DNA of 57,220 bases from Erythrobacter sp. (lineage in GTDB: Bacteria > Pseudomonadota > Alphaproteobacteria > Sphingomonadales > Sphingomonadaceae): assembly GCA_024642335.1 (NCBI GenBank), contig JAHEBH010000012.1, positions 1-57,220 on the forward strand, in the 5' to 3' direction. Below are positions 1 through 57,220 of this stretch, one piece after another. Each line of letters begins with the position of its first letter. The first letter of the stretch is position 1. The position numbers were made by a program, and so were the translations under genes. The notes under the pieces were generated by a model that was not told the origin of the DNA, searched no databases, and worked only from the letters and a program-made list of their open reading frames with translations.

Positions 1-29
1 AAGCTCGCTAGTCCGCCACTCGCTCGCGC

Positions 30-119
30 GGACAGGTGGCAGAGCGGTTGAATGCAGCGGTCTTGAAAACCGCCGTGGGTGCAAGCCCACCGTGGGTTCG
101 AATCCCACCCTGTCCGCCA
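30..119 (+). tRNA. tRNA-Ser (anticodon UGA)
   Basis: A 90-base cloverleaf can be folded by eye. The acceptor stem pairs 30-36 (GGACAGG) with 109-115 (CCTGTCC), followed by discriminator G116 and an encoded CCA at 117-119. The anticodon stem is 57-61/69-73 with loop 62-68, and the anticodon TGA is at 64-66, so it reads UCA serine codons. A long variable arm (GTGGGTGCAAGCCCAC) marks a class II tRNA such as tRNA-Ser. The T-arm has the usual GGTTCGAATCC. The last 20 bases are repeated 132 bp downstream (see the repeat at 233-252). Confidence 0.97.
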
Positions 120-232
120 GCGGGCACGCCTGCAAGGCGGGTTCTCTGGCGGATTGCGGTGAGGCCGAGAACCCACCGGGTTCGGACTCGGAGCCGCGCA
201 GCGGCGGAGAGGTCCGGAGCGAAGCGCAGGAC

Positions 233-252
233 AATCCCACCCTGTCCGCCAG
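233..252 (+). repeat. Duplicated 3' end of tRNA-Ser
   Basis: Bases 233-252 are identical to 101-120, the last 20 bases of the tRNA-Ser T-arm and acceptor stem including CCA; one more base also matches. Between the copies, 171-189 resembles the T-arm again in degenerate form (ACCCACCGGGTTCGGACTC), followed by GC-rich text with short inverted repeats (about 190-232). No 5' half of a second tRNA is visible, so this is a fragment and not a second gene. Such a copy could be an old att-type scar or a tRNA-associated repeat; the sequence alone does not decide. Confidence 0.8.
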
Positions 253-279
253 CAATTCCGGTCATGCTCAAAAGGAAAA

Positions 280-299
280 GGCGGCACTCACGCGCCGCC
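280..299 (+). terminator. Possible terminator hairpin after the tRNA
   Basis: A 6-bp GC stem (GGCGGC at 280-285, GCCGCC at 294-299) with an 8-base loop lies downstream of the tRNA and its repeat, followed by CCCTTCACTT. The T-tract is poor. It is the only reasonable end for the tRNA transcript here, so it is listed as weak. Confidence 0.3.
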
Positions 300-321
300 C
301 CTTCACTTCAATTCTCTTGGT

Positions 322-423
322 TCAGCGCACTTGCCGCAACTGGAAACGCGGGCTGGCGCCAACTGGCGATGAAAGGCGGATCCGCTTCAGATCCTTCTTC
401 ACCGCACGGTAATGGCGAATCAT
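322..423 (-). CDS. Possible 33-residue basic peptide
   Basis: On the minus strand an ATG at 423 opens a 33-codon frame ending in TGA at 322. The product is very basic and begins MIRHYRAVKKDLKRIRL. Codon choice (GTG, AAG, CTG, CGG, ATC, CGC) matches that of the neighbouring genes, but no clear ribosome binding site precedes it and I do not recognise a family. It sits in the 457-base stretch between the tRNA and lpdA, where the rest (424-576) is AT-rich with palindromes at 484-495 and 549-558 and no recognisable gene. It could be chance. Confidence 0.2.
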   Translation of the reverse strand: MIRHYRAVKKDLKRIRLSSPVGASPRFQLRQVR

Positions 424-576
424 GCGAATGGGTTGGAGAATGAAATCCATTCAGGCGACCTCTCTGTTACACGGCCATTTTTTGGCTCGCGAGCCGCAAC
501 ATCCATATTTTAACCATAATGTCGAGTGGAAAACTGAAATAATTTCGTCACATATGTGATTAGTCCACCGCAAATC

Positions 577-1989
577 CTAAATGTGCAGCGCCCGCCCGAA
601 GGCCGCCAAAACGCTCTCATGCATCGATTCCGAGATGGTCGGATGCGGGAATACCGTCTGCATAAGTTCCACTTCGGTTGTCTCCAGCGTCTTGCCGATG
701 ACGTAGCCCTGGATCATTTCGGTCACTTCCGCACCCACCATATGCGCGCCGAGCAGTTCGCCGGTCCTGGCATCGAACACGGTCTTGGTGAAACCTTCCG
801 CCTCTCCCAGTGCAATGGCCTTGCCGTTGCCGATGAAGGGGAACATGCCGACCTTCACCTCGTAACCGGCCTCCTTGGCCTTTGCCTCGGTCATGCCCAC
901 GCTGGCGATCTGCGGGTGGCAATAGGTGCAACCGGGGATGTTGTTGCGGTCGAGCGGATGCGGGTGAACGGTCTTGTTGCCCAGTTCCTTCGCAATCGCC
1001 TCTGCGGCAGTGACGCCTTCATGGCTGGCCTTGTGCGCCAGCCACGGCCCGGGCGTGCAATCGCCGATAGCCCACAGGCCCTTGGACTTGGTGCGTCCAT
1101 AGGGATCGATCTGGATGAAACCGCGATCGAGATCGACCAGCTTGTCGATGCCGATATTCTCCGTGTTGGGAACGATGCCGATGGCGACGATACAATGGCT
1201 GAATTCGGCTGCTTCGACCTTGCCATCCTTGCTCTTGATCTTGGCCGCCACGCCCTTGTCTGAAACCTTCAGTTCCTCGACACCGGCACCGGCCTTGATC
1301 GTAATGCCCTGCTTGGTGAGCGCCTTTTCGAGGAAGGCTGATACGTCCTTGTCCTCCACCGGAACGATCCGGTCGAGCATTTCGACCACGGTCACGTCGC
1401 AGCCCATGTCGTTATAGAAGCTGGCGAATTCGATGCCGATGGCGCCCGATCCGATCACCAGCAGTTTTTTGGGCATTTCGCTTGGCGTCATGGCATGGCG
1501 ATAGGTCCACACGCGCTTGCCGTCGGTCGGCGCGAATGGCAGGTCGCGCGCACGGGCACCGGTGGCCACGATCACGTGCTTGGCGGAAATCGTCTCGTTG
1601 CCCTTCTCACCCTTCACCTCCACCGAAGTGGCGGATTTGAGCGTCCCCTCCCCCATATGTACGGTAATCTTGTTCTTCTTCATCAGGTGCGTGACGCCCT
1701 GGTTGAGCTGCTTGGCGACGCCGCGGCTGCGCTTCACCACGGCATCAAGGTCAGCCTCGATAGCGCCGGCAATCTTCAGCCCATAATCCTTGGCGTGCTG
1801 GGCATAATGCAGAATCTCGGCAGAACGCAGCAATGCCTTGGTGGGGATACAGCCCCAGTTGAGACAGATACCACCGAGGTTTTCGCGCTCGACGATGGCG
1901 GTATTCAGCCCCAGCTGCGCACAACGAATAGCGGCGACATATCCGCCGGGACCCGAACCGAGAACGATTACGTCATAGCTGGCTGCCAC
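577..1989 (-). CDS. lpdA: Dihydrolipoyl dehydrogenase (E3)
   Basis: This 470-residue flavoprotein reoxidises dihydrolipoamide with NAD+ in 2-oxoacid dehydrogenase complexes. The N-terminal FAD-binding GSGPGGY is at residues 11-17, the redox-active disulfide pair C42/C47 lies in GGICLNWGCIPTK, and a second Rossmann motif (GSGAIGIEFA) binds NAD. The C-terminal HPTISESMHE carries the active-site His-Glu pair. Full family length. The start is GTG at 1989, with GGAG at 1998-2001 eight bases upstream; that site overlaps the stop of the preceding thioesterase gene. It is the last gene of a minus-strand run from pdhC, which suggests it serves pyruvate dehydrogenase. Confidence 0.97.
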   Translation of the reverse strand: MAASYDVIVLGSGPGGYVAAIRCAQLGLNTAIVERENLGGICLNWGCIPTKALLRSAEILHYAQHAKDYGLKIAGAIEADLDAVVKRSRGVAKQLNQGVTHLMKKNKITVHMGEGTLKSATSVEVKGEKGNETISAKHVIVATGARARDLPFAPTDGKRVWTYRHAMTPSEMPKKLLVIGSGAIGIEFASFYNDMGCDVTVVEMLDRIVPVEDKDVSAFLEKALTKQGITIKAGAGVEELKVSDKGVAAKIKSKDGKVEAAEFSHCIVAIGIVPNTENIGIDKLVDLDRGFIQIDPYGRTKSKGLWAIGDCTPGPWLAHKASHEGVTAAEAIAKELGNKTVHPHPLDRNNIPGCTYCHPQIASVGMTEAKAKEAGYEVKVGMFPFIGNGKAIALGEAEGFTKTVFDARTGELLGAHMVGAEVTEMIQGYVIGKTLETTEVELMQTVFPHPTISESMHESVLAAFGRALHI

Positions 1990-2000
1990 GTCTTGAACTC

Positions 2001-2387
2001 CTAAGCTTCAATGGGTCGCGGACGACCCTCTTCATCAACTGCGACGAAGGTAAACTTCGCCTGCGTCACCTTTGCAACCTCTTCAGAATGGCGTTCCCGC
2101 CGCCAGGCTTCCACGGCAATGGTCATGCTGGTGCGGCCAACCCTGACGACATCGGTATAGACCGAAACCTCGCACCCGACCTGTACCGGCTTGAGGAACT
2201 GCATGCCATCCATCGCCACGGTCACCGCACGCCCCTTGGAAAAACGTGCCGCGGTGAGGCCCGCCGCATTATCCATGATCGAGACCAGCCAGCCACCGAA
2301 GATGTCGCCATAGGCATTGGTATCGCGCGGCAAGGTGGTGACACGGATGGCGGGATCGCGGCCCTTGGGGATATCAGAATCGGTCAT
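2001..2387 (-). CDS. Acyl-CoA thioesterase, YciA-type hotdog fold
   Basis: A 128-residue single hotdog domain, predicted to hydrolyse acyl-CoA to free acid and CoA in the cytosol. The family signature NAYGDIFGGWLVSIMDNAAG is at about residues 24-43, with the catalytic Asp typical of YciA-like enzymes in the MDNAA segment. A longer upstream frame exists to 2483, but the ATG at 2387 overlaps the stop of the preceding gene as ATGA, and the family begins near here, so I chose it. It sits between a secreted protein and lpdA in the pdhC run. A link to acetyl-CoA or acyl-CoA balance is possible but is inference; substrate unknown. Confidence 0.88.
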   Translation of the reverse strand: MTDSDIPKGRDPAIRVTTLPRDTNAYGDIFGGWLVSIMDNAAGLTAARFSKGRAVTVAMDGMQFLKPVQVGCEVSVYTDVVRVGRTSMTIAVEAWRRERHSEEVAKVTQAKFTFVAVDEEGRPRPIEA

Positions 2388-2782
2388 TGCGTCGACAAAT
2401 TCAGATTGCTGGCCAATACCCAGCCATGCTCGCACGGACCTTCGTAAGCTCGCGGTGCGGCGACCGGAGTGCTGACACGGCAATCACCCAGATCCTGGAA
2501 CTCACCTGTAGGATAGACGATGCCCTGCCACTCACCCTCGGCCTCGCACAACCAGACGAGCGTGCTGGTGGGCAGGCCGCCCTTCTTGCGCGCATACTGG
2601 TCCGGCTCTTCGTACACGGTGAGCTGCTCTTCCATCGTGAAGGTCCGGCCGATGCCTCCGCATGCGTCTGAATCAGGGCCATCCGTGCCGATAACGGGCA
2701 CGCGATCGGCTGCTACAGCCGCGGTAGAGGGCAAGCAGGCCAGAGTGGCAAAAATGCCGGGCAGGACACCCTGCAACTTCAT
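2384..2782 (-). CDS. Secreted protein with SH3-like domain
   Basis: A 132-residue protein with a signal peptide: basic start, hydrophobic stretch LPGIFATLACLPSTAAVA, likely cut near residue 24-25. The mature part (about 48-90) resembles bacterial SH3-like repeats (LTVYEEPD..., STLVWLCEAEGEWQGIVYP) and holds four Cys that could form disulfides in the periplasm. It lies 11 bases after pdhC and overlaps the thioesterase start by 4 bases, so it is probably cotranscribed. Ligand and role are unknown. A periplasmic protein inside a pyruvate dehydrogenase run is odd. Confidence 0.75.
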   Translation of the reverse strand: MKLQGVLPGIFATLACLPSTAAVAADRVPVIGTDGPDSDACGGIGRTFTMEEQLTVYEEPDQYARKKGGLPTSTLVWLCEAEGEWQGIVYPTGEFQDLGDCRVSTPVAAPRAYEGPCEHGWVLASNLNLSTQ

Positions 2783-2793
2783 AGACTTTCCGA

Positions 2794-4065
2794 TCAGGCC
2801 AGCAGCCCCAGCGGGTTCTCGATCAATTCCTTGAACACCTTCATCAACTGCGCACCGTCGGCACCGTCGATGGCGCGGTGGTCGAAGCTGCCCGTGGCGC
2901 TCATTACCGTGGCGATCTGCAGGCTGTCATCGACGACATGAGGGCGCTTCTCGCCCGCACCGATCGCCATTATCATCGCCTGCGGCGGATTGATAACGGC
3001 TTCGAACTGCTTGATGCCGAACATGCCCATGTTGGAAAGCGAAGCCGTGCCGCCCTGGTATTCCTGCGGCGTCAGCTTGCCGTCGCGGGCACGACCCGCA
3101 AGGTCCTTCATCTCCCTGGAAATTGCGGAGACTGTCTTGCTGCCGGCATCCTTGACGATAGGCGTGATCAATCCGCCATCGATCGAAACGGCCACGGAGA
3201 TATCGGCGCGGCTGAATTTGAGGAGCGTGTCGCCAGCGAACTGGACATTGCAGACGGGCACCGCTTCGAGAGACTTGGCCAGCGCCTTGATGAGCAGATC
3301 GTTCACCGACAGCTTTACGCCCTGCGATTCCAGCGATGCGTTGATCTCGCTGCGCAGCTTGAGCAGCTTGTCGAGCCGGATATCCACGGTGAGGTAGATG
3401 TGCGGGATCTGCTGCTTGCTCTCGGTCAGGCGGCGGGCAATCGTCTTGCGCATGCCAGACAGTTTTTCGACCTCGTGCGGGATTTCCTGAGCACCTGCGG
3501 CAGCGGGTGCCTCACGCGTTGCGGAGACACCGCCTGCGGTTCCCGCCTGCGCGGGGGCTCCTTCGACATCGGCCTTTACGATTCGCCCGTTCGGTCCGCT
3601 TCCGCTGATGGCGGAGAGATCGACGCCCTTCTGTTCGGCAATGCGCTTGGCCAATGGCGATGCAACAACGCGCGAACCGCTCGCAGAGGCAGTGGGGGGA
3701 GGAGTCGGTACAGCAGCATGAACCGGAGCAGGTGAAGCAGCCGATGCTGCCGCGGCAGGCGCGCTTGCCGGTACAGGCGCCGCACCTCCACCCGCAGCAG
3801 GCTTCACATCGGCAGGGTCTTCACCTTCTTCCGCAAGCGTGGCGATCACTTCGCCCACCTTCACGCCTTCGGTGCCCTCTGCCACAGATATATGGGCAAT
3901 CACGCCTTCATCCACGGCCTCGAATTCCATCGTAGCCTTGTCGGTTTCGATTTCCGCCATGATGTCACCGGCGGAAACCTGGTCTCCGACTTTCACCAGC
4001 CACTTGCTGAGTGTGCCTTCCTCCATGGTCGGCGAAAGAGCGGGCATCTTGATGGCGATCGGCAT
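2794..4065 (-). CDS. pdhC: Pyruvate dehydrogenase E2, dihydrolipoamide acetyltransferase
   Basis: A 423-residue E2 that transfers acetyl groups from lipoate to CoA and forms the complex core. Domains in order: lipoyl domain (1-75) with the lipoylated lysine K43 in EIETDKATM; an Ala/Pro-rich linker; peripheral-subunit-binding domain ([13 protein letters not shown]...[11 protein letters not shown]); a second linker; catalytic domain ending in the signature [14 protein letters not shown] with the active-site His. The frame extends upstream to 4146, but the ATG at 4065 starts the canonical [14 protein letters not shown] and follows GAAGGAAA. It is first in the run that ends with lpdA; E1 genes are not in the window. 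Confidence 0.96.
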
Positions 4066-4205
4066 GGTTGGACGCGTTTCCTTCTCAGGCGAATGCAAGT
4101 TCAGCGACTTCTCGCTGTCTCTGGCCAATTTGCCGCGCGGTATCAAGGTTCTTGCGCGTTTGCATGTTTAAAGGGATAGTTTGAAGCCTTCGGGGGAGAG
4201 AACGA

Positions 4206-4658
4206 GTGCGCGTCTACCTGGTGATTATCGACGAGACTGAGGAGGCGCATGTCGCCCTGCGCTTCGCCTCGCGCCGTGCGGCCAAGACCGGGGGCGTGGT
4301 CCATCTGCTGGCACTTGTGCCCAGGCAGGCCTTCAGCGCATTCGGCAGCGTGCAGGCCACCATCGAGGAAGAAGCGCGCGACAGGGCGGAAATTCTTGCC
4401 AATGGCGCGGCGGGCGAACTGATGGTGGAAAGCGGCAAGATGCCGCAGATCGCCGTGCGCGTGGGTGATGGCAAGGCCGTGATCGACGAATATCTGTCCG
4501 AACATCCAGAGGTTGCCGCTCTGGTGCTGGGTGCTGCGGCTGAAGGCCATCCGGGACCTCTGGTGGCGCATTTCTCAGCCAATGTCGGAAGCATGTCCTG
4601 CCCGCTCTTCATCGTTCCGGGCGGCCTGACACCCGAAGAAGTCGACCGCCTCAGCTAG
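4206..4658 (+). CDS. Universal stress protein (UspA family)
   Basis: A 150-residue single Usp domain of the usual length. The N-terminal strand VYLVIIDETEEAHVALRFA and the C-terminal nucleotide-loop region (VLGAAAEGHPGPLVAHFSANV...SCPLFIVPG) fit the family. The loop is only a loose match to G-2x-G-9x-G(S/T), so ATP binding is uncertain. The start is GTG at 4206 preceded by GGGGGAGAG. It is divergent from pdhC (140-base gap) and its TAG overlaps the RNase R stop on the other strand at 4655-4658. Likely a cytosolic stress-survival factor; the exact role cannot be read. Confidence 0.85.
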   Translation: MRVYLVIIDETEEAHVALRFASRRAAKTGGVVHLLALVPRQAFSAFGSVQATIEEEARDRAEILANGAAGELMVESGKMPQIAVRVGDGKAVIDEYLSEHPEVAALVLGAAAEGHPGPLVAHFSANVGSMSCPLFIVPGGLTPEEVDRLS

Positions 4659-6925
4659 CGCTTCTTCCGTCCCTGATGGCGGATATTGCCCGGGCGGCCT
4701 CGCTTGCCGAGCTGGTGCTTTCCCTGCCGGTCCTTGTGCGGTCTGGCCTTCCCCTGCGGCCTGCTGCCGCGCGGCTCGATAGGCTGGCCATCGGCGTCTA
4801 CGGGCTCGAACTTCAAGGCTCCGGTCAGCGGATTGGCCTCTGCCAGACGCAGCTTGAGCAGATCCCCCACGGCATAACGCTGGCCCGAATTCTCCCCGAC
4901 CAGCGCATGGGTGGCCTCGTCATGATGGAAATATTCCCGCCCGAGCGAAGACACGGGAACCAGCCCGTCGCCGCCCAGCTTCACTATGGTGGCAAAGAAG
5001 CCGAATTTCTGCACGCCGGTGATGCGCGTATCGAACACCTCGCCCACACGGCCTGACAGCCATGCCGCGACATAGCGATCAATCGTGTCGCGCTCCGCCT
5101 CCATTGCGCGGCGTTCAGTCAGGCTGATTGCGTCGGTGATCTTGGTGAGGTCTTCCCTGTCCTGATCGGACAGACCCGTGCCCGGCGGCAGGTCTTCCTT
5201 GGGTCTGGGCTGCTCCAGACCATAGGAATCGACCAGCGCGCGGTGGACCAGCAGGTCAGCATAGCGCCTGATGGGAGAGGTGAAGTGGGCATAGGAGCCT
5301 AGCGCAAGGCCAAAGTGACCGGCATTCTTCGGCCCGTAATAGGCCTGCGTCTGACTGCGCAGCACAGCCTCCATCACCAGCGCTTTCTCGCTATCGTCAG
5401 CGATGTCCTTGATCATGCGGTTGAACAGGCTGGGCGTGATGACCTGGCCGAGAGCAAGATTCTTCCCGAGGGAATCGAAATATTCGCGCAGCGCGACAAG
5501 CTTCTCGCGCGTGGGTGGTTCGTGAATGCGATAGACAACCGGGCTGGCCTTGCTTTCCAGCGCCTTGGCCGCTGCAACATTGGCCGCGATCATGAAATCC
5601 TCGACCACGCGGTGCGCATCGAGCCTTTCACGCACGGCAATTTCGGTAATCTTGCCCTGCTCGTCCAGTATCACCCGGCGTTCAGGCAGATCCAGGTCCA
5701 GCGGGTCACGATCGTCGCGCGCGCTGGAAAGCAGTTTCCATGCTTCCCACAGGTGCTGCAGATCGTCGGATGCGACGCCATCATCGATGGCTGCCTGCGC
5801 ATCTTCATAGGCGATGTTGTGAGCAATCCGCACGATTGCGCGCCTGAACTCCCACGAGGTGATCGTACCAGTGGAGGAGATATGCATGTGGCACACCATC
5901 GCCGCGCGATCCTCACCCTCCTTCAGCGAGCAGACGTCGGCGCTCAGCACTTCGGGCAGCATGGGCACGACACGGTCGGGAAAATAGACCGAATTCCCGC
6001 GCCGCCGCGCCTCGCGGTCCAGCCTTCCGCCCGGCCGCACATAATGGCTGACATCAGCGATCGCGACGACCGCGTCATAGCCACCATCCTTGCCGGGCGC
6101 CGCCCAGATGGCGTCGTCATGATCGCGTGCATCGGCGGGGTCGATGGCGATGATCGGCAGTTCGCGCAGGTCCTGACGTTGCTCATCGCTCAACGGCAGT
6201 TTCGCGGCGAGCGTGGCTTCCGCCAGCACCTCGTCCGAGAAGTGGTGCGGAATGCCGTATTTGTGGATCGCGATCAGGCTGAAGGCGCGCGGGGCAAGCG
6301 GATCGCCCAGAACCTCGGTGACCTTGACGCCGGAGCGGGGCGAACGCCCGGCAGATTCGGCGAGCACAAGCTGTCCCGCTTCCGCATTGCCAATGTCCGA
6401 CACCGGAGTGGAATTGCGGATCTTCTTGTCGACCGGCGCCAGCCACGGCTTACCCGCCCCGTCCAGTTCGATCACACCCAGGATGGCGCCTTCGGCACTG
6501 GGCAGCTTCTTCATCGGGTGGGCAATCCACCCGCGCCCTGCTTCCTCGGTCCGGGCAAGGATCCGGTCACCGGTTCTGAGCGCGTTCTGCTTCTTGCGCT
6601 CGATCACCCGCACCCGCGGAGGAGGTGTCGCATCGTCCGGCTGCCAGGTTTCAGGGATGGCGACAGGCTCGCCCTCGTCGATCTCGACGATGCGCAGAAC
6701 GGTGACCTTCGGCAAGCCGCCCATGCGATGGAAGGCGCTCTTGCGCCCGTCGATCAGCCCTTCTTCGGCCATGTCTTTCAGCAGCGCCTTGAGCGCGATC
6801 TTTTCCTGACCTTTCAGCCGGAAATGCTTGGCAATTTCGCGCTTGCCAATGGTGCTGTCCGAGGACTTGATGTATTCCAGCACCTGCTCCTTGCTGGGCA
6901 GGCCCTGGAATTTGCGGTGATTCAT
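4655..6925 (-). CDS. rnr: Ribonuclease R
   Basis: A 756-residue 3'-5' exoribonuclease that degrades structured RNA. An N-terminal winged-helix segment (LEYIKSS...IAKHFRLKG) precedes cold-shock domains and the RNB catalytic domain with the four-Asp cluster in IAIDPADARDHDDAIWA. An S1 domain (VGEVFDTRITGVQKFGFFA) and a lysine/arginine-rich tail follow. The frame extends to 7000, but ATG 6925 overlaps the TGA of the upstream M28 peptidase as ATGA and gives the canonical N-terminus, so I chose it. The RNB nucleophile region is intact; family length is normal. Confidence 0.96.
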   Translation of the reverse strand: MNHRKFQGLPSKEQVLEYIKSSDSTIGKREIAKHFRLKGQEKIALKALLKDMAEEGLIDGRKSAFHRMGGLPKVTVLRIVEIDEGEPVAIPETWQPDDATPPPRVRVIERKKQNALRTGDRILARTEEAGRGWIAHPMKKLPSAEGAILGVIELDGAGKPWLAPVDKKIRNSTPVSDIGNAEAGQLVLAESAGRSPRSGVKVTEVLGDPLAPRAFSLIAIHKYGIPHHFSDEVLAEATLAAKLPLSDEQRQDLRELPIIAIDPADARDHDDAIWAAPGKDGGYDAVVAIADVSHYVRPGGRLDREARRRGNSVYFPDRVVPMLPEVLSADVCSLKEGEDRAAMVCHMHISSTGTITSWEFRRAIVRIAHNIAYEDAQAAIDDGVASDDLQHLWEAWKLLSSARDDRDPLDLDLPERRVILDEQGKITEIAVRERLDAHRVVEDFMIAANVAAAKALESKASPVVYRIHEPPTREKLVALREYFDSLGKNLALGQVITPSLFNRMIKDIADDSEKALVMEAVLRSQTQAYYGPKNAGHFGLALGSYAHFTSPIRRYADLLVHRALVDSYGLEQPRPKEDLPPGTGLSDQDREDLTKITDAISLTERRAMEAERDTIDRYVAAWLSGRVGEVFDTRITGVQKFGFFATIVKLGGDGLVPVSSLGREYFHHDEATHALVGENSGQRYAVGDLLKLRLAEANPLTGALKFEPVDADGQPIEPRGSRPQGKARPHKDRQGKHQLGKRGRPGNIRHQGRKKR

Positions 6926-8301
6926 TCGGAACTTTCCAGCGGGAAGAATTCGCCGCCGGGAACGGCGCTCGAAATCGGTGAACAGATCTCGCCATTGCAC
7001 GCAGCGACGCCAAATATCCAGTCATCTCCGCGAACGCCTTCGAACTGCACTTCGGGCCGTGTCCGAAAGACGATGAAATTGCCTTCCCCATCGGCCTCGT
7101 GGCCGCTTTGCAACGACAACTCCCTTTCCGGCGTGGCGGGCCAGTTGGGGTCATCCGTCCTGCGCCGGTAGATGCGATAGTGCGTGGCCCCCATAACCGG
7201 CTCCCAGTCGACGGTCGAGAATGTCTGGACGGCAGCCGTTGTCTTGCCGCGCGGCGGCATGGGCAAACGGGCCAGCCTGTCGAGCGCCTGCACATTCAGC
7301 CGCGTTACTCCGGCGAGGTAGGAGAAATCCATCTCGTCAACCGTATCGCCATAGGTGACGCCACCTTCGACTCGCAGGTCCTGATGCTGGTGATCGTAGT
7401 CCTCTATCGCTACCGAAAAACGGATGGCGGGCAGGCCCCGCTCGAGGAAAGGCAGGTGATCCCCGCCCCGCCCCATCCGGTCGCTGCGCCAGGTCTGGCG
7501 GACATCAAGACCGCCGCCATATTCCGCCGCCAGCTCATCCAGCCAGCGGGAGATGTTGCGGCTGGGGCTGTCATTTTCGCCTCCCAGAGAACCCAATCGC
7601 TGAAGCGCCCGCTCATCCGAATCTGCGCGCACACCTTCGGAGAAAACACGCACCTGCCCGGCGTCGCATTTTCCGTCCGATCCGCAGGACCCACCGACAA
7701 TGTCGTTGTTGAGCACCGCCTTGACCACCCAGCCCTGCTCCAGAGCGTAGTCGGCCAGCAATTCGCCGCCGAACAGGCCCTGTTCCTCACCGGACAGAAG
7801 GGCATAGACAATGGTGGCGGGAAATTCTCTCTGCGACAATACCCGCGCCGCTTCCAGCACCAGCGCGCTGCCGCTGGCGTTGTCATTGGCGCCGGGCGCA
7901 TCGCTTTGCGCGTCCATCACATCGCTCGCCCGGCTGTCGATATGTGCCTGCACTATGACGACTTCGTTCGGACGCTCGCTGCCGCGCTGGATGGCAACAA
8001 CGTTCTGGATCAATACGCCGTCAGGTATGCGATCGCCTGTCACGACCCTTTCGGGATGGATTATTTCCAGGCAGCCGCCGCACTGGTTCGTTGTCGCTTC
8101 GAATACCGATGTTGCCCAGCGGCGCGCCGCGCCAACACCGCGCTCCGGATCGTCCGGATCGGAGAGCGTGTGGCGTGTTCCGAAGGACACGAGTGCCTCC
8201 ACATCGGCCTGAAGGCGTTGTTGCGAAACATCCGCCCCCGGATCGGCTTGTGCGAGTGCAGGAGCCGCAAGGAGAACGGTTAAACTGAGCAAATAGCGCA
8301 T
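6922..8301 (-). CDS. Secreted M28-family zinc peptidase
   Basis: A 459-residue exported aminopeptidase-like enzyme. The signal peptide MRYLLSLTVLLAAPALAQA ends near residue 19. Metal ligands expected for M28 are visible in order: His in VQAHIDSR, bridging Asp in GANDNASG, the Glu pair in SGEEQGLFG, Asp in NNDIVGG and His in GDHLPFLERG. A C-terminal beta-rich extension (about residues 350-459) follows. The frame extends to 8322 but the signal peptide starts at ATG 8301. It is translationally coupled to rnr. Substrate unknown; likely peptide scavenging in the periplasm or outside. Confidence 0.9.
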   Translation of the reverse strand: MRYLLSLTVLLAAPALAQADPGADVSQQRLQADVEALVSFGTRHTLSDPDDPERGVGAARRWATSVFEATTNQCGGCLEIIHPERVVTGDRIPDGVLIQNVVAIQRGSERPNEVVIVQAHIDSRASDVMDAQSDAPGANDNASGSALVLEAARVLSQREFPATIVYALLSGEEQGLFGGELLADYALEQGWVVKAVLNNDIVGGSCGSDGKCDAGQVRVFSEGVRADSDERALQRLGSLGGENDSPSRNISRWLDELAAEYGGGLDVRQTWRSDRMGRGGDHLPFLERGLPAIRFSVAIEDYDHQHQDLRVEGGVTYGDTVDEMDFSYLAGVTRLNVQALDRLARLPMPPRGKTTAAVQTFSTVDWEPVMGATHYRIYRRRTDDPNWPATPERELSLQSGHEADGEGNFIVFRTRPEVQFEGVRGDDWIFGVAACNGEICSPISSAVPGGEFFPLESSE

Positions 8302-8414
8302 TCGTCGAACAATCGCGCACATTCAGGCCTGCGACAAGCCTCTTCCATTGCCATTCCGCGATTTCGTTTCTAGCGTAACCTTCAATACGTGTCAGATACG
8401 GGACCTACACCGAA

Positions 8415-10424
8415 ATGAAGCTCAACCTGTTCTTCGGCCTGCTGGCCGCAACTGCATTGTCTCAACCGGCACACGCCAACTCCGTGCGCGATGTCATGGG
8501 GGGGATCATTGTCGATCCCGGCACGCCCGATGTCATCAATGCCAAATGCGATCGCTATATCGATGCCATCAACGAGCGTCGCGAGACGGTCACCAGCAGC
8601 GAAGGCCCGGCGACCGAGGCCAATACGCTTGTGCCGTTTGACGAGGCCGCCGGTCTGCTTCTTGCCGGTTCCGGCGAATTTACCCTCTACCGCGAGGTCC
8701 TGCTCACTCCCGAACTGCGCGATGCCGCCGGCGAATGCGAAGTGCGCCTTTCGTCTGCCAGCAGCGAGTTGAGCCTGTCCCGTCCAATTTTTGACCGCTT
8801 GTCCGCGATTGATGGATCCCGGCTTGACGAGGCTGCAAGTTCCTACCTCGCGGAAACCCTGGCAGCATTCGAGCGCTCGGGTGTCGCGCTGGACGATGAC
8901 AAGCGCGCAAGGGTCCAGGAAATCCAGGAGCAACTCGCGACGCTTTCTACCCAGATGGCACGCAACATTGCCGAGGATGTCCGCAGCATCACCGCCACTC
9001 CCGAAGAGCTGGCAGGCCTGCCGCAGGATTTCATCGCTTCGCGCGAAGCGGGAGAGGACGGGCTGATCACTCTCACCACGGCCTACACCGATTACCAGCC
9101 CGTCATGACCTATGCCGAGAATGACGACCTGCGGCATCGTTTCGCGATCGAATATGCACGCCGCGCCTGGCCGCAGAATGACGATGTGCTGAAGCAGATC
9201 TTCACCTTGCGTGCCGAGCTCGCAGCGCTCCTCGGTCGTCCGAATTTCGCGACGCTCGCGCTTGAGGACAAGATGCTCGACGATCCGGCGCTGGTCGAAC
9301 AGCTGATGGCCGATACTTACGCCGCCGCCCTTCCTGCTGCCGAACGTGATTATGCGCGCAGCCTTGCCGTATTGCGCCAGATCGATCCCGGTGCCGAGCG
9401 GGTGGAGCGCTGGCAAACCGGCTACATCTCCAATCTCACCCAGCAGCAGCTGTTTGACTACAATTCACAGGAAGCACGGCAGTATTTCGCCTACAACAAT
9501 GTGCGCGATGGTGTGCTGGAACTGACAGAGGACCTGTTTGGCGTCGAAATCCGGCAATGGGATACCGCCGTCTGGCATCCCGATGTCGAAGCCTATGAAA
9601 TGGTCGACAATGGCGAGGTTATCGGCCGCTTCTATTTCGACAACCATCCCCGCCCCGGCAAATATACGCACGCCAACATGATCCCGATCTATCCGGGCAT
9701 TGCCGGCGAAGGCGTGCCGGTTGGCGCATTGGTGCAGAACCTGCCCAACGGCGATCATTCGACGGGCCTGATGGAACACGACCAGGTGGAAACGCTGCTC
9801 CATGAATTCGGGCACATGATCCACGGCATGTTCAGCGGTAACCAGAGGTGGCTGGGCAACAATTTCCTGAATATCGAATGGGACGTCGTCGAGGCCCCGT
9901 CGCAGATGCTCGAAAACTGGGTCTATGATTACGATACGCTGGCCAATTTTGCGGTCGATGCTCAAAGCAACACGATCCCGCGTGAGCTGGTCGAGAAGAT
10001 GAACCGTGTGCGCTATTTCAACGCCGGCCTAAGCGAATTGCGCCAACTCGGTCTTACGGCCATGTCACTGCGCTGGCACATGGACCCCGTGGCGGACAAT
10101 CTGGGTGAAGCCGGGCGCATCCTGCGCACCCGATACGACCTGACGCCTGCCGCCGATTACGACGAGATGCAGGCCGCCTTCAACCACCTGGATGGCTATT
10201 CGGCCTTCTACTACACCTATCTGTGGTCACGCGTGGTCGGCGCCGACCTGTTTACCCGTTTCGAAGCTGAAGGCATTCGCAACCGCGAAACGGCTGACGA
10301 GTACAGGCGGGCCATCCTTGAGCCCGGCGCATCACGACCGGCTTCAGAATCAATTCGTGCGTTCCTCGGCCGTGACGTGACGCTCGACGCCTTCCGCGCC
10401 GATCTGGAAACCGCGGTGGAATAG
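8415..10424 (+). CDS. Secreted M3-family metallopeptidase (Dcp/oligopeptidase type)
   Basis: A 669-residue thermolysin-like zinc peptidase. A signal peptide (MKLNLFFGLLAATALSQPAHA) precedes the mature enzyme. The zinc motif HEFGH is at residues 463-467 and the third ligand is likely the Glu in IEWDVVEAPSQ, as in peptidyl-dipeptidase Dcp and oligopeptidase A. Length fits M3. Divergent from the M28 peptidase across 113 bases, so two exported peptidases share a control region. It likely releases dipeptides or cuts oligopeptides in the periplasm; exact specificity is not determined. Confidence 0.93.
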   Translation: MKLNLFFGLLAATALSQPAHANSVRDVMGGIIVDPGTPDVINAKCDRYIDAINERRETVTSSEGPATEANTLVPFDEAAGLLLAGSGEFTLYREVLLTPELRDAAGECEVRLSSASSELSLSRPIFDRLSAIDGSRLDEAASSYLAETLAAFERSGVALDDDKRARVQEIQEQLATLSTQMARNIAEDVRSITATPEELAGLPQDFIASREAGEDGLITLTTAYTDYQPVMTYAENDDLRHRFAIEYARRAWPQNDDVLKQIFTLRAELAALLGRPNFATLALEDKMLDDPALVEQLMADTYAAALPAAERDYARSLAVLRQIDPGAERVERWQTGYISNLTQQQLFDYNSQEARQYFAYNNVRDGVLELTEDLFGVEIRQWDTAVWHPDVEAYEMVDNGEVIGRFYFDNHPRPGKYTHANMIPIYPGIAGEGVPVGALVQNLPNGDHSTGLMEHDQVETLLHEFGHMIHGMFSGNQRWLGNNFLNIEWDVVEAPSQMLENWVYDYDTLANFAVDAQSNTIPRELVEKMNRVRYFNAGLSELRQLGLTAMSLRWHMDPVADNLGEAGRILRTRYDLTPAADYDEMQAAFNHLDGYSAFYYTYLWSRVVGADLFTRFEAEGIRNRETADEYRRAILEPGASRPASESIRAFLGRDVTLDAFRADLETAVE

Positions 10425-10445
10425 GATCCAGCGCGTCGCGCGTGG

Positions 10446-11990
10446 CTAATAGGCGCGCGCGACCAGGATCCGCTCCACCGCATCGGCACCTGTAAAGATG
10501 CATGGCCCGTCTGCCGGTTCGGAGCCCTTGGGCACGTTGCGGATGGTCAGCTTGTGCGCCTTGAGCTGCTCGACAACCTTTTCCAGCGCCTCGCCGGTGG
10601 GCTTGCTCCACTGGACCTCGATCCAGCCCGGATAGCGTTGGTCGTCCGCATAGAAAGCTGCCAGTTCGTCCATGCTTGAAACACCGCGCGTGATGTTGGC
10701 ATCGCGGCGCTCGCGCGCCTCGTTGAAGAGGACCTGCTGGATTTCCTCGAGCAACGCGCCTGCGTTGCCGATGAATTCCTCTTTGGGGGTGAAGGCGAAC
10801 GCCGTCTTGCCGTTTTCGAGGTTCCAGATGGCATCGCGGCGCAGCACCGCGAGCTTGCCTTCGGCCATATCGCGTGACCCCACTTCGATGATCACCGGCG
10901 CGCCCTTGCGCACCCAGTCCCAGCGCTTCGTCGCGGCCTTCCCTGGGCGCTTGTCGAGAAGGACACGGACGGGTTCACCGAGGGCCGATTGCGCGGCCAG
11001 CGAAGCGCGAACTTCCTCGCAATAGGCGAGCAGCACCTCATCCTCCGGCACTTCGCGCAGCATCGGCAGGATCACGATCTGATGCGGGGCAATTCGCGGC
11101 GGAACGCGCAGGCCGTCATCGTCGCCATGCGTCATGATCACGCCGCCGATCAGGCGCGTGGAGACGCCCCAGCTGGTCGTATGGCAGTATTGCTCACCGC
11201 CTTCGCTGTCCTGGTACTTGATCCCTGCTGCATGCGCGAAATTCGTGCCGAGGTAATGGCTGGTGCCGGCCTGCAGCGCCTTCCCGTCCTGCATCATCGC
11301 CTCGATCGACCACGTCTCGACCGCGCCGGGGAAACGCTCGTTCTCCGGTTTTTCGCCCGCGATCACGGGCAGGGCCAGGTCTTCTTCGGCACAGGCGCGG
11401 TACATTTCGAGCGCACGGTGCGTTTCGCTGAGCGCATCCTCGGCGTCTGCATGGGCGGTATGCCCTTCCTGCCAGAGGAATTCGCTGGTGCGCAGGAACA
11501 TGCGCGTGCGCATTTCCCAGCGCACGACGTTGGCCCACTGGTTGGTCAGCAGCGGCAGATCGCGCCAGCTCTGGATCCAGCGCGCCATCGCATCGCCGAT
11601 GATCGTTTCCGATGTCGGACGAACCACCAATGGCTCCTCCAGCTTCGCCTCGGGATCGGGGATCAGCCCGCCCTTGCCGTCCGAAATCAGGCGGTGATGC
11701 GTGACCACGGCCATTTCCTTGGCAAAGCCTTCGACATGCGCGGCCTCGCGCTCAAAATTGGCGAGCGGGATGAAGATCGGGAAATAGCAGTTCTGGACAC
11801 CGGCGGCCTTGATCCGGTCATCCATCAGGCGCTGGATACGCTCCCAGATGCCATAGCCCCATGGCTTGATGACCATGCAGCCGCGCACGCCCGATTCCTC
11901 CGCCATGTCGGCGGCCGAGATGACTTCCTGGTACCACGCGGCAAAATCATCTTCGCGCTTGGTGTTCAATGCATGGCGTATTGCGGACAT
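10446..11990 (-). CDS. proS: Prolyl-tRNA synthetase, short eukaryote/archaeal-like type
   Basis: A 514-residue class II synthetase charging tRNA-Pro. Motif 2 (VVRWEMRTRMFLRTSEFLW) and the class II core around RPTSETIIGDAMARWI are clear. The protein lacks the large editing insertion of the long bacterial form and ends in a C-terminal domain finishing in Tyr (ERILVARAY), typical of the eukaryote/archaeal-type enzyme found in some bacteria. The frame reaches 12050, but ATG 11990 gives a normal N-terminus (MSAIRHALNTKREDDF). It is convergent with the M3 peptidase (21-base gap). This is the only proS in the window. Confidence 0.95.
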   Translation of the reverse strand: MSAIRHALNTKREDDFAAWYQEVISAADMAEESGVRGCMVIKPWGYGIWERIQRLMDDRIKAAGVQNCYFPIFIPLANFEREAAHVEGFAKEMAVVTHHRLISDGKGGLIPDPEAKLEEPLVVRPTSETIIGDAMARWIQSWRDLPLLTNQWANVVRWEMRTRMFLRTSEFLWQEGHTAHADAEDALSETHRALEMYRACAEEDLALPVIAGEKPENERFPGAVETWSIEAMMQDGKALQAGTSHYLGTNFAHAAGIKYQDSEGGEQYCHTTSWGVSTRLIGGVIMTHGDDDGLRVPPRIAPHQIVILPMLREVPEDEVLLAYCEEVRASLAAQSALGEPVRVLLDKRPGKAATKRWDWVRKGAPVIIEVGSRDMAEGKLAVLRRDAIWNLENGKTAFAFTPKEEFIGNAGALLEEIQQVLFNEARERRDANITRGVSSMDELAAFYADDQRYPGWIEVQWSKPTGEALEKVVEQLKAHKLTIRNVPKGSEPADGPCIFTGADAVERILVARAY

Positions 11991-12078
11991 GTCCTGCCTG
12001 AATCTGCTGGTTGACGTGACTGGGCACCCATGACGCCGCGCGGGCATCAAGTCGAGGGGCTAGTTGTGCAAAAGGGGC

Positions 12079-12627
12079 CTAACCGCCCAGCTTGTCGAGC
12101 TTGTTCTGCATCGCCTTCATCTGCGCGCGCAGTTCACTCAGGTCGCCGTCCTCATCGCTTGGTGCGGGTGCTGTATCTGCGGATTTGGGCATGAAGGCGC
12201 TTGCTGCAGCCTCGAACATCGCCATGTTGGTCTGCGCGAGCTTGGTGAAGGCATCTGTCCCCATGCTCGATTTGAACGCGTCCTGCAGCCTGGCCTGGTT
12301 GGCCTGGAAATTCTCCATGGTCGCTTCAAGGTAGTGCGGCATCAGGGCCTGCATGGAATTGCCATACATCGAGATGATCTGCCGCAGGAAGCTGACGGGA
12401 AGCATCTGCTCTCCGCGCGTTTCTTCCTCCATGATGATCTGGGTCAGGATCGCATGGGTGATGTCATTGCCGGTCTTGGCATCGAGCACCTGGAATTCGA
12501 CACCCTCGCGCGTCATCTGTGCAAGGTCTTCCAGCGTGATGTAGCTGGAGGATTGGGTGTTATAGAGACGCCGGTTGGCGTACTTCTTGATGATGATGGG
12601 GCCATCGCCCGACTTGTCCTTGCCCGC
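12079..12627 (-). CDS. phaR: Polyhydroxyalkanoate synthesis repressor PhaR
   Basis: A 182-residue regulator that in other bacteria binds DNA and PHA granules and represses phasin genes. The N-terminal PHB-accumulation DNA-binding domain (IIIKKYANRRLYNTQSSSYI...) and the following PHA regulator domain (DAKTGNDITHAILTQIIMEEE) are both present; the C-terminus has a coiled coil (LSELRAQMKAMQNKLDKL). A longer frame to 12681 is less likely because ATG 12627 gives the canonical start. No phaC or phasin gene is nearby. Confidence 0.94.
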   Translation of the reverse strand, partial: AGKDKSGDGPIIIKKYANRRLYNTQSSSYITLEDLAQMTREGVEFQVLDAKTGNDITHAILTQIIMEEETRGEQMLPVSFLRQIISMYGNSMQALMPHYLEATMENFQANQARLQDAFKSSMGTDAFTKLAQTNMAMFEAAASAFMPKSADTAPAPSDEDGDLSELRAQMKAMQNKLDKLGG

Positions 12628-12693
12628 CATTCGCGACGCACTCCTGTAAACCCGGTGCAAGCGGCTTAGCACTTGCAGCATCCATCTGGCAAT

Positions 12694-13755
12694 CTATGCC
12701 GGATTGACCAGCACATCGAAGCGGGAACCGATCGTGGTCAGCAGCTCGTATTGCGACAGTCCGCTTCTGCCAGCTTCGCGCGGTAAATCGAAGGGAACGC
12801 TCAGGAAATCGCCTGCCACAAGGTCAGGCGCAGCTGTGCAATCGACCACGATCATGTCCATCGATACCTGTCCCAGGACCGGCATTTCGCGGCCACCATG
12901 TTGCAATGCGCAAGCCCCGCCGCGCGCGCGAAGGAAGCCATCGGCATAACCGATAGAGACCGTGGCGACGCGCATGGGTTCGGTCGCGGTAAAGCGGGCA
13001 TTGTAACCAACCCCGTCTCCTGCTTGCAGATCGCGGACCTGCAGGATCGCCGCTTCAGGATAGGCAACCTGCCGGATGACGCCTTGCAGCTCAGGCCGTG
13101 GAACGCCGCCATACAGCGCAAGGCCGGGACGCGTCAGGTCAAAGGCATAGTCCTGCCCCAGGGCGATGCCCGCACTGTTCGCAAGGCTGCGCTGCCGGTG
13201 GGCAATGCCGGCTGAAACATCGCGAAAGGCCTGCAACTGGCGCGCGTTCTGCGGCGCATCTTCGTCCGCACAGGCAAGATGTGACATCAGCATGTCGATA
13301 TCGAGTGAGGCGATCAGCTCCGACCCGGATTCGGCGGGTGAGATGCCCAGGCGGTTGATACCTGTATCGACCATCAGGTGACAGCGCCCGCCGCCGCTTT
13401 GCTGCCAGATCGCTGCCTGCTGCAGGCTGTTGATCACCGGCGCAGCTCCGCTCGACCTTGCAAACGCCGCTTCGGCCTCGCTGGAAACGCCGTGCAGCAC
13501 ACTCACCATCGCCGCCGGAACATGTTCCAGCACATCGGGAACCTCACTCCAGTGCGCGACGAAGAACTGCTCGCATCCCGCATCTCGCAAGGCAGGAACG
13601 ACGTGGCTGACGCCAAGCCCGTAGGCATTGGCCTTTACCGCTGCCCCTGTCCTGGCGGTGCCTGACAGACTGGCGAGCGCGCGCCAGTTTGCCACCAGCG
13701 CCTGCGTGTCCAGCTTCAGGCGCAGCGATGCAGGAGGCAGGTCAGCCAAGGTCAT
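12694..13755 (-). CDS. alr: Alanine racemase
   Basis: A 353-residue PLP enzyme that converts L-alanine to D-alanine for peptidoglycan. The PLP lysine is in AVKANAYGLG, and the C-terminal catalytic Tyr is probably in GVGYNARF. The short DMIVVDCT and DVLVNPA segments are typical of the beta-domain. The frame is open to 13848, but ATG 13755 gives the family-length product; it overlaps the end of the upstream MFS gene by 14 bases, so translation is probably coupled. Confidence 0.95.
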   Translation of the reverse strand: MTLADLPPASLRLKLDTQALVANWRALASLSGTARTGAAVKANAYGLGVSHVVPALRDAGCEQFFVAHWSEVPDVLEHVPAAMVSVLHGVSSEAEAAFARSSGAAPVINSLQQAAIWQQSGGGRCHLMVDTGINRLGISPAESGSELIASLDIDMLMSHLACADEDAPQNARQLQAFRDVSAGIAHRQRSLANSAGIALGQDYAFDLTRPGLALYGGVPRPELQGVIRQVAYPEAAILQVRDLQAGDGVGYNARFTATEPMRVATVSIGYADGFLRARGGACALQHGGREMPVLGQVSMDMIVVDCTAAPDLVAGDFLSVPFDLPREAGRSGLSQYELLTTIGSRFDVLVNPA

Positions 13756-15379
13756 CGGAAAAATCTCGCGGAGGCCCGTTGGGCAATCCCCACCAGGCCA
13801 CGGCCAGGCCGAACGCAACCACAACCCACGTGTACCACAGGCCCGCATAGGCGTTGCCGGTCGTCGCCATGATATAGCCCGCGATCAGGGGGAGGAAGCC
13901 GCCAAGATAGCCCGCGCCGATGTGATAGGGGATCGACATGGAGGAATAGCGAATGCGCGGCGGGAACATCTCCGTCAGCACAGCTGCGACCGAGCCATAG
14001 GTAAATGCGGCGAGCGCGCCGAGGGCCAGCAACAAGGCACAGATGCCGAGGATATTGGCCAAGGGAGGTGACTGTCGCTCGAAACTGTATCCGGCGTCTT
14101 CCAGCCAGCCTTGCACACTCGCCTTGCGCGTGTCGTCTGCCAGAAGGTTGTAACCAAAAGACTCGTTGCCGATGGTTATTGTTTGCGGATTGTAATCGCC
14201 GCCAGTGGCAAGACCACTCACCTGATAAGAGACACCCAAAGACGTCAAATCCTGCAGCAACTTGCCGCACTCGCTTGCCTGGACCTCGGCAAAGGCATCG
14301 TAACGGCAGTCCGCCCCTCTCACCACGATCGGTGCGCGCTCGGCGCTCTCGTGCAAACCCGGATTGGCCAGAGCGCCCAGTCCCCAATAAATCGGGAACA
14401 GCAGGACCAGCGTCATGCTCGCGCCCAGCAGGATGGGAAGCTTGCGGCCGACCTTGTCCGACCATTTTCCGACCCAGACATAGAACGCCATGGAAACTAG
14501 TCCTGTCCCCAGCATCAGTGCCTCGACCAGTCCCTCCTCCAGCTTCATCGGTCCGCGCAGGAAGGACAGGCTGGAGAAATATGCGGTGTACCAGATCGTG
14601 GTCAGGATGCCGGTGACCCCGAACAGCGCGACAAAGATGCGCTTGTGATTGCCGGGATAGGTGAAACTTTCCTTGAACGGATTGGCGGACATCTTGCCTT
14701 CTGCCTTCATCGCCTGGAATACCGGGCTTTCGGACAGTTTGAGGCGCATCCACAGACTAATCAGCAGCAATATGATGGAGAGCAGGAAGGGGATTCGCCA
14801 ACCCCATGCGTTGAAGGCCTCTGCAGGGATGAGCAGGCGACACGAAATGACCACGAGGATCGAAAGCACAAAGCCGCCCACCACGCTCGCCTGGATAAAG
14901 CTGGTGTAATAGCCGCGCTTTTCCGGCGGAGCATGCTCGGCAACATAGATCGCCGCACCGCCATATTCCCCGCCCAGCGCGAGACCTTGCAGGATGCGGA
15001 ACAGCAGGACGATGGCAGGCGCCGCCAGCCCGATGCTCTCGGCACTGGGCACCAGGCCGACACCCGCCGTGGCGATACCCATCAATGTCACGGTGACAAG
15101 GAATGTGTATTTGCGCCCCAGCCTGTCGCCCAGGAAACCGAACAGGATGGCTCCCAGGGGACGGAACCCGAAACCAACGGCAAAGCCGGCCCAGACCAGC
15201 AGTAGGGACAGCGTCTCATTGTCGGCTGGAAAGAAAGCCTGTGCGATCAGCGTGGCGAGCGTTCCGTAGATGAAGAAATCATACCATTCGAACACCGTCC
15301 CCGCCGACGAGGCGGCGATGACGAGACGGATTTCCTTTGCGCTGGGCTCTCGCCCGGCCAGTTCGCTACTTGATGCCAT
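13742..15379 (-). CDS. MFS transporter, metabolite:H+ symporter (MHS) type
   Basis: A 545-residue 12-helix inner-membrane transporter. The N-terminus SSAGTVFEWYDFFIYGTLA and the loop motif FLGDRLGRKYTF are hallmarks of the ProP/KgtP/ShiA-like MHS family. About 100 residues between the eighth and ninth helices form an enlarged non-cytoplasmic loop with two Cys (ADCRYDAF, ASECGKLL), which makes the protein longer than ProP (about 500). Start ATG 15379 was chosen because the upstream extension to 15526 has no family character. Substrate is likely an organic acid or osmolyte; it cannot be read. Confidence 0.9.
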   Translation of the reverse strand: MASSSELAGREPSAKEIRLVIAASSAGTVFEWYDFFIYGTLATLIAQAFFPADNETLSLLLVWAGFAVGFGFRPLGAILFGFLGDRLGRKYTFLVTVTLMGIATAGVGLVPSAESIGLAAPAIVLLFRILQGLALGGEYGGAAIYVAEHAPPEKRGYYTSFIQASVVGGFVLSILVVISCRLLIPAEAFNAWGWRIPFLLSIILLLISLWMRLKLSESPVFQAMKAEGKMSANPFKESFTYPGNHKRIFVALFGVTGILTTIWYTAYFSSLSFLRGPMKLEEGLVEALMLGTGLVSMAFYVWVGKWSDKVGRKLPILLGASMTLVLLFPIYWGLGALANPGLHESAERAPIVVRGADCRYDAFAEVQASECGKLLQDLTSLGVSYQVSGLATGGDYNPQTITIGNESFGYNLLADDTRKASVQGWLEDAGYSFERQSPPLANILGICALLLALGALAAFTYGSVAAVLTEMFPPRIRYSSMSIPYHIGAGYLGGFLPLIAGYIMATTGNAYAGLWYTWVVVAFGLAVAWWGLPNGPPRDFSDDLG

Positions 15380-15408
15380 GGGGTCCCCCGGAAACTGTGA
15401 GGGAATGC

Positions 15409-15840
15409 CTAGCTTGCGGCGGGCGCGCTGGAAAGTGCCGCAATTGCAGCCTTCCACGGCAGCATGATCGCCCCGTGGCGCGCCGGATAGTCCCGCGCCT
15501 TCTCCAGCAAGTACAAATCGGGCCAATCCGCAATAGGCGCCTCACCATCCAGCCAGCCTTCGATCCGGTCGTGCGTGGAGGTAAGGCAGGTCAGGTCACG
15601 ACCCTTTGCGTGACGGGCAAAGATGGCGGCGGCGGCCTGTCCCACCGCGCAGGCGCGAACACGCAAGCCACAGGTCCGGATACACCCGACCTCGTCGAGC
15701 GCGATATCAAGGGCCAATGTGCTGCCGCACGTGGGCGAACGGGATTCTCCGTGTAGCGGAAGATTTTCCATCGCAGGCCAGTTGGCCAGTTCGACCGTCA
15801 GTGCCAGAAGCTGGGGCGTGTAGAGTCTCTCGGCGCTCAT
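15409..15840 (-). CDS. IscU/NifU-like iron-sulfur scaffold homologue
   Basis: A 143-residue NifU_N-like protein. The first cluster-ligand context SPTCGSTLALDI (C38) and the second (RVRACAVGQAAAA, C64) match SufU/IscU scaffolds. The region aligning with the third ligand Cys (ARHGAIMLPWKA, about residue 120-131) has no Cys, so the classical three-Cys site is incomplete; C53 and C57 (GCIRTC) are extra. It overlaps the cvpA start by 4 bases and lies 29 bases before the MHS transporter. It may bind a cluster differently or have lost that role; homologues in this order often look like this. Confidence 0.8.
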   Translation of the reverse strand: MSAERLYTPQLLALTVELANWPAMENLPLHGESRSPTCGSTLALDIALDEVGCIRTCGLRVRACAVGQAAAAIFARHAKGRDLTCLTSTHDRIEGWLDGEAPIADWPDLYLLEKARDYPARHGAIMLPWKAAIAALSSAPAAS

Positions 15841-16364
15841 GCGCCTTCAACCTCTTCGGTGCCTTCCATCAGCCGCTCGTGCCGTTCCTTGATCAGCTGC
15901 ACCATCATTTCCGCGCTGGCATTGATGAAAGTATAGCTGCGCGCTGTCGTCATCCAGGCGGGACGTCCCTGATCGCCCCATGCGCTGTCATATCCCAGCA
16001 CCATCAGCGAAAAGGCCATCACCGCAACAACCACGCCCTTGACCGCCCCGAAGCCGAATCCCAGCACCCGGTCGATCGGGCCCAGAAGCGAGTTTCGGGC
16101 AGCCTTTCCCATCATTCCGGCAATGATTCGTACCGCCGCATAGGGCAAAATCAAAAGTATCATGAAGGCCAGTATCGAGGCGCCGACTGGCGAATCCATC
16201 CGCTCGAAAAGCAGGGCGGTAAGGTCCGTATGGAGGAAATAGATCGCCAGGATGGCGACACCCCATGCCGCGAGCGACATGACCTCCTGCACGAAACCGC
16301 GCATGAAACCGCCAATGGCGGCAACGCTGATGATAACCAGCACAGCAATGTCGAACGCATTCAT
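15837..16364 (-). CDS. CvpA-family membrane protein
   Basis: A 175-residue inner-membrane protein with four predicted helices (FDIAVLVIISVAAIGGFMRG, MSLAAWGVAILAIYFL, ILAFMILLILPYAAVRI, GFGAVKGVVVAVMAFSLMVL). The order and the glycine-rich GFMRGFVQEVMSLAAW match CvpA/colicin V production proteins, found broadly and linked to envelope homeostasis in other species. The C-terminal 50 residues are cytosolic and acidic. It follows radA by 19 bases on the same strand and is coupled to the IscU-like gene by an ATGA overlap. Confidence 0.9.
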   Translation of the reverse strand: MNAFDIAVLVIISVAAIGGFMRGFVQEVMSLAAWGVAILAIYFLHTDLTALLFERMDSPVGASILAFMILLILPYAAVRIIAGMMGKAARNSLLGPIDRVLGFGFGAVKGVVVAVMAFSLMVLGYDSAWGDQGRPAWMTTARSYTFINASAEMMVQLIKERHERLMEGTEEVEGA

Positions 16365-16383
16365 AACGCGTTGGAACTTATTC

Positions 16384-17745
16384 CTATGCCATCACCCGGT
16401 CAACGAGAGCCGGAAGGCCTTTAAGCCCGAAGACTTGCAGGCCATTGGTCGCTGGTCCCGTGTCAGCCGGCCCCGTCGCCTGCGTGAAGCCGAGCTTGGC
16501 AGCCTCTTTCATCCGCAAACCGGCATGCGCGACCGGGCGCACCTCCCCCGACAGCGAAACCTCGCCGAACCATGTCGAGCGAAGCGGCAGCGGCTTGTCC
16601 GCCAGTGCCGAAACCAGCGCGGCTGCCACAGCAAGGTCGGCAGCAGGGTCGGCCAGGCGATATCCCCCTGCCACGTTGAGATAGACTTCGGCAGAGGAGA
16701 AATTGAGCCCGCAGCGCGATTCGAGCACCGCCAGCAGCATGGCCAGGCGGCCGCTGTCCCATCCCACCACTGCGCGACGGGGGGTAGCACCCGATTGCAG
16801 CCGTACGATCAGCGCCTGAATCTCGACGAGGACCGGACGCGTCCCTTCCAGCGCCGGGAACACCGCGCTGCCGGCAAGCGGTTCTTCGCGCCCCGACAGG
16901 AACAGCATCGACGGATTGCTGACTTCGGCCAGTCCGTGCCCCTCCATGGCGAAGACACCGATCTCGTCCACGGCGCCAAAGCGGTTCTTGAGCGCGCGCA
17001 AGATGCGATATTGATGGCTACGCTCGCCTTCGAAACTCATCACCACGTCGACCATGTGTTCGAGCACGCGGGGGCCGGCGATATTGCCATCCTTGGTGAC
17101 ATGGCCGACCAGCACCAGAGCCACACCGTTTTCCTTGGCGTATCGGATGAGCTCAAAGGCAGAGGCGCGCACCTGGCTCACCGTCCCCGGAGCCCCTTCT
17201 ATCATGTCCGAATGCATGGTCTGGATCGAATCGATCACCAGCAGCGCTGGCGGCGCGCCCTGTGCAAGAGTGGTCAGAATGTCGCGAACCGATGTGGCAG
17301 CGGCAAGGCGGATCGGCGCATCGGCAAGGCCCAGGCGCCCGGCCCTCAACCGCACCTGACCGGTCGCTTCCTCCCCGCTGACATAGACAGCATCGTTCCC
17401 CGATCGCGCAATTGCGGCAGCTGCCTGCAACAGCAGGGTCGACTTGCCGATACCGGGTTCGCCGCCCATCAGGATCGCACTGCCCGGAACGATCCCGCCT
17501 CCCAGCGCGCGGTCGAATTCTTCCAGCCCGGTCTTGCGGCGGGTCAGCGGCTGCGTGGGTGCATCCAGCGATTCAAAGGCGATAGCCCGCCCTCCGCCAG
17601 ACAGGTCATGTTTTGCGGTAAACCTGGTCTCCGGCGCATCTTCCACCAGCGTGTTCCATTGGGAACAATCGGGGCATTGCCCCTGCCATCGAGAGGCAAC
17701 ACTGCCACAATCGGCACAAACATAACGCTTTTTCGGTTTTGCCAT
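16384..17745 (-). CDS. radA: DNA repair protein RadA
   Basis: A 453-residue branch-migration ATPase of homologous recombination. An N-terminal four-Cys zinc finger (YVCADCG...QGQCPDCSQW), Walker A GGEPGIGKSTLL, the RadA-specific KNRFG motif (RALKNRFGAVDEIG) and a C-terminal Lon-protease-like domain are all present; length is typical. ATG 17745 starts directly on the zinc-finger segment. The gene is divergent from the patatin-like gene, and an exact GTTC-N7-GTTC LexA-type site lies 17-31 bases upstream, which suggests SOS control. Confidence 0.97.
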   Translation of the reverse strand: MAKPKKRYVCADCGSVASRWQGQCPDCSQWNTLVEDAPETRFTAKHDLSGGGRAIAFESLDAPTQPLTRRKTGLEEFDRALGGGIVPGSAILMGGEPGIGKSTLLLQAAAAIARSGNDAVYVSGEEATGQVRLRAGRLGLADAPIRLAAATSVRDILTTLAQGAPPALLVIDSIQTMHSDMIEGAPGTVSQVRASAFELIRYAKENGVALVLVGHVTKDGNIAGPRVLEHMVDVVMSFEGERSHQYRILRALKNRFGAVDEIGVFAMEGHGLAEVSNPSMLFLSGREEPLAGSAVFPALEGTRPVLVEIQALIVRLQSGATPRRAVVGWDSGRLAMLLAVLESRCGLNFSSAEVYLNVAGGYRLADPAADLAVAAALVSALADKPLPLRSTWFGEVSLSGEVRPVAHAGLRMKEAAKLGFTQATGPADTGPATNGLQVFGLKGLPALVDRVMA

Positions 17746-17761
17746 GCGAATCGTCTATATA

Positions 17762-17776
17762 GAACATAGCAAGAAC
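17762..17776. promoter_or_regulatory. LexA-type SOS box candidate between radA and patatin gene
   Basis: The sequence reads GAAC-N7-GAAC on the plus strand, which is GTTC-N7-GTTC on the radA strand, the direct-repeat LexA site known for alphaproteobacteria. It begins 17 bases upstream of the radA ATG and ends 40 bases before the patatin start. An AT-rich TATATAG-like element lies next to it toward radA, as expected if the site overlaps a promoter. The motif is exact, but one 8-base match can occur by chance; the placement beside a DNA repair gene is what raises confidence. Confidence 0.6.
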
Positions 17777-17815
17777 GCAATTGCTATTCTGCTGCAAGCC
17801 CGCCACAACCCGCAA

Positions 17816-20137
17816 ATGCGCCAGAAAGAACTCCGCATTGCCCTTGTCTGTTATGGCGGCGTGAGCCTGGCGGTCTACATGCATGGCGTCACCAAGGAAA
17901 TCTGGAAGCTCGCCCGTGCAAGCCGGGCCTTCCACGCAGACGAACCAAGCGCAAGCGGTAGCGAGGCCCTCTATCGGGAATTGCTCGAACAGATCGCGCA
18001 GGAGCAGGGCCAGAAGCTGCGAGTCCTGCCCGATATCCTGACCGGAGCAAGCGCGGGCGGGATCAATGCGGTCTTCCTTGCGCAGGCTGTGCATTCCGGC
18101 CAGTCACTCGAACCGCTGACGGATCTCTGGCTGGAAACCGCAGATGTCGACAAATTGCTCGATCCTGAAGCTCACCTCTGGACACGGGTTGCCAAGTTCT
18201 GGGCTCCCCCGATTGTCGAATTCCTTCTTTCCCGCAAAGGCAGCGTCGTATCGGAAAGCGTTGCACCGGAAATGCGCCGTCAGGTCCGTGCCAAGCTCGC
18301 GCGCTTCGTGCGCAGCCGCTGGTTCCAGCCCCCGTTCTCGGGCATCGGTTTCTCCACTCTGCTGGCCAATGCTTTCAAGGCGATGGAAGACAGCGCAACG
18401 GGCGATCCCCTTCTACCGGAAGGCCATCCGCTGGACCTGTTTGTAACTGCCACGGATTTCCACGGGCACTTGCAGACATTGCGACTAAACAGTCCGCCGC
18501 AGGTCGAGGAGAGCGAACATCGCCTGCCGATCGGCATCCGCTCTCGCGTACCGGCGAAAGGAGGGGAGAACCTGGCCCATTTGCTGGAATTGACGCTGGC
18601 TGCACGATCCACGGCGAGCTTTCCTGGCGCCTTCCCCCCGCTCAAGCTGGGGGAAATCGACAGTCTGGCGAAGTCGCGTGGCCTGGACTGGCCCTCTCGC
18701 AACGATTTCGTCGCGCGGATCATGCCGGATCACATGCGCGAACACGACGTCGAGCATGTTTCGCTGGTTGATGGATCGGTACTTGTGAACGCGCCCTTTT
18801 CCGAAGCGATGGAAGCGCTGAAAGGCCGCCCTGCGCAGCGCGAAGTGGACAGGCGCTTTGTCTATATCGACCCCACGCCCGACCGTCGTATGCGGTCCGA
18901 AGTGGCCAGACGGGAGGTGGGCTTCTTCAAGGCGATTTTCGGTTCAGTATCCTCGATCCCTCGCGAACAGCCGATCCGCGACAATCTCGAACTGATCCAG
19001 TCCATGTCTCGCGAAGCGGACAGCATGCGGCGAATACTCGATGCGCTTCGACCTGATGTCGAAGCCGCAGTCGATCGTATCTTCGGGCGAACCTTCTTCC
19101 TCGACAATCCGACACCCAAGCGCCTTGCCGCATGGCGCGCAAAGGCGCAGCAGGCCGCCGCGGAACAGGCCGGATATGCATTCCATTCCTATGCCCAGGC
19201 AAAATTTGCAGGCATTATCGATCGATCGGCACGCCTTGTCTTCAAGCATCTTCCTGACCGGCACTTGCCGGATCATTTTCCTGTTGCAGAGCGCTTGCGC
19301 GGCCACCTTGAAGACATGGGGCTGGCAAGTCTTTCCAGCGCCAAGGGCGGCGCGAGCGAGGAGGCCATCGCCTTCTTCCGCAGGCACGATATCGGCTTTC
19401 GCATAAGGCGCCTGCGCCTGCTGGCACGGCGTCTCTCCCGCGAATGGGTGGCCGATCCTGAAATCGAGGATGCAGACTGCCAGGCCGGACGCGATATGGT
19501 CTACCGCGCGCTGGCGCTCTATTTCGACAAGGAGGCGGGATCGTCTCTGGACACGCATTTCGCCGAAGGCATCTCCGAAGTGATGTCCGACCCCGGAAGG
19601 GCGATGGATGCCTTGGAACGTCAACGCGACCTGCTGGCCATGGACAGGCAGGTGGAAGAGATGCTGGCCGAAGCGTTGGCTACCATGCCCAAGCTACTGC
19701 GACGCAGAATCCTGTTCGCCTATCTCGGCTTCCCCTTCTACGATGTTGCGACTCTTCCGCTGCTGCGCAACGAGGGGCTGACCGAATTCGACCCTATCAA
19801 GGTGGACCGCATTTCGCCCGACGATGCGACATCGATCCGCGATGGCGGCACGGCTGCAACCTTGCGCGGGATCGAATTCTACAATTTCGGGGCCTTCTTC
19901 AGCCGCGCCTATCGCGAGAACGACTATCTTTGGGGCCGTTTGCACGGGGCAGAGCGGATGGTGGACCTGATCTGCTCCACACTGCCACAGGAGATCCCGG
20001 AAGATCGCTGCCGGAGCATCAAGCGCCGCCTGTTCCTCGCCATTCTGGACGAGGAAAACGAGCGTCTTACCGCCGATCCCGATCTGGTGCAGGCGATCAG
20101 GCGAGAAGTGGAAGCGATGCCTGGGGGCGTGGACTAG
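17816..20137 (+). CDS. Patatin-like phospholipase, DUF3376 type
   Basis: A 773-residue patatin-family protein. The oxyanion-loop CYGGVSLAVYMHG (12-24), nucleophile motif GASAGG with Ser79 (77-82) and catalytic Asp319 in VDGSVLVNAPF form a complete Ser-Asp dyad, so it is probably an active lipid acyl hydrolase. The large C-terminal part (about 330-773) is the DUF3376 region and has no clear motif for me. No signal peptide; expected in the cytosol or at the inner membrane. The frame is open to 17744, but ATG 17816 gives the family N-terminus MRQKELRIALVCYGG. Divergent from radA with a shared SOS-like site. Physiological substrate unknown. Confidence 0.88.
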   Translation: MRQKELRIALVCYGGVSLAVYMHGVTKEIWKLARASRAFHADEPSASGSEALYRELLEQIAQEQGQKLRVLPDILTGASAGGINAVFLAQAVHSGQSLEPLTDLWLETADVDKLLDPEAHLWTRVAKFWAPPIVEFLLSRKGSVVSESVAPEMRRQVRAKLARFVRSRWFQPPFSGIGFSTLLANAFKAMEDSATGDPLLPEGHPLDLFVTATDFHGHLQTLRLNSPPQVEESEHRLPIGIRSRVPAKGGENLAHLLELTLAARSTASFPGAFPPLKLGEIDSLAKSRGLDWPSRNDFVARIMPDHMREHDVEHVSLVDGSVLVNAPFSEAMEALKGRPAQREVDRRFVYIDPTPDRRMRSEVARREVGFFKAIFGSVSSIPREQPIRDNLELIQSMSREADSMRRILDALRPDVEAAVDRIFGRTFFLDNPTPKRLAAWRAKAQQAAAEQAGYAFHSYAQAKFAGIIDRSARLVFKHLPDRHLPDHFPVAERLRGHLEDMGLASLSSAKGGASEEAIAFFRRHDIGFRIRRLRLLARRLSREWVADPEIEDADCQAGRDMVYRALALYFDKEAGSSLDTHFAEGISEVMSDPGRAMDALERQRDLLAMDRQVEEMLAEALATMPKLLRRRILFAYLGFPFYDVATLPLLRNEGLTEFDPIKVDRISPDDATSIRDGGTAATLRGIEFYNFGAFFSRAYRENDYLWGRLHGAERMVDLICSTLPQEIPEDRCRSIKRRLFLAILDEENERLTADPDLVQAIRREVEAMPGGVD

Positions 20138-20140
20138 ATT

Positions 20141-21043
20141 CTAGCTGCCGGAAGCCTCCAGGCTCGCCCAGACCAATTCAAGAAACATTTCGTCGCTGAC
20201 AAATGCCCCGCTGGTGTCCACCATACCGGTTACCGGCTTCGCGGCAATTGCTTCCTGCAAACTTGCTCCGCTTGCCTTCAGCGCCCTGATGCGATCGGTT
20301 GCGGCCTTCACCACGTCGTGAAACGCGATGACATCGGCCCGACCTGCCAATTGCCCGTGACCGGGGATGACGATGGTCTCCGCATCCATCATGGCGATGG
20401 CCTGTTCCAGCGAAGCCAGGAGATTGTCGATATTGCCGCCCGATTCCACATCGGGGAACGGCCAGCCCAGATCGTGCATGAACATGTCGCCCATGTGGAT
20501 CACATTGGCATTGCGCCAACGCACGATGGCATCGCCATCGGTATGCCCTCCGCCAGTGTAGATCACGTCAAGCACATCGCCGTTGAGATGGAAGGTCAGC
20601 CTGTCGGAGAAGCCGATGACGGGGAGCGCTTCGGCTGCGGCTGGTGCGGTATCGATCCCCATGACCGTGCCGCCGACGACCAGCCTTGGCCGGACATTTT
20701 CATGCGCGACAATCGTCGCCCCGTCCTTGCCGAAGTCGGCATTCGCCAGAGCGTGATCCCAGTGCCAGTGCGTATCGACAACAAAACGTGCGGGCCCGGC
20801 ACCAAGATCGGCAATGTTCTGCTGCACCTGCGCAAAGACCTGCGGGACCTGGTCATCCACCAGCAGCGTACCATCCTCGCCATAGCTGACGCCGATATTC
20901 CCGCCGAGCCCGAAAATGACGGCAATGCCGGGTGCCACTTCCACGGTTGAAACCTGTGGTGCGGAAGGCCCTGCCTGCGCCCAGGCGACCGTCCCGGCCA
21001 GACAGGCGGTAGTCAACAATCCAGCCCTTGCCCATGCGCGCAT
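20141..21043 (-). CDS. Exported metallo-beta-lactamase-fold hydrolase
   Basis: A 300-residue protein with a signal peptide (RAGLLTTACLAGTVAWAQA) followed by an MBL fold. Zinc motif HWHWDH sits in VVDTHWHWDHALAN, with later metal ligands in GGGHTDGD and IPGHGQLA. These resemble the periplasmic 'MBL fold metallo-hydrolase' group near QuinoproteinSoxH/subclass B3-like proteins, but a beta-lactamase role cannot be claimed. Either GTG 21049 or ATG 21043 could start; ATG is favoured because GGGAGGGAG then sits at good spacing. It is convergent with the patatin gene (3-base gap). Confidence 0.87.
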   Translation of the reverse strand: MRAWARAGLLTTACLAGTVAWAQAGPSAPQVSTVEVAPGIAVIFGLGGNIGVSYGEDGTLLVDDQVPQVFAQVQQNIADLGAGPARFVVDTHWHWDHALANADFGKDGATIVAHENVRPRLVVGGTVMGIDTAPAAAEALPVIGFSDRLTFHLNGDVLDVIYTGGGHTDGDAIVRWRNANVIHMGDMFMHDLGWPFPDVESGGNIDNLLASLEQAIAMMDAETIVIPGHGQLAGRADVIAFHDVVKAATDRIRALKASGASLQEAIAAKPVTGMVDTSGAFVSDEMFLELVWASLEASGS

Positions 21044-21112
21044 AATCACTCCCTCCCCATCATTCGGGAAAGAAGCTAGCCCCGCATTGGCTTGCTGTCG
21101 ATGTGCTTGAAC

Positions 21113-22234
21113 CTAGCCGGAAAAGGCATCCTTAAGCTTGTCGAAGAAACCGCGGCTTTCGGGGCATTCCTCACCCGTTTCGGTCTCGCGGAATTCGCAC
21201 AGCAATTCCTTTTGCCGTGCAGACAGCTTGGTGGGAGTTTCCACGATCACTTCCACGACCAGGTCACCGCGACCGCGCCCCTGCAAAACAGGCATGCCGG
21301 CACCACGCTTGCGCAACTGCCTGCCCGACTGGATGCCGGCCGGAATCTCGATCGTGTGGGTCTCCCCGTCGAGGCCCGGGATATCCACCGTGCCGCCCAG
21401 GGCAGCCGTGGTGAAGCTGATCGGCATGCGCGTGAACAGTGCCGTTCCCTCGCGCTCGAACACGGGATGCTTGGCGATATGGATGAAGATGTAGAGATCG
21501 CCTGCGGGCGCGCCCAGCGGGCCTGCCTCGCCCTTTCCGGTAAGGCGGATACGGGTTCCGTTGTCGACGCCCGGGGGAACTTCCACTTCGAGGCGCTGGA
21601 CCTTGTCCACCCTGCCCTCGCCGCGGCAATCGCTGCAGGCCTCCTCCAGCACTTCACCGCGCCCGTGACAGACGGGACAGGGGCGTTCGATCACGAACAG
21701 CCCCTGCTGCGCACGCACCTTGCCGTGACCGTGGCAGGTGTTGCAGCGACGCCTTGACGTACCCGGCGCTGCACCGCTGCCGCTGCAAGTTTCGCAAGCG
21801 GCGGCGACTTCGATCTCTATCTCGGACTTCTTGCCGTGGAAGGCTTCTTCCAGACCCACTTCCATGTCGTAGCGCAGATCCGCACCCCGGCGCGGTTTGG
21901 AACGGCTGCTCCCGCCGCCAAAGGCGCTTCCGAAGATCGTCTCGAAGATGTCGCCCAGATCACCAAAGTCGGCTTGCGGCCCGCGTCCACCTGACATTCC
22001 GCTGGTGAAGGCCTCGTGGCCGTAACGGTCGTATGCGGCGCGCTTCTGCGGGTCCTTCAGGCAATCATAGGCGACACTGATCGCCTTGAACTGCGCCTCT
22101 GCCTGGGCATCATCCGGATTACGGTCCGGGTGATATTTCATCGCCAATTTGCGATAGGCGCGCTTGATCGTATCGCCATCCGCATCACGGCTGACTTCGA
22201 GCAGGGAATAGAAATCGATTTCGGCTGTGGACAT
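21113..22234 (-). CDS. dnaJ: Chaperone DnaJ (Hsp40)
   Basis: A 373-residue type I Hsp40 that delivers substrates to DnaK and stimulates its ATPase. The J domain (1-70) carries the HPD tripeptide in MKYHPDRNPDD, followed by a Gly/Phe-rich stretch with GGRGPQADFGDLGDIFE and the zinc domain with four CxxCxGxG repeats (CETCSGSG, CNTCHGHG, CPVCHGRG, CSDCRGEG), then the C-terminal substrate-binding domains. Full length. It lies 71 bases after dnaK; a hairpin with T-run in that gap may tune the dnaK:dnaJ ratio. Confidence 0.98.
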   Translation of the reverse strand: MSTAEIDFYSLLEVSRDADGDTIKRAYRKLAMKYHPDRNPDDAQAEAQFKAISVAYDCLKDPQKRAAYDRYGHEAFTSGMSGGRGPQADFGDLGDIFETIFGSAFGGGSSRSKPRRGADLRYDMEVGLEEAFHGKKSEIEIEVAAACETCSGSGAAPGTSRRRCNTCHGHGKVRAQQGLFVIERPCPVCHGRGEVLEEACSDCRGEGRVDKVQRLEVEVPPGVDNGTRIRLTGKGEAGPLGAPAGDLYIFIHIAKHPVFEREGTALFTRMPISFTTAALGGTVDIPGLDGETHTIEIPAGIQSGRQLRKRGAGMPVLQGRGRGDLVVEVIVETPTKLSARQKELLCEFRETETGEECPESRGFFDKLKDAFSG

Positions 22235-22245
22235 CGTGGCCTCTT

Positions 22246-22282
22246 AAAAACTCACCGCCACCGATGCTGTTGCAACGGTGGC
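22246..22282 (-). terminator. Hairpin with T-run in the dnaK-dnaJ gap
   Basis: Reading in the gene direction, GCCACCG (22282-22276) pairs with CGGTGGC (22263-22257) around a 12-base loop, followed a few bases later by TTTTT (22250-22246). It looks like a weak terminator or attenuator between dnaK and dnaJ, which would lower dnaJ relative to dnaK. The six-base gap before the T-run weakens it as an intrinsic terminator. Confidence 0.45.
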
Positions 22283-22305
22283 AGTGTCGTTTCGCATCAG
22301 GACAA

Positions 22306-24231
<1,926 letters not shown>

Positions 24232-24334
24232 GGATTCCCCACTCTTTCCTTACATTGGACGCCGCGCATCCGGTTCCCCATGTTCCACGGCGGAACCATT
24301 CGGCGGCTCAAAAAAGAACTGTACTCGACCGGCG

Positions 24335-24362
24335 ATATAGGATTGGTTTTTGGCCGAACAAG
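24335..24362 (-). promoter_or_regulatory. Heat-shock (sigma-32, RpoH) promoter candidate for dnaK
   Basis: On the dnaK strand, CTTGTT (24362-24357) and CTATAT (24340-24335) are separated by 16 bases. The CTTG -35 core and a CCTATAT-like -10 are the alphaproteobacterial RpoH pattern. Transcription would start near 24327, giving a leader of about 95 bases. That leader holds a GTTCC-5-GGAAC inverted repeat around 24281-24297. No CIRCE element is visible. Assigned by eye only. Confidence 0.6.
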
Positions 24363-24432
24363 GGATTGGATGAGCTTCGCATTGCAGATATGTGCGGATC
24401 GCGCGTGCAAGAGACCAAGGACTAAACCTGAA

Positions 24433-24927
24433 ATGACAAGACTGATCGGTGTCGTGGTTTGTGTGGCCCTTATGTCCGGTCTTGCCGCCTGCGGCAGCGA
24501 GCCGGCGGCCCCGGTCGACGCCTCGCCCGAAGCACCGCAAGGCATCTCGGTCACTGATGGACGGATGAATCTTCCGGCCGTGACAGGCAATCCAGGTGCG
24601 GTCTATTTCACCCTCCACAACGGCAGCGCCAAGGAACTGGCAATCGCCGGGGCATGGGTGGATGGGGCGAGCAGTGCAGAAATTCACGGCCCCATGACTG
24701 AGCATCACGCAATGACGGCTGTCGAGAACCTGCAAATCGGAGCCGAGAGCGAGTTTGCTTTCCAGCCCGGCAAATATCACGTCATGGCCTTCGACCTTGA
24801 TCCCTCGGTGCAAGTCGGAGGAGAGACGGAAGTGACCTTGACCTTTGAGACCGGCGACAAGGTGAGTTTCCCCGCGCGCATTCTGGCCACGGGCGATGAC
24901 GGCTCAGGCATGGAGACGGGCGAATAG
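24433..24927 (+). CDS. PCu(A)C-type copper chaperone lipoprotein
   Basis: A 164-residue predicted lipoprotein. The signal peptide RLIGVVVCVALMSGLAAC ends in the lipobox LAAC, so the mature N-terminal Cys would be lipidated in the periplasm. The PCu(A)C fold follows, with the Cu(I) ligand set His/Met visible in AEIHGPMTEHHAM and later YHVMAFDL. Relatives carry Cu(I) to the CuA centre of cytochrome oxidase. The plus-strand frame is open from 22414, but that long part is antisense to dnaK; ATG 24433 gives the signal peptide. Divergent from dnaK. No cytochrome oxidase gene is nearby. Confidence 0.88.
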   Translation: MTRLIGVVVCVALMSGLAACGSEPAAPVDASPEAPQGISVTDGRMNLPAVTGNPGAVYFTLHNGSAKELAIAGAWVDGASSAEIHGPMTEHHAMTAVENLQIGAESEFAFQPGKYHVMAFDLDPSVQVGGETEVTLTFETGDKVSFPARILATGDDGSGMETGE

Positions 24928-24989
24928 CCGCGGAGCTGGATCAGACGACTTGCCCGGCAGGCGGCGAACGATCGCTGACACCGGGCGAA

Positions 24990-25427
24990 GTGGCGTTGGC
25001 ATCGAGTGTGTTCGGCACGGTGATCGAGTACGCACGGGTGACAATAAAACGTCGCAAGTGGTTTCCCTTCCAGCGCCGCAACATCACGATGGCGCCGCGA
25101 GGACATCTGCATTTCCATCCACTTGCAGAGGGTTATTGCGATGATTTCTCCACATCATCGCTGGTCCGGCAGGCACATTTCATCCACGAAATGACGCATG
25201 TTTGGCAGACCCAGACACGCGGTGACTGGTATCTGGTCCTGCGCCGCCATCCCTGGTGCCGCTATGATTACAACTTCGTTCCCGGATGGACGTTTGCCCA
25301 ATACGGGATCGAACAACAGGCGGAAATCGTGAGCCACGCCTTTCTCTTGCAAAACGGGGTTAGCGTTTCCGGCGCGCCACCGCTTGCGACATACGAGGAA
25401 TTGATTCCTTTCCTTCCGGTCCGGTAA
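24990..25427 (+). CDS. 'Vgr-related' protein with HEMTH zinc-site-like motif
   Basis: A 145-residue protein carrying FIHEMTHVWQTQ (HExxH) and a later EQQAE, a pattern of a zincin-like metal site. Similar small proteins in sphingomonads are annotated 'Vgr-related', but no T6SS genes are here. No signal peptide. The listed start is GTG 24990; however the frame stays open upstream to 24900 and encodes SLTPGE just before it, which looks like conserved family sequence, yet it holds no in-frame ATG, GTG or TTG. In-frame CTG codons exist at 24936 and 24975. No Shine-Dalgarno precedes GTG 24990, so the true N-terminus is uncertain. Function unknown. Confidence 0.7.
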   Translation: MALASSVFGTVIEYARVTIKRRKWFPFQRRNITMAPRGHLHFHPLAEGYCDDFSTSSLVRQAHFIHEMTHVWQTQTRGDWYLVLRRHPWCRYDYNFVPGWTFAQYGIEQQAEIVSHAFLLQNGVSVSGAPPLATYEELIPFLPVR

Positions 25428-25568
25428 GCTCCCGGTAAGCTCAGGCTAACCCCGATTATTGGTGTAACCGTCAGGACTTGAAGTTATAGCGGCCTTGTGA
25501 TGCTGCGAAAACCGGGGCCGACGCATCGCAAGGCTGCAATTCCCGGAGATTTTGGAGACTGTCCTGTC

Positions 25569-26471
25569 ATGTTGATCGAAAAGAACGCGCTCACATCCAC
25601 CTCGATTTGGAGCTTGGCAGCAGTTGCATTGATTGCGTCCCCAGTAGCAGCGCAGGACATGTCCGCCGAACCGACCTATGAAACGGTAAGGTTGAGTGCC
25701 GGATTTACCCCCGATCCCTACACGGTGGAGCTCAGTTCTGGCGGCAGCATCGATGCCGAAACGCTCAGCAGCCAGTGCCGCGGATTTATTGCCAATGCCC
25801 CCGATGTCCGGCTCCATTATGAGAGCGGCAGCGGTGTGCTTCCCCTGATCATCAAGGTGGAATCGGATGCGGACACCACGCTGGTGGTCAATGCCCCCAA
25901 TGGCAGCTGGTATTGCGACGATGATACGGGCGGCGGTCTCAACCCGCTCATGCGTTTCGAAGACCCCGATGGCGGACGCTACGAGATCTGGGTAGGCACC
26001 TATTCGGACAGCACGTTGCAGGACGCGACGCTGAGCTTTTCCGAACTCGATAGCTCAACCACCAGCACTCCCGATACGACGCTCGAACCGACCTACGGCA
26101 CGGCAAACCTGTCTTCGGGTTTCACGCCTGATCCGCACACCGTGAAACTTAGTTCGGGGGGCAGTATCGATGCCAGCAACCTGGGTGAAAGCTGCCGCGG
26201 CTACATCGCCAACGCGCCGGATTACCGGATAAATTACGACAGCGGCAGCCTACCGCTCATAATCTCCGCCAATGCCGATGCCGATGTGACGCTGGTGGTC
26301 AACGATCCCGGCGGCAACTGGGTCTGCGACGATGATTCCGGCGAAGACCTCAACCCATCACTGCGCTTCGAGAAGCCGCGCAGCGGACAATACGACGTCT
26401 GGGTTGGCACTTACTCGGATAGCAGCAACGAGAATGCCACGCTGAGCGTGTCGGAACTCTACAGCGAATGA
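25569..26471 (+). CDS. Exported protein of two tandem ~125-residue repeats
   Basis: A 300-residue protein with a signal peptide (SIWSLAAVALIASPVAA) and two homologous units at about 34-160 and 173-297. Each unit has TLS/LSSGFTPDP, a Cys in QCRGFIANAPD or SCRGYIANAPD (C70, C209), TLVVN.P, W.CDDD with a second Cys (C116, C253), LNP..RFE.P and WVGTYSDS. One disulfide per unit is likely. The acidic CDDD and GTYSDS could bind Ca2+, by analogy to pre-peptidase C-terminal-like beta-sandwiches; that is inference. ATG 25569 was chosen over 25497 because it begins the signal peptide. A strong terminator follows. Not a recognised family with known role. Confidence 0.8.
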   Translation: MLIEKNALTSTSIWSLAAVALIASPVAAQDMSAEPTYETVRLSAGFTPDPYTVELSSGGSIDAETLSSQCRGFIANAPDVRLHYESGSGVLPLIIKVESDADTTLVVNAPNGSWYCDDDTGGGLNPLMRFEDPDGGRYEIWVGTYSDSTLQDATLSFSELDSSTTSTPDTTLEPTYGTANLSSGFTPDPHTVKLSSGGSIDASNLGESCRGYIANAPDYRINYDSGSLPLIISANADADVTLVVNDPGGNWVCDDDSGEDLNPSLRFEKPRSGQYDVWVGTYSDSSNENATLSVSELYSE

Positions 26472-26477
26472 GAAATG

Positions 26478-26510
26478 GGGGGCGCTTTGCGGCGCCCCCT
26501 CTTGCTTTTG
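26478..26510 (+). terminator. Rho-independent terminator after the tandem-repeat gene
   Basis: GGGGGCGC (26478-26485) pairs with GCGCCCCC (26492-26499) around a 6-base loop, followed by TCTTGCTTTTG. It sits 7 bases after the TGA of the tandem-repeat gene and just before the end of grpE on the other strand, so it separates the convergent pair and may work in both directions. Confidence 0.8.
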
Positions 26511-26514
26511 TCGT

Positions 26515-27105
26515 TCAGTCGGGCTTTTTCGCCACGGCGACCATTGCAGGGCGCAGCAGCCGATCCTTGATCATGTAGCCGCTCTGCATTTCCTGCACGA
26601 TCGTGCCCGGCTCTGCCTCGGCGTGCGGGATTTCGATCATCGCCTGGTGCTGGTTGGGATCGAGCGGCAGGCCCATCGAGGCGATCCGGCTGATGCCGTG
26701 CTGCGCGAAGACCTTCTCCAGCTCGCGCTGGGTCGCCTCGATACCGGCAACAAGCCCTTCCAGCTTGGAATGCTCGCGCATTTCCTCCGGCACAGCGTCC
26801 AGAGCACGGGCGAGGTTGTCGGAGACAGACAGAATATCGCGGGCAAAGCCCGTTGCAGCATAGGCGCGCGCATCGGCGACGTCCTTTTCAAGGCGCCGGC
26901 GTACGTTCTGCGTATCGGCCTTGGCGTACAGGACCTGCTGTTTCGCCTCCTCCAGCTCGGCCTTCAGAAGCGCCAGAGCATCTTCACCTTCCTCGTCCTC
27001 GTCATCACCCTGGTCGAGGAACTGCTCGGGAACGCCTTCCAGCTCCTTTTCCATTTCGGGATCGCGGCCCTTGCCGTGTTCGTTTCCTGTTTCGGTCTCG
27101 CTCAT
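26515..27105 (-). CDS. grpE: Nucleotide exchange factor GrpE
   Basis: A 196-residue co-chaperone that releases ADP from DnaK. An acidic, disordered N-terminus (about 1-45) precedes a long coiled coil (LLKAELEEAKQQVLYAKAD...) and the GrpE core with NVRRRLEKDVADARAYA and the C-terminal beta-domain (PNQHQAMIEIP...VQEMQSGYMIKDRLLRPA). The start ATG 27105 is 11 bases after the hrcA stop, so the two are one operon. Confidence 0.98.
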   Translation of the reverse strand: MSETETGNEHGKGRDPEMEKELEGVPEQFLDQGDDEDEEGEDALALLKAELEEAKQQVLYAKADTQNVRRRLEKDVADARAYAATGFARDILSVSDNLARALDAVPEEMREHSKLEGLVAGIEATQRELEKVFAQHGISRIASMGLPLDPNQHQAMIEIPHAEAEPGTIVQEMQSGYMIKDRLLRPAMVAVAKKPD

Positions 27106-27116
27106 GAACTTTGTTT

Positions 27117-28160
27117 CTATCCAATTCTCTTGCCCAGCGAACGGGCGGTAAAATCAACCATGGGCACCACGCGTGCATAGTTCAGCCGCGTCGGTCCGAT
27201 AACCCCCAGCACGCCGACCACCCTGCCCTCGCGATCGCGATAGGGCGCGGCAATGACAGAGGAACCCGAATGCGCAAATAGGCGATTTTCCGCGCCGATA
27301 AAGATACGCGTCGATTCCGCCTCCCTTGCACTGTCGAGCAGATCGGCAATTGTCTGCTTGTTTTCAAGGTCATCGATCAGGGAGCGGATGCGCTCGATAT
27401 CCCCTAATGCGCTCTCGTCAAGCAGATTGGCCTGCCCGCGCACGATCAGAACCCTGCGTCTTGCCGCATCTTCGCTCCAGGTAACGATTCCGCGCTCGAC
27501 AAGATCGCGGCTGACATCGTCGAGCGCGCTCCTTCCGCTGCGAATCTCGCGTTCGATATCGCCAATGGCTTCCGCCAAAGTGCGCCCGGCCAGCCGCGCG
27601 GTGACATAATTGCTCGCCTGTTGAAGTGCTGACATGTCGATGTTCGGGGGCATGTCGAGCACACGATTCTCGACATGCCCGTCCTCGCCGACCAGGACGA
27701 CCAAGGCTCGACTACCGTCAAGCGGGACCATGTTCATCTGTTTGAGCCGCCGCTCTGACCGCGGCACCATGACCATGCCCGCCGCGCCGGAAATGTGCGA
27801 CAGGATCGTGCTGGTCGTCTCCAGAGCCTGTTCGATGGGTCCGGGCTGTGAAAGCTGTGCCTCGATCGCTGCCCGCTCCTGTGCGGTAGGTTCCGCCACC
27901 TGCATCATCCCGTCGACGAAGAGCCGCAAGCCGCCTTCTGTCGGCATGCGCCCCGCGCTGGTATGCGGGGCGGCCAACAGACCGAGATGTTCCAGTTCAC
28001 TCAGCACAGAACGGATCGAGGCGGGCGACAGATTGATCTCGCGATGCTGCGCCAGCGTCTTCGACCCCACCGGCACACCGCTCGCCAGGTAATCCTCCAC
28101 CACAAGGCGAAAGATATCCCGTGCGCGCTCTGTCAGTTCGGTAATCGAAGGTGAGACCAT
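27117..28160 (-). CDS. hrcA: Heat-inducible transcription repressor HrcA
   Basis: A 347-residue repressor that binds CIRCE elements and needs GroEL for activity. The N-terminal winged helix (ARDIFRLVVEDYLASGVPVGSKTLA...LSPASIRSVLSELEHLGLL) and the GAF-like dimer domain are both present. The frame extends upstream to 28445, but the ATG at 28160 gives the family start. No CIRCE inverted repeat is visible in its own upstream region (28161-28232); its targets, probably groES-groEL, are not in the window. Divergent from rph across 72 bases. Confidence 0.96.
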   Translation of the reverse strand: MVSPSITELTERARDIFRLVVEDYLASGVPVGSKTLAQHREINLSPASIRSVLSELEHLGLLAAPHTSAGRMPTEGGLRLFVDGMMQVAEPTAQERAAIEAQLSQPGPIEQALETTSTILSHISGAAGMVMVPRSERRLKQMNMVPLDGSRALVVLVGEDGHVENRVLDMPPNIDMSALQQASNYVTARLAGRTLAEAIGDIEREIRSGRSALDDVSRDLVERGIVTWSEDAARRRVLIVRGQANLLDESALGDIERIRSLIDDLENKQTIADLLDSAREAESTRIFIGAENRLFAHSGSSVIAAPYRDREGRVVGVLGVIGPTRLNYARVVPMVDFTARSLGKRIG

Positions 28161-28232
28161 GACAGCGACATATCTAGGCGCTAGGGCGACGCAAGCAATA
28201 CACCCTTTTGAATCACGATTTCGGAGAAATTC

Positions 28233-28946
28233 ATGCGACCATCCGGCCGCGCCGCAGATGAAATGCGCGCCATCACTATCGAAACCGGTTTTACCAAGCA
28301 CGCCGAGGGCAGCTGCCTGATCAGCTTTGGTGACACGCGCGTGCTGTGCACAGCCAGCGTGGAGGAGCGGGTTCCGCCGTGGCTGCGCAACAAGGGTTCC
28401 GGCTGGGTGACGGGCGAATATTCCATGCTGCCCCGCGCCACGCACACCCGCGGCTCTCGCGAGGCGGCGAAGGGCAAGCAGAGCGGCCGGACGCAGGAAA
28501 TCCAGCGGCTTATCGGCCGGTCCTTGCGCGCCGTTTGCGACCTCGAAAAGCTCGGTGAGCGCCAGATCACGCTCGACTGCGACGTGATCCAGGCCGATGG
28601 CGGCACGCGCACGGCGTCGATCTCCGGCGCATGGGTGGCGCTGCGGCTTGCGGTCAACAAACTGATGGAGGCCGGCGCGATCAAGGACGATCCGATCACC
28701 GCCAGGATCGCCGCCATTTCCTGCGGCATCTATCAGGGCACACCGGTGCTCGACCTCGACTATGTCGAAGACAGCTCAGCCGATGCGGATGCCAATTTTG
28801 TGCTCATCGAAGGCGGCCAGATCGCCGAGGTGCAAGCCACGGCCGAGGGCGCAACCTATGACGAGGAAGGCCTGCTGCGCCTGCTCCGCCTCGCCAATAT
28901 CGGTTGCGGACAGATCTTCTCCGCGCAGGGCAAGGCCGTGAAATGA
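28233..28946 (+). CDS. rph: Ribonuclease PH
   Basis: A 237-residue phosphorolytic 3'-5' exoribonuclease that trims tRNA 3' ends. The family signature [20 protein letters not shown] starts the protein; the RxxRR-type nucleic-acid region and phosphate-binding [20 protein letters not shown] are present, with the catalytic Asp probably in [20 protein letters not shown] precedes the ATG. It begins the plus-strand run rph-rdgB-hemW-xerC, and its TGA overlaps the rdgB ATG. Confidence 0.97.
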
Positions 28947-29575
28947 CCCGCAAACTCGGTTCGGGGAAGCTGGTCATCGCCACGCATAATGCGGGCAAGC
29001 TGAAGGAAATTGGCGCGCTACTGGATCCCTATGGGCTGGAGTGCATTTCCGCAGGCGCACTGGGCCTTCCCGAACCGGCCGAGACGGGCACCACCTTTGC
29101 CGAAAACGCGCTCATCAAGGCGCGGGCAGCGGCGGAGGCTTGCGGCCTTCCTGCCCTCGCAGACGACAGCGGATTGTCCGTTGCCGCTATCGACGGCCGC
29201 CCCGGCGTGTACACTGCCGACTGGGCCGAACGGCAAAGGTTTGAAGGCGAACCCGGTCGCGACTGGTTCATGGCCATGGGCAAGGTCGAAGGCATGCTGC
29301 AGGCCAAGGGAGCCGATGCACCGCGCAACGCATGGTTCTCCTGCGTCCTCGCGATCGCCTGGCCCGACGGTGAATATGCCGTTTACGAAGGCCGCGTGGA
29401 CGGGACGATCACCTGGCCTCCGCGCGGTGACAAGGGCTTTGGCTATGATCCGATCTTCGTGGCGCAAGGCGACGAACTGACCTTTGCCGAGATCGAACCT
29501 GCTGAAAAACACGCCAGGAGCCACCGAGCCAATGCATTCGCCAAGCTGGTGAAGGATCAGTTCGGCAATTCGTGA
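28943..29575 (+). CDS. rdgB: RdgB/HAM1 non-canonical purine NTP pyrophosphatase
   Basis: A 210-residue enzyme that hydrolyses dITP, dXTP and ITP to monophosphates and so keeps deaminated purines out of DNA. The substrate-binding [11 protein letters not shown] near the start, [14 protein letters not shown], the metal-binding DDSGLSV and the base-recognition [11 protein letters not shown] with SHRANAF at the end are all intact. ATG 28943 overlaps the rph stop as ATGA, favoured over the longer frame from 28904. A REP-like hairpin follows three bases after its stop. Confidence 0.97.
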
Positions 29576-29577
29576 AT

Positions 29578-29625
29578 CCCCGCGAAGGCGGGGTTCTGCA
29601 TTCTGAGACCCCCGCCTTCGCGGGG
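29578..29625. repeat. REP-like inverted repeat between rdgB and hemW
   Basis: CCCCGCGAAGGCGGGG (29578-29593) is followed 16 bases later by its exact reverse complement (29610-29625). Each arm is itself nearly self-complementary, so the pair could fold as one long hairpin or two short ones. This GCGAAGGC-core family is common in sphingomonads. It fills most of the 76-base gap and could also stop or stabilise transcripts. Confidence 0.85.
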
Positions 29626-29651
29626 GTTCACCTACGTGCTAGAGTTTCGCT

Positions 29652-30803
29652 ATGGCCCGCGCGCTTTACATCCATTGGCCCTTCTGCCTGCAGAAATGCC
29701 CCTATTGCGACTTCAACTCGCATGTGCGGGAGGAGGTGGACATCGATCGCTGGCAGCAGGCCCTCCTTGCCGATATGCGCGCCGAGGCCGAACTGGCGGG
29801 CGGCGAGGCGCTGGAATCGATCTTTTTCGGAGGCGGCACACCATCGCTGATGCCGCCAAGGCTGGTGGAGGCGCTACTGCGTGAAGCGGAGCGGTTGTGG
29901 GGATTTGCCGACACCATCGAGGTAACGCTGGAAGGCAACCCCTCTTCCATCGAGGCGAGCCGCTATGCCGATCTGGCAGCAACCGGGGTCAATCGGGCCT
30001 CATTGGGCCTGCAATCGCTCGACGATGCGGCGCTTCGTTTCCTTGGTCGCTTGCACGACGCACAGGAAGGGCTGAAAGCGCTGGAAGTGGCGCAGAAGCA
30101 CTTTCAGCGCGTTTCAGCCGATCTGATCTATGCCCTGCCAGGCCAAACACTCGACCATTGGCAGGACCAACTCGCGCGAGCGCTGCAATTGGGCACAACG
30201 CACCTCTCGCTCTACCAGCTGACCATCGAACCCGGCACCCGTTTCGAAAGCATGGTGCGCCGCGGCGAATTCACGCCGCTTGATGATGATGCTGCGGCCG
30301 ATCTGTTCGAGCTGACGCAGGAGCTGACCTCTGCGGCAGGCATCCCGGCCTACGAGATCAGCAATCACGCCAGGCCAGGCGAGGAAAGCCGTCACAATCT
30401 TACCTATTGGCGTTACCAGGATTATGTCGGGATCGGCCCTGGCGCGCATGGGCGTCGTGGCGGAATGGCGACGCAGCGCCACCGGAAGCCAGAGAACTGG
30501 CTTGCCGCGGTCGAACAGCGCGCTTCGGGTTGCCAGTCAGAAATATCCATCTCGCGCGAGGAACAGGCGTCAGAAGCGCTGCTGATGGGTTTGCGCCTTC
30601 GTGAAGGAATAGAATCGGCGGAAATGGCCAGACGCTTTGGCATCGCCGCGCAAGCCATGCTTGATCACGCCAGATTGGCCGAATTGATCGGTTTGGGACT
30701 CGCTTGGCAGGATGGAAACCGGCTTGGCATCACCGCCAAGGGCATGCCGCTGCTGGACGCTATCTTGCCGCAACTGGTGCATGACAATCTGGTGGCGGTA
30801 TGA
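29652..30803 (+). CDS. hemW: HemW-type radical SAM protein (coproporphyrinogen oxidase-like)
   Basis: A 383-residue radical SAM protein. The cluster motif CxxxCxxC is in FCLQKCPYCDF, and the HemN/HemW fold is clear from FFGGGTPSLMPP and ASLGLQSLDDA. Gene context beside rph/rdgB fits HemW, now viewed as a heme chaperone and not the true HemN oxidase. The C-terminal HemN_C segment is present. The stop overlaps the xerC ATG. Earlier annotations may call it HemN. Confidence 0.9.
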   Translation: MARALYIHWPFCLQKCPYCDFNSHVREEVDIDRWQQALLADMRAEAELAGGEALESIFFGGGTPSLMPPRLVEALLREAERLWGFADTIEVTLEGNPSSIEASRYADLAATGVNRASLGLQSLDDAALRFLGRLHDAQEGLKALEVAQKHFQRVSADLIYALPGQTLDHWQDQLARALQLGTTHLSLYQLTIEPGTRFESMVRRGEFTPLDDDAAADLFELTQELTSAAGIPAYEISNHARPGEESRHNLTYWRYQDYVGIGPGAHGRRGGMATQRHRKPENWLAAVEQRASGCQSEISISREEQASEALLMGLRLREGIESAEMARRFGIAAQAMLDHARLAELIGLGLAWQDGNRLGITAKGMPLLDAILPQLVHDNLVAV

Positions 30804-31696
30804 ACAAGGCTGACCTGCTGGAAGCCTGGGGCGCCCACCTCACCCATGCACGGCGCCGTTCCGCACATACTGTGCGGGCCTATCTCGCCGCCGCAAACCG
30901 CTTGCTTGAGCAGACAGGCGCGGAAAGCTGGGGAGACTTGGCGCGCATGGAGGCAGGGGCGCTCCGCCTTCAGCTGGCGAAAAGGCGCGGTGAGGGGCTA
31001 GGCAATGTCTCCGCCGCGCGCGAACTTTCTGCTCTCAAGGGCTTCCTCGCCTTCGCCCGCGAGCAAGTGGGTGACGATGAGGCTACCGCCCCTCGCTTGC
31101 GCGGGCCGCGGGTCAAGAAGGGCCTGCCCCGACCCGTCTCGCCCGACGATGTCACCAATCTGGCCGACGTTGTGAACTCCAACGCCAGCGAGGCCTGGAT
31201 CGGCGCCCGCGATCGGGCGGTATTGCTGCTGATGTACGGCGCTGGCCTGCGTATCGCGGAAGCACTTTCACTGAAGGGCAGCGACCTGCCGCTGGGCGAG
31301 GTGCTGACGGTCACCGGCAAAGGCGGCAAGCAGCGCGTGGTTCCCGTCATCCCCCTCGTGCGCGAAGCTGTCGCGGTATATGCGAAGCAGAACCCCTGGC
31401 CGCTCGGCCCCCAAGATCCGCTGTTTCGCGGCGCCAAGGGCGGAACCTTGAGCCAGGGCATGGTACAGAAGGCGATGGCCAATGCCCGCCGCGCTTTGGG
31501 CCTGCCGAACACCGCCACACCGCATGCGCTGCGCCATTCCTTTGCCACGCACCTTCTCGGCGCCGGCGCGGATTTGCGGAGCCTGCAGGAACTGCTCGGG
31601 CATGCAAGCCTGGGTTCGACGCAGATTTACACCAAGGTCGATGCCGCCACGCTGCTCGACAGCTATCGCAATGCCCATCCGCGCGAGAAGGATTAG
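30800..31696 (+). CDS. xerC: Tyrosine recombinase XerC
   Basis: A 298-residue site-specific recombinase that resolves chromosome dimers at dif with XerD. An N-terminal SAM-like core-binding domain is followed by the catalytic domain. The catalytic residues can be read: Arg in GAGLRIAEAL, Lys in KGGKQRV, His-x-x-Arg in HALRHSFATHLL, His in LGHASLGST and the nucleophile Tyr in QIYTKV. ATGA-coupled to hemW; convergent with the DedA gene with a 4-base overlap. Placed as a housekeeping recombinase and not an element integrase because of length and operon. Confidence 0.93.
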   Translation: MNKADLLEAWGAHLTHARRRSAHTVRAYLAAANRLLEQTGAESWGDLARMEAGALRLQLAKRRGEGLGNVSAARELSALKGFLAFAREQVGDDEATAPRLRGPRVKKGLPRPVSPDDVTNLADVVNSNASEAWIGARDRAVLLLMYGAGLRIAEALSLKGSDLPLGEVLTVTGKGGKQRVVPVIPLVREAVAVYAKQNPWPLGPQDPLFRGAKGGTLSQGMVQKAMANARRALGLPNTATPHALRHSFATHLLGAGADLRSLQELLGHASLGSTQIYTKVDAATLLDSYRNAHPREKD

Positions 31697-32304
31697 TCGC
31701 TGCCCCGCTCGCGCGGCTTCCAGGTGAAGATGCGATAAAGGTAGAACAGCGCGCCCAATCCCAGAAAACCGGCCAGCAGCAACCCGATGATGGCTTGCGA
31801 TTCCTCCAGCAGGCTCCCCACCAGCTGACCACCTGCAATCAGGGCCGCATTCCACAATATCGTGCCGCAGAAAGTGTAGGCCAGGAAACGCCCCTTGGGC
31901 ATGTGCGAAAGGCCGGCCGGAAGCGAGATGATAGTGCGCAGGAAAGGTGAAAAGCGCAGCAGGAACACAACCCATTGTCCATGCTTCTGGAACACGCGCA
32001 CGGCTTGTTCGATATGGTCCCAATCAAGCGTCAACCAGCGGCCCCAGCGCGCGATGAAGGGCTCAAGCCGCTGGTAGCCCCATTTATCCCCGATCCAGTA
32101 CCAGAAATAGTTACCCAGCGTGGCGCCTGCCGTCCCGGTCAGCAGGAGCGGCCAGAAAGACATGCTGTCCCGTGCCACCAACAAGCCGCCGACACCCATG
32201 ATCACCTCGCTGGGAACAGGCGGGATCACGTTTTCCAGCACCATCAGCAGGAAGATACCCAAGTATCCGCCTCGCTCGATCGCTTCGATGATAAGTTGAT
32301 CCAT
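31693..32304 (-). CDS. DedA-family membrane protein
   Basis: A 203-residue inner-membrane protein of the DedA/SNARE-associated family, implicated elsewhere in undecaprenyl-phosphate or lipid transport. The N-terminus GGYLGIFLLMVLENVIPPVP and the signature LLRFSPFLRTIISLPAGLSHM are diagnostic; four to five hydrophobic helices follow (including IIGLLLAGFLGLGALFYLY). Its TAA lies inside the xerC stop region. Start ATG 32304. Confidence 0.92.
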   Translation of the reverse strand: MDQLIIEAIERGGYLGIFLLMVLENVIPPVPSEVIMGVGGLLVARDSMSFWPLLLTGTAGATLGNYFWYWIGDKWGYQRLEPFIARWGRWLTLDWDHIEQAVRVFQKHGQWVVFLLRFSPFLRTIISLPAGLSHMPKGRFLAYTFCGTILWNAALIAGGQLVGSLLEESQAIIGLLLAGFLGLGALFYLYRIFTWKPRERGSD

Positions 32305-32332
32305 GCTGTGAGGAAAGAGTTTGCGCCAGCGC

Positions 32333-33301
32333 CTAGGCCGCGCCCTTCACCATCTCCGCATGACGGCGTTCAAGCGCGTCCATGATGCGTCCTGGCGTGT
32401 CGGTGCCGTTGAAGTGGTCGATGGCAAGGATGCCCGTGGGGGAGGTCACGTTGATCTCGGTAAGCCACTTGCCCCCGATCACATCGATGCCGACAAACAC
32501 CAGCCCTCGCCGCTTCAGGTCCGGCCCCATGACCGCACAAATCTCTTCCTCTGTGGGAGAAAGAACTGCGGCTTCGGCATAACCACCCTGCGCAAGGTTG
32601 GAACGGAACTCGCCCTCACCCGGCTTGCGGTTGATCGCTCCGGCGTACTCGCCATCCACCAGCACGATGCGCTTGTCGCCCTTCGCCACCTCCGGAAGGA
32701 AGGGCTGCACCATATGCGGCTCAGGCCATGTCTGGTTGAACACTTCCAATAGTGCAGAGGTGTTGGTGCCATCCGCATCAATGCGGAAGATCGCCTTGCC
32801 GCCATTGCCGTGCAGCGGCTTTACCACCACCGACCCGTGGCGACTCTGGAATTCGCGCACATCCTCTATCTTTCGCGCCACCAGCGTGGGCGGCATGAAG
32901 CGCGCATAATCGAGCACGTACATCTTTTCCGGCGCGTTCACGACCTCGCGCGGATCGTTACTGACAAGCGTCGTGCCCTTGAGCCGGTCGAGCAGAAGCG
33001 CGGTGCTGATATAGCCAAGGTGAAAGGGCGGATCCTGCCGCATCAGGACGATGTCGATGTCATTTGCCAGGTCGATCTTGCGTAATTCGCCCTTGGTGAA
33101 ATGGTCGCCCACCACGCGCTGCACCGTAACCGGCGATGCCCAGGCGGTAATTCTCCCGCTGTCATAGGCGATGGTCGAGACGTCATAATGCCAGACCTGG
33201 TACCCGCGCGCCTGCGCGGTGAGCATCAAGGCAAAGCTGGAATCCCCCGCGATATTGATGGTCTCGATCGGGTCCATCTGGACGGCTATGCGTAAGCTCA
33301 T
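32333..33301 (-). CDS. gshB: Glutathione synthetase
   Basis: A 322-residue ATP-grasp ligase joining gamma-glutamylcysteine and glycine, the second step of glutathione synthesis. The N-terminal MSLRIAVQMDPIETINIAGD, the RQDPPFHLGYI motif, and the ATP-grasp VVVKPLHGNGGKAIFRI and INVTSPTGI segments are standard. Full length. It lies 20 bases downstream of yraN on the same strand, so rsmI-yraN-gshB is a likely operon. No gshA in the window. Confidence 0.97.
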   Translation of the reverse strand: MSLRIAVQMDPIETINIAGDSSFALMLTAQARGYQVWHYDVSTIAYDSGRITAWASPVTVQRVVGDHFTKGELRKIDLANDIDIVLMRQDPPFHLGYISTALLLDRLKGTTLVSNDPREVVNAPEKMYVLDYARFMPPTLVARKIEDVREFQSRHGSVVVKPLHGNGGKAIFRIDADGTNTSALLEVFNQTWPEPHMVQPFLPEVAKGDKRIVLVDGEYAGAINRKPGEGEFRSNLAQGGYAEAAVLSPTEEEICAVMGPDLKRRGLVFVGIDVIGGKWLTEINVTSPTGILAIDHFNGTDTPGRIMDALERRHAEMVKGAA

Positions 33302-33321
33302 GTCACTTCCCTGTGGTTGCC

Positions 33322-33672
33322 CTAAGGCTGCCAGACGTTGGTGATGTGGCGAGGGAAAGTCTTTGGCGCAAGGAGGATCACGTCGATCCGCAAATCCTCG
33401 CCGTTCCTGGCATAGAGATGCGCCACACTTTCCGCCGCTGCTGCGACGCGCCGCAAGCGGTATTCATCGATTGCGAAATCGAGGTCTTCCTTCCTCGCCC
33501 GCCATTTTACCTCGACAAAGGCGACCAGCCTTCCGCGCCTGGCAACGATATCTACTTCTCCAACCGGGGTCTTGACCCTTTTATCGAGAATGGACCAGCC
33601 CTTGAGCCTGAGCCAGGCAGCAGCCCGCGCCTCGCCCTGCCTGCCGCGCTGTTCGGCAAGCTGGCGCTTCAT
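33322..33672 (-). CDS. YraN/UPF0102 family nuclease-like protein
   Basis: A 116-residue protein of the restriction-endonuclease-like fold. Family features are LAEQRGRQGEARAAAWLRLK at the start, the catalytic-like VGEVDIVARRG...FVEVKWR and the later ESVAHLYA region. The E-x-D...E-x-K pattern suggests a metal-dependent nuclease, but activity is unproven for most members. It overlaps the rsmI stop by 4 bases (ATGA), and the rsmI-yraN pair is conserved across bacteria. Confidence 0.92.
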   Translation of the reverse strand: MKRQLAEQRGRQGEARAAAWLRLKGWSILDKRVKTPVGEVDIVARRGRLVAFVEVKWRARKEDLDFAIDEYRLRRVAAAAESVAHLYARNGEDLRIDVILLAPKTFPRHITNVWQP

Positions 33673-34517
33673 TTGCCGCGCAACTCCATCGCGCGGGCAT
33701 AAAGTTGCTTGCGATCGAGTCCGGTCGCCTTGGCAACTTGCGCGGCCGCTTGCGACGCCTTCTCGCTCTCCAACGCGTCGAGCAGCATGCTGTCGACGTC
33801 GAAAGCCCTGGTTTCACCCTCCCCCGGCGGGCCGACCAAAAGCACGATTTCGCCCTTGGGAGGATGCGCTTGGTAATGGGCGATCAGTTCTGCTGAAGTA
33901 CCCGTCCGGCATTCCTCGTGAAATTTGGTCAGTTCGCGCGCGACCGAAACTTCGCGACCGGGCAAAACCTCTGCAACGGCCGCAAGCGACTTGAGCAGGC
34001 GCGGTGCGGTTTCGAAGAAGATCAAGGTGGAGCGCAGCCCGGCCAGCTCCTCAAGCATATCGCGCCGCGCCTTGTCCTTGGGAGGCAGGAAACCGGCAAA
34101 CAGGAACCGGTCATTGGGCAGTCCCGACATAGCCAGCGCCAACAAGGGCGCGCTTGCGCCAGGCAGGGCGGTGATAGCTATTCCGGCCGCCCTCGCCTCC
34201 CGCACAAGGCGGTAGCCAGGATCGGACACCAGCGGCATGCCTGCATCGCTGACAAGGGCGATCGCCTGACCCTGCATGGATGCAACCAGTTTCTGCCTGT
34301 CCGCTTCGGATGCATGATCGTCATACCGCCATAACCTATTGGAAATTCCCAGGAGTTTGAGCAGCTTGCCCGTAACTCTCGTATCCTCGCAGGCGATGGC
34401 GTCGCACCGCGCGAGAACATCCTTTGCCCGCAAAGTCACGTCGCCAAGATTGCCAATCGGGGTGGCAACTATATAGAGACCGGGTTCAAGTTTTTCGGGT
34501 TCGGATAGGTGGGTCAC
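33669..34517 (-). CDS. rsmI: 16S rRNA (cytidine1402-2'-O)-methyltransferase
   Basis: A 282-residue tetrapyrrole-methylase-fold enzyme that 2'-O-methylates C1402 of 16S rRNA. YIVATPIGNLGDVTLRA, ACEDTRVTGKLL, DAGMPLVSDPG and the C-terminal HEECRTGTSAEL are family hallmarks. The frame runs to 34586, but GTG 34517 has GGAGA at 34526-34522 and avoids deep overlap with the divergent lipoprotein gene, so I prefer it. First of the rsmI-yraN-gshB run. Confidence 0.95.
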   Translation of the reverse strand: MTHLSEPEKLEPGLYIVATPIGNLGDVTLRAKDVLARCDAIACEDTRVTGKLLKLLGISNRLWRYDDHASEADRQKLVASMQGQAIALVSDAGMPLVSDPGYRLVREARAAGIAITALPGASAPLLALAMSGLPNDRFLFAGFLPPKDKARRDMLEELAGLRSTLIFFETAPRLLKSLAAVAEVLPGREVSVARELTKFHEECRTGTSAELIAHYQAHPPKGEIVLLVGPPGEGETRAFDVDSMLLDALESEKASQAAAQVAKATGLDRKQLYARAMELRGK

Positions 34518-34555
34518 GCTATCTCCATGAACCAGATAGTGCGGAGGCAGCAAGC

Positions 34556-35713
34556 ATGTTCGGTATTTTGAAGCGCGGTTTGGCAATCGCGCTCCTCAGC
34601 GCAACGCTGGCTGCGTGCCAGGTGGTTCCGGATGCTGGGCGCCCCACGACGACTGCCCCTGTCGATGTGCCGACCGAAGTTCCCACCGATACGGTACTGC
34701 CGCAGGACGATGGCCGCCACCGCGTGGCCCTGCTCGTTCCGCTGAGCGGCTCCAATGGCGAGGTCGGCCAATCCATCGCCAATGCCACCACCATGGCTCT
34801 GCTGGATACCAATGCAGAGAACCTGCGCATCACCACCTATGACACTTCTGCCGACGCCGGGGCTGCCGCTGCGCGCGCCATCAGCGATGGCAATGCGCTG
34901 ATCCTGGGCCCGCTGGTGCGGGAAAACGTGACGGATGTGCTTGCCCGTGCGCGGCCTGCCGGCATTCCGCTCATTACCTTCTCCAACGACACCGGAGTCG
35001 CGGCGGCTGACGTGTTTGTGATGGGCCACGTGCCCGAACAGTCGATTGCCCGTACGGTTCAATTCGCTGTCAGCCAGGGAGCGCGCCGTTTCGCCGCGCT
35101 CGTGCCCAATGGCGAATATGGCCAGCGCGCTGCCGCTGCCCTGCAACGTGCAGTTACCGCCGCAGGAGCGCAGTTTGTCGCTTCAGAGACCTATGACCGC
35201 GGCAATACCTCCATCGTCAGTGCCGCCAATCGCCTCAGCGAAAAGGGCGGTTTCGATACCGTCCTGGTCGGTGAAGGCGCACGGCTGGCCGCAATGGCGG
35301 CGGGCGAACTGAAGGAGGCTGGTGCAGCCTTGCCGTCCATCATCGGGCCTGAATTGTGGAGCGGCGAAACGGCGCTGACCCGCAATGCTTCCATGCAAGG
35401 TGCCTGGTTCTCCGCCGTTTCGGACGCCCGATATCGTCAATTCGTCAGCTCATACGAAGCGCGTTTCGGCAACCAGCCCTATCGCATCGCCACGCTGGGG
35501 TATGATGCGGTGTTGCTAACCTTGCGGATCGCCCGCGAATGGCAGCCCGGACAGCGTTTCCCGACTGGCCAGCTGAGCGATGAAGGTGGATTTCTGGGCC
35601 TTGATGGAGCTTTCCGTTTCTCCCGCGATGGTGTGGGCGAACGCGCTTTCGAGGTGCGTGAAGTGGGCGATGGCACGATTTCCATCGTCGATCCGGCTCC
35701 GCGACAGTTCTGA
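34556..35713 (+). CDS. LpoA-like penicillin-binding protein activator, lipoprotein
   Basis: A 385-residue predicted outer-membrane lipoprotein. The signal peptide GLAIALLSATLAAC ends in the lipobox LAAC. A Pro/Thr-rich tether (about 25-60) leads to a type 1 periplasmic-binding fold (HRVALLVPLSGSNGEVGQSI...). In enterobacteria the related LpoA activates PBP1A; divergent placement from rsmI is also the enterobacterial arrangement, which supports the call. ATG 34556 was chosen over 34424 for the signal peptide. A PBP partner is not in the window. Confidence 0.87.
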   Translation: MFGILKRGLAIALLSATLAACQVVPDAGRPTTTAPVDVPTEVPTDTVLPQDDGRHRVALLVPLSGSNGEVGQSIANATTMALLDTNAENLRITTYDTSADAGAAAARAISDGNALILGPLVRENVTDVLARARPAGIPLITFSNDTGVAAADVFVMGHVPEQSIARTVQFAVSQGARRFAALVPNGEYGQRAAAALQRAVTAAGAQFVASETYDRGNTSIVSAANRLSEKGGFDTVLVGEGARLAAMAAGELKEAGAALPSIIGPELWSGETALTRNASMQGAWFSAVSDARYRQFVSSYEARFGNQPYRIATLGYDAVLLTLRIAREWQPGQRFPTGQLSDEGGFLGLDGAFRFSRDGVGERAFEVREVGDGTISIVDPAPRQF

Positions 35714-35775
35714 CAGTCGATAAGTTTTCGCCGCACGCTTGAATCCGCGGATTCCCGCAGCCTATAGCTGGCAGG

Positions 35776-37752
35776 ATGAGCGATGATCTTTTCGAGCAAT
35801 TGCCCGCGGCAGGCGGCGACTATGATTCCTCCTCCATCGAAGTGCTGGAAGGGCTGGAGCCGGTTCGCCGCCGGCCAGGCATGTATATCGGCGGCACCGA
35901 TGATCGCGCACTGCACCACCTTGCCGCCGAAGTGCTCGACAACTCGATGGACGAGGCCGTGGCGGGCCATGCCAGCCGGATCGAAGTGATCCTGGAAGAC
36001 GGCAACCGCCTGACCATTATCGACAACGGCCGCGGCATGCCGATTGACGAACATCCCAAGTTCCCCGGCAAGTCCGCGCTCGAAGTCATCATGACCACGC
36101 TCCATTCGGGCGGCAAGTTCTCGGGCAAGTCCTATGCAACCTCGGGTGGTCTGCACGGTGTGGGTGTATCGGTGGTCAACGCGCTGTCCTCAGAAACGCG
36201 GGTGGAGGTTGCGCGCAACAAGGAAGTTTACGCGCAAAGCTTCTCGCGCGGGTTGCCGACGGGAAAGATCGAAAAGATCGGCAGTACGCCCAACCGGCGC
36301 GGCACCAGTGTCACTTTCGTCCCCGACACGGAGATTTTCGGCGATCGGCCGTTCAAGCCCGCCCGCCTGTTCAAATTGGCGCGGTCCAAGGCCTATCTCT
36401 ATGCGGGCGTTGAAATCCGCTGGAAATGCGCGCCCTCGCTGGCATCGGAAGATGTTCCGCAGGAAGCCGTATTCCAGTTCCCTGGCGGCTTGGCCGATCA
36501 CCTGAAGGAACAGGTCGGTGACCGCGAATGCGTGACCACCGATTTCTTCACCGGAAGGCAGGATTTTCCCGAGGAGCATGGCCGCGTCGAATGGGCGGTG
36601 GCCTGGCCGCTATGGTCAGACGGATCGACAAGCTGGTATTGCAACACCGTGCCCACTCCCGATGGCGGCACGCATGAACAGGGCCTGCGCTCGGCTTTGA
36701 CCAAGGGCCTGCGCGCATTCGGTGAACTGACCGGCCAGAAAAAGGCCAAGGATATCACCGCCGACGACGTGATGACGGGCGCGGAAATCATGCTCAGCGT
36801 CTTTATTCGCGATCCGCAATTCCAGAGCCAGACCAAGGACAGGCTCACCTCGCCCGAGGCTGCGCGCCTGGTCGAGAACGCGGTGCGCGACCATTTCGAC
36901 CACTTCCTGGCCGACAATATGGAGCGCGGCCGCGCGCTGCTTGGCTCGGTCATGGAACGGATGGATGAGCGGCTCAAGCGCAAGCAGGAACGCGAGATCA
37001 AGCGCAAGACCGCCACCAATGCCAAGAAGCTGCGCCTGCCAGGCAAGCTCACCGATTGTTCGGGCGAGACCGAAGCAGATACCGAACTTTTCATCGTCGA
37101 AGGCGATTCCGCAGGCGGCAGCGCCAAGCAGGCACGCAACCGCAAGACGCAGGCGATCCTGCCGATCCGTGGCAAGATTTTGAACGTCGCCAGTGCCACG
37201 GCGGACAAGATCCGCGCCAATAGCGAAATCGCCGATCTCGGTCTCGCGCTGGGTTGCGGCATGCGCAAGGACTGTGACACAGAAAACCTGCGCTATGACC
37301 GCGTCATCATCATGACCGATGCCGATGTCGACGGCGCGCATATCGCCACGCTGCTGATGACGTTCTTCTTCCAGGAAATGCCTGAAATGGTGCGCGGCGG
37401 GCACCTCTACCTTGCCCAGCCGCCGCTCTATCGCCTGACCGCAGGCAAGGAGAGCCGCTACGCGCGGGACGATGCCCACCGCGCGGAACTGGAGGAGACG
37501 GTGTTCAAGGGCAAGAAGGTGGAGGTCTCACGATTCAAGGGCCTGGGCGAAATGAACCCCCAGCAATTGCGCGAGACGACGATGTGCCCCGAGACGCGCA
37601 GCCTGATCCGCATCACCCTGCCCACTGAACACGAACAGCGCTATGCCGTGAAGGAACTGGTCGACCAGCTGATGGGCCGCAACCCGGAACACCGGTTCAA
37701 TTTCATCCAGAACCGCGCCGGTGAGCTCGATCGCGAAATGATCGACGCGTAA
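35776..37752 (+). CDS. parE: DNA topoisomerase IV subunit B
   Basis: A 658-residue ATPase subunit that decatenates chromosomes with ParC. GHKL ATPase motifs EVLDNSMDEA and DNGRGMPID, ATP-lid GGKFSGKSYATSGGLHGVG, and the TOPRIM domain with EGDSAGGSAKQARNRKTQAI and DADVDGAHI are all intact. The linker sequence RNRKTQA with RG-K and overall length favour ParE over GyrB. Two bases separate it from the DUF817 gene. parC is not in the window. Confidence 0.95.
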   Translation: MSDDLFEQLPAAGGDYDSSSIEVLEGLEPVRRRPGMYIGGTDDRALHHLAAEVLDNSMDEAVAGHASRIEVILEDGNRLTIIDNGRGMPIDEHPKFPGKSALEVIMTTLHSGGKFSGKSYATSGGLHGVGVSVVNALSSETRVEVARNKEVYAQSFSRGLPTGKIEKIGSTPNRRGTSVTFVPDTEIFGDRPFKPARLFKLARSKAYLYAGVEIRWKCAPSLASEDVPQEAVFQFPGGLADHLKEQVGDRECVTTDFFTGRQDFPEEHGRVEWAVAWPLWSDGSTSWYCNTVPTPDGGTHEQGLRSALTKGLRAFGELTGQKKAKDITADDVMTGAEIMLSVFIRDPQFQSQTKDRLTSPEAARLVENAVRDHFDHFLADNMERGRALLGSVMERMDERLKRKQEREIKRKTATNAKKLRLPGKLTDCSGETEADTELFIVEGDSAGGSAKQARNRKTQAILPIRGKILNVASATADKIRANSEIADLGLALGCGMRKDCDTENLRYDRVIIMTDADVDGAHIATLLMTFFFQEMPEMVRGGHLYLAQPPLYRLTAGKESRYARDDAHRAELEETVFKGKKVEVSRFKGLGEMNPQQLRETTMCPETRSLIRITLPTEHEQRYAVKELVDQLMGRNPEHRFNFIQNRAGELDREMIDA

Positions 37753-37753
37753 G

Positions 37754-38632
37754 GTGGCGGGGACCGGGAAGACACCGGCCCACACTCGCTTCGCGGCCAT
37801 TCGTTCAAAGCTTGAGGCGTTCGAGCCTGCGCCCGGTCCCAATGCCTGGGCATATGAGTTTGCGCTGTTTGTCTTCAAGCAAGGCTGGGCGTGCCTGTTC
37901 GGTGGGTTGATGCTCGCGCTGCTGCTTGCGACACATCTGTTTTATCCCGAAGGCGCCGCGCTCCACCGATATGATTTCCTCACCCTTGCCGCGCTGGGCA
38001 TCCAGATCGCCATGCTCGCCTTCCGGCTCGAGACTTGGGACGAAGCCAAGGTCATCCTCGCCTTCCACCTCGTCGGCACTGTGATGGAAATCTTCAAGAC
38101 CGCGGTCGGATCGTGGGTCTATCCGGAAGACGCCTTGCTGCGCATTGCGGGCGTGCCGCTTTTTTCCGGTTTCATGTATGCATCGGTCGGCAGCTATATC
38201 GCCCGCGTCTGGCGGATTTTCGATTTCCGCTTCGAGCCATACCCACCGCGTTGGACCACGTGGCTGCTGGCAGTGCTGATCTATCTGAACTTCTTCAGCC
38301 ACCATTACCTGCCCGATATCCGCTATGCGCTGTTTGCGGGCATCGCCCAGCTGTTCTGGCGCACGCGCATCTACTTTACCAACTGGCGCGAAGCGCGCTG
38401 GATGCCGCTGCTCGTCGGCTGGCTGCTGGTGGCCCTGTTCATCTGGTTTGCCGAAAACATTGCAACCTTCGCCAATGCCTGGGTCTACCCCAGCCAGGAA
38501 GAAGGCTGGCACATGGTCCCGCTGCCCAAGTTCGGGTCCTGGGCGTTGCTGATGTATATCAGCTTCGTGCTGGTGACGCTGGTTTCGCAGCCCCGTCCGC
38601 CAGACAGGAACACTCCAGCGCAGAACTATTAG
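37754..38632 (+). CDS. DUF817 multi-pass membrane protein
   Basis: A 292-residue integral membrane protein with seven or eight hydrophobic helices (for example WACLFGGLMLALLLATHLFY, YDFLTLAALGIQIAMLAF, WLLAVLIYLNFFSHHYL, PLLVGWLLVALFIWFAENIA). The motif RLETWDEAKVILAFHLVGT and EGWHMVPLPKFGSWALLMY match the DUF817 family, whose function is unknown. GTG 37754 starts two bases after the parE stop with AAGG overlapping it, so it is probably cotranslated with parE. A conserved functional link to topoisomerase is not established. Confidence 0.85.
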   Translation: MAGTGKTPAHTRFAAIRSKLEAFEPAPGPNAWAYEFALFVFKQGWACLFGGLMLALLLATHLFYPEGAALHRYDFLTLAALGIQIAMLAFRLETWDEAKVILAFHLVGTVMEIFKTAVGSWVYPEDALLRIAGVPLFSGFMYASVGSYIARVWRIFDFRFEPYPPRWTTWLLAVLIYLNFFSHHYLPDIRYALFAGIAQLFWRTRIYFTNWREARWMPLLVGWLLVALFIWFAENIATFANAWVYPSQEEGWHMVPLPKFGSWALLMYISFVLVTLVSQPRPPDRNTPAQNY

Positions 38633-38760
38633 AGCACTTTCCGATCCAATGATGGGCCGCGACCCAGCACTCCGGTACGGTTTCATGCAAACCCTTCCGG
38701 TGTACTGGATCGCGACCTCATCGACGCATAGCCCCCCAATGGTGCGACCCGGGACTTGCG

Positions 38761-40158
38761 CTACACGACATAGGATATCTCGTAATCTCCCCAGCGGCGC
38801 CCCCTGATCATCAGGGGAACGCTCGCCAGGCGAACAATCTTGTAATGCTTGCCGTCACCTTCGTAACGATAGACGGCCATCGAATAGGGTTCGTTGTTCT
38901 TCTTTATGCGCCTGTCGATGGCGTTGTAGATGATGCGCCCGTTGCGACAGTGCTGCAGGTCATGCTGGTAATTGCCGGTCGGCTTTTGCGAACGGTCGGC
39001 ATGATGGGTGACGATAAGCCCGTTCCTGTCATCGCAGACCGAGGCGATGATGCACGGATCGGATTGCCTGACCTTCTCCATGATCGGCCGCCAGTTTGCG
39101 TCGGCCCAGTCGCTCAAACGGGTCCGGTACAACTTGGGGTTGGTGCCCGGCACTTCCACATAATTGTCATCGAAAAAGGCTTCTTCGGTCATCCGGCCTT
39201 CGGCAAGCGCGGCTTCGGCAGCAGCAGCCGCTTCCTTGGCGGCTTCCATCGCATGTTCGACCATGGCGCTGTCCTTGGGCGCAAGGCCAGCGTGGACGAC
39301 CCTGTCGAACATCACGCTGCCCAATTCTTCCACATCGCCCATCCGCCGCACTGCTTCTGCCAGCTTGCCTTCGTTTTCGCCGCTTGCTTCCTCGAAATTG
39401 CGCAACACGTGCCGGACGCGGCCAACATGGCCGCTGATCGTTTCGGTTGACCTTGCGATCTGCTCGTTCTGGCAATCGACTTCGTGGACGATGTGGGCAA
39501 CGTCGGAAATCGTGCTTTCAATGCGGGCGATAGAGTCCTTGGCGCGATCGCTCTTTTCGTTACCTGCGAAGATCTCCTTGATCACATTGCCGGCATTCTT
39601 CTCGAGCACATCCATGGTGCGGGTGATTTCATCCGTAGCCTTCTGGGCTTGTGTCGCCAGTTCCTTCACTTCGCGGGCGACCACCGCAAAGGGCTTGCCG
39701 GCATCACCGGCGCGCATGGCTTCGATATTGGCATTGAGCGCCAGAATATTGGTGGTCTCGGCAATGGTCTCGATGTCCATCGAGGAACGCTTCACCTGCT
39801 CGATAGCGGCGGCAAAGTCGGTCACCTGCTGACCCAGCGATTCGACCAGTTTGACCAGGCTGGCGATTTCACCCAGCGATTCGTTGATCATCGACGTACT
39901 CTGGTTGAGCCGTTCGATGGCCTGGCTCGACAGGATCCTTGCCTCGTCACAGGCATCGCCGACCTTTGTCTGGTCGGCCTCCATCTCGGTGATGCTACCC
40001 TGCAGTGCCTTATGCTCTGCACGGAGCCGTTCGGACGTCTGGATAACCTGCTCGAGGATGCCGGAGACGTCCGAACATCCAACGCTCACCTCGCCGCACG
40101 TCTCCGGTATGGAGTCAAGCGCGTGGCTCCCTGTCAGGCTTATCCTTTCCAACTGCAT
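38761..40158 (-). CDS. Cytosolic methyl-accepting chemoreceptor with C-terminal sensor domain
   Basis: A 465-residue receptor without membrane segments. The signalling coiled coil occupies about 60-300, with the hairpin tip in [20 protein letters not shown] and [20 protein letters not shown]-terminal domain (about 315-465) has [40 protein letters not shown] and [15 protein letters not shown] recall the same DRNG/CRNGR/RGR-WG pattern after the signalling domain of other proteobacterial receptors. One alternative is a Cys/redox-sensitive sensor, given Cys near the signature. No che genes are adjacent, so it is an orphan here. A CtrA-like half-site pair lies upstream. Confidence 0.88.
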
Positions 40159-40211
40159 TGACCGCTACCCGAATTGTTCTTTTCTCTGGTGATATCGCTA
40201 CCAATGCAGGG

Positions 40212-40225
40212 TTAACGGACCTTAA
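40212..40225. promoter_or_regulatory. CtrA-like TTAA pair upstream of the chemoreceptor
   Basis: TTAA at 40212-40215 and 40222-40225 are separated by 6 bases, 54-67 bases upstream of the chemoreceptor ATG. The CtrA consensus is TTAA-N7-TTAA, so the spacing is one base short. Chemotaxis genes are frequent CtrA targets in alphaproteobacteria. It is listed only as a weak candidate. Confidence 0.25.
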
Positions 40226-40253
40226 AGGATAGCAGCGATTTGGAAGCCGGCTT

Positions 40254-40979
40254 TCAGAACTCTTTGGGAACGTTGGCGAATATTTTTTTCACCGCAGGCC
40301 GCTCGTTGATCTGTTCGATCCAGCGCAGCAAATGCGGCGTATCCTGGGCGTTCACGAGCTCCGCGAATCCGAACTGCATGCCGTTGGCGATGGAGAAGTT
40401 GCAGATGTCCGCAAGCGAATAGACGCCGCCTGCCAACCACTCATGATCGGCCAGGTGATCGTCCAGCTTGCGCACCGAAACGCCGATCTTGCGCATTTCC
40501 TCGTCCAGCAGATCCTGCGGGAAGCCTTCGCGGGCGCAGCGCCATTTGACCTGCTGTTCGGGCACGGGAATGCGGGCGACCATTTCCTCGAACTCGTCAT
40601 CGCTAAGGTTTGCGACCATCTTGGAGACGTGGCGGTGCCACCCGATGGTGGAGACGCACCAGCAGAAATACTCGTCCACCCATTTGGTCCAGATGCGCAT
40701 CTGCGCGACATCGAAATGATCGGCGGGGCGAAGCTTCACCGCGGTTGGATGCGCATCCTCCAGATATTCGCAGATGACGGTGCTTTCGGTCACGATGCGG
40801 CCATCATCGTCCAGCGCCGGAACCTGCCCTCGTGGATTGATCGCCTTGAACCAGTCGGAATGATGCTCGAACTTCGCCGGGTTGAGCAGTTTGTGCTCGA
40901 ACTCCAACTCCTTCTCGTAAAGCGCCATCATCGGCTTGAGCGAATTGGCACCTGGTCCAAAGCTGTAGTATTTGAGCAT
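40254..40979 (-). CDS. Glutathione S-transferase family protein
   Basis: A 241-residue GST-fold protein. The thioredoxin-like N-terminal domain (MLKYYSFGPGANSLKPMMAL...) contains the cis-Pro segment GQVPALDDDGRIVTESTVI, and the all-helical C-terminal domain ends with TPHLLRWIEQINERPAVKK. The Ser/Tyr near the start could activate glutathione. The frame reaches 41051, but ATG 40979 begins the fold. It lies 35 bases after the NamZ-like gene. Substrate unknown; detoxification is inferred. Confidence 0.9.
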   Translation of the reverse strand: MLKYYSFGPGANSLKPMMALYEKELEFEHKLLNPAKFEHHSDWFKAINPRGQVPALDDDGRIVTESTVICEYLEDAHPTAVKLRPADHFDVAQMRIWTKWVDEYFCWCVSTIGWHRHVSKMVANLSDDEFEEMVARIPVPEQQVKWRCAREGFPQDLLDEEMRKIGVSVRKLDDHLADHEWLAGGVYSLADICNFSIANGMQFGFAELVNAQDTPHLLRWIEQINERPAVKKIFANVPKEF

Positions 40980-41014
40980 TGTCTTTCCTCTCGCGCCTGT
41001 ATCGGCGGCTGATC

Positions 41015-42214
41015 TCAGTAGAGCAGTAAGTCCGCCACATCCCTGCGCCATTGCGCTTCGTCAATCGATGCCAGCTTGTCGAGATCGTCCGGTTTCGATG
41101 CGGGATCATCCACCCATTCCCTTAAAGCGGGGCCGCCATTGATGACATCGATAGCCAGACGATCGAACTCGTATTCGTAAGGGAAATCGCGCCAGATTGC
41201 GTAGTCCGGATGGAGGTCGCGGATCGCCTTGAAGGCGAGCGCCTGCAATCTCCACGGACGGAAGAAGTCGTGCTTGTAGAAGCCACCCTCGGCGTGGACC
41301 ATCAGACCGCTGCACAGCTCGCCCGCATGTTTGTGGAATGTGGGCGTGAACCAGCATTCGCGGATGGCACAGCCGGCCAGCCATTCGGGTGCAAGGCGCT
41401 CCATCTCTGTCAATACGGTTTTGGCATCGAGATCGGGCGCGCCAAACAGGACTTCGAGCGGGCGGGTCGTCCCCCTGCCCTCGCTCAGAGTAGTGCCCTC
41501 CAGCATGACCGTGCCCGCATAGGCGCGCGCCATGTTGAGGTTTGCCGCATTGGGGCTTGGATTGATCCAGATGCGGCTTTCCGGCCAACCAAATCCCGGG
41601 CCCGCTTCGGGCAACCAGTCATGCATGGTGATCACGCGGTATTCCACATCCAGACCGAAATGGCGGATAAACCACTGCCCCATCTCGCCCATGGTCAACC
41701 CGTGCCGCATGGGCATGGGTCCCGCCCCCACGAAGCTTTCCTGTCCGGGGAGCAATATGGTGCCCTCCACAGGACGTCCGGCGGGATTGGGGCGATCGAG
41801 CACCCACACCTGCTTGCCGTGCTTCGCTGCCTCCTCAAGCAGGTAGAGCAGCGTGGTGACAAAGGTGTAGATGCGGCAGCCGAGGTCCTGCAAGTCGAAC
41901 AGGAATACGTCAGCGCTGTCCATCATCGCATCGGTCGGGCGGCGCACCTCGCCATAGAGCGAGAAGATCGGGATGCCGTAGGCGGCGTCCACCTCGTCCT
42001 CGGTCTCGACCATATTGTCCTGCTTGTCGCCCTTCAGCCCGTGCTGCGGGCCAAAGGCAGAGGTGATGTTGATACCAGCAGCTATTAAAGCGTCGAGCGA
42101 ATGGGTCAGGTCGGCTGTGACAGACGCCGGATGCGCCACCAGCGCTACGCGCCTTCCCGTGAGCGCGTGTTGCAGATCCTGCTCTGCCAGCAGGCGATCG
42201 ATCCCGAACTTCAT
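41015..42214 (-). CDS. DUF1343 protein, NamZ-type exo-beta-N-acetylmuramidase homologue
   Basis: A 399-residue DUF1343 protein. Members studied in Firmicutes and Bacteroidetes (NamZ) remove terminal MurNAc from cell-wall glycans, so peptidoglycan turnover is plausible. Strong family segments are VALVAHPASVT, SAFGPQHGLKGDKQDNM, VFLFDLQDLGCRIYTF and VLDRPNPAGRPVEG. No signal peptide is visible, unlike many relatives, so it may act on imported muropeptides. ATG 42214 overlaps the stop of the DOMON-like gene as ATGA, preferred over the upstream frame to 42373. Confidence 0.88.
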   Translation of the reverse strand: MKFGIDRLLAEQDLQHALTGRRVALVAHPASVTADLTHSLDALIAAGINITSAFGPQHGLKGDKQDNMVETEDEVDAAYGIPIFSLYGEVRRPTDAMMDSADVFLFDLQDLGCRIYTFVTTLLYLLEEAAKHGKQVWVLDRPNPAGRPVEGTILLPGQESFVGAGPMPMRHGLTMGEMGQWFIRHFGLDVEYRVITMHDWLPEAGPGFGWPESRIWINPSPNAANLNMARAYAGTVMLEGTTLSEGRGTTRPLEVLFGAPDLDAKTVLTEMERLAPEWLAGCAIRECWFTPTFHKHAGELCSGLMVHAEGGFYKHDFFRPWRLQALAFKAIRDLHPDYAIWRDFPYEYEFDRLAIDVINGGPALREWVDDPASKPDDLDKLASIDEAQWRRDVADLLLY

Positions 42215-42765
42215 GATGCTTCGGGTGCAGGAAGTGTCGCGACGAAGCAAGCGGGATCGTGGAAATCTGGTTTTGCCGGATCGGGGTGATGCAGCGCCCA
42301 ATAGGATTTCGCGCCAGACTTCTCCTCGATCACAGCACTGATCCCGTAACGCCAGGGATAGGCGAGCAAACAATGCGCCGGGACTGCAACATCAAAGATG
42401 GCAATCTCGCTCCTTCCGCCCCGCCACGCGCAAACCGGTCCTGGCCCGAGGTCAAGTTCCTTCATGCCATCCCTGTATGAGCTGAAGCCGTAGGCAGCCC
42501 AGGCTTCGGAGGGCGAGAAGTTGAGCTCCTCATATCCACCGCCACCGACTTCACGTGACGCAACGAACAGCTCGAAACAGGTCGTCCGCCACAGGCCGTC
42601 CGCGCGTTTCCGCCCAGCAAATGGCGGAACCAAAATGCTTCTGCCGCCGTGGATGGTCCAGCGGATGGACAGCCAATCGGGATCGCGGTCAACCACGCGA
42701 ACCTCTATCTGCGTGATTTGTTCCGGCTGATGGGCAGGATGGGCAATCAGTTGATGCGTTTGCAA
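42211..42765 (-). CDS. DOMON-like domain protein
   Basis: A 184-residue soluble protein of the DOMON-like beta-sandwich family seen in sphingomonads. The C-terminal KSYWALHHPDPAKPDFHDPACF and the TTCFELFVA and YEELNFSPSEAWAAYGF segments match it. DOMON folds bind heme or sugars in other proteins, but no ligand residues are certain here. The start appears to be TTG at 42765 with GGAG nine bases upstream; no ATG gives an equally complete domain. Coupled to the NamZ-like gene and divergent from tyrS (46 bases). Confidence 0.8.
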   Translation of the reverse strand: MQTHQLIAHPAHQPEQITQIEVRVVDRDPDWLSIRWTIHGGRSILVPPFAGRKRADGLWRTTCFELFVASREVGGGGYEELNFSPSEAWAAYGFSSYRDGMKELDLGPGPVCAWRGGRSEIAIFDVAVPAHCLLAYPWRYGISAVIEEKSGAKSYWALHHPDPAKPDFHDPACFVATLPAPEAS

Positions 42766-42811
42766 GCGGCCAACTCCGTGCTAGGCGCGCGCCTCTATTT
42801 CAGAGGGCAAA

Positions 42812-44044
42812 ATGAGCGAATTCCAGTCCGACCTTCTCAACCTGCTCAGCGAGCGGGGGTACATCCACCAGATTACCGATGCCGGTGCGCTGGACGCGCT
42901 GGCAGCGAAACAGGTGGTGCCGGGCTATATCGGTTTCGATGCTACCGCGCCAAGCCTGCATGTCGGGAGTCTTGTGCAGATCATGATGCTGCGCCGCCTG
43001 CAGCAATCAGGCCACAAGCCGATTGTCGTAATGGGCGGCGGAACCACCAAGGTGGGCGATCCTTCGGGCAAGGACGAGAGCCGCAAGATGCTCACGTCCG
43101 AAATGATCGACGAGAACATTGCTTCGATCCGCACGGTATTCGAAAAGCTGCTGACATTTGGCGACGGTCCAACTGACGCGATCATGGTCAATAATGACGA
43201 ATGGCTCTCGCAGCTCGGCTATATCGAATTGCTGCGCGACGTCGGACCGCATTTCACCATCAACCGCATGCTGACCTTCGATTCGGTGAAGCTGCGGCTC
43301 GAACGCGAACAGCCGCTGACTTTTCTCGAATTCAACTACATGATCCTGCAGGCCTATGACTTCCGCGAGTTGTCGCAGCGCTATGCCTGCCGCCTTCAGA
43401 TGGGCGGATCGGACCAGTGGGGCAATATCGTCAACGGGATCGAGCTTACCCGCCGCATGGACGGTCAGGAGGTGTTCGGCCTCACGACCCCGCTGCTGAC
43501 CACCGCGGACGGATCGAAGATGGGCAAGACCGCCGCCGGTGCCGTGTGGCTCAATGAGGAACAGCTGCCCGCCTATGATTTCTGGCAGTACTGGCGCAAT
43601 ACCGATGATCGTGACGCAGGCCGTTTCCTGCGCCTGTTCACCGACCTACCGCTGGACGAAATTGCCCGCCTGGAAGCGCTGGAAGGCAGTGAAATCAACG
43701 CGGCAAAGGTCATTCTCGCCAATGAAGTGACAAAGCTGGTGCGCGGCGAAGATGCAGCCCGGACCGCTGAAGCCACCGCAGCCCAGACCTTTGCCGGTGG
43801 CGGCATGGGCGAAGACCTGCCCGTGCTTGAAGTTTCTGCGGAAGGCGTCCGCGCCGGAGCGGCCTGCACCGCAATCGGTTTCACGGCTTCGAATGGTGAG
43901 GCAAAGCGGAAAATCGCCGAAGGGGCGGTCAAGATCGATGACCATACGGTTGACGATCCCGGCATGCTCATCACCCTCGTCCCCGGTGAAGAACGCAAGC
44001 TCAGCCTGGGCAAGAAGAAACACGCCATCCTCAGAGGTGTTTGA
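42812..44044 (+). CDS. tyrS: Tyrosyl-tRNA synthetase
   Basis: A 410-residue class I synthetase. The HIGH-type signature is in SLHVGSLVQ, the tyrosine pocket in YMILQAYDF...[14 protein letters not shown], the KMSKS-type loop reads GSKMGKT, and an S4 RNA-binding domain ([32 protein letters not shown]) ends the protein. Typical length for TyrRS type 1. GAGGG lies four bases before the ATG. Confidence 0.98.
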
Positions 44045-44115
44045 GGCCTTTACAATTTATCCAGTATTTACTGTCATACCCAAGCTCCAGTAAGGTATAT
44101 GGAGATTTGAGAGCC

Positions 44116-44451
44116 ATGGCAGGTGCACAGCTTTCCGTCACCGATTTGCGGCGCGCAACGCGTCATCCGGTAGACTTCCCTGTGATCGCAGAGCATCGCC
44201 TCAAGGGCGATATGAAGCTGCATATCACCAACATTTCTGCCCACGGCTTCATGGCTGATGGCGAGCCCGTGCTCGGTCGCGGAGACCGTTTGATCATCCG
44301 GCTTCCGGTCGTTGGCCGGATCGAGGCCTATTGCATCTGGACCACGGAAGATCGCGCCGGTTTCCAGTTCGAACGAATCATCCGTCTTGACGACTTCATG
44401 GCGATGATCCGCGACCTGCAGCCCAACCCGGCACTGCGCCGCAGAAGCTAA
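44116..44451 (+). CDS. PilZ domain protein
   Basis: A 111-residue single PilZ domain. The c-di-GMP-binding RxxxR-like RRATRHPVD (12-20) and ITNISAHGF (N/D-x-S-x-x-G, about 38-46) are both present, so c-di-GMP binding is likely. Such one-domain proteins relay c-di-GMP to motility or envelope targets. ATG 44116 has GAGAGCC just upstream; the longer frame from 44041 begins inside the AT-rich spacer after tyrS (44045-44115), which probably holds the promoter. Confidence 0.88.
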   Translation: MAGAQLSVTDLRRATRHPVDFPVIAEHRLKGDMKLHITNISAHGFMADGEPVLGRGDRLIIRLPVVGRIEAYCIWTTEDRAGFQFERIIRLDDFMAMIRDLQPNPALRRRS

Positions 44452-44482
44452 GCCCAAAAGCCAAACTTTGCAGTCCCGAAGA

Positions 44483-44515
44483 GGCAGCGCCTTGGCAAAC
44501 GCCGAGCGCGCTGCC
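44483..44515 (+). other. Inverted repeat upstream of the MFS exporter
   Basis: GGCAGCGC (44483-44490) pairs with GCGCTGCC (44508-44515) around a 17-base loop, between the PilZ stop and the GTG start of the MFS gene. There is no T-run, so it is a poor terminator. It could be a leader hairpin or an operator, or chance in GC-rich DNA. Confidence 0.35.
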
Positions 44516-44526
44516 AAAGCGCGCGG

Positions 44527-45813
44527 GTGAGCGACGTCAAATCACCCTTCCAAATCGCCAATTTCCGTGCCTTCTGGCTGGCGCGACTGACGATGACGCT
44601 GGCGCAATACGCCATGCTGCTGATCATCGGCTGGCAAACCTACAATATCGCGCGCGAAAGCGGCATGAGCGTTGGCGGCGCATCGGGCCAGCTGGCCCTG
44701 ATCGGCCTGCTGCAATTTGCCCCCCTCTTCGTCCTGACCCCTTTTTCGGGCCTCGCTGCCGACAGGCTGAACCGCCGCAATGTGGCACGCATGACCACGC
44801 TGCTGCAGCTGGCATGCGCTGCCGTTCTGGGCTGGCTGACCTTTACTGAAAGCATCACCATTCCGGCCCTGTTCGGCGTTGCCGTTGCGCTCGGCATTGC
44901 CCGCGCTTTCGCCGGTCCGGCACTGGGCGCGCTTGCGCCCAATTTGGTCCCTGCGGCGATACTGCCCAACGCCATCGCATTGTCGTCGATCTCCTGGCAG
45001 GTGGGCATGATCGTGGGGCCCGCTGTTGGCGGATACTTTTACGAGATTGCACCGCATCTGCCCTATGCCGTGGCGACTGGCCTGTTTCTTGTGTCGATCA
45101 TCGCGCTCGGCTTCATCGGACAGGTGCCCCGCTCGGTGATCAACGGCGGGCAGAACCCGCTTGGACAGATGAAGGAAGGCCTCGCTTATGTCCTCAAGAA
45201 CAAGATGGTGCTGGGCTCGATCACGCTCGATCTTTTCGCCGTGTTTCTTGCGGGGGCGACTGCACTGTTCCCCGTATATGCCCGTGACATATTGCAGGTA
45301 GGCGCTCCCGGACTGTCCCACCTAGCGCAGGCACCGGCGATCGGTGCAGCGGTGACAGCGCTCTATTTTTCCTTCCGCCCGCTCAAGTCCAATGTCGGCC
45401 CCAAGATGCTGTGGGCGGTGGCCGTCTTCGGCGTGGCGACCATCATTTTCGGCCTGTCCACCTGGATGCCGCTGAGCCTCGCCATGCTTTTCATCATCGG
45501 CTGCGCGGACATGTTCTCGGTCTACATCCGCCAATCCTTGATCCAGTTGCATACGCCCGATGACAAGCGCGGGCGGGTGTCATCCGTCTCGCAAATGACC
45601 ATTTCAGCATCCAACGAATTCGGCGATTTCTTTTCCGGCAGCCTCGCCTACCTGTTCGGCCCGGTGATCGCCGTGGTGGCCGGCGGCATCGGTGCGGTAA
45701 TCACCGTCGCGGCATGGTCGCAAATCTTTCCTGTCCTGAGAACCACCAAGACCTTCGATCCGCCGGATCATCTGCTAGAAGGTAAACAGAAGAGCGAATC
45801 CGAGGGAGCCTGA
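44527..45813 (+). CDS. MFS transporter, EntS-like (DHA3-type) exporter
   Basis: A 428-residue 12-helix transporter. The start [32 protein letters not shown] and the loop [18 protein letters not shown] fit the EntS/MefA-like group of MFS exporters; the later [24 protein letters not shown] is the conserved second-half loop. GTG 44527 starts it. It lies one base before cysK, so the two are likely cotranscribed. Substrate unknown. Confidence 0.88.
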
Positions 45814-45814
45814 C

Positions 45815-46735
45815 ATGAAGTTTGACAACGTCCTCCAATCGATCGGCAACACGCCGCACATCCGCCTTGCGAAACTGTTCCCCAACCATGAGGTCTGGAT
45901 AAAGAGCGAGCGGAGCAATCCCGGCGGTTCGATCAAGGATCGCATTGCGCTGGCGATGGTGGAAGCCGCGGAAGTTTCCGGCGCGCTCCAGCCTGCCGGC
46001 ACGATTGTAGAGCCGACAAGCGGCAATACCGGGATCGGGCTGGCGATGGTCGCTGCGGTAAAGGGCTACAAGCTGGTGCTCGTCATGCCCGAAAGCATGA
46101 GCCTGGAACGCCGCCGCCTGATGCTCGCCTATGGAGCCCGTTTCGATCTGACGCCGAAGGAACTGGGCATGAAGGGCGCCCTCGCCCGCGCCGAGGAATT
46201 GCTGGCCGAGATCGAAGGCTCATGGATGCCCCAGCAGTTCGAGAATCCGGCCAATATCGCCGTGCATGCGCGTACCACCGCGCAGGAAATCATCGGCGAC
46301 TTCAAGGATAGTCCTCCCGCAGTGCTGATTACCGGTGTCGGTACCGGCGGCCATATGACTGGCTGCGCGGAAGAATTGAAGAAGGTCTGGCCCGCCATGA
46401 AGGCCTATGCGGTGGAGCCCGAACTCTCGCCAGTAATCTCGGGCGGACAGCCCGGCCCGCACCCGATCCAGGGCATTGGCGCGGGTTTCATCCCGGAGAA
46501 CCTGCACACGCAATCCATCGACGGAGCCATTGCCGTGGATGCAGAAGCTGCCAAGGAAATGGCCCGCCGCTGCGCCCAGGAAGAAGGCTTGCTTGTCGGT
46601 ATCAGCTCGGGCGCCACTCTTGCCGCTATCGACAAGAAGCTGGCAGAGCTTGATCCGGGTACGCGCGTGATCGGCTTCAACTATGACACTGGCGAGCGCT
46701 ATCTCTCCGTGCCGGACTTCCTGCCGACAGAATAG
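45815..46735 (+). CDS. cysK: Cysteine synthase A (O-acetylserine sulfhydrylase)
   Basis: A 306-residue PLP enzyme making cysteine from O-acetylserine and sulfide. The PLP lysine is K41 in [10 protein letters not shown], the substrate loop is [12 protein letters not shown], and the phosphate-cradle [10 protein letters not shown] is intact. Full family length. Separated from the MFS exporter by one base. A REP-type repeat lies just after its stop. cysE is not in the window. Confidence 0.96.
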
Positions 46736-46750
46736 GATTTCAAACCCCAG

Positions 46751-46815
46751 CTCACCCTTGGCTTGTCGAAGGGTGAGCCGCGTAATGCAATCGTGCTTCG
46801 ACAGGCTCAGCACGA
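46751..46815. repeat. REPIN-like pair between cysK and dienelactone hydrolase gene
   Basis: Two hairpins lie in the 100-base gap. The first has 9-bp arms (CTCACCCTT 46751-46759, AAGGGTGAG 46769-46777); the second has 7-bp arms (TCGTGCT 46791-46797, AGCACGA 46809-46815). The first loop carries TTGTCGAA and the second TTCGACAGGCTC, that is, the same core in opposite orientation, which is the layout of a REPIN (two REPs inverted). A related core occurs inside ppdK at 54251-54275. Confidence 0.8.
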
Positions 46816-46835
46816 GCGGCCAAAGGAGTGGCTAG

Positions 46836-47528
46836 GTGGAACAGCTCATTTATTCAGATGATGAGACGTCATTGACGGGACTTGTCGCGAAACCTGTTGG
46901 CTCTCCGCGTGCGGCGGTACTCGTCTTCCCGACAATCATGAACCCCACTCAATCGGTGCTGGACAAGGCGCGGGATCTTGCCGCCCAAGGTTATCTCGCC
47001 ATGGTCGCCGATTTCTATGGCAAGGCACCGGCAAACTTCGACCAGTCGCGCGAATTTGCAATGGAGATCAGGCAGACGCCGGAGCTGTATCGTCAACGCC
47101 TGCGCGCTTCGCTGAGAGCGCTTGCCTCTCTTGATGGCGCTGCCGGCCTGCCAATCGGCGCGATCGGTTTCTGCATGGGCGGCCAGGCCGTGCTGGAGCT
47201 GGCCCGTGAAGGCGCACCATTATTTGCCGCAGTCAGCTTTCACGGTTTGCTCAATACCGAGCTGCCCGCACAGCCTGGCGCTGTGCGCAGCCGCATCCTT
47301 GTCTGCCACGGCGATGCCGATCCCATGGTTCCCCGCGCGCAGGTGCTGAAATTCTGGGAAGAAATGGACCATGCCGGTGCCAATTGGCATTTCCATTCCT
47401 ATGCGGGGGTCAGGCACGGTTTCACCAATCCGGCACCGACGCAGAATCCGGCCACGGGCTACGATGCCAGCGCCGACCGGCAGAGCTGGGCCGCGATGTA
47501 TTCTCTCCTTGACGAGGTGCTGGCCTAG
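46836..47528 (+). CDS. Dienelactone hydrolase family protein
   Basis: A 230-residue alpha/beta hydrolase. The nucleophile is Cys in GFCMGG, as in dienelactone hydrolases; Asp is expected in CHGDADPMVP and His in YAGVRHGFTNP. GTG 46836 follows AAAGGAG. Convergent with the acyl-CoA dehydrogenase gene with a 4-base overlap. No other aromatic-ring-cleavage genes are near, so the natural ester substrate is unknown. Confidence 0.92.
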   Translation: MEQLIYSDDETSLTGLVAKPVGSPRAAVLVFPTIMNPTQSVLDKARDLAAQGYLAMVADFYGKAPANFDQSREFAMEIRQTPELYRQRLRASLRALASLDGAAGLPIGAIGFCMGGQAVLELAREGAPLFAAVSFHGLLNTELPAQPGAVRSRILVCHGDADPMVPRAQVLKFWEEMDHAGANWHFHSYAGVRHGFTNPAPTQNPATGYDASADRQSWAAMYSLLDEVLA

Positions 47529-49309
47529 CTCCGCGGGAACTGCTCGGGCGTGAGCGCCATCATTGCACCTGCCCCGGCCTTCACGCGGTGACGTAGCGCC
47601 GTGCAAATCGGCAATTGCTGCTCAGCATAGAAACGCGCCGTGGCCAGCTTGGCTTCCATGAAGCTGGCATCACCCTCGCCCGCATCCAGCTTTGCCCGCG
47701 CAACCTTTGCCAGGCGCAGCCACATCCAGCCCACTGCAAGCGTGCCGACCAGCTGCATGAAGGCATAGGCGCCGCCCGCCATATCCTGCGGATCGCTGGC
47801 GGCCTGCTCGACCAGCATTCTTGCAGCAGCCTCCCCGTGATGCACCGCCTTGCCAAGCGGATCGGCGATGAAGGAGATCTCCTCTCCCGCCGCATCGCAT
47901 TCCGTGGCGATCATCGCGAAGAAGGCCTGCGCCACCGCACCGCCATCCTTTGCCGTCTTGCGACCTGCCAGATCGAGGGCCTGCACGCCGTTCGCACCTT
48001 CGTAGATCATGGCGATGCGGGCATCGCGCACGATCTGTTCCATGCCCCATTCGGTGACATAACCATGCCCGCCGAAGATCTGCTGCATGTTCACGGCCGT
48101 TTCGAAACCGCGGTCGCTGCCGAAAGCCTTGATCACCGGGGTAAGGAAGGACACCAGCGCATCGGCCTCTCTTCGGGCCTGCGCATCGGGTGCCCCATGC
48201 GAAACGTCGATCTGAACAGAAGTCCACAGTACCAGTGCGCGGAAGCCTTCGGCAAAGGCGCGCGCATCCATCAGCAAGCGGCGGACGTCAGGATGTACGA
48301 TCAGCGGATCGGCGGCTTGCGATGGATCGCTACGTTCACCCATCGCCCGCCCCTGTTTGCGCTCCAGCGCATAGGCCGCCGCCTTCTGGTAGGAGTGTTC
48401 GGCATGGGCCAGGCCCTGCACGCCCACCGCCAGGCGCGCTGCGTTCATCATGATGAACATCGCCGCCAGCCCGCCGTTTTCCTCACCCAGAAGGAAGCCG
48501 GTCGCCTCATCGAAGTTGAGCACACAGGTGGCGCTGCCATGCAGGCCCATCTTGTGCTCGATCGATCCGACCGAGACGCCGTTTCTCTCGCCGCTATCCG
48601 GGATGATCTTGGGAACAAGGAAGAGCGAGATACCCCGCGAGCCCGCAGGTGCATCGGGCAGGCGGGCAAGCACAAGGTGGACGATATTTTCCGTCAGGTC
48701 ATGGTCTCCGCCGGAGATGAAGATCTTCTCGCCGCTGATGGAATAGGCGCCGTTTCCGCGCCTTGTGGCGGTAGTCTTCATCAGGCCCAGGTCGGTACCG
48801 GCATGGCCTTCGGTCAGCGCCATGGTCGCGAGCCATTCGCCCGATACCATCTTCGGCAGGTAAGCCTGTTTCAATTCATCCGAAGCGGAAGAAAGGACAG
48901 TCGCCACCGCGCCCGGCATGATGCCCGGATACATGGTGAAGCCGGCACAGGAGGAATTGAGATATTCCTCGATCACCGTGAACAGCGCGTGCGGCATGCC
49001 CTGGCCGCCAAACTCCTCCGGCTGCGGCAGCGTACCCCAACCCGATTCCACCCATGCCTGATACGCGTCCTTGAACCCGTCCGGCGTCGTCACCGTACCA
49101 TCGGCATGGCGCGTGCATCCTTGCTGATCCGAAACAGAGTTCAGTGGTGCAACGATATCGCGGCAGAAGCGCCCGGCCTCGTGCGCTACCGCATCGATGA
49201 TTTCCTCATCGACCATCTGGTAGTTCGACGGCTCGCTGCGTTCTTGCAGGCGGAGCAGGTCCTTGAGGATGAAGGTGATGTCCTGGGCTGGCGGATTGTA
49301 TGATGTCAT
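47525..49309 (-). CDS. Acyl-CoA dehydrogenase, long form with C-terminal extension
   Basis: A 594-residue flavoenzyme oxidising acyl-CoA to enoyl-CoA. Family segments include WGTLPQPEEFGGQGMP, MALTEGHAGTDLGLMKT and MYEGANGVQALDLAGRK, the last holding the likely catalytic Glu. The extra C-terminal 130 residues are typical of the bacterial long group near FadE-type/DMSP-lyase-like (DmdC) dehydrogenases. ATG 49309 lies 17 bases after the hisI stop; the frame from 49330 overlaps hisI and is less likely. Chain-length specificity not determined. Confidence 0.93.
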   Translation of the reverse strand: MTSYNPPAQDITFILKDLLRLQERSEPSNYQMVDEEIIDAVAHEAGRFCRDIVAPLNSVSDQQGCTRHADGTVTTPDGFKDAYQAWVESGWGTLPQPEEFGGQGMPHALFTVIEEYLNSSCAGFTMYPGIMPGAVATVLSSASDELKQAYLPKMVSGEWLATMALTEGHAGTDLGLMKTTATRRGNGAYSISGEKIFISGGDHDLTENIVHLVLARLPDAPAGSRGISLFLVPKIIPDSGERNGVSVGSIEHKMGLHGSATCVLNFDEATGFLLGEENGGLAAMFIMMNAARLAVGVQGLAHAEHSYQKAAAYALERKQGRAMGERSDPSQAADPLIVHPDVRRLLMDARAFAEGFRALVLWTSVQIDVSHGAPDAQARREADALVSFLTPVIKAFGSDRGFETAVNMQQIFGGHGYVTEWGMEQIVRDARIAMIYEGANGVQALDLAGRKTAKDGGAVAQAFFAMIATECDAAGEEISFIADPLGKAVHHGEAAARMLVEQAASDPQDMAGGAYAFMQLVGTLAVGWMWLRLAKVARAKLDAGEGDASFMEAKLATARFYAEQQLPICTALRHRVKAGAGAMMALTPEQFPRS

Positions 49310-49326
49310 GCGGCCTGCGTCCGGTC

Positions 49327-49704
49327 TCATTCGTCTGGATGAATTGACCTCAGGTCCTTGCCATCAAGCGCACGGTAAAAGCAACTGCGCTGGCCGGTGT
49401 GACAGGCGGGGCCGGCAGGTTCCACCTTCAGCACCAGCGCATCCTGATCGCAATCGACCAGCATCTCGACAACCCGCAACGTGTGCCCGCTGCTCTCCCC
49501 CTTCATCCACAGCTTGCCGCGGCTGCGCGACCAGAAATGGGCGATGCCTGTGTCCTGCGTCATTGCCAGGGCCTCGGCATTCATGAAGGCGAACATCAGC
49601 ACTTCGCCGCTCGCAGAATCCTGCACGATGGCGCCCAGCAAGCCGTTCGAATCGAACTTGGGCATGAATGCCGTGCCCGTTTCCCGCTTTTCGGTGTCAC
49701 TCAT
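49327..49704 (-). CDS. hisI: Phosphoribosyl-AMP cyclohydrolase
   Basis: A 125-residue zinc enzyme for the third step of histidine synthesis. Zinc ligands lie in [11 protein letters not shown] and [27 protein letters not shown] and [18 protein letters not shown] are standard. A single-domain HisI without HisE. ATG 49704 was chosen over 49878 because the upstream part has no family character. Other his genes are elsewhere. Confidence 0.97.
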
Positions 49705-49807
49705 TTTCGTTCCAGCGTTCAGGTTGCTTGCGCCCGGTGTCGGCACATGTGCTGCATAGCGATTTGTTGCAGGATAACCACAGAGAAGGTTCAAAATCAT
49801 AACGAAA

Positions 49808-49969
49808 GTGCCGATCCTGTTTGATCCGGAACCTTTCGATGAGATGAATGCGGCGCGGCTTGACGGGCCGCCTGTCATTTCGGTCTACTCGTTAGACGTG
49901 GCCAAGGAAGTGGGAGGGACTTGCACTGCCAAAGGCAGGCTGTTCATGAGGGTTTGGAACGCGCCTTGA
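49808..49969 (+). CDS. Possible 53-residue small protein
   Basis: In the 357-base stretch 49705-50061 a plus-strand frame runs from GTG 49808 to TGA 49967-49969 (53 residues; it begins [18 protein letters not shown]). A later ATG start at about 49841 is possible. No good ribosome site sits at the GTG. It is followed 41 bases later by a strong terminator on the same strand, and no other plus-strand gene lies before that terminator, which favours a real transcript here. I do not recognise a family. It could also be a noncoding RNA. Confidence 0.35.
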
Positions 49970-50010
49970 CGAGGGGGGATAGGCGCAGTTCCAGCAGTTA
50001 TCGTCACGCG

Positions 50011-50044
50011 AACGCCCGGGGCCGAGTTGCCTCGGGCGTTTTTC
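50011..50044 (+). terminator. Rho-independent terminator
   Basis: AACGCCCG (50011-50018) pairs with CGGGCGTT (50033-50040) around a loop of 14, followed by TTTC (T-run 50039-50043). It is oriented for a plus-strand transcript, but the only plus-strand candidate upstream is the small frame at 49808-49969. In the other direction comF ends at 50062, so it may also stop the comF transcript; the AAAAACG side gives a weaker match. Confidence 0.75.
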
Positions 50045-50061
50045 GTTGACCCCTCAAACCA

Positions 50062-50796
50062 CTAAAGGGCTTCATCCAGCACCCTGGCGAAGCAGGAGAT
50101 CCGCACCTTCCGCGCTCCGGCCTTGCGAATAGCGCGGATGCACGCATCGCTCGTGGCACCGCTGGTCATCACATCGTCCACCAGCAGCACTTGCGCTCCC
50201 TTGATTCGCTCCGACCGCGCCGGATTGACCGCAATCGCACCTGCAAGCACGCTGGCACGTTCCTTTCGCCCCAATCCGCCAAGCGATGGTGTCGCCCTGG
50301 TTCGAATCAAGCCGTCGACCAGCAACGACTTGCCGCGTGAATGCGCAATCTCCCGCGCAAGCAATGCGGACTGGTTGAAGCCGCGCTCCCACAGACGTCG
50401 GCGATAAAGCGGAACTGGAACGACCAGCCAATCACCCTTCAGCTCTGGCAGGCGTGCGAGCATCAGTCTGGCAAGCAGTTTGGCCAGCGCGATCTTCCTG
50501 CCATGCTTGAAGGCCAGCACCAGCTTGCGCGAGGTGTCATTGTAAAGCGTCGCCGCACTGATCCCGTCATGCCGGGGCGGCTTGGCAAGGCAAGGTGCGC
50601 ATAAGGAACCTTCCTTGATTTCCTCGCTACCGAAAGGCCGCTGGCAGGATGCGCAGCAGGGTTCCCCGGGGATGACCAGCTTGCTCCAGCAGGACAGGCA
50701 CAGCCCCCCATGCTCGCCAACCGCATCGCCGCAGGTCGGGCAACGCGGCGGGTAGATCAGGTCCACCAGCGGGGAAAAGGCCTGCTTGAGCAGCAT
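50062..50796 (-). CDS. ComF-family phosphoribosyltransferase-like protein
   Basis: A 244-residue protein. A Cys-rich N-terminus (CPTCGDAVGEHGGLCLSCW...CCASCQRPF...CAPC) forms a likely zinc module, followed by a type I PRTase fold with PRPP motif LLVDDVMTSGATSDAC. Homologues aid DNA uptake in naturally competent bacteria. ATG 50796 begins MLLKQAFSPLVDLIYPPRC; the longer frame to 50853 would overlap the divergent methyltransferase gene. Competence here is not shown. Confidence 0.9.
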   Translation of the reverse strand: MLLKQAFSPLVDLIYPPRCPTCGDAVGEHGGLCLSCWSKLVIPGEPCCASCQRPFGSEEIKEGSLCAPCLAKPPRHDGISAATLYNDTSRKLVLAFKHGRKIALAKLLARLMLARLPELKGDWLVVPVPLYRRRLWERGFNQSALLAREIAHSRGKSLLVDGLIRTRATPSLGGLGRKERASVLAGAIAVNPARSERIKGAQVLLVDDVMTSGATSDACIRAIRKAGARKVRISCFARVLDEAL

Positions 50797-50837
50797 CTTG
50801 CCTATGCTGGCGGCAGAACAGCCTGTAGGCAAGCGGG

Positions 50838-51623
50838 ATGGCGAGCGCCCCACCCACCATATTCTCGAACAAGCTCCGCAAGCTCAGGCGGCGCAAGATG
50901 CTGGCGAGCGCAAAGTCCGTGGATACGGCCCGCTTTGTGGTCGACGAGATGGTTGAAGACATTGCCGAGCGGCTCGCATTTCTTCGCCACGAACCGAAGA
51001 CGGCGCTGGTCATCGGAGATTGCAGCTTCCGTCTGGCCGGCCAGATTGATCCGCAAGGAACCACGGAAGCCGACATCGTTGGCTGTTTCGACCGCGTCGA
51101 GATCGATCTTGAGCAGCCCTATCCGGATACAAGGTCCAGTAACGACCTTATCGCCTGTCTGGGCCTGCTCGACACGGTGAACGACTTGCCCGGCGCACTG
51201 GTGCATATTCGCAATGCCCTGGCACCGGGAGGGCTCGCCATTGCCAGCTTCATCGGTGCGGGCAGCCTGCCCATGCTGAGACAGATCATGCTGGCTGCCG
51301 ATGGAGATCGGCCTGCAGCGCGCATCCATCCCATGGTCGATGTCCGCGCAGGCGCGCAACTGTTGCAGCGCGCCGGATGGGCCGACCCAGTTGTCGATTC
51401 GCAAACCCTCAAGGTCAGCTACTCTTCCCTCCAACGCCTGGTCAAAGACCTGCGCGAACAGGGCCTCACCAGCACGCTGTCATCACGCGCGCCCTATGTA
51501 GGCAAGGCCGGATTGGCCCGCGCCGAACAGGCCTTTGCCGAACTTGCCGGAGAAGACGGCCGCGTGACCGAGACCTTCGAAATCGTCACCCTGACCGGGC
51601 GGCGGCCCAAAGCCCGCTTCTAA
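50838..51623 (+). CDS. SAM-dependent methyltransferase, BioC/NDUFAF5-like
   Basis: A 261-residue class I methyltransferase-like protein with an N-terminal segment (ASAKSVDTARFVVDEMVEDIAERLAFL) as in BioC-like and NDUFAF5-like proteins, then a weak motif I (TALVIGDCSFRLAGQ) lacking the usual E/DxGxGxG glycines. The post-motif SSNDLIACLGLLDTVNDLPGALVHI is conserved in this group. The missing glycines suggest modified SAM binding. It lies 41 bases from the divergent comF start and is convergent with ppdK. Confidence 0.82.
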   Translation: MASAPPTIFSNKLRKLRRRKMLASAKSVDTARFVVDEMVEDIAERLAFLRHEPKTALVIGDCSFRLAGQIDPQGTTEADIVGCFDRVEIDLEQPYPDTRSSNDLIACLGLLDTVNDLPGALVHIRNALAPGGLAIASFIGAGSLPMLRQIMLAADGDRPAARIHPMVDVRAGAQLLQRAGWADPVVDSQTLKVSYSSLQRLVKDLREQGLTSTLSSRAPYVGKAGLARAEQAFAELAGEDGRVTETFEIVTLTGRRPKARF

Positions 51624-54304
51624 TCCGCCAACGCCGCCTGCGCCGCCGCGAGCCTTGCGATGGGCACGCGATAGGGTGAGGCCGAGACGTAATCGAGGCC
51701 GACCTGCTCGCAGAAGGCGATACTGGCAGGATCGCCTCCATGCTCGCCGCAAATGCCCAGCTTGATATCGCTGCGCGTCGCCTTGCCGCGTTCTGCAGCC
51801 AAGCTCACCAGCTGGCCCACGCCATCGACATCGAGGCTGACGAAGGGATCGCGCGGATAGATGCCCTGTTCGACGTAAGCGGCAAGGAACCTGCCGGCAT
51901 CGTCACGGCTGACGCCCAGCGTTGTCTGCGTCAGGTCGTTGGTGCCGAAGGAGAAGAAGCGCGCTTCCTTGGCAATTTCACCCGCCATCAGCGCGGCGCG
52001 CGGCAGTTCGATCATCGTTCCGACCGTGTAATCGAGCGTCCTGCCCTTTTCGGCAAAGACCTCTGCCGCGACACGGTCCACCAGTTCGCGCAGGATTTGC
52101 AGCTCCCTGCGCGTGGCGACGAGCGGGATCATCACTTCGGGCACGATCGGATCCCCGCCCTGCGAGGTCACTTCGCAAGCAGCTTCGAAGATCGCACGCG
52201 CCTGCATCTCGTAGATCTCGGGGAAGGTAATGCCGAGGCGGCAGCCACGGTGGCCCAGCATGGGGTTGAACTCGTGCAGCTCGTTCGCGCGGCGCTTCAG
52301 GTGGTCGATGCCGACACCCAGGTCATCCGCCAGAGCGGCGAACTCCTCGTCGCGCTGCGGCAGGAATTCGTGCAGCGGCGGATCGAGCAGGCGGATGGTG
52401 CACGGCAGGCCCGCCATGCAGTGGAAGATTTCGGTAAAGTCGCTGCGCTGCGCCGGCAGCAGCTTGGCCAGCGCCTTGCGCCGACCAGCCTCGTCATCGG
52501 CCAGGATCATCTCGCGCACGGCCATGATGCGCTCGGCATCGAAAAACATGTGTTCGGTCCGGCACAGGCCGATGCCCTCGGCGCCGAACTGGCGCGCCAT
52601 GCGGCAGTCCTCTGGCGTTTCGGCATTGGTGCGCACGCCCATGCGGCGGTATTTGTCCGCCCATTCCATCAGAATGCCGAAGTCTCCGGCAAGTTCGGGT
52701 TCGGTGGTCGGCACCGCGCCGTCCATCACCTGTCCGGTCGCACCGTCGAGCGTGATTACATCGCCTTCCTTCAAATCGCGCGCGCCGATCTTGAGCGTCC
52801 GCGAGGCCATATCGATCGAGACTGCAGAGGCGCCTGAAACGCAAGGCCGACCCATGCCCCGCGCAACCACTGCGGCGTGGCTGGTCATCCCGCCGCGCGC
52901 TGTGAGGATTCCCTGCGCCGCATGCATGCCGTGGATGTCCTCGGGCGAGGTTTCCACGCGAACAAGGATCACCTTGTCGCCATTGTTGGCCCAGCGTTCG
53001 GCAAGGTCTGAATCGAGCGCGATCTTGCCCGATGCGGCACCCGGCGAAGCGGGCAATGCCGTGGCGAGAATATCGCGCTCGGCATCGGGATCGAGCGTAG
53101 GGTGCAGCAACTGGTCGAGCGCCATGGGGTCGACGCGCTTGATCGCGGTCACCTCGTCGATCAGCCCCTCACCCACCATGTCCACCGCCATCTTCAGCGC
53201 GGCCTTGGCGGTGCGCTTTCCCGATCGGGTCTGCAGCATCCACAACTTGCCGCGTTCGACGGTAAATTCGATGTCCTGCATGTCGCGGTAGTGCTTTTCG
53301 AGCAGGTCGAAGACGTTGGCCAGTTCGGCATAGGCTGCGGGCATGGCTTCTTCCATGCTCGGCAATTCGGCGCCGGCAGCCTCACGGCCGCGTTTGGTGA
53401 GATATTGCGGCGTGCGGATGCCGGCGACAACATCCTCGCCCTGGGCATTGACCAGCCATTCGCCGTAATAATGGTTCTCGCCCGTCGCCGGATCGCGGGT
53501 GAAGGCAACGCCGGTGGCGCTGGTATCACCCATATTGCCGAACACCATCGCCTGCACGTTGACGGCCGTGCCCCAGTCTCCCGGAATATCGTTCAACCGG
53601 CGATAGACCTTGGCGCGGTCAGAATCCCAGCTGTCGAACACGGCACGGATGGCGCCCCACAGCTGCTTGGTCACATCCTGCGGGAATGGATGACCCAGCT
53701 CACCCTCGGCAATCGTCTTGAATTCGGCGACCAGTTCCTTCCAGTCATCCGCTTCCATCTCGGTATCGGCGAAATAGCCGCGATCTTCCTTGGCAATTTC
53801 CAGCGCTTCCTCGAACAATCCATGGTCGAGGCCGAGCACAACGTCCGAATACATCTGGATGAAACGGCGATAGCTGTCCCAGGCAAAACGCTCGTCGCCG
53901 CTGGTGTTCGCCAGACCCACAACCGTTTCGTCGTTGAGGCCGAGGTTGAGCACCGTATCCATCATGCCGGGCATGGACACGCGCGCGCCCGAGCGGACCG
54001 AGACGAGCAGCGGATCGCCCGCATCACCGAATGCCTTGCCCACGGCGCGCTCGATATGCGCCAGTGCTTCGGTGACTTCGGCCTTCACTTCTCGGGTGAA
54101 ATCGCCGCCTTCCTGCAGATAGCGCACGCATTCTTCGGTGGTGATCGTAAAGCCCGGCGGGACCGGCAGGCCGATCTCGGCCATCTCGGCCAGGTTCGCA
54201 CCCTTGCCGCCGGTGATCGTCTTGTCCTTTGCGCGTGGGTCGCTTTCCCCCCGCTCAGCCTGAGCCTGCCGAGGGCCGCCGAAAGTATAGACCATCTTGT
54301 TCAT
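51620..54304 (-). CDS. ppdK: Pyruvate, phosphate dikinase
   Basis: An 894-residue enzyme interconverting pyruvate + ATP + Pi and PEP + AMP + PPi. Present are the N-terminal ATP-grasp (KGANLAEMAEIGLPVPPGFT), the swivelling phospho-His domain GGMTSHAAVVARGMGRPCV and the C-terminal PEP domain with CGEHGGDPASIAFCEQVGLD carrying the catalytic Cys. Between FGG (8-10) and the GGKGANL motif there are about eight more residues than usual; that segment is encoded by a REP-like core (54251-54275). No downstream gene shares the transcript except possibly glyS upstream. Confidence 0.95.
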   Translation of the reverse strand: MNKMVYTFGGPRQAQAERGESDPRAKDKTITGGKGANLAEMAEIGLPVPPGFTITTEECVRYLQEGGDFTREVKAEVTEALAHIERAVGKAFGDAGDPLLVSVRSGARVSMPGMMDTVLNLGLNDETVVGLANTSGDERFAWDSYRRFIQMYSDVVLGLDHGLFEEALEIAKEDRGYFADTEMEADDWKELVAEFKTIAEGELGHPFPQDVTKQLWGAIRAVFDSWDSDRAKVYRRLNDIPGDWGTAVNVQAMVFGNMGDTSATGVAFTRDPATGENHYYGEWLVNAQGEDVVAGIRTPQYLTKRGREAAGAELPSMEEAMPAAYAELANVFDLLEKHYRDMQDIEFTVERGKLWMLQTRSGKRTAKAALKMAVDMVGEGLIDEVTAIKRVDPMALDQLLHPTLDPDAERDILATALPASPGAASGKIALDSDLAERWANNGDKVILVRVETSPEDIHGMHAAQGILTARGGMTSHAAVVARGMGRPCVSGASAVSIDMASRTLKIGARDLKEGDVITLDGATGQVMDGAVPTTEPELAGDFGILMEWADKYRRMGVRTNAETPEDCRMARQFGAEGIGLCRTEHMFFDAERIMAVREMILADDEAGRRKALAKLLPAQRSDFTEIFHCMAGLPCTIRLLDPPLHEFLPQRDEEFAALADDLGVGIDHLKRRANELHEFNPMLGHRGCRLGITFPEIYEMQARAIFEAACEVTSQGGDPIVPEVMIPLVATRRELQILRELVDRVAAEVFAEKGRTLDYTVGTMIELPRAALMAGEIAKEARFFSFGTNDLTQTTLGVSRDDAGRFLAAYVEQGIYPRDPFVSLDVDGVGQLVSLAAERGKATRSDIKLGICGEHGGDPASIAFCEQVGLDYVSASPYRVPIARLAAAQAALAD
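54251..54275 (-). repeat. REP-like core inside the 5' end of ppdK
   Basis: In the ppdK direction the segment reads CCTCGGCAGGCTCAGGCTGA and continues GCGG. It matches 19 of 24 bases of the REP arm at 46796-46819 and contains CTCAGGCTGAG, a self-complementary core. It encodes about residues 11-18 of PpdK, exactly where extra residues occur before GGKGANLAEM. Confidence 0.55.
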
Positions 54305-54365
54305 CTAAAACGCGCTTTTCCTGACAAAACTTTACACATTTTACAGGGTCCAAAGAAGAAAACCC

Positions 54366-56507
54366 TCAACCCTCGATCTTCGAGAAATCGGCCACATTGT
54401 GCACTGCAACACGAAAGCGTGCAAGCAGGTCGAGCCTGCTGCTGCGCTTTGTCTGATCCTCGTCATTCACCGTCACCTCGTCAAAGAAGGCATCGATCGG
54501 CGCGCGCAGGCTGGCGAGCGCGGACATGGCACCTTCGAAGTCTTCGGCTTCGATGGCTGCCGCCGCCTTAGGCTCGGCTGCATCCAGCGCGTCGATCAGC
54601 GCCTTCTCTGCCGCTTCGGGCGTGTAGGAAAGTCCATCCTGCGGCTGCCACTCCTCCTTCTTGAGGATATTGGCCGCGCGTTTGTATCCGGCGAGCAGGT
54701 TCGTGCCGTTATCGGTGTCAATGAAGGCCTGCAGTGCGTGGACGCGGGCGAGCAGGCGGACGAGATCGTCCTCCCCACCGAGCGCGAACACTGCGTCGAT
54801 CAAATCGTGGCGAACACCCGCTTCGCGTTGCTGGACCTTGAGGCGGTCGATGAGGAACGGCTCAAGCGAAGGATATCCAGTGGCGGCACCTGTTTCCATG
54901 AGAAGCCGCTGGTAGGAAACTCGTAGGCCGTTGTTCAAGATCAACGCAAGAAAGCCCAACGCAGCACGGCGTAATGCGAACGGATCCTTTGAGCCAGTAG
55001 GTAGCATATCGGCAGCGAAAAATCGCGCCAGCGTATCCAGCTTATCCGCCAGCGACACCGCCACCGTCACCGGCGCAGTCGGCACTTCATCGCCCTGCCC
55101 CACCGGCTTGTAGTGATCGCGGATCGCGTCTGCCACCGCATCAGTCAAGCCCTCGGCGCGGGCGTAATATCCGCCCATCAGGCCCTGCAATTCGGGGAAT
55201 TCGCCGACCATTTCGGTGACAAGGTCGGCCTTGCACAGGCGCGCGGCCTGTTCGGTGAGGTCGGCTAATGAAGCCCCTCCCTTGAGGGAGGGGTTGGGGT
55301 GGGTGTTCGACGATTGCGAGGTGGCACCCCCCACCCCCGGCCCCTCCCCAGCGGGGAGGGGAGTATGGGCGATGATGCCTTCCTCAACCAGCCACCTCGC
55401 CAGCTTCGCCACGCGTTCAACCTTGTCGGCGACGGTTCCCAGCTTCTCGTGAAAGGTAATCCGCTCCAGCTTCTTCGCGTGGTCCGCCAGCGGCGTCTTC
55501 CGATCCTGCTCCCAGAAGAAGCGCGCATCGGACAGGCGCGCGGCGAGGACCTTGCGGTTGCCGTCCACCACCACTTCGGGGTCTTCCGCAGTGATGTTGG
55601 CGGTGCAGACAAAAGCATTGGCCAAACGATCCTCCCCAACTTGGGGAGGATGACACACGAAATACTTCTGGTTCACGCGCGCGGTCAGCTGGATCACCTC
55701 GGGCGGCACGTCGAGAAAGCTCTCATCGAAGCGACCGAGCAAAGGCACTGGCCATTCGGTCAGGCCGGCATTCTCGATCACCAGTCCCTCGTCCTCGACC
55801 AGCTTGAGGCCCGCTGCCTCGGCAGCCTCGGCAGCCTTGGTGCGGATCGCATCCTGCCTCTCCTCATGATCGACGATCACGTGGCAGGCGCGCAGCTTTT
55901 CGGCATAGTCGTCCGCCGATCCGATGGTGATCTCGCCGGGGCAGTGGAAACGATGGCCATGCGTGGCATAGGACGAATGCACGCCGTCCACCTCGCATTC
56001 GACCAGTTCTTCGCCCAGAATGGCGACTATGCCGGAGAGCGGACGCACCCAGCGCAGGCTTTCCGTGGTGCGCGAGGCGTCGCCCCAGCGCATCGACTTG
56101 GGCCAGCTGAAATCACGGATGATCGCGGGGATGGCCTCGGCCAGCAAGTCCTTCACCGAACGACCGGGCTTGTTGATCACCGCGAACCACGTGTTGCGGC
56201 CCTTTACGTCGCGCAGTTCGATCTGGTCGCGCCTTACGCCGTTCTTGCGGCAAAAGCCGTCAATCGCCTGATCGGGTGCACCTTCGGGCGGGCCCTTTTC
56301 CTCAAGGCTCACGTCCGCTGTGACATCCGGCAGGTCACGCGCAATCAGCGCCAAACGGCGCGGCGTGGACCATACGGTGAGATCACCCACTGACACACCA
56401 GCCGCAGCCATCTCACGGCGGAAGAGCTTTTCCAGCTCCGCACGGGCACCGGCCTGCATGCGGGCGGGAATTTCTTCGCTGCGGAGTTCGAGGAGGAAGT
56501 CGCTCAT
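54366..56507 (-). CDS. glyS: Glycyl-tRNA synthetase beta subunit
   Basis: A 713-residue beta chain of the alpha2-beta2 bacterial enzyme that charges tRNA-Gly. The N-terminus [18 protein letters not shown], the HD-like core ([23 protein letters not shown]) and the C-terminal anticodon/DALR region are recognisable. Two segments look inserted: HPPQVGEDR (about 286-294) and a low-complexity stretch at about 381-412 ([14 protein letters not shown]...). Both are encoded by perfect palindromes or REPIN-like DNA, in frame. ATG 56507 overlaps the glyQ TGA as ATGA. Confidence 0.95.
55274..55361. repeat. REPIN-like palindromic element in frame within glyS
   Basis: Two strong hairpins face each other. 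The first has 9-bp arms CCCCTCCCT / AGGGAGGGG (55274-55293) and the second 9-bp arms CCCCTCCCC / GGGGAGGGG (55341-55361), each next to a GGGGTGGG- or CCCACCCC-type tract (55295-55303, 55326-55338) that also pair with one another. This is the two-inverted-REP layout of a REPIN, about 88 bp. The translated product in frame is Pro/Gly/Ser-rich and continues through it without stop. The flanking protein resumes family-like sequence on both sides. Confidence 0.8.
55629..55651. repeat. Perfect 23-base palindrome within glyS
   Basis: ATCCTCCCCAA and TTGGGGAGGAT are exact reverse complements around one central base (55629-55651). It encodes the PPQVGED part of glyS near residues 286-294, where other GlyS proteins have a short loop. 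A second, distinct in-frame repeat of the same general type lies 270 bases further on in the gene. Confidence 0.8.
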
Positions 56508-57220
56508 TTCGACCACTCCGGATATTTCTCGGCCCAGCCAGCGGCCTCCTTCGCCATATGGGCTTCACAAGACCCGCGCGCGAGATCGCGAACGCGGGCC
56601 ATGTAGCTGGCACGTTCCTGCACTGAAATCACACCGCGCGCCTGCAGCAGGTTGAAGATGTGGCTCGCCTCCACCGCCTGTTCATAGGCGGCGATGGGCA
56701 CTTCGGCGTCCAGCGAGCGCTTGCACTCCGCCTCCGCCTTGTTGAACAGGTCGAACAGCGCATCGGTATCAGCAACCTCGAAGTTCCACTTCGACATCTG
56801 CCGCTCGTTCTCGAGGAAGACGTCGCCGTAACTCACGCCCTTGCCGTTGAAATCGAGGTCATACACATTGTCGACGCCCTGGATGTACATGGCGAGGCGT
56901 TCGAGCCCGTAGGTCAGTTCACCCGCCACCGGCTTGCAGTCGAAGCCGCCCATCTGCTGGAAATAGGTGAACTGGGTCACTTCCATCCCGTCGCACCAGA
57001 CCTCCCAGCCCAGCCCCCACGCGCCCAGCGTGGGGCTTTCCCAGTCATCCTCGACAAAGCGGATATCGTGCTTGAGCGGATCGACGCCGATCACCTGCAG
57101 GCTGTCGAGATACCATTGCTGGATCTGAGGCGGGCTCGGCTTCAGGATCACCTGGTACTGGTAATAGTGCTGCAGCCGGTTGGGGTTCTCCCCATAGCGG
57201 CCATCGGTCGGGCGGCGGCA
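56504..57220 (-). CDS. glyQ: Glycyl-tRNA synthetase alpha subunit (5' end outside window)
   Basis: The class II catalytic subunit of glycyl-tRNA synthetase. The visible part is 238 residues, and the frame runs off the right edge. The conserved [19 protein letters not shown] begins at the boundary, followed by [41 protein letters not shown] and the C-terminal helix. About 50-60 N-terminal residues lie beyond 57220. Its stop overlaps the glyS start, so the two subunits are translationally coupled. Confidence 0.97.

Follow-up and report, generated by a model that had tools for sequence, protein, structure and literature searches.

Organization of the locus

The window (the whole stretch of DNA that was analyzed, 57,220 nucleotides) carries on its minus strand glyS, the gene for the beta subunit of glycine--tRNA ligase (GlyRS beta). 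Its open reading frame (ORF) spans positions 54366 to 56516; the conserved start is an ATG at 56507, and the list of ORFs begins at the in-frame GTG at 56516. The product matches PF02092 with an E value of 2.2e-182 and TIGR00211 with 710 bits, the latter in two stretches; since the better of these covers residues 3 to 376, the profile breaks at the start of an insert, the parts of which are as follows.

54366..56507, minus strand: glyS, glycine--tRNA ligase beta subunit, 713 amino acids (PF02092, TIGR00211)
55274..55361, minus strand: inserted palindromic dimer (family A) in glyS, encoding residues 383-412; missing from short-loop relatives
55274..55293, unstranded: hairpin 1, 9-bp arms CCCCTCCCT/AGGGAGGGG, loop of 2 (TG); hairpin search
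55296..55303, plus strand: GGGGTGGG tract; read from the sequence
55330..55337, plus strand: CCCACCCC tract, complement of the GGGGTGGG tract; read from the sequence
55341..55361, unstranded: hairpin 2, 9-bp arms CCCCTCCCC/GGGGAGGGG, loop of 3 (AGC); hairpin search
55629..55651, unstranded: single hairpin TCCTCCCC..GGGGAGGA, in frame in a second variable loop of glyS (about residues 286-293)

The element in glyS is real. As the original prediction had it, two 9-bp hairpins face each other here, GGGGTGGG and CCCACCCC tracts pair between them, and the reading frame of glyS runs through without a stop (residues 383 to 412); GlyS has thereby gained a Pro/Gly/Ser-rich segment that is absent from relatives with a short loop. 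The insert is open in three of the six frames, and the 106-base stretch containing the element, folded alone with RNA parameters, reaches -62.9 kcal/mol (plus strand) and -57.1 kcal/mol (minus strand). When the whole 57-kb window was searched for hairpins with perfect 9-bp arms and loops of 2 to 10, six matches at five places were obtained: both hairpins of the element, the one at 55629-55651 (listed twice), one at 46751, and another perfect 9-bp hairpin at 27651-27677.

In an AlphaFold model of GlyS (47 sequences; mean pLDDT, 90.2), the blocks covering the insert (residues 381 to 410), flanked by helix 359-375 and helix 411-424, have pLDDT values of 40 to 55. The insert is thus predicted to be a disordered linker between two helices of an otherwise confident model, which is the outcome of the check on a structure model that had been proposed for the peptide. 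By alignment, Escherichia coli GlyS (7yse) has eight residues (379 to 386) at this loop, a place that, going by the accessible part of PMC8464048, falls within the HD domain (residues 341 to 540), between the cavity residues Lys364/Arg367 and Lys394. A backup GlyRS of the dimeric type (TIGR00389), which might have relieved glyS of selection, was rejected as an explanation, since none of the 40 genomes of the genus, our own included, had a match above the cutoff; weak partial matches, over some 80 to 100 profile positions, were seen in 7 of the 40. The palindrome is kept in frame in a glyS gene for which no such backup was found.

Copies of the element in its own genome

A genome search with the 106-base query returned 27 matches at E values up to 10, counting the window copy and matches on the opposite strand, and 14 of the 27 were below 0.01; given these further copies, family A is a dispersed repeat. 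Five of the 27 matches, again with the window copy, span most of the query, and three of these near-full-length copies are in frame in genes: the one in glyS, one in uvrA (C16:2011-2102; 91% identity) and one in ileS (C35:109498-109595; 83%), the latter two in the same orientation as in glyS. The two closest copies of the glyS element, which are also the best hits of the genome-wide search suggested with the original prediction, thus both lie in genes. A fourth copy (C83; 78%) reaches the end of its contig, and no long ORF spans the fifth (C30; 74%). In all three genes of this genome, the left arm of family A is read in the frame that yields PLP. A test based on codon-position G+C called 17 of 19 own copies nongenic; since the glyS copy itself was among the 17, this crude coding test undercalls, and it also missed the known glyS copies L001, L171, and L174. 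Apart from the two closest copies, it called none of those tested genic. Most family A copies probably lie outside genes, a point against the explanation favored below.

Among 30 loci of the genus, the uvrA loop was filled in seven, five times by family A and twice by a B-type element, the other 23 loci having a short loop with VPGRE. The uvrA tree requires six changes of state, a number not below that of shuffled labels, and the grouping of all filled UvrA alleles in one clade was rejected (p-AU, 0.00015). The uvrA loop therefore behaves like the glyS loop described below, being recurrently filled by two family types. Not every loop that is hit is such a hotspot, as shown by ileS, where the element was found in only 2 of 30 loci (our own genome and one other), at the identical place.

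The glyS loop in relatives

GlyS was located in 39 of the 40 genomes of the genus, our own included, and the best 30 loci were compared; for named genomes, the best 80 of 581 confirmed matches were used. The GTDB genus of the window includes Alteraurantiacibacter aquimixticola (Erythrobacteraceae), represented here by L032. The resulting 110 rows consist of 17 other alphaproteobacteria, 91 distinct sphingomonads, which are best-scoring matches rather than a random sample, and two duplicates (L060, identical to L032, and L066, identical to L039) that were dropped before counting. A long insert at reference positions 376 to 418 was present in 36 of the 91 best-scoring sphingomonad GlyS sequences and in 11 of the best 30 loci of the genus. 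The remaining 55 of the 91 lacked it, with L063 and L071, which have short inserts, scored as "none," and it occurred in none of the 17 other alphaproteobacterial sequences, the loops of which are short throughout.

Of the 38 listed inserts (the 36 plus the two duplicates), 35 contained one or more perfect hairpins with arms no shorter than 7, the other three (L029, L038, and L118) being imperfect palindromes of family B; over the 38 rows, a mean of 3.1 of the six frames was open per insert. With arms of 8 or more and loops of 2 to 6, the glyS genes of the 91 sphingomonads contained 103 hairpins, of which 59 lay at reference positions 380 to 419, 22 around position 620, and 7 at positions 280 to 299. 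Codon-shuffled genes averaged 31.8 across the entire gene, so the 59 at this single loop exceed chance; the 17 other alphaproteobacterial genes had five hairpins, scattered. The two minor sites (around 286 to 293 and around 620) hold several families, sorted by eye. Long inserts at the former were present in 6 of the 91 sequences, a set that does not include the window with its short hairpin. At the third loop, around reference position 620, palindrome segments were seen in L033, L073, L078, L080, L083, L107, L110, L113, and others. Upstream of glyS, a perfect 8-bp hairpin was found within 300 bases in at least 21 of the 110 rows (for example, L030, L032, L033, L041, L061, L067, L088, and L126), in a count that took in only rows with the LLEL motif; by eye, the upstream family was that of the loop in a few rows (L030, L032/L060, L061, and L092), without any rule.

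The comparison bore out the expectation that the segment would be missing from short-loop GlyS, while the further expectation, an element present in relatives only at this spot, had overlooked the unrelated palindromes found there. It is these unrelated repeats of many relatives, all at one loop, that make the glyS loop a repeated landing place. Since the insert is frequent in one order (36 of the 91 best-scoring sequences) and three genes of the window genome share the PLP frame for the left arm of family A, one might suppose that the peptide itself is selected, serving GlyRS as a flexible loop that binds a partner, for example, or tunes stability. We consider this quite unlikely: by eye, the insert peptides of different families have no common sequence, the model shows no fold for the insert, and 55 of the 91 proteins do without a long one. 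The loop peptide is presumably made and neutral.

Palindrome families at the loop and their dispersal

Sorted by eye, the inserts fall into at least six families, distributed over the glyS loop as follows.

Family A (CCCCTCCC): 8 inserts
Family A2 (CCCTCTCCC): 5 inserts
Family B (TTCGACAAGCTCAG and kin): 4 inserts
Family C (ATTCCCGC or ACCCCAGC, GTCA at the ends): 8 inserts
Family D (GGACTTGATCC): 4 inserts
Family E (CCTCCCC..GGGGAGG with GGGACC): 6 inserts
Family F (L104 alone): 1 insert

Searches of host genomes covered families B, C, and E, leaving out A2, D, and F, and their counts include both strands, half elements, and, where matched, the glyS copies. Three host genomes searched for family C contained 2, 15, and 4 matches, three searched for family E (with 40 candidates scored per genome) contained 62, 8, and 11, and two searched for family B contained 11 and 46, two of the 11 being matches to the tRNA-like start discussed below. 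Families B, C, and E are thus dispersed repeats in the hosts searched. In the window, a family B-type dimer (CTCACCCTTGGCTTGTCGAAGGGTGAG ... CTTCGACAGGCTCAGCACGAGC) was found at positions 46751 to 46820, directly past the stop of a putative cysteine-synthase-like ORF, and family B is therefore also present in the window genome. Separately, in a putative pyruvate phosphate dikinase gene (positions 54242 to 54274, minus strand), the N-terminal PRQAQAERGES resembles an in-frame family B piece (CTCAGCCTGAGC), a segment found only in the window genome and in A. aquimixticola (L032) among the 74 rows listed.

It could still be argued that nothing was inserted and that the segment is a low-complexity linker, palindromic by chance, for which nothing speaks beyond its Pro/Gly-rich makeup. 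Given the genome copies, with identities of 91 and 83%, the dispersal of other families, and the excess of hairpins at the loop, this is highly improbable, and on the basis of the genome copies and the hairpin excess we rejected a chance hairpin or low-complexity linker. Likewise, neither of the two results named beforehand as speaking against an insertion (the segment in relatives without the palindrome, or a lack of other copies) occurred.

Probable recurrent insertion into a tolerant loop

On a GlyS tree of 108 rows, built by a quick method with the loop columns removed, the presence and absence of the insert require at least 22 changes, and all eight labels at least 33; well-supported branches alone force at least 14 changes for the label "none." Shuffled presence labels required a mean of 30.4 changes, and none of 500 shuffles came as low as 22. 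Presence is therefore clustered on the tree and must in part be inherited, which counts against the explanation that we favor.

That explanation starts from what was directly observed (the element, its copies, its reading frame, its disorder in the model, the recurrence of inserts, and the changes of family on the gene tree) and is, taken as a whole, probable in our judgment. A dispersed noncoding palindromic dimer would have been copied into GlyRS beta at the loop that joins two helices of its HD-like domain, where the insert would survive with the frame kept and without a stop, contributing no more than a flexible Pro/Gly/Ser-rich linker. Across sphingomonad lineages, dimers of different families would be taken up repeatedly by this loop, by two other loops of GlyS, and by one loop of UvrA, with purifying selection on the protein acting as a sieve and the loop as a tolerant site. 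We infer that most filled loops are separate insertions.

The codons next to the insert complicate this picture. Every one of the 36 filled alleles carries L/I-A at reference positions 414 to 415, a pair absent in 53 of the 55 others, and the two exceptions are L063 and L071, with their short, remnant-like inserts. So tight a junction exceeds what simple neutral insertion would give and could mean that the filled alleles share an origin; either the helix following the lengthened loop demands the change or such a shared origin exists. A possible, if less than probable, alternative to repeated insertion is thus that one or a few old insertions occurred and that later palindromes were swapped in place by recombination or template switching or by transfer between species. 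This would account for the L/I-A directly after inserts of any family and after both remnants. It would also explain why, with 25 codons on either side and the junction included, all 36 filled alleles have a filled nearest neighbor, whatever the species, and yet one of the identical family in only 3 of 36 cases; upstream codons 350 to 374 alone still link filled to filled alleles in 31 of 36 cases. Related alleles with different families at one place (L107 with C and L110 with A2; L033 with A and L036 with C; L038 with B and L039 with D) point the same way, as do, by eye, a cut-off head (GTCACCCC) before a complete one in L079, L080, and L107 and the insert of L036, which starts with an apparent family D head and continues with a family C dimer. 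However, the link with the flanks fades without the junction codons: the state matched in 84 of 91 alleles with them but, without them, in 66 of 91 at 15 codons on either side and in 45 to 62 of 91 in windows farther from the loop. Moreover, two empty alleles of the outgroup type (L074 and L088) sit inside a mostly filled clade, and a single UvrA clade was rejected. Repeated insertion into a tolerant loop remains our preferred reading.

Possible origins of the inserts

REPIN/RAYT systems are known from Pseudomonas and others. Like a REPIN, the glyS element consists of two inverted REPs that form a long hairpin with a pairing spacer, and it has dispersed copies in its own genome; unlike in those systems, no RAYT gene lies beside the glyS repeat, nor did the genome contain a linked RAYT gene flanked by REPs of the same family. 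Its one Y1/RAYT-like gene (36.2 bits to PF01797 and 58.9 to NF047646, for which the cutoff is 80) is surrounded by GGGGACA repeats, and the glyS repeat is not among them. A gene of the Y1/RAYT type was found in 3 of the 40 genomes of the genus, our own included, and in none of the other 37; of the 11 filled loci of the genus, only G000 and G025 are in a genome with such a gene. With the gene elsewhere than beside the glyS repeat and in so few genomes, a strict REPIN was rejected. What stands of the original term "REPIN-like" is an inserted, dispersed, dimeric palindrome.

Two inserts offer a hint of how they arose. The insert of G023 opens with a match of 27 out of 28 letters to the 3' end of a tRNA-Met gene (scoring 51, where the highest of 500 shuffles reached 25), and that of L136 opens with another tRNA-Met 3' end (34 identical positions in 37 aligned columns); these tRNA-Met-like starts (L029:2626-2653 and L136:4116-4152) comprise the T arm, the acceptor strand, and CCA. 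Both chimeras join at one glyS valine codon and continue with a palindrome dimer. An exact search for the L029 and L136 starts returned one place per genome, the glyS insert itself, and looser matching then retrieved tRNA-Met genes, after which no dimer was seen today in the stretch read in either genome. These two cases, few as they are, resemble the copying of stretches of the genome more than the clean cut of a transposon. In the alternative of exchange at an old insertion site, palindromes and tRNA-Met chimeras would be exchanged in place by such copying of genomic repeat stretches, without a dedicated transposase, a mechanism that we put forward only tentatively.

The shared junction of the chimeras, at the same GTT/GTC codon, and the start of inserts directly after a conserved Ile/Val codon pair could also reflect a preference of the mover for the conserved glyS codons before the loop (typically GAG-GGG-ATC-GTC). 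Such a target preference is unlikely in our view, as the site receives several families that are unrelated and differ in their ends, other residues flank the insertions in uvrA and ileS, and the glyS loops around 286 to 293 and around 620 are hit as well.

Relation to known in-frame repeats

Rickettsia palindromic elements (RPE) are reportedly found in frame in likely functional proteins, in work by Ogata and colleagues and, in 2003, by Claverie and Ogata. In glyS, uvrA, and ileS, too, going by the genes alone, an insert is kept in frame in housekeeping proteins, and the parallel with RPE drawn in the original prediction is a fair one as to way of working. Unlike RPE, the inserts described here have sphingomonad hosts and belong, as far as seen, to other sequence families, several of which reuse one loop.

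Closer precedents come from Di Nocera and colleagues (2013; PMC3733652), who, in the part of the paper accessible to us, cite RPE as in-frame palindromic repeats in Rickettsia genes and describe intragenic dimers of GTAG/CGTC REPs that keep the frame of known genes, for instance uvrA and tRNA synthetase genes of Xanthomonas oryzae, Erythrobacter litoralis, and Sphingopyxis alaskensis. The statement that such an insertion is little described for a sphingomonad was consequently too strong. According to the same text, most copies of these REPs lie between genes, CGTC repeats have no associated transposase genes, and different REPs occupy about one recB site in two Xanthomonas genomes. Like those REPs, the glyS palindromes are often facing dimers in frame in known genes, and the window element, as well as the copies in uvrA and ileS, lies wholly within a known gene and is absent from many orthologues. 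Unlike members of the CGTC superfamily in that description, family A shows, by eye, no unpaired CGTC or variant at the end of the palindrome; family C and D inserts of relatives have, also by eye, GTCA adjoining the arm. A further difference from the accounts in that part of the paper is that one glyS loop is filled in 36 of 91 best-scoring sequences by at least six families, with the uvrA loop behaving likewise, although glyS may itself be among the genes with intragenic REPs in PMC3733652. Enterobacterial RU elements (PMC2759123) are MITE-like units of 103 to 168 bp that lie inside genes and supply peptide segments to proteins; the glyS inserts are shorter and occur in other hosts, and the abstract of that paper tells of no repeatedly hit loop. 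In the open-licence literature, we found no report of repeated palindrome insertion in glyS. In-frame REPs are thus a known class, and what was not found in that literature is a single loop of an essential gene taken so often by so many families.

Implications

These loops amount to a natural replicated experiment on short selfish DNA entering protein genes, run at one site of an essential gene in dozens of species and with several repeat families, with empty alleles alongside. Two questions thereby come within reach of testing: how REP dimers lacking their own transposase are moved, and whether the protein simply tolerates such inserts or has made them part of itself. For phylogeny and annotation, they are a warning that length differences in housekeeping proteins can be repeat insertions. 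If palindromes were indeed swapped in place at an old insertion site, an essential gene would record a succession of selfish repeats across a bacterial order.
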